Below, piece after piece: positions 1-64,000 of a stretch of DNA of 64,000 bases. Where the stretch lies: positions 372,001-436,000 of the forward strand of contig NZ_CP024962.1 of the NCBI RefSeq assembly GCF_002804205.1, written 5' to 3'. Position 1 is the stretch's first letter, and every line of letters starts with the position of its first letter. This DNA is from Entomoplasma freundtii (lineage in GTDB: Bacteria; Bacillota_I; Bacilli_A; Mycoplasmatales; Mycoplasmataceae). Under the pieces are notes generated by a model. That model worked only from the letters and a program-made list of their open reading frames with translations. It was not told the origin of the DNA and ran no database searches. The position numbers were made by a program, and so were the translations under genes.

Positions 1-2
1 AT

Positions 3-863
3 ATTAATCAAGAAATTAATAAATTTGGGATTCAAAGTCTCGGAATTGAGTCAGAATATTTGACAAATAATTTTATTGAAATGCTTCAAGAAAAAGTTCA
101 AGTCCCAATAATTAAACCGGTCTCAGTGAGGTCCCTGCGGATGGTTAAAACTAAACTAGAATTAGCAAAATTAGCTAAAGCTGCCGAAATTGGTGACAAA
201 GCCTTAATCGAAGTCTTACGCAATTTTAAACTTGGCAAAACTGAGGACGAATTAGAGAACGAAATTTTTGCTTCATTTATTAAACAAAAAGCGGACAAAA
301 TCTTCCCAAGGGTGGTTTTGGTTTCTGGAGAACGTGGTTGTCTGCCGCATGGAAAGCCAACCGATAAAGTAATTCATGAAGGCGAACTTCTTACAATTGA
401 TTTTGGCTGTGTTTATGATGGCTATTGTTCCGATATGACGAGAACGGTAGCTATTGGCGAAGTTTCAGAAGAACTTCGGAAAATTTATCAGATTGTTAAG
501 GAGGCTCAAGCAGCAGGGATCAGAAATGCCTATCCTGGTATAACGGGAGCGGAGTTACATAAAATTGTGTGAAATGTGATCGATGGATATGGATATGCTG
601 ACTATTTTGTGCACCAAACTGGTCATGGGATTGGATTAGAAGTTCATGAAGCACCAAGGGTGGCTTCCTATGACAACACAATTCTCGAAGAAAACATGGT
701 TGTCACTATCGAACCAGGAATTTACATTCCTGGAGTGGGCGGAGTGCGTATTGAAGATATGGTCCAGGTTACTAAAGATGGTGGGAAGTGCTTAACAAAA
801 CTTAATAATGAATTAATAAATATCTTAGGAGAAGAATTAAATTTTGCAATCAACCGATATTAA
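3..863 (+). CDS. pepP: Xaa-Pro aminopeptidase (M24 family), 5' end outside window
   Basis: Cytosolic dimetal aminopeptidase that removes an N-terminal residue preceding proline; in Mollicutes it works in peptide scavenging. About 286 residues are visible and the reading frame is open to the left edge, so the N-terminus lies upstream. The M24 (pita-bread) ligand set is present: TIDFG and SDMTRT (two Asp), [13 protein letters not shown] (His), TIEPG and RIEDM (two Glu). An in-frame TGA at 570-572 is Trp. It ends in TAA at 861-863. The last 20 bases overlap the start of the following regulator, so the two are probably co-transcribed. A general prolidase of the same fold cannot be excluded, but the family is certain. 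Confidence 0.93.
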
Positions 864-1629
864 AAATCTTTTACTTAACAAAACAAATGACCCTAATAAC
901 ACTTACCAATTAATTGCTAAAACCATCTTAGAAAATCTAAACGATATGGATAACTTAAGCATTACGGATTTGGCTTTAAAATCAAGTTCATCTACCGCCA
1001 CGATTACTAGATTTGCCCTTAGCTTAGGTTTTAGTGGTTATAAATCTTTAAAATACAACATTGTTTTATACAATAATCGTTTTGCTAAAACTATCCAACA
1101 AGCCGAAACCAAACCTCAAGACATCTTTTATGACACTTATAATCGCCTTAAATCGGAAAGTATTAATCAAATTATGTTATTGAAAAGACAAGGGGTTATT
1201 GCAACATTTGTCAAAGAGATTCAAAAAGCTTCCAAAACAACCATTATCGGTTTTTCTTTGGCAAAGGACCTAAGCATTATTTTTTCTCAAAGATTATCAC
1301 GATTAGGGTTTAATACCGAAGTTATTTCCGATCCTAATTATATTGATGGTAGTATTTCTACTTTAACCTCTGATGATTTTGTTATTTTAATTTCTTTATC
1401 AGGTCACAATAATTTGGTTTTAAGTTATTTGAAAAAAATTCAAATCTTTCACCCAAAAACAAAAGTCGCTTTTCTAAACTGCGATGAAATCACTAATTTT
1501 AGCAATGTTATTAATGTTGATTTTGTTAGTGATGAATATTTGCTTTGAGATAATTACTCAATTGCTAGTCAAACTCTTTTGCAGTTTTGAGACTATATTT
1601 ATTACGAAATTTTTAAGGAGATGAAATAA
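844..1629 (+). CDS. MurR/RpiR family transcriptional regulator (HTH + SIS)
   Basis: Predicted 261-residue DNA-binding regulator that senses a phosphosugar. The N-terminal third is an RpiR-type helix-turn-helix ([19 protein letters not shown] then [11 protein letters not shown]); the C-terminal part is a SIS sugar-phosphate domain ([23 protein letters not shown]). The start is taken as TTG at 844, because an AGGAGAA ribosome site lies at 827-833 inside pepP and the first ATG would cut into the HTH domain. Two TGA codons (1546, 1588) are Trp and the true stop is TAA at 1627-1629. It overlaps pepP by 20 bases and is followed after 3 bases by the C-S lyase gene, so it probably belongs to that operon. 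The effector is unknown. Confidence 0.87.
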
Positions 1630-1632
1630 ATA

Positions 1633-2844
1633 ATGAGTGATTTTAAACCCTTGGATATTGATCGGTCGCATGTTAATGACCGACATTGGAACCTCGAAAG
1701 TTTAAGTCAAACTTATAAAATTAACCCAAATAGAGAATTATTTTCTTTATGAATTGGCGACCATGATTTTCAGGTGCCTATTAAAGTACAAGAAGCTATT
1801 CAGCAACGTTTAGCGGTTCCTGTTTACGGTTATGCTTTTTTGCCACAAACATTTTATGAAGCTATCATTAAATGAAATAAAGAACAATTTAATTTAACCT
1901 ATAAAAAGGAAAATATCATCTTAAGTCATGGTACTATCGCCGCCATGATAATGACCATTAAAGCTTTTTCTAACCCCGGTGAGGCAATTTTACTTACTTC
2001 GCCGATTTATGGACCTTTTGGTGAAGCCATTAAAAATACTAATAGATCGTTAGTTGCTCATAAGTTGCTTTATAAAAACAACCGCTTTGAAATTGACTTG
2101 GCTTTGTTTGAAAAGCAAATCGTTGATGAAAAAGTTAAAATCTTTCTTCTTTGCAACCCACATAATCCCGGGGGGCAAGTATGAGATTATTCCATTCTTT
2201 TGGAAATAGTAAACATTTGTAAAAAACATAAAGTAATTATTTTTTCTGATGAAGTGCATCGCGACATCATTTTCAAAGAAACTAAATTTACTTCTCTAGC
2301 CCATTTTGAAAGTTTATATGACCAAGTTATTGTTGGTGTTTCGCCGAATAAACCTTTCAATTTTGGTGGTTTTAAAACCACTTACATTTTAGTGAAAAAT
2401 GAATCGCTAAATAATTCACTAAAACAAGAATTGGTAAAGACTAAAATGACTAGTCCAAATACTTTCGGTGTCCCCGCTTTAATCGCAGCTTATGAATGTG
2501 CCGATTGGTTAAAGGATTTTAATGCTTATATTGAAGATAATTACCACTTTATTGTCAATGCTTTAAAAACTGAAAATGATTTAAGTATTTTTGACACTAA
2601 CGCTTCGTTTTTCGTTTATGTAAATTTTTCCCAATTAACAACTAATCCTTCACTTTTCAAAGAAGTCATGGAAGCCAATAATATTATTTTGGCTTATGGT
2701 GATAGTTTTGTGCAGGACGGGGAATATTTCGCCAGAATTAATATCGGCATTGGTCGGGCCAAATTAGAACGCTTTGTTCAACAATTTAAGTTCGCACTTG
2801 CTGAGGTGCGAACTAAAGTAAATAAAATTAATTACATCAACTAA
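1633..2844 (+). CDS. patB: MalY/PatB family PLP-dependent C-S lyase / aminotransferase
   Basis: 403-residue fold-type I PLP enzyme, most like PatB/MalY cystathionine beta-lyases, which cleave C-S bonds of cystathionine or cysteine conjugates to give pyruvate and ammonia. Visible motifs are FSNPGEAILLTSPIYGPF (cofactor phosphate and aromatic stacking region), LCNPHNPGGQVW, FSDEVHRDI (the Asp that binds the pyridine nitrogen) and SPNKPFNFGG, which carries the Schiff-base Lys. The length is normal for the family. It is the last gene of the pepP-regulator-patB run and is closed by a hairpin terminator. A true aminotransferase role is possible; the NPHNPGG and DEVH motifs favour the PatB branch. 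Confidence 0.85.
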
Positions 2845-2855
2845 AGTTGCCAATT

Positions 2856-2882
2856 AAAAAAGAGAACTAAGTTCTCTTTTTT
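2856..2882. terminator. Bidirectional rho-independent terminator between patB and nfo
   Basis: Perfect hairpin: six A, then GAGAAC, a TAA loop, GTTCTC and six T. The A-run on one side and T-run on the other let it serve both convergent genes. Confidence 0.85.
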
Positions 2883-2900
2883 AATATTTTTTATTTAGTT

Positions 2901-3773
2901 TTAATCCAAATAATTGGTGAATTTCTTTTGTCTTAAGTCGGCAATCTCTTCTTTGTAATAAGCATGATTGTCAACTCAAGGAGTTTCCAAAATTTTAGGG
3001 ACATCTTTAAATGTTTCATCTCAAGCTACTCTAACCAAATTATCAAAACCAATGGTACCATAACCAATGTTGGCATGGCGGTCTTTATGCGACCCCTTCG
3101 CATTCTTGGAATCATTAAGGTGAATGCAATAGACTTTATCAAGACCGACATTTTTAGCAATTTCAGCCTTAACACTATCTCAATCACCAATATCATAGCC
3201 AGCATCATTAAGGTGGCAAGTATCCAAACAAAGGCCAACATTCACTTTGGAATCAAGATGATCAAAAATATATTTAAATTGCTCAAATGTTATGCCGACT
3301 TCTGTTCCCTTGCCACTCATTGTCTCTAAGGCAATCTTGACAGAATATTTTTTGTCAGCAACTTGGTTTAAAGCACGAACGATTCGGTCTAAACCTTGTT
3401 GAACGGTCCCTTGAACATAGGAACCGGAATGGACTACTAAAATAGGTAGACCAATTCTTTCACAAAATGACAATTCTTTTTCCAAAATGTTGACACTAAA
3501 ATGCCAAGTTTTTTCATTAATAGGGTTAGCTATATTCATTATAAAAGGGGCATGTGCTACCAAAGTTTTGGTACTTAGGCCGTTATCCGCTCAAAACTTG
3601 TCAAGGTTTTCAACATCCTTGGGACTATTAACATCTGGTTCAATATAATCTGGATCATCGCTATAAACCATAAAGGTATTTCCATCATCCTCAACGGCAG
3701 TTTTGGCGGCCTTTAAGAGATAACCAGGATGCGGAATAATTGGGACAAAAGGCCCTAATAATGGATATTTCAT
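2901..3773 (-). CDS. nfo: Endonuclease IV (AP endonuclease)
   Basis: 290-residue TIM-barrel AP endonuclease that nicks DNA 5' of abasic sites in base-excision repair. All nine trinuclear metal ligands of the family can be matched: [21 protein letters not shown] (Glu), [11 protein letters not shown] (Asp and His), CIHLNDSK (His), DRHANIG (Asp and His) and ILETPW (Glu). TGA codons are read as Trp. The start is ATG at 3773 with an upstream AGGAC-type site. It lies 36 bases downstream of ribF on the same strand and probably shares its transcript. Nothing about it looks decayed. Confidence 0.95.
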
Positions 3774-3809
3774 TTCATTGTCCTCCCATAAATAATTTTG
3801 TTTAATAAT

Positions 3810-4658
3810 TTATTTAATGAGTTTTTTCAATGCTTGATAATCACTTGTCAATTTTGTTTTAATTTCTTCTTCACTATTTAAAGGCGTATTTTCACGATAG
3901 AATTGAACTAATTCGATAGTAATTACTCAACCGTAAATATCTTTGTCAAAGTCAAAAATATAAGTTTCTAAGGTCATTCCAAAACCGGGCGAATTTCAAT
4001 AATCTGCCATCCCTCAATGGGGTTCGGTTTCGTTAGGAAGTCAAGCCTTAACTAAGTAAACGCCTTCCTTAATTGGTAAACCATTTTTAAAAATTAGGTT
4101 AGCAGTTGGGAAGCCAAGTTTCCGACCAAGTTGTTTTGCTTTAACAACTGCTCCTTTGACCTCATAATTCGCCCCCACTTTTTTATGATAATCAGTTAAC
4201 TGGCCACTTAATAAGTCTTCTTTTAAACTTGGCAAGAAATTATTAGGTTGAGGAGGTTGAACAACTACAACATTATCATTCCCTAAAAGATTTTGTAAAT
4301 CTTGAACAAAGGGATGATTTGCTAATACATAAATTTTGTTTGTATGAAACATAGTTTTTAAACTATTTATCGGGTTAAATTTCACAAGTGAATTAACAAG
4401 AAAAGGCGGAATTTGGTAATTAATGCCTTGTTGAACTCCAACTTTAGAGGCCATCGCCTCCACCCCATTATCACTAACAATTGGAGTTGGTTTTTCCACT
4501 CACTCAAAATTGATTAAGGTGCGTTTTACTTCGTGTTGGGAAACCGCTAATAGGGCACTTTCTTGATTAGACCATTGATTCCAATTGCCAACCAACCCAA
4601 CACTTGGTTCTCAATCAAAATAAATCATGGTCATTGGATTATAGTTAATAAGTTTCAC
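3810..4658 (-). CDS. ribF: RibF-like riboflavin kinase with degenerate FAD synthetase domain
   Basis: 282 residues. The C-terminal half is a riboflavin kinase (riboflavin to FMN): GAVVKAKQLGRKLGFPTAN at residues 169-187 is the family signature, followed by GVYLVKAW. The N-terminal half is placed where the FMN adenylyltransferase normally sits, but its catalytic motif GNFDGVHxGH reads GNWNQWSNQE (residues 24-33), so both His and the Asp are gone. The start is GTG at 4658, set by GAAGGAG eight bases upstream and by the family N-terminus. FAD synthesis would need another enzyme or FAD uptake. Identity is secure; loss of adenylyltransferase activity is inferred from the motif. Confidence 0.88.
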
Positions 4659-4703
4659 GATAACTCCTTCTTGTTCAATTATAAAAGAAAGGGACCAAAA
4701 AAA

Positions 4704-4732
4704 TAAAAAAACCACTTACGTGGTCATTTTTT
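4704..4732. terminator. Terminator between tRNA-Lys and ribF
   Basis: Hairpin ACCAC-TTAC-GTGGT flanked by A-runs and T-runs. In the minus direction it follows the tRNA gene and ends in a long T tract, so it terminates the tRNA transcript. Confidence 0.7.
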
Positions 4733-4736
4733 CTTT

Positions 4737-4812
4737 TGGTGCCCGATGTGGGAATCGAACCCACAACCCACTGATTAAGAGTCAGTTGCTCTGCCAGTTG
4801 CGCTAATCGGAC
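4737..4812 (-). tRNA. tRNA-Lys, anticodon CUU, CCA encoded
   Basis: The complement folds into a full cloverleaf. The 7-bp acceptor stem pairs GTCCGAT with ATCGGGC (one G-T pair). The anticodon arm is ACTGA-CTCTTAA-TCAGT with anticodon CTT, reading AAG as Lys. The T arm is GTGGG-TTCGATT-CCCAC. The 3' CCA is encoded at 4737-4739. It is a single-gene unit with its own promoter-like element upstream and a hairpin downstream. Confidence 0.95.
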
Positions 4813-4831
4813 ATGTTTGTTTTACTATTTA

Positions 4832-4860
4832 AGTTTAACTCTTTTTAGGGTTTTAAACAA
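4832..4860 (-). promoter_or_regulatory. Probable sigma-70 promoter of tRNA-Lys
   Basis: On the minus strand, TTGTTT (4860-4855) and TAAACT (4837-4832) are separated by exactly 17 bases, and the -10 ends about 20 bases before the tRNA 5' end. Both hexamers are imperfect. Confidence 0.45.
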
Positions 4861-4892
4861 GATTAAAGCGTCTCCTAACTCCTTTTATAATT

Positions 4893-4924
4893 AAAAAAAC
4901 TGGAGTAATTACTCCAGTTTTTTT
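4893..4924. terminator. Terminator downstream of the YhgE/Pip-like gene
   Basis: Near-perfect palindrome: seven A, CTGGAGT, an AATT loop, ACTCCAG and seven T. It lies just after the stop of the minus-strand membrane protein gene. Confidence 0.88.
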
Positions 4925-4932
4925 AATTAATA

Positions 4933-7575
4933 TTATTCGTTTCGGCTCATGATATCTTCATCACTTCAATTTGGTCGTTGGACCACATCATGATGTTTTT
5001 TCTCTCACCATTTAAAACGCCCTTCAAACGGATACATTTGGCGGCATTTTAAGTAAAGTGGCATATCAAAACCAGGTTTTAAAGCATCTCAATTATAGCG
5101 ATAAACTTTTTTACCATTGGCTTTAACAAATTTTACAACTCTAAAGCCCATTTTATCAGGATTTTGTCCTAAGGCTAATAAAGCATTTGTCACCTTGTAG
5201 CCACGATATGATCCTCAATTCATTTCTTTATAGCGATGAGGTGCCCCAATGCCTAAACCAATGAAAAGGAAGATAGCAATAAAGAGGAAATAAGGTGCTC
5301 AATTACTCAAAATTACATTCGTTGTCATCGGCGTCGTGCCATTCAGAGAAACGCCGTAAATAATGGCGCCGGTTCCACGAAGCACATACGTAAACGGTAC
5401 GATATAACTAATTGCATGGAAGAAACCAAATTGAGCAAACGCCGGGAAGGTTCCCCCTCCAGCTGCTAAAGACAAGACCATAATAATAATTGCCATGAAT
5501 TTACCAATAGTTTCATCCTTGACACTAAATCAAAGACCTTGAATAATGAAGACAAACATCAAACCACTAGCCATAAACCACAATCATAAGAAGCACATTG
5601 CACTAGCACCAATTTGGTGGAAGCCACAAGCATAAGCGACCCAGATTTCAATGGTTGCTTGGAGAATCACAACAGTCCCCATTAACATTGTTTTTGATAA
5701 ATACCATTGGCTAGCCGTTGCTTTAGTAACCCGTTTAGCCCGATCAAAGACGAAGGTTTGCATTAAGACACCAATTCAAAGCCCAATAACTAAGAAAAAT
5801 TGTCCTAAGCCAATTCCATAGAGGCTATTTTTGCTGCCTTGGATAGTCCATTTTAATAAATCTCTTGGACGAATATCGCCTGTTAAGTTATCAACTAACT
5901 TTCCAGCAATAGCAGCGGGTCATTTATCTAGACCAATTAAGCCATGAAAAGTATTCGGGTTATTTTCCATGAATGAATTAATTTGTGTATTAAATTCTTG
6001 TTCATTGCCAACCCCATTAATGGCAAATTGACTTCCTGTTAGATTATCATCAGTTGGAAATATTGTCAGTTGTTTATGCAATTCGACAGGATCTCCAGTG
6101 TTAAAGCCCATATCCGCAAAGAAATCTCAAAGACGTGAATTTAATTCATCCTGAAGATCTGCTTGAACTAAGTCAGATTTATTTTCAGTCCCTGGACCAT
6201 TATAATTTCATTGCCCAGTGACGATTTGGTAAAGAGTAGCATTAACCATTTCGTTATCTTTGACATCGTCTAATAATTTCGAAATAGTATTAACAATGAA
6301 TTCGACTAAATCTGCACTAGCACCCGGAAGAACTTTTTTAATTATGTTAATAACCCCGCTAGTTTTCAAATCATCAATATTTTGGAAAGATTTTAATAAT
6401 TGCCCTCCAACTTTTCCTTTTTCATATTTTCCGTCTTTTTCAAGAGCCCCAAATAAAGAATAAGGCGTTAAATTTTCGTGGTTAGCAATTCAATTAATAT
6501 CGGTTGACCCACCACTTGAATCGGCCTTCCCCGTTCTTAACATAAAATAGTTATCATTGACATTAAAGCCAGGGATTTCCGGGTTGACTGCAGGATCATT
6601 AAGATCCTTCAAATCTTCACCATTAATTAATAACTTATTCATCAAATCACCAGTTAAAAAACTTGTGAAAAGGTTAGGAATCGCTTTGTAAATTAAACCA
6701 GAAGCAAAAGTTTCAAATGTTTGCATATAGTAACCAAAAATAAAGTTACGTTCAAAAGTAGTTCAAAACTCAAGTGGTTTTAAAATTTCTTTTCAATCAT
6801 GCGGTTGATCACCTACGAGATTATCTTGGGCTGGTCAATGGTTAATGACAGTCCCTAATCATCCAAAAAAACTTGCACTAAAATCCTTAGGGATTTTGGC
6901 TTGAACATAGTAACGCGATCCCTGTCATTGGTCTTTAATTTCACTAGAATTTTTTAAATAATGAATATTGGTTAGGGCAATTTCGCCACCAATTTTCGCT
7001 GTTTTGAAAGTATATTCCGTATCGGGAATTGCTTCGTTTGTTTTTGGCAATAGCATTGCCTTGAAAACATCTCACAAACTAGTAATTGCTAAATCAGTAT
7101 TGTCAGCAGAATAAGTAATTGGATTACTTGGGTCACTATTGATTCTCAATTGTTGTGGAGCTTCGCCATTTTGGATTTTTTGAACATAATCAAAAATTTC
7201 TTCGTCGGTTCCAAAATCAGTATTTTCTTCTCCTGGTCCATTAGGGTTTATTAAAGCTCCTAGTTTATAAGTTGGTAAGACATTTTCATCTTCCAAAGTT
7301 GAACTATCTGAAGAATTATCAAAGTGTTTTACTAAGATAATTTTGTGGTCTAAGTCCATAATGGCCATGGGTGCTTTCCCGATATTAGAAATCGGGTTTC
7401 AAAAAGCGACCATACATACCACCCCATAGATAATAGGCACTAAAGAAATCCCAATAAACTTAATGATTCGTTTACGACTCATTAAAATTCGGTCTTGAAT
7501 TTCCGTGATATAGCAAAGTCACAAGGTTTTAAACCATGCGCCTATTCTCTTATAGGGAGGGAGATTTTTTTTCAT
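4933..7575 (-). CDS. YhgE/Pip-type ABC-2-like membrane protein
   Basis: 880-residue integral membrane protein with YhgE/Pip architecture: a short cytosolic N-terminus, one membrane helix near residues 37-57 followed by an AIMDLDHK segment (family form VAvvneD), a roughly 550-residue extracellular region, and five or six C-terminal helices like an ABC-2 permease. In Bacillus and Lactococcus, family members act as phage receptors or in export of surface factors. The start ATG at 7575 follows a strong GAGGAGG. All fragments are in one frame with many TGA=Trp codons and it stops with TAA at 4933. No ATPase gene is adjacent. The substrate is unknown; family assignment rests on architecture and the N-terminal motif. 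Confidence 0.75.
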
Positions 7576-7632
7576 TTTATTTCCTCCTCGCTTATATTTC
7601 CTCAATTAATTTAACGGTTTTGAAGAAAAATT

Positions 7633-7659
7633 AAGTACTTTTCGAAAAAGTACTTTTCT
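7633..7659 (-). terminator. Terminator of the small coiled-coil membrane protein gene
   Basis: AAGTACTTTT pairs with AAAAGTACTT around a three-base loop, about 25 bases past the stop of the minus-strand gene and followed by a T-rich tract. Confidence 0.65.
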
Positions 7660-7682
7660 AATTCTACACCGGCTTTTCAAAT

Positions 7683-7997
7683 TTAATGCTTTCTTTTTTT
7701 GGTTTCCATTGGAACCCCGGTTATTTTCTCGAGGTCTTTCTTTAACTTAAGAATTTGGTATTCATTTTTAATTACTTCTGTTTTTACTTCGATAGCATCC
7801 CGATTAAAACCACTACGTTCTTTCCGTTTTTGCAAAGCTACTTGGTAAATTACAAAACCAAAGAAAGGCAGAAAGAATAGAAGTCGCAAGTGACCTGTTA
7901 CCTTTTTTTCCATTTGCTTTAAGAGTTTATCGAATTGTTTATTTTGGTTTTCAAGAGTTAAAATCTTCTCTTCAATTTCCTTTTTTGTCATTGTCAT
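7683..7997 (-). CDS. Small coiled-coil membrane protein of unknown function
   Basis: 104 residues. Residues 1-33 form a heptad-rich charged helix, a single hydrophobic segment follows near 37-54 (LRLLFFLPFFGFVIYQVAL), and the rest is a basic, charged coiled-coil tail ending KKRKH. No family is recognised; a membrane-anchored scaffold is possible but unproven. It starts with ATG at 7997, with a second ATG two codons later. It is divergent from plsY and shares a palindromic -10 region with it. Confidence 0.65.
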   Translation of the reverse strand: MTMTKKEIEEKILTLENQNKQFDKLLKQMEKKVTGHLRLLFFLPFFGFVIYQVALQKRKERSGFNRDAIEVKTEVIKNEYQILKLKKDLEKITGVPMETKKRKH

Positions 7998-8037
7998 CCA
8001 TTCTAAATAGTTAATTTTATCTAATTATCACTTCGTT

Positions 8038-8047
8038 ATTATATAAT
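8038..8047. promoter_or_regulatory. Palindromic -10 element shared by divergent plsY and the small membrane protein gene
   Basis: ATTATATAAT is a perfect palindrome, so TATAAT can be read on both strands. It lies 33 bases upstream of the plsY ATG and about 40 bases upstream of the divergent ATG. Neither side has a good TTGACA hexamer. Confidence 0.5.
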
Positions 8048-8079
8048 TTTTCTAGTTGAAGAACATTAAAGGAGTCCAA

Positions 8080-8982
8080 ATGCATTATTTAGGAATTATC
8101 TTAGGTAGTCTAATTGGTTACTTCATTGGCTCGATATCATGGTCAATTATCATTGTGCGTCAAGTCAAAGGAATTGATGTCCGCACAGTTGGTTCTAAAA
8201 ATGCAGGGGCCACGAATACGATGCGAGAATTAGGCAAAAGGTGAGGGTTAGTCGTTGTCTTTTTAGATGGACTAAAAAGCGTCACAACCGCACTAATATG
8301 CTTCCTTCTTTCAATGATTCCGTCAACTTTATTTAGTGAAACGAGTTATTTCATTCCCGTCTTATTTGTGATGATCGGGCATTGTTATCCAATTTACTAT
8401 CGCTTCAAAGGTGGTAAAGCCGTAGCTTGTTTTTTAGGTTTATTATGCATTGCTAACATCTTTTACTTGCTATTTTTCTTAGCTGTTTGGTTTATAATGG
8501 TTGCTATTTCGAAGCGCGTTAGTGTCGCTTCGGTGGTTGCCGCCTTATTAACGGGTTTACTTTTTATTTGACTACCTTGAGTGAGTGGGCTAAATAATTT
8601 TCCAGTAGCCTGAAATTCTTATGAACAATGAAGCGAAGTTTGAAGTAACGGTTGGTTACGTTTTTCGTGAATGAATTATCTTCATGAACCTGCTGGAAAA
8701 ATTTCTGGCTATTGATTTGCGGATAGTTTATTAGAAATTAATATTGTTATTTTGGTCGGGATGGCAACCCTTGCTTACCGTCACTTTCCGAATATTAAGC
8801 GTTTAAAGAAACACCAGGAACCAGAAACGTTTCCTCACCTTTCAAGCGAAGAAAAAGTTCGTCTAATTAGCTACCAAAAGGATCGTAGTTTAAAAGGAAC
8901 AAAAATGTCTTCCAAAAAAAGATGTCACTCAGCAAAAGGCTGCTGCCAACGTTTCAATAAGATGTCTATTAAAAGTAAATAA
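8080..8982 (+). CDS. plsY: Glycerol-3-phosphate acyltransferase PlsY
   Basis: 300-residue membrane enzyme that transfers an acyl group from acyl-phosphate to glycerol-3-phosphate, the first step of phospholipid synthesis. Conserved PlsY motifs are GSIPxS-like (GSISWS), VRTVGSKNAGATNTMRELGKR (acyl-phosphate site) and YRFKGGKAVACFLG. At least five hydrophobic segments are visible. ATG at 8080 is chosen because AAAGGAG lies 9 bases upstream; an in-frame TTG further up has none. It is longer than typical bacterial PlsY (about 200 residues) because of a loop near residues 170-215 and a charged, Lys-rich tail of about 60 residues. In-frame TGA codons encode Trp. Confidence 0.93.
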
Positions 8983-9073
8983 ATTAAGACCAAATTGGTT
9001 CTTACCTTACTCCTTTACTAAATAAAAGCGAAAAAAATTAAAACCCCCTAGGGTATTTTAAGGATGAAAAAAT

Positions 9074-11722
9074 ATGAAAAAATTGCTTGCCATCTTGGGA
9101 GCTACTACTATGGTAGTTTCTTCAAGTGTCACCGTAGTGGCCTGCACTAACGGCACAAAAACGGAAAATAAAAATGATGATGGAGGGTCAAAAGTGACCG
9201 TTCCTTACCTAAATAGTCGTAATAATTTAGAAGGGGCTGCTTCAATAATTGCTAAAGAACTGATTTTAACTGATCAATTCCAATTGTCACGTTCAGATTT
9301 TGAACGAAAAATTAACGGTCGTCTTGCTAATGAAGAAATTAAAAATTTAAATAGACCAATTTTAGAAAATGAACAAACCAAAAAATGAAGCGATTCTACA
9401 AGTGTTAATAGTTTATTAACAACTTATTTCTCAAGTTCCTCATTGAACATGGATGTTGTCGATAAAAATATTAGTTTAACCGGCAACCGAGGAGCCACCG
9501 ATGGCCAACTTTGGGCATTTTTGAAAAATAAATTTGGTCTTGATTTGGGTGAAAAAACCGAATTAATTGATATGGTTTTAAAGATGTTACCAGGAATTAA
9601 ATCGGCTGATATCAAAAACTTAGCTACAACTTATTTACCCAAATTAAATGATTTAGTGGCTAAGTTTGTTGATGGTAAAAAGACAGTTGCTGAAGGTATT
9701 TCTTTAGCAGCAAAACTTATTTTGGGTGATCAAGATTCGGCCATTATGAAGATGATTAATGAGCGTCTAAACTCAATTAATATGAACAGTTGGATTGATG
9801 CTGACACTAAAGGAGAGTCTTTACTACCAGCTGGTTTAATTAGTTTGGGTAATGGAATTTCGACAATTATTAAAAAACAACAAACATCCCCATATTACAG
9901 ACTAACGAAGGCTTCAATTAATGATGTAAAAGATTTAACTAAAAAATCAGGCAGTGCAGGTGGAAATTTAGGGAATGCTATTCGCGACTTAACTATTAAA
10001 GGCAAAGATAGTGCAGTGCTTGCCAATGATTTAGAAAAAAATATTAATATTTATGTTAACGGAATTAGTGATATTTTATTAGGGTTGCAATTCATTCAGG
10101 CTCACTTATTTTTGTTTAACGATGCCTGAAATTATCAAGATCATTTAAATACCCCTGATTTAAATCACCTTTTTAGTAAAGATGTTGATAATAAAAATTA
10201 TGTCAAGAATGTTTTAAATCAAAACGTTTTAGATAACCAAAAATTTAAACAATTAAGTACCAATGACACTTCAACTTTGAATTTAAAGTACTTGTTAACA
10301 ATTTTAACAAAAACTTTTGTTCCCTTAGACACTCAAAAAGATGCTCAAGGTCATCAATTGGCCAAGTTAATGTCTATCCTTTTCTTGTCACCGAATGATT
10401 TTCCAGTAAGTAAAGGAAAAGAAGTCGATGGCTTTTATGGAGGCCAATTCCTTGAATCGTTCTTAATGCCAATAATCGCAAATGCGATATCTAAAAAATT
10501 AGATTTAGATGCTACCAAGGCAGCAGGGGTCTCGATTGCTATTCAAAAAGCTCTGAAGGGAAGCATCATTTCATTTAATGAATTATTATTAACTGATAAA
10601 TCAGTTTACGATAGTGCTAAGTTGATTATTCAAAATACTTGCGATACTCTTGACGAATATAAAAGTTTGATTCTTCCTAATATTGGCGGACTTCCCGAAG
10701 ACAAACAAAAACTTATTAAAGCTTTATTGGATAATACTTCATCAATAAAAGTAGGGGTACCGTTATTGTTAAGGAACATTCCATTTATTGGTTCAGCTCA
10801 TAGTTTTAATTCCCTTTATTTAGAAGAACCATTGCAATTAGAAGACTTTATTAACAAGATATTTGGCTTATTGGAAGGTAAAGGAGATCTTATCCCAAAA
10901 GATAAAGTCGAACCTATAAAAGCTAAAGTTATTGATATTAATAAAAAAATTAATGGTCTACTTAAGGACCGCGAATTTAACATCAAGAACTTACTAATTA
11001 CTCAAATCAAGATGATTGGTGATCAAAGTGAAATGCCTTTATTATTTGGTGAACATTACCGTCAACGCTCTATTGTGAATATTTTTGCGGATATAGCTAA
11101 TCAAAATAATATTGATTGAGAAAATGGTACTTACGATGCTTCATATAACTTTGAAATGTCATCACTTAAAGGTTTATGAGATAAGATTGTAACCTTGGAT
11201 AAACCAACTCTTATTGAAGGTGGCAGAAGAACAACTAAAATTAACATGGTTTCAGCAATCTTAGAAAACCCAAGCAAAACTTCAGCTATTTTAGGGTTGG
11301 AAGAAAATGGAACCGTTCGCGAAACTAGTTTACTAAACTTCGTTTTTACGAATGTCCTAGGTATTAAAGATGATGGAAACCCAGACTCTACTGACAACTT
11401 AAACTTTTTATTTAATGTTACAAGTAACCTCTACAAAACTTTAAATCACCCAACAGTTGGAGCAACTTTTGATAATTTCTTTAGTAAAGTCTTTGATGAA
11501 AAAAGTTTTGATTTCCAATTTCAAGATTTGAAATTGGCAAGTGATGGTGTTGGTATTCTTTCAGAAACCGCCATTATTAGTTACCAAAATCCTTATGATA
11601 ATACTGAATGAATTTATACATTGAAATTTGCCCGTAGCCGTGTTGAAAAACCATTCCATGTTTCTGGTTTTTCCAAACAAGCAGTTGAAAAAGAAGTTCC
11701 AGAAAACCCAAGCAGAACTTAG
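9074..11722 (+). CDS. Large surface lipoprotein, unknown function
   Basis: 882-residue lipoprotein. The signal peptide MKKLLAILGATTMVVSSSVT leads to lipobox VVAC, with the modified Cys near residue 24, then a short Asn/Asp/Lys linker and a long soluble domain expected outside the membrane. No catalytic motif is seen. The N-terminal pattern and the alpha-helical, Ile/Leu/Asn-rich body resemble the paralogous lipoproteins that Entomoplasmataceae carry in many copies (such as the MOLPALP group), but that match is only an impression. RBS AAGGATG precedes ATG 9074. Four in-frame TGAs are Trp and the stop is TAG at 11720. Confidence 0.82.
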
Positions 11723-11741
11723 TTAATAAATATAAGAAATT

Positions 11742-11770
11742 AAAAACGACTCCTATTAGGAGTCGTTTTT
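11742..11770. terminator. Bidirectional terminator between lipoprotein and UPF0154 genes
   Basis: A perfect inverted repeat, AAAAACGACTCCTA with TTAGGAGTCGTTTTT, lies between two convergent stop codons. Confidence 0.9.
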
Positions 11771-11775
11771 CATCA

Positions 11776-12024
11776 TTATTTTTTGCTTTTTTTAATGGCA
11801 TTCATGGTTTTTTTAATGTCACTTTCACTTGGTTTACGACCCATGCTCATATACATGGCTCTAATTTGTGATTCAGTAATTGGTGGGTTATCACGAAGTT
11901 GTTTACGCACAATTGCTCTCGTGATAAAGAAACCAATTAAGCCTCCGACTAATAAAGCACCGATAATAACTCCGACAAGAGTACCGGCAAGAGCGCCACC
12001 GCTTAAACTTCCTAAAATTGGCAT
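11776..12024 (-). CDS. UPF0154 family small membrane protein (YneF-like)
   Basis: 82 residues: an N-terminal Gly-rich hydrophobic helix (residues 11-35) followed by the family tail RKQLRDNPPITESQIRAMYM and GRKPSESDIKK. The function is unknown across Firmicutes and Mollicutes; it is single-pass in the membrane. The ribosome site AAGGAG lies inside the end of tkt, and its ATG is one base after the tkt stop, so the two are co-transcribed and probably translationally linked. Confidence 0.9.
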   Translation of the reverse strand: MPILGSLSGGALAGTLVGVIIGALLVGGLIGFFITRAIVRKQLRDNPPITESQIRAMYMSMGRKPSESDIKKTMNAIKKSKK

Positions 12025-12025
12025 T

Positions 12026-14005
12026 TTATTTCTTCTCCTTTAATTTTTTCAAAATTTGGGGGACGATTTTATCTGCAGTAAAACCATATTTAGCAATAAC
12101 TTCGTCGCCAGGAGCTGAAGCTCCGAATTCATCAATTCCAAAACTTATCCCTTCATCACCGACATATTTACCTCAGCCATAAGTAGTTCCCATTTCTAAG
12201 GAAACACGGAAGGTTTTTGGATCGATAACTTGCTGACGGTAAGTTAAGGGTTGTTGTTCAAAGAGATTCATTGATGGCATTGAAACCACTCGACTCGAAA
12301 CATTATTTTGGAGCAATGCTTGTTGAATCGCTACGGCCAATTCGACTTCACTTCCCGTGGCAATTAAAGTAACTTCCGGATTTTGTTGGTCCGCCAGAAT
12401 ATAAGCTCCTTTAGCAACTTCAGCTATAACATTATGATGTTTTTGTTGGGCCAAATCTTGACGAGTCAAGATAATTGTTGATGGATGGTGTTTGTCTTTT
12501 AAAGCGTAGTGATAGGCACCAACGGTTTCGGCATAATCGGCTGGACGAAAAACGTTATGCATTGGAATTGAACGAACCATTGCTAATTGTTCAATTGGTT
12601 CGTGCGTTGGGCCATCTTCACCCACAGCGATTGAGTCATGAGTAAAAATAAATAAATTTTGTAATTTCATTAATGAAGCTAAACGCATTGCAGGTTTTAA
12701 GTAATCACTAAATACGAAGAACCCTGAACCGACTGGAAGGATTCCACCATGAGCAGCCATTCCGTTATTAATAGCGCCCATAGCAAATTCACGTACACCA
12801 TAAATAACATTGCGCCCATCGCGATTATTTGGTCCGTAGTTACCGTTTGGCCCCTTAATCTTTGTTGAGGAAGCTAAGTCAGCGCTACCTCCAAATAAAG
12901 TTGGGTTTTCTTGAGCTAATTGATTAAAGACTAGTCCAGAACTAATTCGAGTTGCTTGCTTTTGAACTGGAGTTGCTGCTAAAAGAGCTTCCACATTCAT
13001 TTCCCAATTATGGTTTAAAGCTTTTTCCAGTTCTTGATAGTCATTTGGAAATTCTTTAGCATAAACTTGACGCATTTCTTCTCATTCATGGTAAGTTTTC
13101 GCACCTCTATGGTTGACATTTTCCTTATAGAAATCGTAGGTTTCTTGTGGAATAACAAAGTCAGGATGGTCTCATTGATAGCGCTGTTTAACTATTGCCA
13201 AGTCAGTCCCTAATGGATTACCATGGACTTGGTTAGTACCTTCTTTTGTCGCTCCTCGACCAATGATGGTTTTAACTTCAATATAAGTAGGTTTAGAAGC
13301 TTTTTTAGCCTGATTTAAAGCTGCTTCTAAGGCTTCAAGGTCTTCACCATCATTAATTTCTAAAACGTTTCAACCTGCTGCCTCAAAACGTTTTTGGTGA
13401 TTTTCAATAGTTGCTTCACTAACTTTATCATCGAGTTGAATATCATTTGAATCATGAAGCAAAATTAACTTATGTAATTCTTGTTTTGCTGCAAAAGTGA
13501 TTGCTTCTTGAGAAATACCCTCTTGTAAATCACCATCACCACAAAGAACAAATGTATAATGGTTGATTAATGGGAAGTTCGGTTTATTAAAACGGTGCCC
13601 TAAAAATTTTTCTCCTAAAGCCATCCCAACACCCATGGCAATTCCTTGTCCTAAAGGTCCGGTAGTTACTTCCACTCCGTCTGTAAGGCCACGTTCAGGG
13701 TGACCAGGAGTTAATGAACCCCATTGACGAAAACGTTTTAGTTCATCCATTGGTAAATCAAAGCCACTTAGATGCAAGGCAGAGTAAAGTAAAGCCGAGC
13801 CATGACCCGCACTTAATACGAAACGGTCACGATTAAACCATTGTGAATGTTGGGGATCAATAGCCATTATTTTGGTGAACAGGGTAAATACCATTGGCGC
13901 TGCCCCAAGGACAATTCCAGGGTGCCCTGAATTAGCTTTGTTAATTGCTTCAACTCCGAGTATACGCATGGCATTTAAATGGAGGGAATCATCTTTTTTT
14001 GTCAT
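12026..14005 (-). CDS. tkt: Transketolase
   Basis: 659-residue thiamine-diphosphate enzyme of the non-oxidative pentose phosphate pathway; without an oxidative branch it supplies ribose-5-phosphate for nucleotides. Visible motifs are NSGHPG and LSAGHGSALLY (substrate and TPP), TGPLGQG, CGDGDLQEG (TPP/Mg binding), HDSNDIQLDD, the middle-domain segment THDSIAVGEDGPTHEPIEQL, which carries the catalytic Glu, and RPADYAE. ATG 14005 follows AGGAGAA. It is the first gene of a two-gene unit with the UPF0154 protein. Length and motifs are normal. Confidence 0.96.
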
Positions 14006-14110
14006 TTTTCTCCTATTTTTTGTTAAATAATTTTTAGCAACCTCTTAAATTGGACTGATTACTAAATTTTCTTTATGATTTTATCTTATAATTTTAGTTT
14101 TTTCTTTGTT

Positions 14111-15229
14111 TTAAACTAGAGGTTTTCTCACGGTTAATAAGTTTTGGAAACTTCTAGAAGGCAAATTAATATTTGTAGACACCGTAATATTTAGTTTCGG
14201 AATATTGGGCACATTAATCCAACCTAAATTACCGAGACTTAAGTCAAAGCGCTTAGTTTTAACGTCAATTTTAGGTTGATAGGTTAAAAAATGGTTATTT
14301 ATCAATTCGGCTTGTGGTTCAGGGTGTAACTCCAGTTGGTGTTTTTGCAAATAGTCATTACTTTTATTAGTTTTTGTACGGTGAATATCCAAATGCTGGT
14401 AAGCATAATAATGTAAATCAATTTTTTGTTCTGCTGGAAAAGAAAAATTAACACTAATTAGACCGCCAATAATTAAGCTTTGACCGCTTTCAATTTGGTA
14501 GGTATATTGGAGTAATTCTTTTTGAAAGTGCAGGTATTTGAGATCATTTGGTGTTACGTAATAATTTCATGCATCTTCACGATTGAGACCTGGAGTGTCA
14601 ATAATTGTTAAATAATCATTAATTTTGACTGGTAGAAAGTTCAACGTCGTATGGAAACTAGGTGCAGTTACTAAATTTTCTGACTGTTTATTTTGTTTCA
14701 AAAGGGCATTAATAAGTGAAGATTTACCGACATTAGAGTGACCAATAAAATATTGCTCATTTGTGTTTTGTTTTTCTAATTGTTTTTGTAAAAATTTTAA
14801 GCTATTGGTATTATTTTTTGAAACTAAAAAAACTTGGTAGTTCGTTAAAGGTGAAGTAGCAAAAAGGTCTTGAAAATATTTTTGCAACTTTAACCTTTTG
14901 ACAGCTTTTGGCATTAAGTCAACTTTGTTTACTAGGATAGTGACTTTTTCGTTAGCCAACAAAGTTTCTAAATAATGATTTCGACTTAATTCAATATCAA
15001 AAATATCAATCACATAGTAAAAAAGTCGATGCTTCAACTCATTTGGTTTTACCAAAAGTGAAGCCAATTGTTCAGTAAATTGGGCAGGAGTAATTTCTTG
15101 TGGAATAACTACTTTGTAATGTTTCATTTTGAAACAACGGAGACAGTATTGATTCGTTAATTTTTCTGAATAACCAATTTTTGATTGGTGTAGGTTTTGT
15201 AGGTCTGCTCCACAGCCATGACATTTCAT
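14111..15229 (-). CDS. yqeH: YqeH, circularly permuted ribosome-assembly GTPase
   Basis: 372 residues. An N-terminal zinc finger (CHGCG, then CLRC) is followed by a circularly permuted GTPase in the order G4-G5-G1-G3: NKVDLMP, then GHSNVGKSS (P-loop), then a switch I Thr in the FHTT segment, then DTPG. The C-terminal domain matches the usual YqeH tail in length. The family acts in 30S subunit assembly. Its ATG shares one base with the stop of the upstream exonuclease-like gene (TAATG), implying translational coupling. One in-frame TGA (Trp) lies near 14567. Confidence 0.93.
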
Positions 15230-16206
15230 TATTTTTCTTTATCCTCGGGCTTCTTCTGGGGTTGTTGTTTTTTAGGGGGTTTGGGTTTTAGTTGCTTCAC
15301 GTTTAGTTTTGGTTTCGAACTAGCATGGGGCTTTAAACTATTTTGTCAAAATGATAGTAATTCTCAAAGTTTATAAACATCATTGAAACAATGATGTTCC
15401 GCTTCTCTTACTGACCGATTAAGGTAATGATAGGTTTTTTCATTAGCAAAATTAGGCACGGTAAAAAAGGTTAAAGCATTTTGTGATAACCGGTAAATGT
15501 CAGCATTATCTTCGAAACCAAATTTGGGATAACTTTGACTCATATATTCAAAAAACTTTTTCAAACTCGGTAACTGGCGTGTTTCAGGGCCATAGAAACC
15601 AGGTTTTAAATTTTTTGGTTCTCAAAAAACGGAACCGTCCGCTTTGAAATTAGCAAAAGCCATATTATTTTCTAAAGAATTATAAACATCCAACATGAAT
15701 AATTTTGGCTCTGGTTGTAAAATGACCGGCGCGGAACGACGGTTAAAATAAGAAGTACATTGTTTGATCCAATTTTCGAGAATTGGTCGATCATTCGAGG
15801 CTCCGGCCACAATAATAGTGGCCACTTGATTTTTAACTAGTAAATGACAAAAATTATGAATCAATTGGGTATATTGTTTTTGAAAATCATAATTTTCATC
15901 ATTTAAACGGCGGCGAAGACGAAAATTTTTAATTAGTTTGTCTTTATTAAGAAGGGTTAAATCTTTTTTAGTTTTTATTAAGGCATAATCCAAAACATAA
16001 ACGATAGACTTATTTTTTTCATTATAAAGGGGGGTTAAGTTCGCATCAATTTGATGTGATTGATTAAAAAATTCCGTGTCTAAAATTAGCGCTGGATATT
16101 TGATTTGCGCTAAATCTTGGGCGAGTCCTTCTGGTTTCATGACAAATCATTGAAACTCGTTTAAATAATATTTTCTTACTGCAAATTCGTCTTTTGTTGA
16201 CTTCAC
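15229..16206 (-). CDS. DEDDh exonuclease-like protein
   Basis: About 325 residues. Three motifs appear in the spacing of DEDDh 3'-5' exonucleases (DnaQ fold): ALILDTEFF (Asp and Glu, motif I), IIVAGASNDRPILENWI (Asp, motif II) and AEHHCFNDVYKLW (H-x4-D, motif III). The fold is inferred from these. The C-terminus is a Lys/Pro-rich basic tail that could bind nucleic acid. The start is uncertain: GTG at 16206 keeps a plausible charged N-terminus, ATG at 16140 gives a protein 22 residues shorter; both keep motif I. It precedes yqeH with a one-base overlap, so a role near ribosome or RNA processing is suggested. Confidence 0.7.
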
Positions 16207-16264
16207 TTTTTTCTCTCTTGCTCTTTTATTATTCTACCAAAGGTCTCTTATTAATTTAATTAAT

Positions 16265-16273
16265 TGATATAAT
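16265..16273 (+). promoter_or_regulatory. Extended -10 promoter of the orphan gene at 16297
   Basis: TGA-TATAAT (TGn plus a perfect -10) lies 23 bases before the ATG, with no good -35. The RBS GAAGGAG follows close to the start codon. Confidence 0.6.
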
Positions 16274-16296
16274 CAACTTGATTTGAAGGAGAATGT

Positions 16297-17109
16297 ATGT
16301 TGTTAACTAAACAGTCGACGCTAAAGGACTTAACGAACGAAGTAGTGCTAAAATGGTTCAAAGAAATTATCAATGAACGCATCAAACAGTTAAGAACTGA
16401 GCTACAACAACTAATGAACCAAATGCCAATGTTAGGCCAATTTGGAAATGTAAACGCTGAAATGGGCCAAAGCATCGACCAAATTAAAATTGAGACTGGT
16501 TATTTAAAGAATATTGGGGAAATTAAAGCCTATAGCAAAAGTCATAGCTTTAATACGAATGATAATTTATTCAAAAATAATAATTTTTCGTTCGAAACCA
16601 TCACTCAGTTTCTCCAACAAGGAGAATCAATTCCTAAAATGCTAATTAAAATTCAATTAGGAGAAACTTTTGCCACAATTAGCAAAATTTTAGAAAAAAT
16701 TGAAATCCTTGACCAAAAAATTGGCCAAGATGAAACATTGGCAAATATTTCTAGTGAAGATCTTAATTATCTTTTATCTAAAACATTAGAACCTGTCGCT
16801 CAAGATTTAATTAATTTTGTGTCTAAAAATCGCAGTGACGCCGATAATGTTTTACCAGAAGCTATGGCTATTTTAAATAATCCAAATTGAGAAGAAAAAC
16901 AAAAAAATGTTGATATTGTTGATCGTTATTTTTCAAAGTTCAAAGTAAGTGCTCTATTCAATAATTTAATGAGCCCTGAAGATTTGGAAAAACGAGAAAA
17001 CCAAAGTGAATTGATTGAGTATAGTCAAGTTCTTGGTACTTTGCATTACTTAGATTACTTTATTAAATTGGCAGAAGAACTTCTTAAAACAGCAAAAAAC
17101 GTTGGTTAA
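16297..17109 (+). CDS. Orphan helical cytosolic protein
   Basis: 270 residues with no signal peptide and no membrane segment; predicted almost entirely alpha-helical, with amphipathic repeats such as KWFKEIINERIKQLRTELQQ and ISKILEKIEILDQKI. I recognise no family. One in-frame TGA (16888-16890) is Trp and the gene ends with TAA at 17107 inside its own terminator stem. It has its own extended -10 promoter and GAAGGAG site, and is the only plus-strand gene between 11.8 and 22.5 kb. It may be a lineage-specific Mollicutes protein; a structural or adaptor role is a guess. Confidence 0.72.
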
Positions 17110-17130
17110 TTCAAAAACCAACGTTTTTTT
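17094..17130 (+). terminator. Terminator of the orphan gene
   Basis: AAAAAACGTTGGTT pairs with AACCAACGTTTTTT around a short loop. The TAA stop codon is at the loop edge. Confidence 0.85.
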
Positions 17131-17148
17131 GACTATTAATTAAAAAAT

Positions 17149-17187
17149 AAAAAACCTTTCTTAAATTTTCATTAAGAAAGGTTTTTT
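17149..17187 (-). terminator. Terminator downstream of rpsU
   Basis: AAAAAACCTTTCTTAA and TTAAGAAAGGTTTTTT form a 16-bp stem with a 7-base loop, about 30 bases past the rpsU stop on the minus strand. Confidence 0.85.
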
Positions 17188-17217
17188 ATTTTTGAGTGAG
17201 ACCACGGCTTGCTCGTT

Positions 17218-17382
17218 TTATTTATATTTACGGTTTTGTTTTTGTTTGTAAATACGTTTTTCCTTTTTGCTCAAGTGGTATTCACGTTTACGTGCTTCTG
17301 CTTTATTAGTTGAAGCAACTTTTTGAAAGCGTTTTAATGCTTTTTCAATCGGTTCCCCTTCATGAACAGTAATACTTGCCAT
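17218..17382 (-). CDS. rpsU: 30S ribosomal protein S21
   Basis: 54 residues, very basic, with the S21 pattern ASITVHEGEPIEKALKRF followed by ARKREYHLSKKEKR. It binds 16S rRNA near the 3' end and helps initiation. ATG at 17382 is preferred over an in-frame TTG six codons upstream because family members start with MA-x-I. GGAG lies 12 bases upstream. It follows the acidic 494-residue gene on the same strand and is closed by a strong hairpin. Confidence 0.93.
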   Translation of the reverse strand: MASITVHEGEPIEKALKRFQKVASTNKAEARKREYHLSKKEKRIYKQKQNRKYK

Positions 17383-17444
17383 TAATTTTTTCAACTCCAA
17401 TTCAATCTTTTTAATTTTATCTTATTTTTTATTAAAAATAAAGA

Positions 17445-18929
17445 CTAAATAGAAGTGTCTAGCTTTCTTACATTAATCCTAATTTCTTTATGAGTTTCAA
17501 CATTCTCTAAAATAACCAATTTTTGCGGGTGTTGGAAAAAATCTAAAATTTCTTCCATATCTTTAATTACGTATTTGCTACCTTCGTACATAACTTCTTT
17601 GCCAATATTATTTTGGAACTCTTGCTTAGTAAAAGTTCGCTTTGTTAAATCTTCTTTGTTAACTAGAGTCCCTTTTGAGTCTGACTCATACTTATCTTCC
17701 ATTTTTTGTAAAAAGTCTAAAGCATCAGCAGTTGTTTCGGGAGTTGGCTCGTTGATATTCGTGTCCATGATGGTTACCAAATCTTCGGTAGCCTCTAAAG
17801 ATTCGAGAAATGATTCATTGAAAGTTTGGGTGCCGTTATCTTCTACTGAATAATCAAATAAGGAAGCACTATTTGTTGAAGCGGTAATGTCAAAGGGGTT
17901 TTCAATAATAGTTTCAAAAACCCGATCGTCAGATTGATTAAAATTTTGTCTTTCTTGCGTATTAAAATCTGGTTCAATATCTACTAACATTAAGCTTGGT
18001 TCTTGATCAGCAATATTATGAATCTCTTTAATTTGTTCCGTTAAGCTGGCCGAGAGGGTGCTTTCGGTTTGTACTAATTCACTGGCGGTTTTTTCAATTT
18101 CATCATCGGATAAGGTAGCTATAATTGCTTCTAATTGGGCATTCAAATCAAGGTCTTTTTGCGTTTCTTCTGCGGAATAACTTGCTGAAGTAACATGCAC
18201 TTCACTATCTTCAAAAATTTTGAATTGATTATTAGAAGACATATCTTCAACTTCGGTTTCCAGTTCGGAGTCATCTTCTGATTGTTCAATATCTTGATCA
18301 GTTTCTTCACCAAGTGGAACATCCTCATCATCGATTTCTAGATTAGGTTTTTTGGGTTTTCTAACTCATTTCTCATCTTCAAGACTTTCCAACGGCGAAC
18401 GATTAAGATTAACGTTGTCGGAAAAATCTTTTTCAGATTTAATTGGTTGACTTGTAAAGTTATAAAGAACGTTATTCGTAGCATCTAAAGTATCTTGTAA
18501 TTTAGTTTCTTCTAAGTTGGTCATCATTGTCTCTGTTTTGAGTTTCTCAGCACTTTGAGAAGCCTCAATTTTTTGGTTTTTAGGAGCGCGATAATTCATC
18601 AAGGTCGATAATTCATCAATCCGACGTTGATCTTTTCATTTTTGTTCTAAATCGGATAAGGGAGCTTCTTTACGAAAATGGGGATTCATAGTTAAGGTAT
18701 AGCGCTTGTATTTTAAAAAAGCATCTTCTCTACTTTTATGGTTATCACGAAGCCAAAGCAAATACTTAATAAACCTTTGTACCTCAAGGCGCATATAAGT
18801 TTCGTAAGGCTCTAAATCTTCTTGCAACAAATCTCAAATGCTATCCAGATCTAAATTTAGATCGATTAATTTATCAATTTCATAGCGTAATTTACTTGTT
18901 AAGCATTCATCAATCGTCTTCTTTTCCAT
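17445..18929 (-). CDS. Acidic low-complexity protein of unknown function
   Basis: 494 residues in three regions. Residues 1-110 are helical and mixed in charge (KLRYEIDKLIDLNLDLDSIW, later YLLWLRDNHKSREDAF). Residues about 110-415 are Glu/Asp/Ser/Thr-rich and probably disordered. The last 70 or so residues are a compact, likely beta-rich domain (GKEVMYEGSKYVIKDMEEI, KLVILENVETHKEIRINVRKL). There are no membrane segments and no known family. ATG 18929 follows AGAGG, with a TATAAT 20 bases further up. It is upstream of rpsU on the same strand with a 62-base gap. The layout suggests an adaptor or scaffold; this is inference. Confidence 0.75.
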
Positions 18930-18949
18930 TTTAAACCTCTTTTATTTTT

Positions 18950-18978
18950 ATTATACTGAGAAAAAAACCCGAAAAGAA
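18950..18978 (-). promoter_or_regulatory. Probable promoter of the acidic protein-rpsU unit
   Basis: On the minus strand a perfect TATAAT (18955-18950) is preceded, 17 bases away, by a weak TTCTTT. It starts right after the coaE terminator stem. Confidence 0.5.
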
Positions 18979-19001
18979 AAAGCACTCATTTCAAGTGCTT
19001 T
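18979..19001 (-). terminator. Terminator of coaE
   Basis: AAAGCACT and AGTGCTTT form an 8-bp stem with a 7-base loop. Read on the minus strand it is followed by a T-rich stretch, nine bases past the coaE stop. Confidence 0.75.
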
Positions 19002-19009
19002 AAGTTAAT

Positions 19010-19594
19010 TTATAATTTACTAACCTTAAAATTCATCATTAAGGTATCTAATTTATTATAAAAACTTTCTAATGAATCATCATTATTAAGAATAATGTCC
19101 CCACGAAAATCTTGCAACCATATTTCTTGAATTTGGGCAATCTTTTTGGTTTCATCACTTTCACGTTGGTCACGTTGCATAATTCTTTTAATCAAGATTG
19201 GCTTTGGTGTTTGTATCTCCACCAAATATTCGACAGGAATATTAAACAATGGGAGCAACGCCCCTTCTACAACCACATTTTTATCGATGGGAATGGAATT
19301 TAATAAAGATTTAGTTTTGGTTTCAATTAACGGTCAAACAAAAGCAGCAAATTTTTGGTTATCAACCAAGCTATTAAATAAGATAATTCTTAGTTGGTTC
19401 CGATCGATTTGATTCTTTTCTTGATTATAAGAAGTAGGAAAGTTAGCCATTACAAAAGAGAGAACTACTTCCTCGTTCATTATCTCTTTGCTAATTTCAT
19501 CAAGGTCGAGAATCTCTAAATCATAATTTTTACTTAAATAATTCAAAGCAGTCGTTTTGCCACTACCAATTAAGCCATATAATCCAAGTCGCAT
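19010..19594 (-). CDS. coaE: Dephospho-CoA kinase
   Basis: 194-residue P-loop kinase that phosphorylates dephospho-CoA at the ribose 3'-OH, the last step of CoA synthesis. The P-loop is GLYGLIGSGKTT near residues 4-15, then LDLDEISKEI (the Asp that contacts CoA), the VVEGALLP core strand and an RIMQRDQRE lid with Arg residues. The length is typical. It starts with ATG 19594 and is the last gene of the holA-membrane protein-small protein run before a terminator. Confidence 0.92.
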
Positions 19595-19630
19595 TAGTCC
19601 CCCATTAGTAATATCTAAGTTTGATTATAA

Positions 19631-19909
19631 TTAATAATCCATTAAACTTAGTTGCTTTTCGGGTGAAACGGGTGAACAAGTAATAATGACATTCGAATCC
19701 TTACTAATTACAAAATAAAGTTGTCCTTTTGAACCAGCGCGAATGTAAAGATCATATTTAGATTCAAAAGAATAATTAGAATTTTTAATTAAATCCATAA
19801 TTTTTTCTTTAACTTCATAATCAGGAAGACCAGTTAGTTTCAACCGCTCACGACAACGTTGGAGACCGTGATCAGTAAAACCATAAGAATGTTTAAAATA
19901 GTAACTCAT
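19631..19909 (-). CDS. Small basic protein, possibly DUF4258-like
   Basis: 92 residues. The pattern YGFTDHGLQRCRERLKL, then VKEKIMDLIKNS, then YIRAGSKGQLYFVISKDSNVIITC resembles the DUF4258 fold (His/Arg helix, then a beta-sheet), which is related to RelE/ParE toxins, but this is only a pattern match. ATG at 19909 is chosen because AAGGAG sits 9 bases upstream; a longer reading would start inside the preceding terminator. The RBS comes immediately after the T-run of that terminator, so expression may depend on read-through. No antitoxin-like partner is adjacent. Confidence 0.7.
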   Translation of the reverse strand: MSYYFKHSYGFTDHGLQRCRERLKLTGLPDYEVKEKIMDLIKNSNYSFESKYDLYIRAGSKGQLYFVISKDSNVIITCSPVSPEKQLSLMDY

Positions 19910-19924
19910 GGCCAAATTCTCCTT

Positions 19925-19952
19925 AAAAAAACCCAAAATTAATTTTGGGTTT
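19925..19952 (-). terminator. Palindromic terminator overlapping a stop codon and abutting the next RBS
   Basis: AAACCCAAAATT/AATTTTGGGTTT is a perfect 24-base palindrome (19929-19952) followed on the minus strand by a run of seven T and then directly AAGGAG. The TAA stop of the membrane protein gene lies in its centre. Confidence 0.75.
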
Positions 19953-21432
19953 GGTTATCTTGAGGACTTTTAGGTTTATCTTTTTTAGTAAAAGTTTTTT
20001 TCCATCAAGTCCCGAACTTTGTTTCCTTTTTAGCTTTAATGGTTTGAGTATCGTCATCAAATAAAGATGGGTCAACTTGATAAGATTGACCTTGCATCAT
20101 CGCAATGTTAGCACGTTGGTATTCAGTCATCGCATGCATCATTTTTTGACGGTCTAAACGTGGGTTTAGCACTAGCATAACAATACCTAAAACCACAGAA
20201 ACAGCAATTAAGGCAACAGCAATATCAGCAATGATTGAAGTAGCTTCAATTCCTGCTCCATGTTTTTCCATCATGACTGCTCAAAAGGCTTTAAAGTTGT
20301 AGTTACTGTTGTCACCCACAAATTCATTATCAAAGATTCGCTTAAATGTTTCTTCAAAGTTTTTTGAAATTTGGTGGGCACTCATAACGTTAAAGATATT
20401 TGAACCAGCAACAAAGAACATAATAAACATAAAGATTACCGACATCATACTTAAACGGTATTTCTCTTTTAAAGAACGTGGTTTTCTAAAAACGGCATAG
20501 CCAATATAAATAGCTGGCAGTGAATAGAAAACTAAACTTAAAATTGAACCAACATTAGCACTCATTAAACTTCAATTTAACGGAAACTTTGCATTACTAT
20601 CTCTTAAACTTTTAGTCAAGAAACTATCCCAATTTCCTTTATGCGAAGCTCACATTGCTTCACCAAAAAGGGCATTGCCAAATGGATTGCTAGTATTATT
20701 TGGACCAAGATTCATTTTGACAGTCATCATGGCAATTGAAGTGGCAATTAACATTAGTGTAGCCAAAATTACAAGACCGGCAAACACATATTTTAGTGTT
20801 GGCATTCATTTTGGTTTTGACATGTAAGGATAAAAACGTGGATTTTGACGAGGATCCATTGTATTTACGTTGGCATAACCACCACCACCAAAGAAACTAT
20901 TGTTATTTTGTTGACTATAAGTTCTTTCTTGGTTTTGACTAGAAGAAAATTCGGGTTTCGGTTTGTCTTTAGTTTCTTGAGCTTGTTTTTCTCTTTCCAG
21001 TCTTTCTTTTTCTAATTCTCTATAATGGTTTTTGGTTTGATCAGTTAGAGTAGCATCAATCAACACTTCATCAGGAGAAAAATTAACAATTTCTTCGGTT
21101 AATGTGTTTCGGCCTACTTCGAAAGTGGTTGAAGTATAAGAAAGAAACGATGAATAATCAGCATAAATTTCTTCGACACTTAAACCATCGCGTTTTTCAA
21201 AACGTTGTTTCTGTTGGGTAACTTTAACAATTGCCTGGGCAAAAACTGTTGTTCAGGTTTGGTTGTTAAAAGTTTGGTTAAAATCTTTTTCTAAAGCTAA
21301 CATATTATTAATTTGTTTGACAAACTGATCACGGAAAATAGCTTTATTATCCAATTCATAACGCAAACGTTCGTGTTTCACCACATTGTACGCGAGATAA
21401 ACCAAACTTTTATAAACTTTATTTGGCTCCAT
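19939..21432 (-). CDS. Four-helix membrane protein with long cytosolic N-terminus, unknown function
   Basis: 497 residues. Residues 1-120 are a mixed helical domain; 120-165 hold a Glu/Lys/Arg coiled coil (REIEKER-like). Residues 165-205 are a Gln/Asn/Gly-rich linker (FFGGGGY) ending in aromatic residues. Four hydrophobic segments follow (about 215-240, 285-305, 320-345, 395-420), then a charged tail rich in Lys and Gln. I recognise no family. ATG 21432 follows GAAAGGA and overlaps the 3' end of holA by 14 bases. The long cytosolic head with a disordered hinge suggests a sensor or scaffold; that is inference. Confidence 0.75.
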
Positions 21433-22405
21433 TATTCTTGTCCTTTCTTTTCGACTTTTCGAACGCTTTAATAAATTTATATTCGGGAATTACGCGTGTA
21501 TCAATCGCTCCACAAATTAGTTCTCTATTAAGTTCATATATCATATCAATTTTACCATTTAATTGCGCGATTGTCTCGTTATTTATGCGCAGAATGTTGT
21601 TTAGGTAGTAGGGGTTTACTCCCAATTTTTGAATTATTTCTTGATGATAGAGGCCCTTTTCTTTTAACACTAAATAGTTTCTTAATGTGATAAGATGATT
21701 GCCCAAAAGGGCTAACAAAGGAATTAATTCATTGTTTTGCAAACAATAATCCTTATATAAGGTTAAAAAATTACTGCAATCATTCCGCAAAAAGGCTTCA
21801 CTTAATTTAAAGATGTCATTTTCTAATCATGGGAAGGAAATTTGTTTGGTCATTTCCAAAGTTATTTCCGGGGCTTCTAAATTTACCAATTTACCAATTT
21901 CCTTTTCTAAATATGAAAGGTCTAAAGGCATTATTGTCCAAAAATATTTCCAGGCGTCAGCAGAAAAGTTAATTTTGGATTCTTCTAATCATTCTTTAAC
22001 TTTGGTTTGACAAAAACTCAAAGTTGGTGAATCAATTTTATTTACCTTTACTTGCCTAATAAAATTTTGGGACTTTTTGTTTTTCGCAAGTGTTTCATGA
22101 TTAAGTGTAAAGATGACTTTATTAGCGTCGGGAAGCCCCCGATTTAAAAGCGTCAATAGACTATCAAAATTAAAGGTGGGATGCAAAGCAATTTTTTTAT
22201 TTGTTAAAAACCAAGAGTCATGGATGATAATTATTTTTTGCTTGCTAAACATTGGTAACGTTAAAAGACTATCAATAATTTCTGCCAAAGAGTTATCAAT
22301 AAAAGAAAATGTTTCAATTGTCTCTGAATCTAATTGAAGTTCTTTAATTTTCTGTTTCTGGGCTTCTAATAATAAATAATAGTCAGGACTATAGATTAAA
22401 TCCAT
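21419..22405 (-). CDS. holA: DNA polymerase III subunit delta
   Basis: 328-residue clamp-loader subunit that opens the sliding clamp. Family features are the N-terminal MDLIYSPDYYLLLEAQK (YGxDxyli-like), IIIIHDSWFL, then the helical middle SPTLSFCQTKVKEW and ADAWKYFW, and the C-terminal collar region NYLVLKEKGLYHQEIIQKLGVNPYYL. The divergence is typical for Mollicutes delta subunits. The ATG is preceded by a GGGGGG ribosome site. It is the first gene of a minus-strand run that leads through the membrane protein. Confidence 0.87.
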
Positions 22406-22434
22406 TCGGCCCCCCTTTTCGTTACTATTTTAGC

Positions 22435-22491
22435 AAAAGGACCTCGTGAAGTTACCGACAAAATGTCAATAATAAGGCAATTGGTCCTTTT
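22435..22491. repeat. Inverted repeat AAAAGGACC/GGTCCTTTT between holA and rpsT
   Basis: A perfect 9-bp inverted repeat with a 39-base spacer lies in the intergenic region between divergent holA and rpsT, about 30 bases from the holA start and 40 bases upstream of the rpsT -10. It could be an RNA stem or an operator. Confidence 0.45.
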
Positions 22492-22526
22492 GGGGTATTA
22501 TTTACTACCGCCTCTTTTTCTTTATT

Positions 22527-22535
22527 TGGTATAAT
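22527..22535 (+). promoter_or_regulatory. Extended -10 promoter of rpsT
   Basis: TTTGGTATAAT contains a TGG extension and a perfect -10 at 22530-22535. No TTGACA lies at 17 bases. The leader to the ATG is about 40 bases. Confidence 0.7.
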
Positions 22536-22579
22536 TTACTTTGTCTTTAAATCTATTTAAGAAAAGAGGAGATGTAAAA

Positions 22580-22825
22580 ATGGCAAATATTAAATCGCAA
22601 AAAAAGCGAATTTTAACCAATGAAAAATCTCGTTTGGCAAATAAAGCGTTTAATTCTCAAATTAAAACAGCAATTAAAAAAGCTGAAATTGCTAAAAAAG
22701 AGGATGCTGCTGACAAAAATGAATTAATCACTTCAGCAGTGAGCTTGGTTGACCAAGGGGTTAAAAAAGGAATTATTAAACCAAATAAAGCCGCTCGTGT
22801 TAAATCACATTTAATGTCAATCTAA
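22580..22825 (+). CDS. rpsT: 30S ribosomal protein S20
   Basis: 81 residues, strongly basic, with the S20 pattern ANIKSQKKRILTNEKSRLANKAFNS and ending GIIKPNKAARVKSHL. It binds 16S rRNA early in 30S assembly. ATG 22580 is chosen over an upstream in-frame ATG at 22541 because AGAGGAG lies 10 bases before it and family members start MANI. It is a monocistronic unit with its own promoter and terminator, between divergent holA and convergent AEC transporter. Confidence 0.95.
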   Translation: MANIKSQKKRILTNEKSRLANKAFNSQIKTAIKKAEIAKKEDAADKNELITSAVSLVDQGVKKGIIKPNKAARVKSHLMSI

Positions 22826-22841
22826 ACCCAAATTGGATAAT

Positions 22842-22871
22842 AAAAAAATAGTGATTCGTCACTATTTTTTT
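22842..22871. terminator. Terminator of rpsT with UUCG tetraloop
   Basis: Seven A, TAGTGA, TTCG loop, TCACTA, seven T. It overlaps the stop codon of the convergent AEC gene, so it probably serves both. Confidence 0.88.
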
Positions 22872-24003
22872 ATTGGAATAAATTAGTTTCACCAATTAAA
22901 CTTGTGATAACGGCTCAAAAAGGCATTGTGATTAAAGCTAGAAAGGTTGTTTGGGTGCAAATTTTTGCTGATCTCTGTGCTTCTTTTTGGTAAAGAATGG
23001 CATAGCTTGCCATGGCAGTTGCAGTTGGCGAGGCCATCATAAGAATGGATACAATTAAAGCAATTTTAGGAATTTCGTAAAGGTTGGTTATTTGGCCAAA
23101 CCAAGCGAAAAAGACAAATAGACCCACTGTCACCAACGGTACGATTAACATTTTAAATGATGATGCCAACCAAGCTGCTTTATCTTTTAAAGCTTCTAAA
23201 AGTGGACTACGGGCAATTAAAATCCCAATTGATAATCAAGCTAGTGGTGTTGGGAGTGCTCCAAGAATCGTCACAGCCTGATTAAACCCAGGAATTAAGG
23301 CATCAAGGCGAGTAACTGAATAATTGCCAGGGCTTATTGTATTCCAACCATTGTCCGTCACATGAATAATTTTAATTCCCGGAATCATTTGCATTAATCA
23401 CAAAACTAAACCCCCAATTAAGGCAATCATAATCGGGTTTTTTAATAAAGATTTGGCAATCTTGCGCGAAAGTTGGCGGCGTTCTTGTTTGCTTTGTATT
23501 GTAGCAAAATGAGGGCGTTGATAAACATATAAGGAATATCATGATAAGTAAAACCAGAAAGCAATGTTGAAAAAATTTGTCGCTTGTTTAAGCACTTCTT
23601 GTTGGTTCGAATTAGCTAAAGCTTCGGCCATAGGAAACCCAAAATAGAGGACTGATGGACATACCGCACACATAATTAAAGCATCTTGTGCCTTAGCTTG
23701 ATACTTTATGAAAACTAATCTTCCAAGCAAAGTTAACAAGATATAGGCTAAAAAACCGATGATCAAAAGCACTAAGAGATTATTAAAGTTCTGGGTATCT
23801 AAATCGACCATGAAATTTTTTAGTATCATTGCCGGCAAGCCGATAAATAAAGTGATTTTGACAATCACTTTCTCTCATTTATCAGGCATAATGTGTCGTT
23901 TTTCAAGAAAGTAACCAAGACTAATAACCAAAGCGGCCACAATAATCGTTCCCCAAAATTTGGTATTCGATAGAGTAATTTTTAAGACTTCTAAACTTGA
24001 CAT
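22870..24003 (-). CDS. Auxin efflux carrier (AEC) family transporter
   Basis: 377-residue membrane carrier with about ten hydrophobic helices. The two-repeat AEC layout is visible: helices with GLPAMILKNFM and CAVCPSVLYFGFPMAEAL in the first half, LPTPLAWLSIGILIARSP and ASPTATAMASYAILY in the second; the crossover Asn/Pro motifs match. Bacterial members include malate or malonate permeases. The substrate is not deducible here. ATG 24003 follows an AAGGAAAAG site. It is 17 bases downstream of comEC on the same strand. Confidence 0.85.
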
Positions 24004-24019
24004 CTCACTTTTCCTTTTC

Positions 24020-26131
24020 CTAATAAAAACTTTTTAATTGGTTTTTAGTTAAATTTCATACTCAATTAATTTTAATATGAGTCGATACAAAAGGAATTCG
24101 CATTTTGTTTAAAATTTTAATTGTTTCGGCATCGGGAAATTGATGGTTATTTTTAAGACCAGCACTAATAAAAATCATGCGAGGATTAACGAGGTTTAAA
24201 AAAGCTTCACTACTTGAATTTTTGCTACCATGATGACCTAATTGCAATAAATCAATTTTTATATTGCCGATGACATATAAGAAATGTGGATTTTCTAAAT
24301 GATTCGCTTCACCAACTTTGGTCAGGTCGCCAACAAGTAAAATTGTGTTATTTTTGAGAATTAATAAAATAATCAATGAAGTATCATTATAATCTTTCAC
24401 CTTATCTAATTTTCAACCTATCATTTGGATACCTTTGTGGGTTCAAGCCAAATTACCAACATATTCGTTAGTAATTAAATTTTTAACTGTCGCCAACTTT
24501 TGAACATGCTCTAAACCGTTGTAATGATCAAGATGGAAATGGGAAATAAATAAGTAGTCAATATGATTTAAACCTTTAAATTTCAAAAAATCACCCATGA
24601 TTTTTGGTGAAAAACCAGGTCCACTGCCACAATCATAAATAATAACGGTGTTTTTAAACTTATTAACATAAAGAAAGGAACTCCCATTGCCTACGTTTAA
24701 CATCCAAAAACTTTCCGTTTCTAGACTAATTTTTGCTCAAGATAAAGCTAAAATTAGACTTGCGATGGTTAAAATAAGAACTCATTTATTACTTTTTCAA
24801 CTTTCAGCTCCTTTTATCTTTCAAAGCCCTCAAAAATAAACTACAAAGCAGACTATCAAACCAGACCCAAAGTTTCATGATCAACTAAGTTTAGTACTCA
24901 AATCTAATAATCACTGGGTAATGTTGCTAAGAAATGTTCACAAATTTGTAGTCTTAGGTCATCATCAAGCGAAGAAAACAAAACCGTTTAAGAATTGAAA
25001 TCATGGTAATAAACCTAGAAATAAAAACGGCGCGATGAAGTTTAAACGATAATTAAAAATAATTTCCAAAGGGCAAAATAAACCAAAACTTCTTGCTAAG
25101 TGTCATGTCCATTTCCTTAAGCCTCTCATTTTAAAATCGTTTGAAGTGAAAAAAATACCTACAATCACTAAATATCAAACGCCGCTTTGCAGAATAAACC
25201 GGGCATTGATAAAGTAGAGACTATATAAAATCACAAAACTGCGTGTTTGACGATTTCAATTTCAATGACGTTGCCGAATAACTAGATTCAAAACTTGGGC
25301 GATTGTAAATCGGACAAGAAATCAGGGAAAGGCGGCTAAATATAGATAGCCTAAAAATAAACTAGTAAACAGAACTTGTGTTATTGTATTTAACGAGGGT
25401 TTGGAACCAAAAACTTTATTGCGAAATCTTTTTAAATAATAGATATTAATTAGCATTGTTCCATTGAGTAAATAACCTAAATTTAACTCATTAAGTTGGT
25501 TTTTAATTTCTAAATTTGTTTTATCATTTCATAATAAAAAATTTAAAAAGGGGCTAATGGCTTGTGTTTGCCAATAACTGAAAAAATAAAATCTTAAGTT
25601 ATGTGTAGGTAAAAGTTGATAGTTCTCAACCTTAATCCCTTTAAAAACGGTTTGGGAACGAAGATAGGCACTAAAGTCAAAACTAAAACTATTGGGTGGC
25701 TCTTTTAACGGCTGAATTCAACCACTTAGATTAACGTTTTGGCCAAGGGTTAGTGAAGGTGGCATTGCTATTCATAATACTGATTGCCGCCCAATTTTAA
25801 TAATTCCATAAGTGCCACTATTTTTAACAACCCTACCTTTAAGGTTTGAATAAAAGGCACCAAGATCACGCAAATCTTGAAAATATCATGTTTGAATTAA
25901 CCAAAGCAACAAAGGGCCTAAAACGAGTAAAAATAACCAAGGGTAGCGTTTTTGCTGTCAAAATAAATAAAAAAGTATAGCTAAAAAGGAACTTAAAGAA
26001 AGCAAATACTGATTTTTTTCCAACATCACTAAACTGAGAGCGACAAGACAAAAAATAATGACTAGAGGATTATGATTTTGCCAAAAAACTCGGTTATTAA
26101 TTTTGAGATGAGAGGGTTTTTCTTTTTGCAA
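24020..26131 (-). CDS. comEC: ComEC/Rec2-like DNA uptake channel
   Basis: 703 residues. The order is: N-terminal helices, an OB-like region near residues 100-145, the polytopic competence domain (about eight helices between 180 and 450) and a C-terminal metallo-beta-lactamase domain. The last carries SHFHLDHYNG (HxHxDH), LLVGDLTKVGE (Asp ligand) and LGHHGSKNSS, so its nuclease-type metal site looks intact. The family forms the channel that brings single-stranded DNA into the cell. The start is TTG at 26131, set by AGGGAGG ten bases upstream. Most of the gene is broken into short pieces under code 11 by TGA=Trp. No other com gene is nearby. Confidence 0.88.
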
Positions 26132-26169
26132 ATATTATCAACCTCCCTAGAAGATACGATTTTAAAAAT

Positions 26170-26196
26170 AAAAAATGCCTTTTTAAGGCATTTTTT
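26170..26196 (-). terminator. Terminator of valS
   Basis: AAAAAATGCCTT and AAGGCATTTTTT stem. The TAA stop of valS overlaps its 3' edge. Confidence 0.82.
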
Positions 26197-28858
26197 ATTT
26201 TTGGGTCATTTTTTCGAGAAGACTTTTTAATTGCTCTTGGTAGTCAGCATATTTTTTTTGCTCTTCGGCCACTTTTCCCGGTTGGGCCTTAGCTAAAAAA
26301 TTGGGGTTTGAGAGAATTTTTTGACTTCGTTCAATTTCTACTTCCAGCATTTTTTTGTGGTTTTGCCATTGGGCTGCTAAAACATCAGCCTTAATAAACT
26401 GACTAACTGGAACTTCAAGGAAAAACTCCTTGACAGGAAGGGAAATTAAATCCGTTTTTTCATTATTAATCGTCGTTAAGACCAACTCGCTATTTACTAA
26501 TTTTTTAAGATAGGCGTTTCAAAGTGGTAATTCACTTTTGAAAACTTGAATATGATGGGCATTTAATTTTTGTAGATTAAAAACTAAATGAACGGATTTG
26601 TTGATTGTTTGGTCAGCTCTAAATTCCCGAATTTTACTAATTAATTCCAAAAGTAAGGGAAAATTGGGAGTTTGTTTAATGGTGATGGGATTAACTCAAG
26701 TTTCTAGCATAATTGACAAATGGCTTGGATTCGGAAGTTCTTGATAAAGTCTTTCAGTAATAAAAGGGGCAAATGGATGGAGCATTATTAAAATATTTTG
26801 GAGAACATAAACCAACGTTTGCTGAGTGCTTTCTTGAACCGCGGGATCAGTTTTGTTTGCCAAATTAACCTTTGCTAGTTCGATGAATCAAGAACAATAT
26901 TTATTTCAAACAAAGTCATAAATTTCTTTGCCTGCCAAACCGAATTCAAAAGCATCAATCAAAGCCTGACTTTTGTTCATCACTAGTTTTAATTCATTAA
27001 GAATTCAATTGTTAGCTTCGTTAGCCCCATCATGGGCAATCATAATTGCTTCATCAAATTTAAAATTATCTGGTAGTTGTAAATAAACAAAACGACTTGC
27101 ATTCCACAATTTATTTAAAAAATTTCAGGAATTTTTAACTTTTTCCTCATTATATTTTAAATCTTGGCCTGGGGTTGAGCTTGTTAGCAAAAACAAACGC
27201 AAAGCATCAGCCCCATAATTTGCAATGACATCCATTGGGTCAACACCATTACCTAATGATTTTGACATTTTTCGCCCTTGTTCATCACGAACCAAACCGT
27301 GAATTAGAACTTGGTTGAAGGGTTTTTGGTGGGTAAAGTAAAGACTTTGAAAAATCATTCTGGCTACTCAGAAAAAGATAATGTCATAACCTGTCACTAA
27401 AACACTAGTTGGGTAATAATGGTCAAATAGTGGGTTTGCTTGGTCCGGTTTCCAACCAAGAGTGACTAACGGTCATAAGGCTGAAGAAAACCAAGTATCT
27501 AAAACATCAGCATCACGTTCTCAATCTTGAGTCGGATGTGGAGCTTCAAGGCCAACATAGATTTCTTTGGTTTCTTTATGGTACCAAGCAGGAATTTGGT
27601 GACCTCATCAAAGTTGGCGCGAAATCGTTCAGTCTTGTGGGTTATTCATCCATTGGAGAAGAACTTCATTAAAACGCTCTGGAAAGAAACTAATTTTTTG
27701 GTTTGTTTTTTGAAAATCAAGGACTAGTTTTGCTAATGGCTCCATCTTCACGAATCACTGGTTTGATAAATAAGGTTCGACGATTGTGTTGGAACGTTCC
27801 GAATAGCCAACTTGGTGAACGATATTTTCAGCTTTTAAGAAAGTTTGGGCTTGTTTGGTATTATGGATTATTTTATCTCGCGCTTCAAAGCGATCTAAAC
27901 CGGCATAATCAGGACCACAACTAGTAGTTAAAGTTCCATCCTCATTAAGACAAAGCGGTTTAGCCAAATTATGACGTTCCCCAATTTCAAAATCATTAAC
28001 ATCATGGGCTGGAGTACATTTCATTACTCCTGTCCCAAAGTCAGTTTCCACATAACTGTCAGCAATAACTGGAATTATCATGTTATTAACAGGATTAATT
28101 ACCATTTTACCGTGGTATTTTTTGTAACGTTCATCATTAGGGTTAACTACTAAACATTGGTCAGCAAACATTGTTTCTGGACGCGTCGTGGCCACTTCTA
28201 AATAATCATCACTATCAACTAGTTGGTATTTAAAGTAATACATTTGCCCCGGAGTCTCACGGTAAATAACTTCAATATTAGAAATAGCAGTTTTTTGGCT
28301 AGGGTCCCAATTGACAATGCGTTTTCCGCGATAAATCAGACCGTTATTATATAAAGTCACGAAAACATAGTTAACTAAATTATTAACATCTTTATCTAAG
28401 GTAAATTTCTCAAAACGGTAGTCTAAAGCTAAACCTAATTTGGCTCATTGTTGGCGGATGGTTTCGCTATAGGTCTCTTTTCATTTTCAAATTTCTTCAA
28501 TAAAGCCTTCACGCCCAAGATCTCAACGTCTTTTTCCCTCTTGTTGAAAAAGATGAGCCTCCACTTTAGTTTGGGTGGCAATTCCAGCATGATCAAGCCC
28601 TGGCACAAAGAGGGTATCGAAGCCATTTAGATGCTTGAAACGAATTAAAGCATCTTCTAAAGCATTATCTCAAGCATGACCTAAGTGTAATTTACCGGTC
28701 ACGTTAGGGGGAGGAACTAAAATAGTGAAAGGTTTTTTGCCTGATTGTGGGTGAGAATCAAAGAGTTTATGTTCCTTTCATCATTGATAGCGACCTTCTT
28801 CAACCTCGTGATGTTGGTATTTTAAAGGCAAGGGGGTTTTTGCATTTGCGTCTGACAT
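26195..28858 (-). CDS. valS: Valyl-tRNA synthetase
   Basis: 887-residue class I synthetase that charges tRNA-Val. HIGH motif [13 protein letters not shown] near residue 50; CP1 editing domain with [11 protein letters not shown] and [24 protein letters not shown] motif [14 protein letters not shown]; and a C-terminal coiled coil ending [14 protein letters not shown], typical of ValRS. ATG 28858 follows GAGGC. Length and motif order are normal. It is transcribed after the RpiR regulator, but a double hairpin separates them. Confidence 0.96.
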
Positions 28859-28914
28859 TCGTTTTAAGCCTCTTTCTTCATAATTCTTATTTTACAATAA
28901 TTTTTGAACATAAA

Positions 28915-28937
28915 AATAACCCTATTTCAGGGTTATT
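28915..28937 (-). terminator. Second hairpin downstream of the RpiR regulator
   Basis: AATAACCCT and AGGGTTATT with a five-base loop, followed on the minus strand by a T-run. Tandem with the hairpin at 28962-29000. Confidence 0.78.
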
Positions 28938-28961
28938 AGCAAATAATAAAAATAATGTTTT

Positions 28962-29000
28962 AAAAAAGAAAATTATCAAAGTAAAATAATTTTCTTTTTT
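28962..29000 (-). terminator. First hairpin downstream of the RpiR regulator
   Basis: AAAAAAGAAAATTAT and ATAATTTTCTTTTTT form a 15-bp AT-rich stem. It overlaps the regulator's stop codon at 28999. Confidence 0.65.
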
Positions 29001-29805
29001 ATCATCTTTTAGGATTTGTTCAATTTGGGTTTGTGCTTTTTTGTTTTAGAATGTAAGTCATAATTAGGTTGTTTAGAAAAAAACTTTGCACTTTTGTATT
29101 GCCTACCAATGATGGTGTGCTTTTAAGTGGAAAGGCAAAATAATTTAGAATAAAATCCATATCATTTATGAAAAATTTATTTAAAGCCGTAATCATAACT
29201 AAAGTAACATGGTTTTCTTTTAACTTTCTTACTAAATTAAAATAAACATTTGATTCATAATTATCCGCCATAAAAATAACAAGGTCATCACTATCTAAAT
29301 TCATAATTTCGAAAGCGTGGTTATTTGGAAACGAAGTAGCGAAGGCGTTGCAACCAACTATTCTTAAATTATTACATAAGTCTTGCAACTGCAAAAAATT
29401 TTGTCCACTACCAATCAGCCAAATTTTATTTGCCTCGCAAATTCTTTGCGCCACATTTTTTAATTGACGTTGGTCTAACAATTTAATCGTTTCTTCAATA
29501 GCGTAAAATTCAATCTTTTTTAAATTTTCGATTTCTTCATCCCTTTTAATTTGAAAAAGGAAATCAGAATAATTTTTTTCTCGTTCTAATAAATAAGATG
29601 TTATTAGATAATTTTGAAATTCGCGGTAATTAGTAAATCCCAAGCGACGAACAAATTTGCTAATTGTTGACACTGCGGTACTTACATTTTTAGCAAATTC
29701 GACAATTGATGAATTAATAAAGGCATCGGGATGTTGGTTAATTTTTTTAATAATTAGACGATCAGTAGCTACTAGGTTTTCATAAGATTCTTCAACAATT
29801 AACAA
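28999..29805 (-). CDS. MurR/RpiR family transcriptional regulator (second copy)
   Basis: 268 residues: an RpiR-type HTH in the first 80 (SIVEFAKNVSTAVSTISKFVRRLGFTNYREF) and a SIS domain after residue 110 (IWLIGSGQNFLQLQDL, DLVIFMADNYESN). The start is TTG at 29805, six bases after GGAGG; no ATG is available before the HTH. Two TGA codons near the 3' end (29020, 29002) are Trp and the stop is TAA at 28999. It is monocistronic with a good promoter and tandem terminators. SIS conservation is weaker than in the 844-1629 copy. No sugar operon is adjacent in the window, so the target is not evident. Confidence 0.85.
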
Positions 29806-29889
29806 GATTCACCTCCATAAAACTCTAAAAATTTCCTCCCATTACGTTTATAAAAATTTAATTACTTTAAGTATTTTTTTAAACCAAAT

Positions 29890-29918
29890 TTATTAAACAG
29901 GTGAAAAAATTGAGTCAA
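29890..29918 (-). promoter_or_regulatory. Sigma-70 promoter of the RpiR regulator
   Basis: Minus-strand TTGACT (29918-29913), a 17-base spacer and TAATAA (29895-29890). The transcript leader would be about 75 bases. Confidence 0.6.
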
Positions 29919-30307
29919 GTTTTGTCTTAGACTAGTTTAAATCTCTTGAACTTAATAACACAATTATTTGCTTCAATTTGACCAAAAAAGTTATAAGATA
30001 GGTTTTGATAATCTTGATAGAGGCAAATGTCACTTGTAAACATTATAAGGAAAAATAGGATTTATCTAATTTAAAAAAGACTAGTAAAATCTCACATTTT
30101 CAACATTGATTTTAACTATTTATTTATTCAATATTACGTTCTAAATAAACCCTTAAATTATAATTATTTTTTGATAAATGCTAATAACGTTTATTTCAAC
30201 TATTCATGTTACTAATTCTTAAACACCAAAATGTTCAGAAATTAAAAAATTATAAAAGACCTCTTAATGATAAAGATTTCCGCTTAAATGTCAAGGATTT
30301 TATAAAG
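29919..30307. other. Long intergenic gap without a supported gene
   Basis: The stretch between the regulator's promoter and the ATPase terminator is very AT-rich. I see no tRNA, no conserved RNA and no frame above 45 codons. A 36-codon plus-strand frame (30206-30316) lacks a ribosome site and looks like chance or a decayed remnant. Confidence 0.6.
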
Positions 30308-30355
30308 AAAAACTAGACCATAACGTCTAAGATTAACGCTGTGGTCTAGTTTTTT
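30308..30355 (-). terminator. Terminator of the P-type ATPase, containing its stop codon
   Basis: AAAAACTAGACCA and TGGTCTAGTTTTT form a 13-bp stem with a 21-base loop. The TAG stop (30348-30346) is inside one arm. Confidence 0.75.
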
Positions 30356-33141
30356 CTTTTCTTTTTCTTTGATTTGGCCATCGTTTGATCTTCATGAACC
30401 ATTTGGGTTACTAAACGACGGTTTCGTTGTCATGCTGGTGGAGCATAATGATAAATATAAAAAATTAAAGTATTGGTAATAATCGTTAATAATGTTGGGA
30501 CCAAACTTAGACCAAGACTAATGAAAATTAATCACCAATTGGTTTTATTTCATCCTCCCGATCCATAACCCATTAGACCAAAAATTTGGTCATTAAGTCC
30601 GGGTATAAAAATGACTAATAAATTTACCCCAACGCCAATTAACGAGGCATAAATTAAAGGTTTAGAAATTAATCACGGAATCCTAGTTGAAGCTTTCCAG
30701 TTAGTTAATTTAATGCAATGAGCTAAACTTAGGGGAGCAAAAGCCATAGTCATGAAGAGTACGGTTTGTCCGCGAAGGGCTCGACCTGAATCACCTTTTG
30801 GTAAAGTTGAGGCCCCTAAGAAATAAGCAACAATGAAGGCTAAGGTTAAAAAGAACGCAATTTTTAAAATCGACCCTCAAACCCCTTTTAATAAATTAGC
30901 ATTTCTTTTCGGTGGAGGAAGATACATTAAACTACTATCAACCGGACCCATTCCAAGTGCAATTGCTAGACATGACTCAACAATCAAATTTAAATACAGA
31001 ATATCAACAGCTTGTAATGGTGATGTGTGGTTAATTAAAGAAAGAATAAAAATTGTTAAGACATTGGCTAGGTTATAACCTAAAAGGAGAACAATGGCTT
31101 GCCGAATTTTTTGGTAAACATTTCGACCTTGGTCAACACCTTTCATAATAGTGGCAAAATTATCATCGGTAAGGATGACATCAGCAGCCTCTTTGGCTAC
31201 ATCAGTTCCCCCTTTACCCATGGCAATACCAATATCTGCTTTTGCCAATGAAGGAGCATCATTTACCCCATCGCCCGTCATTGCAACAATATTGTTTTTT
31301 TCTTGGAGTAACGTAATAATCCTTACTTTATGTTCTGGGTTTACTCGCGCAAAAACTTTAATATTATCAATAATTCTTAAAAGTTCTTGATCAGGCATTT
31401 TTTCAAGAACATCCGCTGCCATAACTTCATAGTGTGTATAAGCTAAATCTAATTCGCGGGCAATCGCTAAAGCGGTATCTACATGATCTCCAGTTAACAT
31501 CACTACTTGGCAACCAGCTTGATTGGCTTCGCGAATTGTTTGAATGGCCGAAGGTCTCACTGGGTCCATCATTCCAACCGCTCCTAAGAAAATCAGGTTT
31601 TTTTCATCAGGTTTTTGAGTGTCGTTGGTGACTGGTTTGTAAGCAAAACCAAGGACTCTTAAAGCTTTATCAGACATCTTTCGACTTGCTAATAAAATAT
31701 TCTTTTTAATGGTTGCCGTAAGTGGTTGGACTTTGTCATCAATAATTACCTGATTACAAATCTTTAATAATTGATCAACCGCCCCTTTAGTGAAAACATA
31801 TTTACTTTGACCCACAGCATTCAAAGTAGTCATCAACTTCCGCTTAGAGTCAAAAGGAATTGCGGCTTTTCGTGGTCACAGTTTGCGAGCTTTAATTTCG
31901 TCTCAACCCATTAATTCCGCAAAATCAATCAAGGCTAATTCGGTAGGGTCACCAATTCGTTCGCCTTCTTCTGAAATTGAATCATTTGGCAAGACTAAAC
32001 TTTGACAAAATAATTTTTTTTGGTTATTGGTAACGGATTCAATAAACTTTTGAGAGGAAAGAATGTTTTGGTTTCATAAAACATCTTTAACTGTCATTTT
32101 ATTTTGTGTCAATGTTCCCGTTTTATCGGTGCAAATTATGTTAACACTTCCGAGGGTTTCCACTGAACTAAGTTTTTTAACAATCACGTTTTCTTTAGTC
32201 ATTCTTTTAGTGGCGATGGATAAAGTGATTGAAACTACAGCGGGAAGTGATTCGGGAATAATACCGATAGCCAAAGTAATCGCAACCATTAAGTAATTGC
32301 TTCAATGGCTTTTTTCACCACTGAAATATAGCGATAGAAACATAACCAAACCGATTATCAGGGCCACTCCAGAAATTCAAAAACTAAATTTTTTTAATTT
32401 CTTTTCTAGAGGTGTCATCTCATCTTTGGAACTTTTAATGGCTGCGTCGATTTTGCCAATTTCTGTATGAACGCCAGTAGTTATCACAACTCCGAGAGCT
32501 CTTCCATTAGTCACAAACGTACCCATAAAGGCAATATTTTTTTTATCAGCAAGAATTGGTGTTTCTTTTTGTGTCTCACCAAATTTTTGTACTGGTACCG
32601 ACTCCCCAGTTAAAGCAGATTCATCAATAAAGCAATCTGAAGTCTCAAATAATCTTAAGTCAGCTGGAATATATTGGCCAGCTTCAATAACAACTACATC
32701 TCCTTTGACAAGATCTTGCGATGGAACCGTGATTTGGTTTCCATTACGAATAACGACGGCTGTTGGTTTGGTAATGGACTTTAAAGCTTCAACCGATTGC
32801 CGGGCTTTTAAAGTTTGGACCGTTTCTAAAGTGGCATCGAGAAGGACGATAAAAATAATCACAATAAAGTCAATAAAGTCGCTTATTGATAAAGGGTCTG
32901 ACCAATGACCAATTCGTGGGGCGATCACCGAAATGATAGCTGCAAGAATCAGGATAATTTGGAGTGGTTCCACTAAAGCCAATAAAAAGATGACAAACCA
33001 TGGTTTGTAATGAGCTTGTGGTAAAACGTTTAAACCATCGGTTTTTAGGCGGTTGGCAGCTTCGTTTTTAGAAAGTCCCTCGTTTAAATTGGTTTTTAAA
33101 TTTTTTGCTAAATCGACTTGGTTTAATCCTTCAAAGTTCAT
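30346..33141 (-). CDS. Cation-translocating P-type ATPase (P2 type)
   Basis: 931-residue ion pump with ten expected helices. It has the N-terminal cation ATPase region, the actuator motif ESALTGES, the TM4 motif IPESLP (residues 296-301, normally PEGLP), the phosphorylation site CTDKTGTLT with Asp338, the nucleotide domain with FTKGAVDQLL, and the hinge MTGDGVNDAPSLAKADIGIAMG. It most resembles calcium pumps of the PMR1/SERCA kind, but the TM5 and TM6 ion ligands differ (Asn693, Val721 and Glu722 at positions where SERCA has Glu, Thr and Asp), so the transported ion is uncertain. ATG 33141 comes three bases after the engB stop. It ends with a basic tail KSKKKKRKN. Confidence 0.93.
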
Positions 33142-33143
33142 GA

Positions 33144-33737
33144 TTATTTCCTTTCGGCAAGTGCAATGAGACCTTGATAAACTGGCATTAGATCACCTTT
33201 GTTCAAATTCGAAATTTTGATAAATTTATCACTTTGATCGTAGTTAAGAGTATTCTTAATTAATTTCTCATTTTTGTTTATTTCATTCTTCTTAAGTTTA
33301 TCTAATTTAGTGCCAATTAAAATAACAGGCAAATTTAATTGCTTCAAAAAATTGTAAAGCTGTTGGTCATCGGCATTTGGTTTACGTCGTAAGTCAACTA
33401 GCATCACCGCTCCCTTAAGGTTGGAGCGGTTCATTAGGTAGTCTTCCATCATACGCGCGAATTGTTGTTTTTCCGCTAAAGTCGTTTTTGAAAAACCATA
33501 TCCAGGAGCGTCAACAATCCGAAATTGACCATTATTGATATCGAAAAAATTAAGTAATTTAGTTTTACCTGGTGTTGACGAAACTTTTGCTAATTTTTTT
33601 TTGTTAGTGAGGTTGTTAATGAATGAGGATTTACCAACATTCGACCTTCCTAAAAAACAAATTTCATTAATTTGATCATCAATTCACCCCTCGCGACCTG
33701 CTGCTGATTTGATAAATTGGGCTTGTTTAATCATCAT
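33144..33737 (-). CDS. engB: EngB/YsxC ribosome-assembly GTPase
   Basis: 197-residue TRAFAC GTPase needed for 50S assembly. Motifs are FLGRSNVGKSSFIN (G1), TPGKT (G2), DAPGYGFS (G3), GTKLDK (G4) and ISNLNKG (G5 region). Two adjacent ATGs are possible: 33737 is one base after GGAGG, and 33734 has a better spacing of four. The stop is three bases before the ATPase start, so the two are tightly coupled in one transcript. Several TGA=Trp codons break it under code 11. Confidence 0.93.
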
Positions 33738-33767
33738 TCCTCCATCTTTTAGAAAACATTTTTTCCA

Positions 33768-34412
33768 TTATTTAATTTGTTGTCGCAAAAGGTCATTAAT
33801 TATTAGAACCGCTTCTGGTTGGTTAGAAACCACTTCATAAACTTCGTCATCAGTTTGAATAACATAACCCCGACTATAATGACGTGAAGTATAAATTAAA
33901 GCAAAATAAGCTTTCCGAATTTGGCTTAAAGGTAATTCGACTTTTGTTTTTTCATAACGATTACTAAAAATTACTCTTTGGTTAGTTATGTAAACATCAG
34001 CATCAAACTGAGGTTTAGGTGAGGCTTTTAGCCCCAAACGAAAACTACTTTTCAAAGGCAAAAAATCAAAATCCTGTTCATATGCTTGGTAAATAGTTGG
34101 TTTTTGGCCTTCGGTTTTGATGAGAAATTTATATTCTTGACTTTTTTTGCCATACAAATAAAGCTCGTTTTGATAATCATAATAATAGGCTTTCTCGTTG
34201 GAAGGCAACGAAAATTTAAGAGCAATGGGTGAAAGTGGGCCGTTTGCTTCATAATGCCTTTTGATATTCGTCCAGTCCTTTTGGTAAGCGTTTCGCTCTT
34301 TTTGGTAGGGGGTATGGTGGAGATTGTAACGACCTGCCAATAGGCCACTAATAAGTAAAACGATTAATCACAAGCCAATGATACTTAATAAGATAATTAG
34401 GTTTAGATTCAT
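33768..34412 (-). CDS. Membrane-anchored PH-like domain protein
   Basis: 214 residues: one N-terminal helix (LIILLSIIGLWLIVLLISGLL), a Tyr-rich charged linker, then a domain with DVYITNQRVIFSNRY and VELPLSQIRKAYF that matches the bacterial PH-like (bPH2) pattern of a beta-barrel lined by aromatic residues. The function of such domains in Mollicutes is unknown. It is 30 bases upstream of engB on the same strand. The start ATG 34412 has only a weak ribosome site. It is the first of four unassigned genes that lie together. Confidence 0.68.
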
Positions 34413-34425
34413 AGGTTACTTTTTA

Positions 34426-35133
34426 CTATTTATTATCCTGGTTATCAACATTTTGTGAAGGGACAAAATCATCGGTTATTAGGTTAATTAAGTTTAAACG
34501 ACTTTCATTATGCATTAAATTGCGATAAATTTGTTCTAAATCATTTTTGTTATTTTGTTTTACCGCTGGTGGAATTAAGTCAAAAAGACCAAGCAAGATA
34601 CTTTGTGCTTCTTCCACCTCTGCATAATCTTCGACTTCTGGGCTGGCCTTTAAAACTTTTTGAAAATCTTCAAGTAAAATACCATTGCTACTAATTGGAA
34701 TTAAAGGCTGAATTTCCTTAACGAAAAAAGGAATAGTTGCTTTTTCTAATGCTTCCTTAACTTCGGGCAACGATTCAAAATTGGTGTCACCTAAGGTGGT
34801 TTTTAAATAGTTTAAAAAACCGTCGCTAGTATCAAAATCTCCCACTAAAGCCTCAATTTGGTAAAAGGGAGCAATAACTTCAAAAAGGTTCGCCGATGGT
34901 AGACTATTCATGGCTTCTTTTAAATCTAGAGATAATGTTTTTCAAAGTTTTTTAAATTGTTGTCAATCATTTTCAGTTTCCAAATCATTGAGGCTTTGGA
35001 TTGCTTGAGGTAAACGATTATCTTTGATACGTTGCTTATTTAAAAGTTGGTTTAATAAGTCTAATTGGTTGATTAGTAACGCTAAGGTTGGTTCTTCAAG
35101 GTTAATTTCTCATTCTTCCATTGTTTCTGCCAT
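34426..35133 (-). CDS. Acidic helical protein of unknown function
   Basis: 235 residues, soluble, strongly acidic, predicted all alpha (LALLINQLDLLNQLLNKQR, DFQKVLKASPEVEDYAEVEEA). No known domain is recognised. ATG 35133 is ten bases after GGAGG; two further Met follow within the first five codons. It ends with a Gln/Asn/Asp-rich tail. It is divergent from the 35221 gene, from which it is separated by 87 bases holding back-to-back -10 elements. It precedes the PH-like gene by 13 bases, so they are probably co-transcribed. Confidence 0.7.
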
Positions 35134-35173
35134 ATGTATCGTCCTCCACCGCAATAAATCTACGTTATAGTAT

Positions 35174-35201
35174 ATTATAACTTAAGTTAATTAGATATAA
35201 T
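35174..35201. promoter_or_regulatory. Divergent promoter pair
   Basis: A minus-strand TATAAT (35179-35174) and a plus-strand TATAAT (35196-35201) lie 16 bases apart between two divergent orphan genes. Each start codon is 20-41 bases away from its element. -35 hexamers are poor. Confidence 0.55.
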
Positions 35202-35220
35202 CAAACCCAACCGAGGCCCT

Positions 35221-35931
35221 ATGAATAATTTACTGAATCTTCCTAATTGAACTACAACTGATCAAAAATATTTATTTCACGTCAAGCCTTGATGAGATAA
35301 ATATTTAACAAAACTTTTGAAAAAACAAAACACTTGACTACGTAAATTTAACCAAAACCCTCAATTATACTTTGTTAAAGGTACTAATTATGATTTAGAA
35401 GATTTGGCAATATTATTTAAAAATAGTCACCGTTATTTTGAATTCTATCAACAAAAAATGCGTCAAATTTTAAACCAACCGCGAGTTTATCGAAAGTTTC
35501 AAAAGTGAACTCTCCAAGTTGGTTCTTTGGCGGGTTTTCTAAACGGTCTCAAAACCTTAACTACTTTCTATGCTTATTTAGCTGAAGAAGCGGTGCCTCA
35601 AAAAAGAATGGCACTTTTGAAAATGGTCAATGGTCAAATGACCACCTTATGAAAACGTTACCAACGCGAAGCCTTAAGTTTAATTCCTGAAGATTATAAA
35701 GATTATTTCCAGAAATTGTTTGCTCAAGTTTCCCAAGATAGCCAAACTCTTTTTAATCCTAGTTTAGTGCTTAATCAAGCACTAAAAGACTTACAAAAAT
35801 TAAGCCAAAAACAAAAAATTAGTCCCCAGTTGGAAACTAATTTTCAAGTGATGACTTTGTTGTTTGGAGGCTTTACTAATGCTTTTCTTCAATTTCAAGC
35901 TCGTTGCTTGGCAAGCCTTCATGATTTTTAA
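35221..35931 (+). CDS. Orphan helical basic protein
   Basis: 236 residues, basic and aromatic-rich (several Trp encoded by TGA, e.g. LPNWTTTDQK and VKPWWDKYL), with repeated amphipathic helices (QQKMRQILNQPRVYRKFQKW, LNQALKDLQKLSQKQK). It is probably cytosolic; a weak hydrophobic stretch occurs near 100-130 and another near the C-terminus. No family is recognised. ATG 35221 has GAGG five bases upstream. It overlaps the tail of the convergent membrane gene by 56 bases. Confidence 0.68.
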
Positions 35932-36847
35932 AACTTTGGTTATCGAAACAATAAGGGCGTAAAAAGTAATAAAGATCACGGGTTTCTTTTGCTTTGGCAG
36001 TTTTGGCTTGAGGTTCTGATGTTTCAGCATAAAAATTTTGTAAAGCCTGGTAGTTAGCATCTAAATTTTGACGCGAAAAGACCGGTGGCAAGTTAAAAAT
36101 ATTTCGGCAATGTTCAAAAAAGAAATTGTCTGGTTGGGGTTTACCAACCATTTTTTTATTATTAATGACAAGAGGTCGATAACGATAATCAATCGTAAAT
36201 TGTTTATAGCCAACATAAATTAAGGATTGGCAAACAATGATACCAAACGGCAAGATAAAAAAGAAAAGGCAAATTATTCAACCCAATGTTTTGAGGGCAT
36301 AGGTACCAATCACGTTAATTAGTTTTCCCTCTTCCTTTTCTGGTTGACGACTAACTTTTAAATAATCAAGTTTTTGGTTTTCAAAAAGAAAGAAAAAGAA
36401 GTAAAGGGCCGCAAAAGCGAAAGCTCCTAAACAAGTAAAGCCAAGGAATCGTCAAAAAGCAAAGCCCGGACTACGCATCGAGACTGTTTTCATCCCAAAC
36501 CAAAAACTTAAAGCAAATAAACTACCAGGAATCATTGCCCAAAGTAAGTTAAAGTATTCGTGACGATTAAATTCTTTGGTTGTAGCAAAATACAAATTTT
36601 GAAAAGGGTGGTTGGGAAGAATCTTTTCGAGCCAAAGAGGGCTTAAAGAATCTTTAAACTCAATTCCAGGTCATACTCAAGTAGCTAAATGAACTAAGAT
36701 GGGAACTCCTAAAAGCACAAAAGCACTGATAGTTACCAATCAAAAAATAAAGTTGCAAATTCTTTCATAACAAGTTTGTTTTTCTGAGACAAACCGTAAA
36801 GGAGTGAGGGGATAACTTTTAATATAACTTTTTCGTTTTTTTATCAT
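35876..36847 (-). CDS. Four-helix membrane protein of unknown function
   Basis: 323 residues with four clear hydrophobic segments (about 33-55, 93-115, 124-146 and 176-202) and a charged cytosolic tail (NIFNLPPVFSRQNLD, KTAKAKETRDLYYF). No family is recognised. The start is ATG 36847 with a basic KKRKSYIKSYPLTPLRF N-terminus. It is 54 bases downstream of aspS on the same strand. Its last 56 bases overlap the 3' end of the convergent gene at 35221. Confidence 0.72.
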
Positions 36848-36901
36848 TTTATCAATCGTATCTTTCAATATTAGGGAGAATGCTACTTAAGATTGTTAGG
36901 T

Positions 36902-38620
36902 TTATTTGTCTAATTTTAAATGAAGTTCGTTTAATTGGGCTTGGGAAACAGTTCCTGGGGCTTCAGACATCGGGTCGATTCCAGAGGCATTTTTTGGGAA
37001 GGCGATCACTTCTCTAATTGATGTGTTTTCCGTCAAAATCATGGCGATGCGGTCTAAACCGAGTGCCAAACCAGCATGATAAGGGGCACCATAATGGTAA
37101 GCCTCTAAAAACCAGCCAAAGTTCTTTTCAGCTTGTTCTGGAGTCAAACCAATGGCCTCAAACATTAACTTTTGCATTTCAGGATCAGCAATTCTTTGGG
37201 AACCACCTCCAATTTCAAAACCATTCAGTACCAAATCGTAGGCACTAGCAATTGCTTCGGCTTTTTTAATGTGGAAATTAGTTTGGTAATCAGCTCTTGG
37301 CATCGTGAAAGGGTGGTGGGCAGCTTGGTAGCGACCTTCTTCATCACTTCATTCGAAAAGCGGAAAATCAACAATCCAAACCAATTTATGGACTTGTGGA
37401 TTAGCCAAACTAAAGATTTTGCTAATCTCTAAACGCATTGCGCCTAGAGCTTGTGATAAACTAGCATTTTTACCACGAGTTAATAAAATCGTCCCTTGGT
37501 TTTCCAACCCAAATTTTTGGAGTAGAGCAGTTTTTTCGGTTGTCGATAATTGCGAAGCTAAACTTCCACTTCATTCACCACTAGTAATTTTGGCGATTGC
37601 TAAATTTTTTAAATGGTTATGTTTGCCAATTTCTTCTATTTGCGCAAGTTGTTTTTTAGTTAATAATTGGTCAATAGCAATTCCTCGAATGACTTCATGA
37701 CCAAGATTTTGAAAGAATTTGACTTCAGTATTTTTCAAAAGCGTAGTGACATTCTGAATTTTAATACCAAATCTTAAGTCAGGCTTATCACTACCATAAC
37801 TTTCCATCGCTTCTTGGTATGTTAAACGGGGGATCGGTAAGGCGATTGTTTCATTAAGCAAATCCTTAAAAAGATGTGCAGTTAGTTGGTCAACTAAAAA
37901 CATTACATCTTCGTTAGTAGCGAAGGCCATTTCTAAATCCAATTGTGTAAATTCTAGTTGACGATCAAGACGCAAATCTTCGTCACGGAAACATCTTACA
38001 ATTTGGTAATAACGGTCCACTCCAGCAATCATTAGTAATTGCTTAAATAATTGTGGCGATTGAGGCAAAGCATAAAATTTATTTTTGTTTAAGCGGGCCG
38101 GAACAAGAAAGTCTCGCGCTCCTTCTGGGGTTGCTTTTGCTAAATAAGGAGTTTCTACTTCTAAAAAATTTTGAATTTTGAAAAAGTCGCGAATAGCGGC
38201 GTTTAAACGTGAACGAAAAATTAAATTATTTTGCATATTGGGACGACGTAAATCTAAATAGCGATATTTTAAGCGGGTTTCTTCAGTTGTTGTAATGTCG
38301 TTTTCAATTGGAAAAGGAAGTGTTTGCGAATGACTAATGATTTTCACCTGGTCAACTAGAACCTCAATTTCTCCAGTTGCTAATTGCAAGTTTGCTTGAG
38401 GTCGCTTAGCGACTATCCCTGACACTTGAATAACGTCTTCAGGATGCAATTTTGTTGCTTCAGAGTTAGAAATTTTTAACTGAATCACTCCATAAATGTC
38501 TCGTAAATCAACAAAAGTTAAGCCTCCCATTTTGCGAATTTTTTTCACTCAACCTTGCAGAATTACGGGTTGATCAAGATTAGTTAGATTTAAATCTCCA
38601 CAGGTATGTGTCCGTTGCAT
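36902..38620 (-). CDS. aspS: Aspartyl-tRNA synthetase
   Basis: 572-residue class IIb synthetase. An N-terminal OB domain (VDLRDIYGVIQLKI) binds the anticodon; class II motif 1 to 2 includes YRYLDLRRP and RCFRDEDLRLDRQLEFTQLDLEMAF; motif 3 is GLALGLDRIAMIL. The bacterial GAD insertion is visible between 285 and 420. ATG 38620 follows AAGGAG. It pairs with hisS upstream, the common Mollicutes and Firmicutes order hisS-aspS. Confidence 0.96.
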
Positions 38621-38659
38621 GTTTTAAACTCCTTAATGTTTTTATCTAGTACGAAAAAA

Positions 38660-39937
38660 TTATTGGCGGTGATTTAATAGGTAATTAGGAATCTCCGCTA
38701 ACGGTAAAATAATACTTTGACCGGTAATTTGGTCTTTCAATTGACCTTGGTGGTTTTTCATCTCTTTATCACCAATGACAAGCAGAAAGCGTGCTTTTGT
38801 TTTTTGCGCTTGCTTGAAGCCATGTTTTAAACCTTTTAAGGTTAAATCAGTTTCAACTTTTAAATGATTTTGACGAAGCTTGTGAAGAAATGTTAAGTTT
38901 CATAGCACCGCTTCTTTAGTTAATGGTACTGTGATAATCACTGGACTATCGGTTTTGGGAAATGGATAGTTAAGTGCTTCTAAAGTTAACAAAAAGCGGT
39001 CAATACCCAAACCAAAGCCAATGGCTGGTAAGTGTGGTCCATCTAGACTTTGTACGAGTTCGTTATAACGACCTCCAGCCAATAACGTGGTTTGTGAACC
39101 TAATATTGGTTTCTTGATTTTTAATTCAAAAACCAAACCGGTGTAATAATCTAAACCACGCACTAATAATGGATTCCATTTTCAAGGAATTTCCAATTCG
39201 TTTAGACCCATTAAAAAATCTTCTCAATCATTGCTCTCTGTAGTTGTCAAGAAATCCTTCATCAAGGGCAAATTTTCAATAGCTTGAATATTGTCAATCT
39301 TACAATCCAAGGTTCTTAGAGGATTTGTTTCAAGACGTCGGCGACAATCATCGCAAAGTGGTCGACTTTGGTTTTCATGATGTAAGCACTTTTTCAAAAG
39401 AGTTAAATAGTCTTGCCTATTGGCTCCCGAAACTAAATAATTTACTTCTAATTCCACTTCTTGAGTCAAACCGAAGGTATCGGTAATACCTTTAATTAAA
39501 CTTATTAATTCTAAATCCTGGTAAAGGTTCGCTTCGCCATAAATTTCCACACCAAGTTGATCAAATTGCCGATAACGCCCAATTTGGGGTCGCTCATAGC
39601 GGAACATTGGACCTAGGTAGTAAAGCTTAAGTGGTAAATATTCTGGCAAATATCATTTATTTTCAATTAAAGCTCGCACAATTGGCGCTGTTCCTTCAGG
39701 CCTTAAAACTAATTTACGACCTTTTTTGTCAATAAATTGGTACATTTCTTTGGACACAACATCAGTCTCTTCACCAACACTTCGGCAAAAAAGTTCTTCA
39801 GTTTCTAGTAATGGAGTCCGAATTTCCTGGAAATTAAAATCCGTAAGAATATTCTTTAAGGTGGTTTCTAAAAATTGGTAATGAATAAGATCATTTTTAA
39901 AAAAATCACGGGTTCCACGAGGTCGTTTTATCATCAT
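38660..39937 (-). CDS. hisS: Histidyl-tRNA synthetase
   Basis: 425-residue class IIa synthetase. The N-terminus is KRPRGTRDFF; motif 2 is MFRYERPQIGRYRQFDQLGVE; the His-A motif is RGLDYYTGLVFE; motif 3 is AIGFGLGIDRFLL; and the C-terminal anticodon domain ends with AQKTKARFLLVIGDKE. Two adjacent ATGs exist at 39937 and 39934, with GGGAGC just upstream. It is followed by aspS after 39 bases. Confidence 0.95.
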
Positions 39938-39985
39938 CTAGCTCCCTAAATCATTATTAAAATTATACAATGAAACCTAGTAAAA

Positions 39986-40014
39986 AAGACTTTTCTCTCG
40001 AGAGAAAAGTCTTT
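39986..40014 (-). terminator. Terminator downstream of rsh
   Basis: AAAGACTTTTCTCT and AGAGAAAAGTCTTT meet at a CG centre. It lies nine bases past the rsh stop. Confidence 0.8.
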
Positions 40015-40022
40015 GATAGGTA

Positions 40023-42341
40023 CTAGAGTTTATCCATTACACGCTTCACATCAATGATAGATGGAATTGATTTTAGTGAGGAAATAATTGTATGCAGTTG
40101 GTCAGCATCTTTAATTTTAATTTTTAAAACTCCTGTCGCCAGCAGCGTTTTTTCATCAACTCGCAAAGTGGCATTCATCGTAGTTGCTTTTAAACTGGTC
40201 AAAACTTTAGAAACATCATAAAGTAGGTTAGGACGATCCGTGGCGTAATATTTAATATTCGTCATATAACTCTTACCATCGGCTACTTTCTTATTCCAAT
40301 TTGCCTCCACTAAGCGTTCTTTGGTTTCATCTAGATTTACATTAATACAATCACGAAGATGGATTTTAATGCCAGAGCTTTTTGAAACAAAACCGATAAT
40401 TTGTTCACCAGGAACGGGTCGGCAACAAGAGGCCAATGAAGCTTTTAAGTTAGCAATTCCACTCACAATGACTTCATTTTTAGAATCAACTTCGACCTCT
40501 TTTTTATTATCAATATTAACCAAAACAATTTCATCTTTAGAAGCATTGAAATCAACAAAAGCTAATTCGACAACTTCAGGTATTGTATAATCACCCCGAT
40601 TAATGGCTAGATAAAACTCGTCTAGGCTGGAATAACCTAATTTCTTCACGTCATTAAAGATTTGTTCATCGGATTTACGTCGTCAACGTAAATCGTTTTT
40701 GTTAATATAGGAATTGATATTATTTTTAACTTTATCAACAATTTGCCGACTCTCGGTTTTTTTATCTTTGATGTCGTCTTCTTTTAATTTGGTGGCAAGG
40801 TATTTCCGAATTCGGTTTCGCGCATTAGCTGTAGTGACGATTTTTAATTGCTCATACGTTGGTTCTTGTTTCGGTGAGGTTTTCACTTCAACAATTTGTC
40901 CTGATTTCAAAATTGTGTTAATCGGCACGAAAACACCATCAATTTTAGCTCCGATTGTTGCTTGACCAATTTCTGAATGAATCCGGTAAGCGAAATCTAA
41001 AACAGTTGAGCCATAAGGCAATGTAATGACTTTCTTGTCAGGAGTTAGCACATATATCATCGTAGTAAAGAAGTCTTCTTTTAAAACCTTTTCAATGGTC
41101 TCATTTTCTTCTTCATCTTCTAAACCGCTTCCATCATTAACTCTTTGTTTATCAAGTTCAATAATTCGTCGAAAGAGATCGATTTGTTCATCAATTTCTA
41201 ATTGGCGACGTTTTATATCAATCACTTCACCCTCTTTGTAAGCTCAATGGGCAGCCATACCTGTTTCGGCCACATTATCCATCTCGATAGTTCTAATTTG
41301 CACTTCAAAGATATTTCCCTGAGTATCTGCTAAAGTGGTATGAAGCGATTGGTAAACACCGTTTTTAGGTGTGGCAATGTAATCTTTAAACTTATTGGCA
41401 AGAGGAGTATATTTTTGGTGCAAGAAACCTAAAATTTTATAGCAATCATCATTGCTTCTTGCAATGATACGAATGGCTAATAAGTCCTTTAAGTCATCAA
41501 ATGAGCGACCAAAATGGTTCATTTTTCGATAAATTGAATAGGTTCCTTTAGGTCGACCAAAAATATCAATCACCTTTAAATGCTTTTCCTTACGCAAGTA
41601 AATGGTAATTTCATCCATGATTTGGTTAATAATTGCCTGTCTTTGAGAAGCATCCTTTTGAAGTAACTTTTGGATTTTTTGATATTCTTCTGGATTTAGA
41701 ACTTCGAAGGACAAATCTTCTAAAATATTTTTTATTTCCTTCATTCCGATGCGATGGGCAATTGAAGAGTAAATTTCTAGTGTTTCCTTGGCAATAATTC
41801 TTTGCTTAGGCAAACCGAGGTTGTGAATTGTCAACATATTATGAAGACGATCGGAAAGTTTAATAATAATGACACGGATATCTTTCGCCATCGATAGATA
41901 AATTTTTCGCAAGTATTCAGATTTTTGCGCTTCCCGGTTTTCTTTAGCGAAATAACTAACTTTTGTAACAGCTTCGACCAAGTTAGCTACCTCCGTACCG
42001 AACTCCTTTTCTAATTCAATCGCGGTTACGGGTGTATCTTCGAGGATATCGTGAAGCAAACCAGCAATAATGGTTTGTGGTCCCATTTGCAATTGGGCAA
42101 GAAAATAAGCCGTTGACAAAGGGTGATAGATATAGGGGTCACCATTTTTGCGTTTTTGTTCTTGGTGTTTTTGGGCCGCATAATCATAAGCAACCCGAAT
42201 CTCCTTTAATTCCTTTTTAGCAAAAATATACGTTTTTAATTCTTCTTCTAATTGGTGAAATTCTTCGATTTGTTGCGGAATGAGACGTTTTCGAGTTTTA
42301 TCATTTTTTGAGTGTAATTTGAATTTTGGAATACCAGCCAT
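40023..42341 (-). CDS. rsh: Bifunctional (p)ppGpp synthetase/hydrolase (Rel/SpoT family)
   Basis: 772-residue long RSH protein. The HD hydrolase domain has YIYHPLS and LLHDILEDT (His97-Asp98 and the following Glu-Asp), so hydrolase activity should be intact. The synthetase domain shows GRPKGTYSIYRKM and GVYQSLHT. Next come the TGS domain (ITLPYGSTVLDFAYRIH), a Cys-containing region (LASCCRPVPGEQIIGFV) and a C-terminal ACT domain. It governs the stringent response. In-frame stops upstream force ATG 42341; the nearest AAAGGAG is about 25 bases away, which is unusually far. It follows apt, as in many Firmicutes. Confidence 0.95.
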
Positions 42342-42452
42342 AATGTTGTAACGCTATTGCTAACGTGCTCCTTTCGCTTTTTATCTAGAATTTTGACGTT
42401 TTTATTTAGTCTAATTAACTCTTATTTTAACTGATTTTAAAAGTAAAATAAA

Positions 42453-42480
42453 ACCCTCCCCGATTAACTCGTAGGAGGGT
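42453..42480 (-). terminator. Terminator of apt
   Basis: ACCCTCC and GGAGGGT stem of 7 bp with a 14-base loop, followed by a T-rich run on the minus strand. Confidence 0.8.
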
Positions 42481-42498
42481 GCAAAAAATGTTTAGTAA

Positions 42499-43020
42499 TT
42501 AATAATTAACAAGACTTTGGTATTGACGATTAGCAATAATTTTATCATCATGGAGGAAAGTCAAATCAGCTAGAACGCTTAGACCAACCACTTTTGCTCC
42601 TTGGGCTTCCACCATTTCAATAATTGCTTCTAAAGTGCCTCCGGTGGCAAGAACGTCATCAATAATAACAACCTTATCACCTGGTTTAATGTCGCCTTTA
42701 TGCATTTCTAAAGTAGCTTTACCATATTCAAGATCATATTCTTTTTTAATTGTGGCACGGGGAAGTTTTCCGGCTTTGCGAATCAAGACTAATGCTATGT
42801 TAGTAGCATAAGCCACAGGAGCCGCAAAAATGAACCCACGGGCTTCAGGAGCTACGATAATGTTGGCTCCAGTGCTTTTAGTAAAACGAGCCATTTCATC
42901 CACTACTTGGTGAAATACAGGGGGGTTATTAAGAATGGGGGTGATATCCTTGAAACTAATCCCTTGTTTAGGAAAGTCAGGCACCTCGGTAATATAATCC
43001 TGAATTTTAATGTCTTTCAT
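42499..43020 (-). CDS. apt: Adenine phosphoribosyltransferase
   Basis: 173-residue purine salvage enzyme (adenine + PRPP to AMP). The PRPP-binding motif is VVIIDDVLATGGTLEA; upstream are VAPEARGFIFAAPVA and LVLIRKAGKLPR, the purine-site and flexible loops. ATG 43020 is preceded by AGGAG twelve bases away. Salvage is expected to be essential in an organism without de novo purine synthesis. Confidence 0.96.
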   Translation of the reverse strand: MKDIKIQDYITEVPDFPKQGISFKDITPILNNPPVFHQVVDEMARFTKSTGANIIVAPEARGFIFAAPVAYATNIALVLIRKAGKLPRATIKKEYDLEYGKATLEMHKGDIKPGDKVVIIDDVLATGGTLEAIIEMVEAQGAKVVGLSVLADLTFLHDDKIIANRQYQSLVNY

Positions 43021-43123
43021 TTTTTACAAACTCCTCTTTCTCTCGTTAATTTTAATTTATTTTTTCCCAGTAGTGTAAGGGTATGGTCGGGTCGGGTAGT
43101 AAAAAGTATGACTTTACTGTTTC

Positions 43124-46100
43124 TTAATCATTCAAACCAGTAACTACTTGTTCTTCCCGGTTAACTTTTAGTTTATTAACAAAACGTTTATAGCCATATT
43201 TTCAACGGATACGGCGACCTTCTAATCTTAGCCAAATTGGTAGCATAATTGTTAACATTACAATCGTTGTTACGATTACCCCAACCATTAAAGTGAAGCC
43301 CATAATGGCAATTGGTGGTAAGGTAATTGTTAAAACTAAAGCAATAATGAAGTAGAATAGACCAATAAAAATGGTTCTCAAGATTCCAAAACGAAGAACT
43401 TCCACAAAAATTTCTTTTAGGAAATTATTTTTCAAGGCTTCTTGGCGAATAGCAACATTAATATTTTGAATAATAAGATCATAATTTTCTCGCCCAGTTC
43501 TCTTTGCAATTTTAAAAGCCTTTCTTTGTTCGGCTTTTAAAGCTTTGAGATTAGCCTTATACTCAGGAATCGTTTTCTCTAAAGCGAGACGGCTTTCGTG
43601 ATTTGCTACTTTGAGATTTTTTAAAGTTTTTTTGTAATTTTGTCTTGCCTCTTGTTTACTTGCTTGTAAACGAATTTCTTCTTCGAAATAACGGGCTAAA
43701 GTAGTTTCATTTTTTGAAATAATCAATGATTTCCCTTTTCCTAAAAGAAGCATTCCAGTAATTAATGCAAATTCAAGTACGCCAAGTACGCCAGCTAAAG
43801 CTTCAATGGTGAAAGGAATTCGTAAAACAATTACTAATGAAAGTGTTAAGACTAGAGTAATGACTAGACCAAGAGCTAAAGCAACATAATAAGTTCACTT
43901 AAAGCGGATAATCATGTAGATTAACAGGGCTAGTAAAACGATTAAGAAAGTCAAGCCAATTTGACGCATTTGCGCATCAGCAGTATGTGGTTGAAGACTA
44001 GTTCCTACTACACCATATTCATTTTTTGGCGGTTGTGGCTTTGATGTACCACTGCTATGACCTGCAAACGCTTGGAAAGCTTCCTTAATAGCGTTGTTGG
44101 ATGGAATTAGGTTATTTGTAACCGTAATTGAGACTCATGGTCTTGATTCAAAGGTTCCAGTAGTCGGATCAATCATGGCATAGTTAGTACCAAAAGCGTA
44201 TTTAACATCTTTGAAGTCTACGTTAGCAACTCTGGTGGTTAAGTACTTCATATAACCATTGCTGATCATGAATCGGTAAGATTCATAAACTCCAAGCGCT
44301 TGTCATTCGTGTTGGTATTCCTCAGGAGGATTTTTGTTAGGATCTGTCCAATTATGTTTTTGAAGAACTGATTCTTTGCTCTTAATGCTAATGTTATTTA
44401 GATTTTCAATAATTTTGTTTTTGTCAGCTTCTGGGGCACTATTTATTCCTTCAATAGTATCAGGAGCTCCTAATATATCATAAGTATCAGTAATATAGGT
44501 TCCGTAAATATAGTACTGAGTTCCCTTACCAAAGTTTGGAGAATAATTCAGTCCTATTGTTAACATGAATCCAAGAGCAATGCAACCAAATAAGCCAGTG
44601 AAGAATAAAGTAATTCAACCAACGCGACCAGTGCTGCGTTCAATTTTTGCCAACCGATTGTCAAGCATTTGCCCAGAAGTCTCTAAACTTTCTTCGTGAG
44701 ATTCTTCCATAATGATTTTCGGTGTGACAGTGCTTAACAAGAAAATATAGTTGTCCACGCGGTTTTTATAATAGTTTTGGAAAGGACTAGCTCATCAATG
44801 CACTTTTTGGTTTCAATAACTAGCTTTATCGCGAGCATGATTCAAACGTTTAGTTCATTTTTTCGCTTGTTTCTCTCTTCTTAGAACTTCTTTAGATTCG
44901 CGTTTAAGAATTAATTTTTCATTTGAAGCTTTCAAAGCAGTAATTTTTTGCTCAGTTTTTTTGATTTTTAAAAGATCCTTGGTTGAAAGTTCATTTTTCA
45001 AACTGTAAGTATCCAAACGTTCTTCATAAAAATCAATCATGTAGTTTTTGAAGAAACTTCCACGATAATCAAGTGAAGTATCGATGGGTAAAAGTCATTC
45101 ATGTTTCTTCAAAATTGGTGTCTTAATTGTGAAATAAATCAAGAGTCTTAAGACCACGACTCCAAAGGCTAAGGTAAAGAAAATACCCATTGTCAAAATT
45201 GTGGCAAAGTTGTTGAGAAAACCAATTCCAATTCAAAATAGAACAATGTTTGGCAACAAGGCTGCTAAACAAACATCAACTACTAATCATAATGTTTCAC
45301 GATTAGAAATTTTAAAAGCCGAAGTGATTGGCCGTTTGTCGCGATAAATATTATTTTTAAAGGCCTCAAACAATACAATGCTTAAATCCATCACCATACC
45401 AATTATGACAAACATAATCGCCAAGATATCTGGACCCATCGCAATCCCAAAGACGACATTCATCATAATTGTTAAGGAGGCAATGATGGCCGCGATGATA
45501 ATGGTAAATAAACCTAAAAGGCGGTAAAAGAACAACATGAAGATTGCAATAACAATTGCGATAATAATTAAAATTACTAAAGAAAAGATAAACATGATGT
45601 TCGAAATAATCGGATCAACGCTCGTTGTTGATAAAACATGAAAACTATAGCCTGAACCAGTTTGACTAATTTGGGCAGCAGCCTTTTTAGCATAAGTATT
45701 AGTTCCAGCAGAAATTAATAAATCTTGGCCATTAATATAAGCAATATTGCCTGATTGTTGAGTAGCAGGTTTATCATTTTCGGCAATTTCTCCTGCAAAG
45801 AGGAAATGTTCATTAAAAAGTTTGGCATCAAGTTTATCGGTAATTTTGCCATCTTTATTGACTAATGGTAAGAGGGTATTAGTTAACGTGTTGAAAGCAA
45901 CGTCAACGCCGATTTTTTTGCCATCGATATCTAATTTAGTCCCATAACGTCCACCTTCAGCAAAGTCTTCACCTTTTGAGTTAGAATCATAAGCATATTT
46001 GGTGACATCATTTTTATATTTGAAAATATGATCAGCATTGCCATCAGCAAAAAAGAGTTTTTTGAATTTCGCAACTGAATTTGAGGCCAGATAATCAGCA

Positions 46101-47005
46101 ATAAAATTTGTGTTTGCTAGGGAATTAGTTTCTTGCTGCCAATCACCATTAGTTGTTTCTGTTCAATGATTAATAGTTCAAAAATCTTCTAAAACAGCAA
46201 TTTGGTCTTCACTAAGTTTATCTTTATTATCTTTTAACTTGTCGTAAAGAGGTTTAATAAAGACGTCAATAAAAGTTTCAAGATATGTATCAAGAGTTTT
46301 ATCGTTAGTGTCATTCGCAGCAAAAAGGAAATAATTTCGAACTGTATCTAAAATGGTAGTGGTATCAATTACCATTGATAATTTGGGAGCTTTTTGGCCT
46401 TCGCTTTCTGGAGCGATTATTTTTTTTAACTTATCTTCAACTAATTTAAATTGAACATAGGGGCGATTAGTCAAACCTTCTTTTTTAGAGATGGCCGCCA
46501 CTTCGCCAAGTAAGGCAGAAGTGGGTGATTTCGCAGCTATCTTGCCATCCAAACCAGCCTTTTTCATTAACGACTCCGAAAGCATTACATCTTTATTATC
46601 TTGATCAAAGATGAAGAGACCGCCAGTTGCTTGAATCGCATTAACGAATAGTTGCTGATTATTGCCATAAGAATCACGTGGCGCAGTAACAATTAAACGT
46701 GATTTACCATCAATAGTAATATTGATACTGCCATCGGCAAAGGGAGACATTTTATCTTGTAAAATGTTTGCCCCTTTTTTGGCATCCCCATTTGGTAAAC
46801 CTTTAGTTTCGTTTTCTTTTTCGTTTACATCATAAACACCGACAACCGCTTGAAAACTTCCACGATATTGGGAACCAAGTTTGACACCTTTTGAAACACT
46901 CAAGGAAGAAAAAGCAATCCCAAAAACTAAAGCCAAAAGCATAAAAACAACAATTACGAAGTGAAAAATATTTTTGGCATTTGTTGATGACTGTTTTGAT
47001 CGCAT
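43124..47005 (-). CDS. secDF: Fused protein translocase SecDF
   Basis: 1293-residue fused SecD-SecF, which uses the ion gradient to drive the late steps of protein secretion through SecYEG. An N-terminal helix (residues 13-36) precedes a long extracytoplasmic domain (about 37-470). The SecD helix bundle follows (MFIFSLVILIIIAIVIAIFM, NVVFGIAMGPDILAIM), then a cytosolic charged coiled-coil insert (RKEVLRREKQAKK region) and a further extracytoplasmic and helix-bundle half for SecF. All pieces lie in one frame with TGA=Trp. Much longer than Bacillus SecDF (737 residues) because of the insert and large loops. Start ATG 47005 after AGGAGAG. An extended -10 lies 123 bases upstream. Confidence 0.86.
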
Positions 47006-47127
47006 TTTTCTCTCCTACTGTCAAATAAAGCTAAGTGATAAATGGTTTTTCTAATAGTTATTAATTTACAAAAAGGGTACAAAAAAACATCTCAGTTTTA
47101 ATCTTTTTGATATTTCTTAACAAAAAG

Positions 47128-47136
47128 ATTATACCA
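47128..47136 (-). promoter_or_regulatory. Extended -10 promoter of secDF
   Basis: On the minus strand TTGGTATAAT gives TGG plus a perfect TATAAT (47133-47128). The -35 is not recognisable. The leader to the ATG is about 115 bases and does not show a clear riboswitch. Confidence 0.6.
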
Positions 47137-47158
47137 ATTATTAACAAAAGCGACGGTT

Positions 47159-48667
47159 TTAATTATTGCTTTTTCCTGCCCGTAAATTTTTTTTACGATT
47201 CATTTCAATATTTTTTTTGATTGTCTTAACTAAGGCTTCATCATCTAACCTTTTTAGAAGATGTTTATTAGCCATTAATTTATTATGAACAAACTTTTCT
47301 TTACGCCCATCTTTTAACTCAATATTCAGCCTTCCTTTAACACTTCTAGTTTTTAGGACATTGACATTCATATCAGGATTCAAATTAAGAACTGCCTTTT
47401 CTAAAGATTTTCAATTAACTACGGTAATTGTCACAATCAAGGTTTTCTTTTCAATTTGTTGGCGAGCTGACTCAACACTTGAATTCCATTCAAAAATTTC
47501 GTTTTGGTAACCTGAATCAAAGAGAAATTTTTTTACTTTTTCATCCTCACTGGTGGTAATCATAATGGTACGAAATTTATATTTTGGATACATAGCATCG
47601 ATAACCATGGCTTGGACAGTAATTAAAATAATTGAAGCAAATAATGAGGGCCCAAAGATAAATTTAAATTGCATTAAAAGCACCATGCTTGAAGTATAGC
47701 CTGTAAAGGAATTATTTGAGGCTAAAGTTTGGAAGACAAAGGTCAGATCATCTTTCCATAAACTATCAAAGTCTTCAGGAAGACCCAAATATTGCCAATT
47801 CGCCTCTCATCAAGCCTTTGCGGCTGGTTCAATGGCATTAATTTGGTTTTCAGAAAGGTGACTTAAAACAGTCATTCGAATTGGTGAATTAATATCACTA
47901 GCACTTAAAGTAAACGAGTTAATAATTATCATTAAAATCGCGATAATGTAGTTCAAGTTCCGGTTAATAATGCCAATATTTTTATTTTTTTTAGTCGAAA
48001 AATACATTGTAATAAAGTCGGTTCCTCCTGTTGAAGAACCGACTTTATAGATAAGCCCATAGGACCAACCAATCAGCACACCTCCAAAAAAACCTAAGAC
48101 AAAGAGTCAAATAGCTCCATTTCATTCAGCCGATACTTTATGTAAGAGAGGATAGTCAATAATCATATGCCACTCAGTTGGGTTAATGACAGGAATAAGG
48201 TTCAAAAGTTGGTCAAAAAGGATTGTGAAGCAAATATAAATCATAGTGGTGATAGTAAAACGTCACCCAAGTTTGATTCACGAAAAAATCATCAACGGGA
48301 TGTTGATTAAAAAGTAGTAAATAAAGTAGAAACTTCCTTGTAATTTAATATTGTTGGGAAAAGTAAGAATGGCCATTAACCGAGTTACCGAGCCCAAGCC
48401 ACCTGGAAACAATCCAGTTCTACCAGTACTAGAAATAAAGTAATCTAAAACAATAGTGGTCATTAAAGCACTAAAAGCAATTGCCAATAAATCAATTCAA
48501 AAAGCCCTTTTGAAATAAACGGCCGACATCAAGTTATTTTCTGCTTTGGTAATTAATCCGGCCTTTGTTTTTTGAAAAGTTGGCGAATTACGAATTTCTT
48601 CCACTTCTTCGTCGCTTAAAGTAATGATTTTTTTCCTATAATTTTCGTGAATTGTAATTTTCCTCAT
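47159..48667 (-). CDS. YitT family membrane protein (DUF161/DUF2179)
   Basis: 502 residues. Five or six hydrophobic helices follow a 60-residue cytosolic N-terminus; the family signature GGVLIGWSYGLIYKVGSSTGGTDFITMYFS is at about residues 190-218. It is followed by a cytosolic DUF2179 domain (TIMITTSEDEKVKKFL, TLIVTITVVNWKSLEKAV) and a basic C-terminal tail that ends RKKNLRAGKSNN. The function is unknown; members sit in the membrane of Firmicutes and Mollicutes in many copies. GTGAGG lies ten bases before ATG 48667. Longer than usual (about 280 residues) owing to both extensions. Confidence 0.85.
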
Positions 48668-48733
48668 ATTTGTGGAACCTCACTTTAGGTTGTTATTCCT
48701 TGCTATAATCGAATCGATTTAATTTTAAACATT

Positions 48734-50149
48734 TTAATCATCAAAAAGGGTACTACGACGTTGTTTGTACTTTTCTTTTTTAATTTTTTGAATAGATTCT
48801 TTAATATGTTGACGACGACGGTTTTTCTTAATGGTGTCTAATTCTTCCTTACGCTTTCTTTTATAACCGGGTTTCACCTTTTTATTAGCGTAACGGTTTA
48901 AGACTTGCTTACTTTCCGAATCCAGATTTTGGGGGTTTTTTTTATTTTTTTTAGCTGTGATTGATTGCCAAGAACCCTGATTAAATTTTAAAAGAGTAAA
49001 ATTTAAGCCTTTGTTCTGAAGTTGATCAATTTGTTTTTGGTTATCAAAAGTTTTTAAGACATAACTTACACCATGAGCACCATTACGACCTGTTCTGCCA
49101 GAACGATGAATATAATAATGTCAATCACGCGGTAAATTTACCGAAATAACATGGCTAGCTCCAGGAAAATCTAGGCCACGGGCGGCAATGTCAGTTGCTA
49201 CTAAATATTGGAATTCATTGTTTTTCAAGCGTTTTAACATCGCATCACGAGTGCGAGGGCTAAGGTTACTATGAAGTTCCCCTACTTCATTAATGCCAAA
49301 ATCATGAAGAATTTTGACTATTTCTGGAACCTGATCCTTGCTATTAACAAATATCAAAGCTAAAAACGGTTCAATTGTGGCAAGCAATTGGTTAAATGTT
49401 GTTGCCAAAGCTTGATCTTTAGTTTCGACTAAAAAGTGTTCGACATTCGGATTTTGTTGTCTGAGTGGTGTTTGGTTAATGAAAACGGAATTTTTGGAAT
49501 ATTTTTTCAAAAATTGGCTCAGTTCTTGTGAAATAGTAGCGGAAAAGAAAGCCACTTGAAGACGGGGGTTCATTTTATTTAACAAAAAATCTAAATCTTC
49601 AAGGAAACCATAATCAAAAATCATATCGACTTCATCGACGACTAATGATTGGGCAGTAGTTAGTTTGAGAGCTTGGTCTACATAGAGTTCTTTAAGACGA
49701 GTGGGAGTACCAATAACAACTGTCGGTTGCTTATTGGTTAGACTAGCTACTTCTTTTTGATAATCGTTTCCTCCAACAAATAATTGACTTTTAAAATCGG
49801 GTTGGTTTTTTAAAATTAACCGAGTTTCTTCAAAAATTTGTTGACCCAATTCTCTTGTGGGGACCACAATAACACATTGAACGGTTTCGTTTGGTGATTG
49901 GTGAAGATTATTTAATAACGGTAGCAAAAAAGCGTGTGTTTTTCCCGTTCCAGTCGGAGCTAAAGCAATCACGTTTTGGTGTTTTTTTAAGAGAGGGATA
50001 ACCGCTTCTTGAATAGCGGTTGGTTTTTTAAAGTTATGAGCTCGAAGTGCTTCATTAACAAATTTTTTAAAACCAAAATTTGTAAAATCATTTATTTTGG
50101 GTTTAGAAGTTGCCTTTTTAAGAGCGTCAGGTTTAGTTGATTTAGGCAT
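48734..50149 (-). CDS. DEAD-box RNA helicase
   Basis: 471 residues. Motifs in order: Q motif (KKPTAIQ), I APTGTGKT, Ia PTRELG, Ib GTPTRL, II VDEVDMIFD (DEVD variant of DEAD), III SATIS, IV LIFVNSK, V ATDIAARGLD, VI HRSGRTGRNG. The C-terminal 90 residues are a basic Lys/Arg tail, as in CshA/CshB. The likely role is mRNA turnover or ribosome assembly. ATG 50149 has a weak AAAGGG site. It lies 34 bases downstream of the Nif3-like gene. Confidence 0.93.
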
Positions 50150-50183
50150 AGGAATATTTCCCTTTCTACAGGAATTTATAATT

Positions 50184-50978
50184 TTAAAGGGAATAAACTT
50201 GGTAAGGAATATTCATTGAACTTTCCATAATTGTTACTTCTGGGAAAGAATTTTTCAAGAGATTAACGAGATGTTTCACGAAATAATTTTCCATTTCATG
50301 ACCTAGAGCTAGGATGGCGACTTGATTATCTTGTGCATAAAGTCACTCATGCCATTTTAAATCACCAGTCACAAAGACTACATCAGTCAGTTGCTTATTT
50401 ACCAATGTATCACCACCTGAGCCGGTAACTACCAAAAATTCTTTAATTGGTTCCACCCGCTTAGCTAAAACTTGGTTAGTTAAAGGCTTGAGAGTCGGAA
50501 AAATTTTGACAATGTTTTCACGAAAAAACTTTGGAGTGATTGCTTGCTTTAATTTGACTTCATAACCTTCCTTTTCCAAACCGAAATTTTTAATTTGCCT
50601 AGTTGGAAAAGCTTCTTCAAGCATTGTTATTAGTAGATTATGCGGTGATGCATCATAATTAGTATGAATACTAAAAACTAAGATGTTATGGTCAATTAAA
50701 TCCTTGATAATTTTCTTTTTGCTTGGATTTAGGTTTTCATTTTTTAAGTCGGTAAAAATGAAAGGATGTCGGGTAATGATCAAATTGATGTTATTTTTAA
50801 CTGCTATTTTCGCTATTTCTTTAGTCAAATCTAAGCAAACTAACACTTTTTCAATTGGCTGATCAAGATTGGGATGAGTTTTAATCTGAAAATTTTGTAA
50901 ACCTGAATGGTCCCATTTAGCCATAAGTTTTTGCGGGAATTTTTTATCAAGGTATTTTAAAATTTTTACTAATTCCAT
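50184..50978 (-). CDS. Nif3-like (YqfO/YbgI) dinuclear metal protein
   Basis: 264 residues of the Nif3/DUF34 family, which forms hexameric rings with a dinuclear metal site and whose function is not settled. Motifs: KWDHSGLQ near 21-28 (usual form WDnvGLq), CLDLT, IITRHPFIF at 67-75 (usual form ItHHPllF, so the first His is replaced by Arg70), IHTNYDAS with His105 and Asp109, and a late GHEMENYF. It overlaps trmK by ten bases, an arrangement conserved in Firmicutes. The missing ligand could weaken metal binding. Confidence 0.9.
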
Positions 50979-51646
50979 AAGGATAAATAACTTTCTAACG
51001 CTTTAATTTTACTTTGATGGTCCGTTTTTTGCCTATCTTGAGAAATTTTCGACGTTATTTTTTGCAAATGTTGGGAAAGATCTTGCAAATAATTTTTGTA
51101 GGCTAAATTATTTTTATACCAACAAAAATCGCCGAACTCTATGTCTGTGATGGTTTGACAATTGACCTTTTTTTCAATTTTAATTAACCAATAAGGGTGA
51201 TTTTTTTCTTCAAAAAATGTTTCATAGGTAAGCGCAAAACTATGTTCATTAGCTCATTGGCGTAATTGTCAAGGATTAGTATTGCTACACAATAGATAAG
51301 TCGAAATAATTGGATTATCTTTTTGCAAAATTTCCAAAATTGTTTGACTTCCAAGGCCAGCAATCACGCACCAAGAATCAGGACTAAAGGCTGCGGAATT
51401 TGTTGTTAAAAATTGTAAACCGTCGCTTAATACTAAAGTAATTTTATCCAATAATTGGGCTTTACTAACATTTTGGAAAGCACTTTTTAAAGGTTCAGGG
51501 CGATTATCAACCGCATAGACATGATTTACGCCTCTTTGCTTAATAGAATCAATCGCCAAATACCCATGATCAGTCCCGATATCAAATAGAGACTTGGTAT
51601 TTTTAGGAACTAAAGCAAGTATTCTGTTTAAACGGTTGGATTTCAT
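50969..51646 (-). CDS. trmK: tRNA (adenine-22-N1)-methyltransferase
   Basis: 225-residue Rossmann methyltransferase that methylates A22 of bacterial tRNAs. SAM motif DIGTDHGYLAI at residues 22-32, VYAVDNRPEPL (acidic loop), LSDGLQFL, and CVIAGLGSQTILEIL, the NPPY-like family motif. A C-terminal coiled coil (LQDLSQHLQKITSKIS) is typical. It overlaps the Nif3-like gene and lies 45 bases downstream of rpoD, following the family operon order rpoD-trmK-nif3. Confidence 0.92.
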
Positions 51647-51691
51647 TCACAAACTTTCCTCATCTATTAAAATGGCCTTATTTTTTCTTGG

Positions 51692-53137
51692 TTAACCTTT
51701 ATAAAACTCTTTCAGAATCTTCCCTAATTTATTATTATTTGCTGGCATTTTCAATTTTCGAATAGTCTTAGCTTCTATTTGGCGAATTCGCTCACGAGTC
51801 ACATTCAATTCTTTGCCAACTTCTTCTAAGGTTTTTGGCGAGTCATATTTAGCTAAATGTTCATTGATAATATCACTATTATAACGACGAGCTTGTTCTA
51901 CTGTCGTGTCATAATGAATTTCTAAACGGTTAATTTCATCTTTCAAAGCTTGGCGTGATTCCGAATTATCTTCCGTTAAACGGACTAAAGCACGTAATTT
52001 AGTAGGGACGATACCATAACGCATACGAATAACTTTTTCTTCGCGAGGGTTCATTTCCGCAAACACATCATCCATCACTTCGCGCAAGACTTCTTTTTCA
52101 GCAAATTGACTAGGCGACATCATATCTTTGTCTTCCACAAAGTCACCAAAGTGAGTATCATCTTCATCACCAAACGGTTTTTCCAAAGAAACTGGTTCGA
52201 TTGATAATTTTTTGATTTCTACCACTTTCTCCGGAGTTAAGCCTCCACCAATTTTATCGGCGATTTCTTTAGAAGTTGGTTCACGTCCTAGTTCTTGAGT
52301 CAGTTGACGCTCAATACGAGCTAATTTGTTAATTGTTTCTACCATATGGACCGGAATTCGAATTGTTCGGGCTTGGTCGGCAATCGCACGAGTTATCGCT
52401 TGACGGATTCATCAAGTAGCATACGTTGAAAATTTAAAACCTTTAGAATAATCAAATTTATCAACAGCTTTAATTAAACCGATATTTCCTTCTTCGATTA
52501 AGTCTGAGAAATCTAAACCACGATTTAAGTGTTTTCGAGCTACAGAAATAACTAATTTTAAATTTGATTCAATTAATTTATGACGACCCTCTTCACGTTC
52601 CTCTGGATCTTCAGATTCCAACATTTGGGCATAAACGATTTCTTCAGTTTTGGACAAGATTCTTGATGAGCCAATTTTGTTGAAATAAGCTTTGATAATA
52701 TCTTGAATCTTGGTCTCATTACTAATACCACCAATTCGGTATTTAACTACTGCTACATCCTTAGCCTTAGCTTTTGCCTTATCTGCAGCCTTTTTACGAG
52801 CTCGAAACTCATTTTCAAAATCTTCAGAATCAATATTTTCCAAATTATCTAGACTATCTTCTAATTCAAAATCTTCATCAACATCTAAATCATTATCAGT
52901 ATCAACTTCATCTAAATCAGCTTCATTATCAAAGGCAATTAAATTACTTTTTTCAAAAGTTTCGAAAAGGCTTTCTTGTTCATCATCAGAAAAGAAGGGG
53001 AAAGATTTAGCAATGGCATCTTGGATGTCACCAATTGTTAAATCTGCTTCTTTTTCTGCTAAGTTTAAAACGTATTCTTTGAACTCATCGGCATTTTTAA
53101 TTTTCTTTAGTTCTTGGGGATTCATTTTTTTATTCAT
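51692..53137 (-). CDS. rpoD: RNA polymerase primary sigma factor
   Basis: 481 residues. A poorly conserved acidic N-terminus (region 1.1 replaced by an Asp/Glu-rich tract at 70-110) precedes region 1.2 to 2 with [27 protein letters not shown], followed by two consecutive TGA codons (52409-52414) for the invariant WW of the -10 melting motif, then [21 protein letters not shown]. Region 4 carries [26 protein letters not shown]. All are diagnostic. ATG 53137 lies six bases past the dnaG stop, giving the classic macromolecular synthesis order dnaG-rpoD. Confidence 0.97.
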
Positions 53138-53143
53138 TGCGTT

Positions 53144-54952
53144 TTATTGCCTCTTTTTTCTTAAATCTATAATTTCTTGGTGAATTTCTTCTTTCACTTT
53201 CAAAAATTTTTTTTGAACTTCTACAACATCAGTTTCACGAATTTGTTGAGCGTATAGTTTCTCTTTGGCTATTAGATGGTGCTCTTGTAAGGTGAGAATC
53301 GCACTATCTAAATTACTACGAACATGTCAATTCGCTTGTAAATGTGGTTCTAATTGTCAAAATGGATTTTGGTAATCAAAATTTGATAATTGAAGAATAG
53401 CCATTAATTCCTCTCAATTATTGGCATGGTAAGTTCCATTTTGATAACCATTAATTAATTCTTGGAGTACGATATACAAATCAGGATTGGGTGCCCCTCC
53501 TAAATGTCGAGCAATTTTTTCGAGATGACGAGGGGAAGATATTAACGATTGTAAAATATCTCTTTGACTATAATCATAGGCATCGGGTTGTTTATCAAAG
53601 GTTTTTGGTTTTCGTTTAGTAGTCGTTATTGTTACGACGGGCGGTCTCGGCAACTCCTGTCCACTAAGGTTATTTCTAAACTTTTCGTAACTCTCCCCCA
53701 ATACCGAAGTCGTTAAATTGGTTTTTTGGCTTAATTTTTGAAGTCCTTGTGCTTTTAAAACTGGTTCTGTAACTAAAAGTAAAAAATCAAAAACTCGGTT
53801 TAAATATTCACGAAATAATTCTGGTTTTTGAAGATTGACTAATTGAGGAATTTTTTCAATAGCATAGAACAACGGAATTTGTGGATTATTCAACATCGTT
53901 CATAATGTTTCGCTTTGGCCTTGATGAACTAAGTCATCTGGATCTAGTTTTGTCTCGTTATCGATAATTTGCACAGGAAGATGATAATTAAGCAATTTTT
54001 TAGCACTCGTTAATGACGCTTTCACACCCGGTAAATCACCATCGAGGAACAAAAGCACTTCCACTTTTAATTTTTTGAAAAGTTGCAAATGAAACTCACT
54101 CAAATTAGTACCCATTAAAGCTATTGCATTTTTAACACCAATTTGATGTAAGCTCATTACATCCATAAAACCTTCTAAAACCAAAATTTTTTTAGAAATG
54201 GTAATGCTTGGAAGGGCCATATCCAAATTAAATGCCAATTGCGATTTTTTAAAAAGTTTTGTTTCTCGAGTATTTAGATATTTTGGTGTTTGTTCGTTAA
54301 TGGTTCGCCCAGAAAAGCCTAATATTTTTCCATCTTGGTTTTTAATTGGGAACACTAAACGATTGACGAAATAGTCAAAGACCTGTCCATCCTTTAACGT
54401 CACGAGTCCAGCACTACGTAAGAGTTCTAAATCTTCGTTTTGAGAAAGCATTGTTTTGTAGAAACTAATTTTAGATGAAGCTCAACCAATTTCTCAGTAC
54501 ATCATTTCTTCCTGGTTGAAACCTCTTTTAGTGAGATATTCTTGTGCTGCTAAACCCTCTTGGGAAGCTAAAACAACTTGGTAAAATTGCAAAGCCTTTT
54601 CATTTAAGGAAAAGAGTTTTTCTTCTTCGGAAGAATATTTAGAATTGACTACCCTGTTTTTCAATTCAGGAATCGGAAAATCGATTTTAGTACTTATAAT
54701 TTCTAAAGCAGTTAAAAACTCACTATGAGTGTAATTCTTGACAAAGTCAATTATATTCCCTTGTACACCGCAAGAGAAACATTTGTAGATTCTTTTCTCC
54801 GAATTAACAGAAAATGAAGGACTTTTATCATCATGGAAGGGGCAAAGGGCTCAATAATTTTGACCTTTTTTTTGGAGAGGAATATAATCGCCAATAATTT
54901 CGGCCAAATCAGCTTCTTCAATAATATGCGCTATTGTTTCTTGAGGAATCAA
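53144..54952 (-). CDS. dnaG: DNA primase
   Basis: 602-residue primase. CHC2 zinc finger CPFHDDKSPSF...CFSCG near residues 38-63; catalytic core with GFSGRTI and YLNTRETKLFKKS; TOPRIM motifs LVLEGFMDVMSL and FLDGDLPG; a helical C-terminal domain that should contact the helicase. The start is TTG at 54952 because GGAGG (54967-54963) is ten bases upstream and the protein then begins MIPQETIAHII as in the family; GTG at 54961 would leave one base. It lies 39 bases after glyS. Confidence 0.94.
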
Positions 54953-54991
54953 AATCGCCACACCTCCTTATTTAAGTCTTATGTAAGTCTA

Positions 54992-56359
54992 TTATAAATA
55001 TTTTCTTAAATAAGTATCCAACTCACTAATAGCTACGCGTTCTTGACTCATTGTATCGCGATGACGCACCGTTACTTGGTGATCGACAGCAGAATCAAAG
55101 TCGTAGGTCACAATTAAAGGGGTTCCAATCGCGTCTTGACGACGATAGCGTTTTCCGATATTACCCGTTTCATCATAAGTAGCATTGAAATTAGTTAACA
55201 AAGTTTCAAAAAGCTCCGATGCTGCTAGCTTTTGTTGCTTTTGTAGCGGTAGAACTGCTACTTGGTAAGGCGCCAATTTAGTTGGTAATTTCATGACGAT
55301 TCGCTCTTCACCGTTAGCAAGTTTCTCTTTAGTGAAAGCCTCGCAAAAAATAGCTAGCAATAGTCTTTCGACACCGACTGAAGGTTCAATAACTTCAGCT
55401 AATATTTTTTGGTTTTTTGTCGGTTCCAGATAGGTTAGATCAGCACCACTACCATTTTGGTGAGCTGTTAAATCGAAAACTCCGCGGTGGGCTAAACCTC
55501 AAAGTTCCTCTCACCCAAAAGGGAAGTGATATTCAAAATCAATCGTTCTTTTTGAATAATGGGCAAGATCATCTTTAGGAATTTCGTGCAATCGATAATT
55601 TTTTGGATTAAGTCCTACTCTTTGGGCCAAGAATGTTTCTACTTGGTTCATTCAGTAAACAAATCAATCCTTTTCATCTTCTGGGTTATAGAAGAATTCC
55701 AATTCCATTTGTTCAAATTCACGAGTTCGGAAAATAAAATTTCCTGGCGTAATTTCATTACGAAAGGCCTTACCAATTTGGCCAACCCCAAAAGGTAGTT
55801 TCTTGCGTTGCGAACGTTGAACATTCTTAAAATTAATAAAAATACCTTGGGCGGTTTCTGGTCTTAAGTAAACTGTTGATTTTTCTGATTCAATTACTCC
55901 TTGGTTAGTTTTAAACATTAAAGTAAATTGACGAATTTCTGAAAAATTATGCGAGCCACAATTAGGACAAGGTAATTTTTGCGATTTAATGTAGTCAGCA
56001 AGTTCGGGAATTGATAACTTTGCCCAGGCAAAACTAGGGTCAAAAGCTTCAATTAATTTATCAACACGATAACGCGAATGGCAGGTTTTACATTCAATTA
56101 GTAAGTCATTGAAGCCACTTAAATGGCCTGATGATTTTCAAACATTAGTGTTTAAGATAATAGACGAATCAATTCCGACATTAAGAGGGTTCTTGCTCAC
56201 AAAATAACTTCATCAAAGTTGTTTTAAGTTATTTTTGATTGCCACCCCTAGTGGTCCATAATCTCAACTATTCGCTAGCCCTCCATAGATTTCCGATCCT
56301 TGAAAAACAAAGCCCATATCTTTTAAATGGGCTACCAATTCATCAATATTTTTGGTCAT
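54992..56359 (-). CDS. glyS: Glycyl-tRNA synthetase (dimeric type)
   Basis: 455-residue class II alpha-2 GlyRS. It begins [38 protein letters not shown] (abridged motif region), with a Cys4-like insertion ([15 protein letters not shown]), motif 2 [24 protein letters not shown] and motif 3 [13 protein letters not shown]. The C-terminal anticodon domain is [14 protein letters not shown] 56359 follows AGGAG. It lies between recO and dnaG as in Mesoplasma-type genomes. Confidence 0.95.
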
Positions 56360-56379
56360 TTAATTCTCCTAACAAACAA

Positions 56380-56404
56380 GAAAGTCAGACAAAAGCCGAC
56401 TTTC
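56380..56404 (-). terminator. Weak hairpin between recO and glyS
   Basis: GAAAGTC and GACTTTC 7-bp stem with an 11-base loop in the 79-base recO-glyS gap. It lacks a good T-run, so it may be only a partial terminator or attenuator. Confidence 0.4.
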
Positions 56405-56438
56405 ATTTAGATAACAATGTTTCATTTTACTTAATAAC

Positions 56439-57236
56439 CTAGTCACTTGTCAAGACACTATCAGTGTAGATTTCTGGCGCTAGTTTTCGGAACATTGGTT
56501 TATTCTTTATTAACTTTAAAGGTTGATTAGTAATTCCTAAGACAAGTTCATAATAGTCAAGTAAAGCGCTCCCCAAAATTAAAAGGTGGGTTGTAGAAAA
56601 ATAACATTCCTCACTCGACCAAAAATCATGATTATGGAGTCTTTCAATAAAGGATAGTCAATCTCGATTCTGGCTTTTTTCAAAACTTTCTTGACATTTT
56701 TGACAAACTCATTTCAATTCATTTAGAGAAAAAAACGAATATTGCTGAAGAAGTTTGTAACAACGACCACAACGATTTAATAAATTAGGACCACCAAAAG
56801 TTGGCAAATGATAGAACAAAAAACGCACAAAAGTATTTAATGGTTTCGAGTCATCATTAAAATTATTGAAAGCTTTGTTTAAATCTCAAAACAACTGAGG
56901 GTTTGGTTCCCAACAACTTTGAGCATCTTGGATAATTTGACTTAGAGCTACCGCATATAAATAATTATTATAATTCTCAGTTATGGCCAAATGATCAGCA
57001 AGAAAATGGCCAGTTTTTAGACGAGATAATTTATTTTTAGTTCGCGTAGGAAAAAATATATATTCTCCTAAAGTAAACGTGACTAATGAATAACGGTTTT
57101 TAGAAGTTAATCTATTAACCCCAGGCGCTAGCAGTTTTACTAACCCTCAATTTTCTGTAAAAAGGGTCACAATTTTGCTAGTATCTTCATAATCTCAAGT
57201 TTGTAGTACTAAGCCCTTAGTACTTCTTGTCGACAT
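56439..57236 (-). CDS. recO: DNA repair protein RecO
   Basis: 265 residues: an N-terminal OB fold (STKGLVLQTWDYEDTSKIVTL), a helical body and a zinc-finger region (NRCGRCYKLL then WVCQKCQ, four Cys). It helps RecA load on single-stranded DNA during repair. It contains many TGA=Trp codons and no long standard-code frame. Its ATG at 57236 shares one base with the TAA of era (TAATG). The length is normal. Confidence 0.88.
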
Positions 57237-58138
57237 TAATATTTGTCCTTATCATAACCCATCTTCTTTAGGAGACTGGGCGAGTTCCGCCAATTCTCTT
57301 GAACTTTTACAAACACTTCTAAATGAATATTTTTATTAAAAAGGCGTTTCAACTCCTTACGTGTTTTGTATTTAATATCCTTAATTTTGTCACCTTGATG
57401 TCCTAAAATAATGCCTTTTTGTGATTGGCGTTCCACAATAATTGTGGCTAGAATATTAATATCAGTGGTCGTTTGTTGAAGCTCATCTACTAAAATTGCA
57501 ACACTATGTGGTACTTCTTGCCCAGCCTTAAAAAGGATGTTTTCCCGTAAAATTTCTTTGATTAGAAAACGGGTTGATTGATCAGAATGTTGCCCGTTAG
57601 GATAAAATTGATAGTCACTTTCTGGAACTAAATCTACCAAAGCTTGTATTAAATTTGCTTTGGAATTATCATCACCAACATTAAACGTAATCACTTGTTC
57701 TAATTCTGGTGCAATTGTTGCCCATTCAGCAATTTTAGTTTGTAATTCTTCTGGTGTAACCAAGTCAGTTTTTGAAATTAACAATACTTTTGGTACATCT
57801 TTTTTTAATAAATCTTTAAGAAGTAATAAATCATTCTTACCAATCTTTTCGTTCGCCGGAACGACAAAAAGAGCCACATCACTATCTTTAATGCTTCGGA
57901 AGGCTGTACTATTAAGCACTTTATCAAGTTCTTTTTGTGGTGTGTGCACTCCAGGAGTATCCATGAAGATTAATTGGTAGTCATCTTCTTTTGTCAAAAT
58001 ACCTCGAATATTATTTCGGGTAGTTTGCGCTTTATTGGTTACAATAGAAACTTTTGTTCCAATTAAATTATTAACTAAGGAAGATTTGCCAACATTTGGT
58101 CTTCCTACAACTGAAACAAAACCTGATTTAAAACTCAT
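57236..58138 (-). CDS. era: GTPase Era
   Basis: 300 residues. G1 VGRPNVGKSSLVN, G2 QTTRNNIRGI, G3 FMDTPGVH, G4 SKTDLV, and a C-terminal KH domain with VERQSQKGIILGHQGDKIKDI. It binds the 3' end of 16S rRNA in 30S maturation. The gene has no in-frame TGA. Its ATG shares one base with the TAA of ybeY, and its own stop shares a base with recO's ATG, making a coupled trio. Confidence 0.97.
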   Translation of the reverse strand: MSFKSGFVSVVGRPNVGKSSLVNNLIGTKVSIVTNKAQTTRNNIRGILTKEDDYQLIFMDTPGVHTPQKELDKVLNSTAFRSIKDSDVALFVVPANEKIGKNDLLLLKDLLKKDVPKVLLISKTDLVTPEELQTKIAEWATIAPELEQVITFNVGDDNSKANLIQALVDLVPESDYQFYPNGQHSDQSTRFLIKEILRENILFKAGQEVPHSVAILVDELQQTTTDINILATIIVERQSQKGIILGHQGDKIKDIKYKTRKELKRLFNKNIHLEVFVKVQENWRNSPSLLKKMGYDKDKY

Positions 58139-58650
58139 TAATTAGCCTCTTGTTCTAATTCTAAATAATCGTCGGGGGCAAAACGAATTTCATATCTTAA
58201 GCCAACACCTTCTAAAATTTCATCTTGCAAACCAAACATTTTTTTCTCATCATCTAAACTAGTTTCATGATCATATCCTAAAAGATGCAAAAAGCCATGA
58301 GTAATTAAAAAGGCCATTTCTTCTTCTAAAGTATGATTATATTTTCCAGCCTTGCGTTGAGCTTCATCGAAGCAAATAATGATATCACCGATTTCTCAAA
58401 AACCAGTTGCTTGCACTTCTTTCGGGTTCATTTCTAAAGGAAAGGACAAAACATCAGGAATATAATTTTTTTGTCGATATTGGTGATTCAAATTTTGGGC
58501 TTTTTCTTCAGTGACAAATTGAACAGTCAAGGATAAATTATCTTGGTGTAAATTTAAAAGCTCAACACCTTTGCCAATAATTTGATCAGCCAGTTTTTCT
58601 CATTGAGCCATATTGATATTAGTATCGTTAACAAAAGATATTTCTAACAT
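58138..58650 (-). CDS. ybeY: Endoribonuclease YbeY
   Basis: 170-residue metal-dependent endoribonuclease for 16S rRNA 3' maturation and ribosome quality control. The signature [13 protein letters not shown] holds the three His that bind zinc; [10 protein letters not shown] and GDIIIC precede it as usual. ATG 58650 follows GAGGTGG. It sits 23 bases after the C39-peptidase gene stop, and its TAA overlaps the era ATG by one base. Confidence 0.95.
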
Positions 58651-58673
58651 TGTCTACCACCTCGCTCGTTTTA

Positions 58674-60710
58674 TTATACCATACCCTCCCTTAAAGGCAT
58701 TATGCCCCCCAAAGGACCAAAAGCCAGATTTGAAGTACCGAAAATTGTTAAGCCCTTCTCGGCATTTAATTTTAAAAACAAATTTAGTAATTGCTTTTGG
58801 TCATTTATCGGTAACGCACTTAGACAGTCATTAAATAAATAAACGTTTGCCTCAAGGCAGCAAAAGTGTAAAAAATTAATTAGTTGTCGTTGCTGCAAAG
58901 TTAAAGCGGAGTCACAATTGGTAAGAAAAGTTAATTTGTAAGTTCTCAATCAATAGTCCAGATTTAATTGTTGGATAAAACTAGTGGTAAGGTTTTGGTT
59001 TTTCCAAAAAAGATTATGGCAAACTAAGCCCGGCAAAATTATCCCTTTGTCATCCAAATAGATAATTTTCAAGTGGTAATCAACTAACGGTTTTTCATTT
59101 CATGTAAAAGGTTTTTCTTGTTTGTCCCAAGTAGCAAAAAAATGAGTTAATTGTTGTTTAGAAAGAATGATTTGAAGATTATTGGGCGACGAAAATGATG
59201 GAGGTCAATTTCAATTGATTAATGAATCCCAATTTTTTCAACCAAAACTTTTTAATTTCTGGGGTTTTAATAAAGATGTCTGGTTATCTCGGCGATAAGA
59301 CTTAGAATGAAAAAAATTAAGGTTTTGAAACTCACGTAAAGTGGTCTTTTGCTCATAGAAATTAAGAACTTTATCCGTTAATTCGTTTGTTAAATGGAAT
59401 CAAAGATAAAGTAAATTAAAGCAATAAAGTAAATCTAAACTTAAAATTTGGTTATGGTTAAAAAGTCAAAATATCACCAAAAAGAGACCGTAAGTTAAAA
59501 ATTTTTGGCAGAAACTAGTCCAAGTATTTTTGGTAAGCATAGTCAATTGATAATTTTTTTGTTTCGTTAAATAATCTTGAAAAGTATTCCCTAAATTTGC
59601 CAATTCACCTTCAATTAACCCCCGTTTGCTAAATAAAATACGGTTTTCCAAATAAATCTGGAGTTCTTTTTGATAAAGATTGGCAGTAGTTTTTAAAATA
59701 GAGCTTTGGCTTTTTCTTTTATAACTTTGCCACCAATTGAAAAGATTATTCAAAAGACATAAAAATAATGGTGGTAAAATCAACATTCAATGATTTTGGA
59801 TAATTAAATAAGTTAAAAAGGGCCCATAGAGGCAAAAATTAATCAAGGCCAAAATACCAAGTCAAAAACTTTGCAAATTATTTCAACAAGTGTTGGCTGT
59901 CCGTAATCATACTTGCCAATCTTCGCTATTTTTAAAAGGTGCGAGTAATTCATTTTGCTCCCAAATCTCCCAAAACTTGGTTCATGTTTGAAAAGATATT
60001 TTCTGCCATAGTCAACCATCTAAAGCTTTTGCTAGCAAACCGCATAGTAAAAGACTAATAAAAGCTAATAATTCTCAAAAATTAATTGTTTGTAAAATTA
60101 ATCATTGATTAAAAATCTTAATAAAAAAAGCGCTCAAAAACCAAGCTAAATTTTGGAGAAGACCAGTACCTAAAAGAAGCCCTAAAAACAACGAATTTTT
60201 TTTGGTTCATCGTTTTAATGTGCCTCACTGTCAATCTGTTTTTCAAAAACCTTGTCTTTGAAAAACAAAAATTTGTCCTAGGTAACGTTCCTTCAGATTA
60301 AGATGAGTAATTTTTTGGTCACGTTTTGTTGTTGAAGGATCGGTGATCCAAACAAAATTATTTGAAATGCGTGTCAAAATAACATAATGCTTAAGCCCTA
60401 AATCGTTTAAGATATTTAAAATAATCGGGGTGCTTTGTTTATTGACTAAAAGACTCTCAAAGTCGCAATGGTAGCCATCGCCTTGAAGTTTATAACAACT
60501 GCCTAATTTTTGCAAATCAAAAAACGAAAGCCCTTCGTTTGGTAATTTCGGATAATTATTTTTTAATTCTGAAAGCGTAATTTGTTGATTATGAAAATAA
60601 TCAATTAACATGGCTAAACAAGCAAAACCGCAATCATTTCACGATTCTTGCGGCACAAAATGATAATTATTAAATGATTGATGGGTTATGGATTGATAAC
60701 GATTTCTCAT
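58674..60710 (-). CDS. C39-peptidase ABC transporter-like protein with degenerate ATPase
   Basis: 678 residues laid out as a peptidase-containing ABC transporter (PCAT). Residues 1-145 are a C39 protease with the full set: Gln21, Cys27 in NDCGFACLAM, His108 in KHYVILT and Asp124 in ITDP, at spacings close to ComA (Q-C 6, C-H 81, H-D 16). Residues 165-420 hold about six membrane helices. The last 190 residues are where the nucleotide-binding domain should be, but there is no Walker A, the signature reads ALTLQQRQ instead of LSGGQ, Walker B reads VYLFND, and the H-loop His is Asn. The frame is open and intact. Such proteins normally cleave double-Gly leaders and export the peptide; here only cleavage looks possible unless a partner supplies ATP. 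Confidence 0.82.
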
Positions 60711-60745
60711 GTTTTGTGAAACCCCATCATAGTTTCGGAAAAATT

Positions 60746-61294
60746 TTAATAATCGTAAACAATTTCTGTCTTAATTTTTTGGGCAGTTTCGTCATTTTCA
60801 AGATATTGAATTAACGCTAAACCAAAATCAAAGACTGCGCCGACACCAACACTAGTAATAATGTGGCCATCCACCACGACTTGCTTAGGTGATTTGTCAT
60901 TTGCTTCTTTTAAAAATTCGTTGGCTCCTGGATAATGCGTGACACTAACACCGTTTAAAATTCCTGCTTTACCAAGAATTTGCGGTGCAGCACAAATCGC
61001 AGCCACCAGTTTATTTTCTTCATGAAATTCTTTGACTAATTTCAGCACTATTTCGTTATTGATTAAATCCTTTGTTCCAGGACCGCCAGGAATAATTAAC
61101 CCGTCGTAATCAACAATTTTGAGCTTACTTAATTCCTTTTGAGCGCGGAATTTAATGTCGTGAGACCCAACAATATCCAAACTATCTGTCGAAAATAAAT
61201 CGACTTCAATTTTTGCCCGACGTAATAAGTCGATTGTGGCAATGGCTTCGGTTTCTTCAACTCCGTTATTTAAAATAATTGCGGTTTTTTTCAT
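60746..61294 (-). CDS. DJ-1/PfpI family protein
   Basis: 182-residue flavodoxin-like alpha/beta protein. The nucleophile elbow AAICAAPQIL holds the conserved Cys near 104; GVEETEA gives the Glu that tunes it; IIPGGPG and HYPGANEFL complete the site. Members act as deglycases, chaperones or oxidative-stress proteins; the exact role here is unknown. ATG 61294 is chosen over an upstream in-frame ATG because AGAGG lies seven bases before it. It is 35 bases upstream of the C39-peptidase gene, and probably in the same transcript. Confidence 0.9.
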   Translation of the reverse strand: MKKTAIILNNGVEETEAIATIDLLRRAKIEVDLFSTDSLDIVGSHDIKFRAQKELSKLKIVDYDGLIIPGGPGTKDLINNEIVLKLVKEFHEENKLVAAICAAPQILGKAGILNGVSVTHYPGANEFLKEANDKSPKQVVVDGHIITSVGVGAVFDFGLALIQYLENDETAQKIKTEIVYDY

Positions 61295-61323
61295 AATTGA
61301 CCTCTTCTCTTTCAATCTTACAC

Positions 61324-61362
61324 AAAAAATACTCCACTTGGAAAGAAGCGGAGTATTTTTTT
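61324..61362 (-). terminator. Terminator of the FtsX-type permease gene
   Basis: AAAAAATACTCC and GGAGTATTTTTT form a 12-bp stem with a 14-base loop. The TAA stop at 61361 touches it. Confidence 0.85.
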
Positions 61363-64000
61363 ATTCATGACTTTCATTCATTAAAATAGAGACCGGAGCA
61401 GTTCGTGCTTTATGCGAAGAAACTCAAAGTGATCCAAAGAATGAAGCGGCAATAATTACTAATGATAGTAATGGTGGCCATCAACTAAAGCCATAAGGAA
61501 TGGCAAAGCCACGGTTAGCAATACTTGTAATTACTCCATAACTAATTACTCAAGCAATAATTGTCGCTAGTAATCAGGCAAGGAATGAGAAGATGGCTAC
61601 AGCACCAAAAGCATAGGACTGAATTTGCCAATTGGCATAACCGAGAGCCCGCATCAATATCATAAATTGTTGGTATTGAGCAATGTAAATATCTCCCACT
61701 AACATGATCAATAAGGAGGCTGTAATAAGGATGGCAATAATTAGCAACATCCCAATTGAAATTGTTAATGAGTAAATTTGGTTAATTAAAGCCTTTTGAC
61801 TTGAAAGAAGAACTTGGTTTTCGATTAAGGTCGTCATTCCTAAACCACCTGTATAAAGTAGTCCTAATGAATACTGTCCAAGGTTATCAATAACGTTAAA
61901 CGAAACTGAGGAAGTTAATCCTTCTGGTTCCTCGACATTTGAGAGCTTACCAGTATGTCATTTTAGAGGCGCATAGTTGTAGGCGTCTTGTTGATTAGAA
62001 AGATAAGTTAATTTGCTTAAATCATTTTTATTGACATAAACATCATCTTCGACATTACGAAGTTTAAACGTTAATAATTTGTCATCCCAAGGCCGGTAAC
62101 CTTGGTTATCCCTAGTATTGACTCGTCCAGGTCCCTCAAATAAAGAAACTTGGGTTCCATAACTTCGGGCATTAGAGTAGCCCATCATCATATTCGCAAC
62201 ATCAGAATCAATTAATAAAAGTTTACTTTCATAGGAAACTAAAGTTCCTACTGATTCGAAGTTAATTTGGAAATTTTGGGCTTGGTTTGGAGAACCATAG
62301 TGAACTGGTGCATTCTGCATATAACTTAAGGCACCAGGACCAGTTTCACTATCAAAAGCATAACGTAACCAATAAGGATATTTTTTCCCGTTTGTTAAGC
62401 GGTCTAGCCCTCCCGGTTCATTTTCACTATTATCGCCATAACTTAAGTCGTAAGGACGGATCATAAAGTAAGTCGTTTGGCTATCATTTTCTCTTCCTCA
62501 AGCCTTTTTAACAGAGAAGGGAACTTCATCACCAGAAACATTTGTTTCGTAATATGAATTTTCACCAGGTCCCTTATTACTTGAATTAGTTGAGGAATGG
62601 AAAAGATCTTCTTCATTAGCTAAATCACTTGGAATGAAAAGTTTAATATTTTTATATTGGAAGTAAGGTCGTAAATAAGATGAAACTAATTGACCATTGT
62701 CGTTTCTAATGGCCAAATCACTAAATAGATAGGCGTTATTAACAAGATTTTGGTCTTGTGTATAAGGATTTTGGTAAGTGAACTTATTATTATCCATTCG
62801 GTACATATCCATTCAACGGTCCGGGTTAGTGCCATCTTTTCAATTATCATCAAAACGGTTTTGACTATTTTTTCAAGAGTTTTGGTAATCTTGCGTATTA
62901 ACTTTCCTTTGGGTTTTTAAAGTATCTTGAGGATTCGCTAATAATTGCGATTTAGCAAAATCTTGGTCATCATAAACTCAAGCATATTTAGGCAAAATGT
63001 CCCAAGGCACATCACCACGATTTGTTCGATAAGTTAATTGACGAGTTCTCGTTAAAGCATTCGTTAATGTTTTATTATGTTTTAACTTATAAGCCGCTTC
63101 TGCTTGACGGTTAGCAACCATTGGAATAGTTAATGTTTTAGTTGAAGCGTTTCAAACTTTTGTCTTGCCTCAATAAATATCATTTTGTGGCAATGGTTTG
63201 CCAGCAAAGATATCCGCAATTTTGTTTTTTGTTTGGAGGTCAAGATACATATTTTGCTTTTCAATATTAGTTAATGAATAAGCATCTTGTGATTGATCAA
63301 TTCCAGTAACATTAATTCCTTGATAATTATTAACATCAACTGGGAGATTTGTAATTAAGGTTTCGCGTTTAGGAATATAAGTTTCGGCATTAAATGAAAT
63401 TCCAAATTGTTCTAAACGTGAAGGGGATTTGTAAATAAAGCTTTTAATATATGGTGGAACCTGAGTCAGAATCGCATTAATGATACTTTCTTTTCAGTTG
63501 TCACCACCTTTGCCACCTGTTCCAGAAATTGAATTAATTACACTGTTAATAATGCTTGGTAAAGCGGCTGTTAAAGCCCTTGAAAAATTTTGAGCTAGTG
63601 CTTGCTTATTGGCATCTAATGTTAAATTATCGTCATAAGCCGACCCCATTAAAGCTTTAATTAAATCCGGTTGTCCGTTTAAAATAATGCCGTAGAATTG
63701 GTCAATAGTTCCGATATTGAAAGATTGGCCTAGAACGGTGAAAAAGTTATTTCCGAACGCTTCTCCGGCTAAACCTAAGAAAACTTCTGGAGTTTCAATA
63801 ACATAAGGGTAGGTATAAGTTAAGTTAGAAAATTCGTATTTATTATCGCTAGATGCTTGGCCATCATTTAATTCAGGGGCAAAAATATAGCGTGGAATTG
63901 GTGAAGATTGGCTAACTAAATCCATGTAACCGCTCGGTTCTTTGTAATAGCCATATTTTGTTCCAGAACTATCAAGTTCTAGCTGACTTGATACCCAATC
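61361..64000 (-). CDS. Large FtsX-type ABC transporter permease, N-terminus outside window
   Basis: The C-terminal 879 residues of a very long protein, open to the right edge. The last 210 residues are an FtsX/MacB-like domain with three or four helices (LLIIAILITASLLIMLVGDIYI, then RALGYANWQIQSYAFGAVAIF with the family R-x-LG motif, and ending with a short charged tail). The rest is an extracellular region rich in Asn, Asp, Tyr and Gly without recognisable domain. In Mollicutes, such giant permeases pair with an ABC ATPase in macrolide or lipoprotein export-like systems; the ATPase is not in the window. Several TGA=Trp codons. Confidence 0.8.

Follow-up and report, generated by a model that had tools for sequence, protein, structure and literature searches.

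PCATs are the textbook case of cleavage coupled to export. In PCAT1 the protease is inhibited when ATP binds, and the substrate is cut in the inward-facing conformation (PMC6959990). A protein of this C39-ABC type is encoded by gene 0401 of JCVI-syn3A, for which a double-glycine peptide was not found; the same absence is cited for other mycoplasmas, and a role in lipoyl-peptide import and transamidation was tentatively proposed for the gene (Breuer et al. 2019, PMC6609329). Neither an ATPase-dead PCAT nor the peptide family described below was the subject of any paper that we found in the open-licence full-text literature.

The window protein and its setting

The PCAT gene of the window (the whole stretch of 64,000 nucleotides from Entomoplasma freundtii that was analysed) is the single C39 gene of its genome, which comprises 838 kb in one contig (Table 1). 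Its frame is open for 678 codons only under genetic code 4, with 20 TGA codons read as Trp, and is broken up under code 11. The DJ-1/PfpI gene, 35 nt away, is a conserved same-strand neighbour of PCAT in the ATPase-dead clade defined below and in genus g12. From DJ-1 through PCAT, ybeY and era to recO all gaps are at most 35 nt; a search for terminator-like sites between these genes found none, and such a site is located past recO at 56404-56380. The earlier note had placed the gene on a shared transcript with these neighbours: the tight spacing without an internal terminator-like site agrees with this, and a common transcript for the five genes is plausible. Further upstream, at 61361-64000 of the window and beyond, lie a giant FtsX-type permease (~1,800 aa) and a lipoprotein; in the 20-kb neighbourhoods read, these are found upstream of DJ-1-PCAT in most ATPase-dead genomes and in none of the intact ones.

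Table 1. Features of the PCAT locus and the unlinked peptide gene (window positions unless a contig is given)
Feature	Position	Strand	Extent or basis
ATPase-dead PCAT ortholog	58674..60710	-	678 aa, code 4
C39 peptidase domain	60255..60668	-	residues 15-152; Pfam and pLDDT about 85
Gln21 codon	60648-60650	-	
Cys27 codon	60630-60632	-	
His108 codon	60387-60389	-	
Asp124 codon	60339-60341	-	
Transmembrane domain, six helices	59337..60194	-	residues 173-458
ABC nucleotide-binding-domain (NBD) remnant	58677..59288	-	residues 475-678; alignment and fold comparison
DJ-1/PfpI protein, upstream	60746..61315	-	Pfam 2e-41
ybeY, 23 nt downstream of PCAT	58138..58650	-	
era, after ybeY in the putative operon	57236..58138	-	conserved cluster c4
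recO, after era in the putative operon	56439..57236	-	
Own-genome double-Gly-leader peptide	G000:C1:641019-641333; L345 about 9020-9334	-	profile match

The N-terminal part is matched by Pfam Peptidase_C39 over residues 16-152 (E=1.8e-22), and the catalytic Gln, Cys, His and Asp, which the earlier note had recognised from their spacing, are exact at all four positions. The six helices predicted there are likewise recovered, both as hydrophobic segments and as long helices of the predicted model. A Pfam scan of the protein detected neither ABC_tran nor ABC_membrane, and the membrane part is too diverged for the latter. Compared with intact PCATs, the C-terminal part is without Walker A, the Q-loop, the signature, the Walker B Glu and the H-loop His. 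In the alignment LTLQQ stands at LSGGQ and YLFND at L(I)LDE, and Walker A is without counterpart, as had been noticed at the outset; the residue in the H-loop His column, initially given as Asn, varies between Asn and Ser with the alignment used.

The view of this C-terminal part as an ABC-domain remnant is supported by the profile search and the structure prediction. Profile and alignment are continuous with intact orthologs across it, and residues 475-678 of the model align with solved NBDs (e.g., 4q7k: Z 14.5, rmsd 2.8 over 146 residues), a fold match that is not independent evidence since the input alignment of the structure predictor consisted of PCATs. The model is confident for C39 only (pLDDT about 85), with low confidence in the membrane and NBD parts: pLDDT is 25-35 over about 460-540, where Walker A should lie, and 60-78 over 550-657.

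Orthology, loss of the ATPase and selection

In those of the 60 family genomes that have this gene, it is situated upstream of ybeY, a place that the window PCAT shares with Spiroplasma-type PCATs. By this synteny (DJ-1, PCAT, ybeY, era, recO) the window gene is an ortholog of the Mollicutes-wide PCAT, and vertical inheritance is the favoured explanation; in the order at large, 262 of 298 genomes have a C39 match. The window protein is fast-evolving, with 16-23% identity to related copies. A related-locus search with this protein as the single query gave no matches, and one with an alignment returned mostly unrelated C39 proteins, plus Mesoplasma grammopterae (genus g4 being Mesoplasma). In two genomes (G018 and G011; L036 and L037) no ATG, GTG or TTG precedes the catalytic Cys of PCAT, and translation seems to start at an ATT preceded by a good ribosome-binding site. 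Spiroplasma sp. AdecLV25b (L083) has the C39 part and the rest of PCAT in separate frames, possibly a recent pseudogene.

Reading the motif columns of the 45 open copies from the 60 family genomes, we found Walker A intact in 27 (genera g7, g11 and g12, and G019) and lost in 18, namely in every open copy of genera g1, g2, g3, g4 and g9, plus G012. The remaining nucleotide-binding motifs have decayed alongside. In other families, Walker A is present in all 18 copies whose reading extends over this region (15 from f7, three from f3), a count that omits two loci with only short or unreadable frames. On a ValS tree the copies without Walker A fall into one supported clade (100/99) and G012, so that two losses suffice, and alignment and tree together show the NBD to have lost every motif by which it would handle ATP in the ancestor of the clade. 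Open copies that read through C39 retain its Gln, Cys, His and Asp, except that one intact copy (G028) has Asn in the alignment column of the Asp. The G024 protein is reduced to 388 residues, with the C39 and membrane parts present and the NBD gone. The same comparison shows retention of the C39 catalytic residues and the predicted membrane domain after the ATPase was lost. PCAT pseudogenes occur in G031 (Mesoplasma), G010, G061, G063 and G064.

The homologue survey, with 18 open copies from five genera plus G012, thus bears out the clade-wide loss of Walker A that the earlier note had raised as a question. What that note had named as counting against its reading was not encountered: the decay is not that of a sole copy, a lone sequencing error or pseudogene is ruled out by relatives that share the loss in open frames, and the C39 part is under purifying selection. 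Genus g7 (G009 and G035; L048 and L049) has a second ABC half-transporter of ~650 aa ~3-5 kb upstream of its intact PCAT. A PF00664 search for an orphan half-transporter partner found none specific to the ATPase-dead clade.

Omega was estimated by domain with the NG86 method, for which dS is near saturation in distant pairs; in the closer ATPase-dead pairs C39 has values of 0.05-0.14 and the NBD remnant values of 0.15-0.40, whereas in intact pairs the NBD is usually more constrained than C39. For dead pairs the median NBD/C39 ratio of omega is 2.2, for intact pairs 0.66 (Mann-Whitney p=0.006 with each genome used in one pair at most). Judged by these estimates, C39 became the most constrained domain once the ATPase died, in agreement with the proposal that selection kept the frame and the catalytic residues while the ATPase decayed. 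With an omega still below 1, the NBD remnant has apparently been retained for a structural role.

Intact genomes have a small accessory gene between PCAT and ybeY, coding for a single membrane helix and ~100 residues; an ORF for it was identified in nine intact genomes, G019 among them, as well as in G012, G015 and G005, and its presence in the other intact genomes is deduced from a PCAT-ybeY gap of about 315-420 nt. It is missing (gap <50 nt) in g1, g2, g4 and g9, and absent from the window. As G005, G015 and G012 are ATPase-dead yet retain it, the ATPase was lost before the accessory gene, and its presence in these three hints that something export-like persisted after the ATPase was gone. 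We suspected a minimal HlyD-type adaptor; the accessory protein has no relative in Pfam, NCBIfam or PDB that would support this.

A family of double-glycine-leader peptides

The earlier note saw no double-Gly leader peptide nearby. This stands for the surroundings of the PCAT gene, and the strict leader pattern has no match in the entire genome, but a genome-wide search found a homologous peptide ~209 kb from PCAT, outside the window, between rsmI and tRNA/rplU. Its sequence runs MQNKFEINDKTIPKGLTKMAPNELKEVDGG up to the putative cleavage site and continues SLSGVLLGGLASLIDASTNFITSMAG... after it. The family was traced from a sub-threshold match in G012 together with the leader pattern; this match came from a Bacteriocin_IIc (PF10439) search that gave nothing above the cut-off. 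Of the PF10439 matches, those in G002 and G003 resemble YneF-type proteins, and the pattern GARYTNNNNNNNATHNNNGGNGG picks up mostly other genes and presumed PTS proteins (ELQIIIGG). Among the matches to GARYTNNNNNNNATHNNNGGNGG, the peptides from Mesoplasma and G012 are short ORFs, homologous to one another, that carry the motif close to the N-terminus. A first profile of three Mesoplasma rows and G012, built without the own-genome peptide, detected the latter at E=3e-13; a wider profile, of which it is itself one row, matches it at E=1.6e-20.

With the wider profile the family is found in 51 of the 60 family genomes (E<=0.01), as a rule in single copy, and in most of them the gene adjoins rsmI, greA or rplU; its site is an ordinary chromosomal place, not a bacteriocin cluster. 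No remnant was found at the rsmI locus of genomes without the peptide. The leaders agree with the PCAT1 consensus (L-12, E-8, L-7, G-2, G-1). The predicted mature peptide starts with a hydrophobic Gly-rich stretch and is almost invariant over roughly its first 45 residues among the Mesoplasma species that have PCAT. Weaker Gly-Gly homologues exist in other families of the order with intact PCATs. The peptide has no relative in Pfam, NCBIfam or PDB. The G263 peptide (L365) has a weak, non-significant match (E=0.1) to the NCBIfam entry (MPN313 family) for a similarly sized, uncharacterised Mycoplasma protein.

A Gly-Gly or Ala-Gly site is kept in 44 of the 45 genomes with an open PCAT versus 4 of the 14 in which it is broken or absent (Fisher p=1.6e-7, in a test that treats related genomes as independent and with classes set by hand from ORF reading, the incomplete G008 being left out). 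Among genomes with an ATPase-dead open PCAT the site is kept in 17 of 18. Individual cases show the joint decay: Gly-Gly has become Glu-Val in G031, the Mesoplasma with a PCAT pseudogene, and Gly-Val in G023, which has no PCAT, while Gly-Gly persists in the closely related G017; in G036 a stop interrupts PCAT and a frameshift the peptide. Counter-examples are G022, which keeps a dead PCAT with the peptide gone, and G010, G017, G064 and G080, where PCAT is broken and the peptide kept. On these genomic patterns the putative leader peptide tracks the protease, not the ATPase, and is most likely the substrate of the C39 protease.

Proposed function and comparison with known systems

We favour, with a probability of about 0.68, the reading that the window protein is a PCAT ortholog turned membrane-embedded double-glycine leader peptidase, which would still mature its peptide without export by ATP hydrolysis. 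The ATP-handling motifs of the NBD were lost in the clade ancestor, with the catalytic residues of C39 and the membrane domain staying, and C39 would most likely still cut the leader of one conserved core-genome peptide. Because ATP binding inhibits the protease of PCAT1 (PMC6959990), an ATP-blind PCAT may sit in a permanent protease-on state. Export through NBD closure would be lost, and, judging by the state of the NBD, ATP-driven export of the cleaved peptide is expected to be absent; more speculatively, the released peptide may enter or stay with the membrane.

The earlier note had left two alternatives standing, a separate ATPase subunit and a tethered processing protease. We favour the latter because G002 and G003, of the same genus, have besides PCAT only one adjacent ABC half-transporter pair, because G024 has no NBD for pairing, and because the accessory gene was later lost. 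We consider it unlikely that the dead half-transporter teams up with another ABC ATPase or half-transporter and so continues ATP-driven peptide export: such pairing would account for the retained six membrane segments and GG peptide and for the accessory gene kept in G005, G015 and G012, and other ABC ATPases are present in every genome, but the Q-loop, signature, Walker B and H-loop have gone as well as Walker A. A somewhat smaller chance falls to PCAT being a relic on its way out and devoid of present function. The pseudogenes listed above, the missing peptide of G022 and the low identity to related copies point that way; against it, 18 genomes of six genera have an open frame with invariant catalytic residues, C39 has a low omega in the closer pairs, and the start of the mature peptide is near-identical across PCAT-bearing Mesoplasma species. 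Recruitment of C39 to another reaction, such as that tentatively proposed for gene 0401, is very improbable. The authors of that proposal advanced it since a double-Gly peptide had not been found (PMC6609329); against it, in the present family a conserved peptide of this kind tracks PCAT. The favoured leader peptidase could be taken further, as an ATP-independent PCAT membrane protease of a Mollicutes clade whose conserved peptide is the long-missing mycoplasma double-glycine substrate; we give this wider reading even odds.

Set beside described PCATs, the window protein has the C39 domain with its Gln, Cys, His and Asp and the six-helix exporter membrane domain, and lacks a functional NBD (Walker A, Q-loop, LSGGQ, Walker B Glu, H-loop His); a candidate double-glycine leader substrate is encoded in the genome, unlinked and with predicted cleavage. 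The best curated match is NCBIfam NF045998 (Mbov_0121 family peptidase domain-containing ABC transporter; E=1.7e-36 over 21-490), with 125.8 bits against a cut-off of 500 and no match past residue 490, where the NBD motifs are gone; an intact ortholog matches over its whole length (1.5e-100, 337 bits), also below the cut-off. The top whole-length fold match of the predicted model, itself derived from a PCAT alignment, is PCAT1 of Clostridium thermocellum (PDB 6v9z, substrate CtA; E=1e-19), whose Q15, C21, H99 and D115 correspond in the same arrangement to Gln21, Cys27, His108 and Asp124. Whereas PCAT1 binds and hydrolyses ATP, the window protein is without all ATP motifs; this natural clade would separate cleavage from export, and its sister genera, whose orthologs are intact, supply the control.

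Gene 0401 of JCVI-syn3A and Mycoplasma mycoides, a C39-ABC gene of the same bacterial class compared here by description (PMC6609329), is probably the syntenic ortholog of the window PCAT, as judged from its neighbourhood. The predicted double-Gly-leader peptide of these genomes is new, having been missed by earlier mycoplasma genome studies. The peptide family offers a concrete candidate substrate for a Mollicute-wide C39 protein whose substrate was reported missing, including in the JCVI-syn3A minimal cell (PMC6609329), and gives a gene without an assigned role a putative partner, as an enzyme-substrate pair open to direct test.
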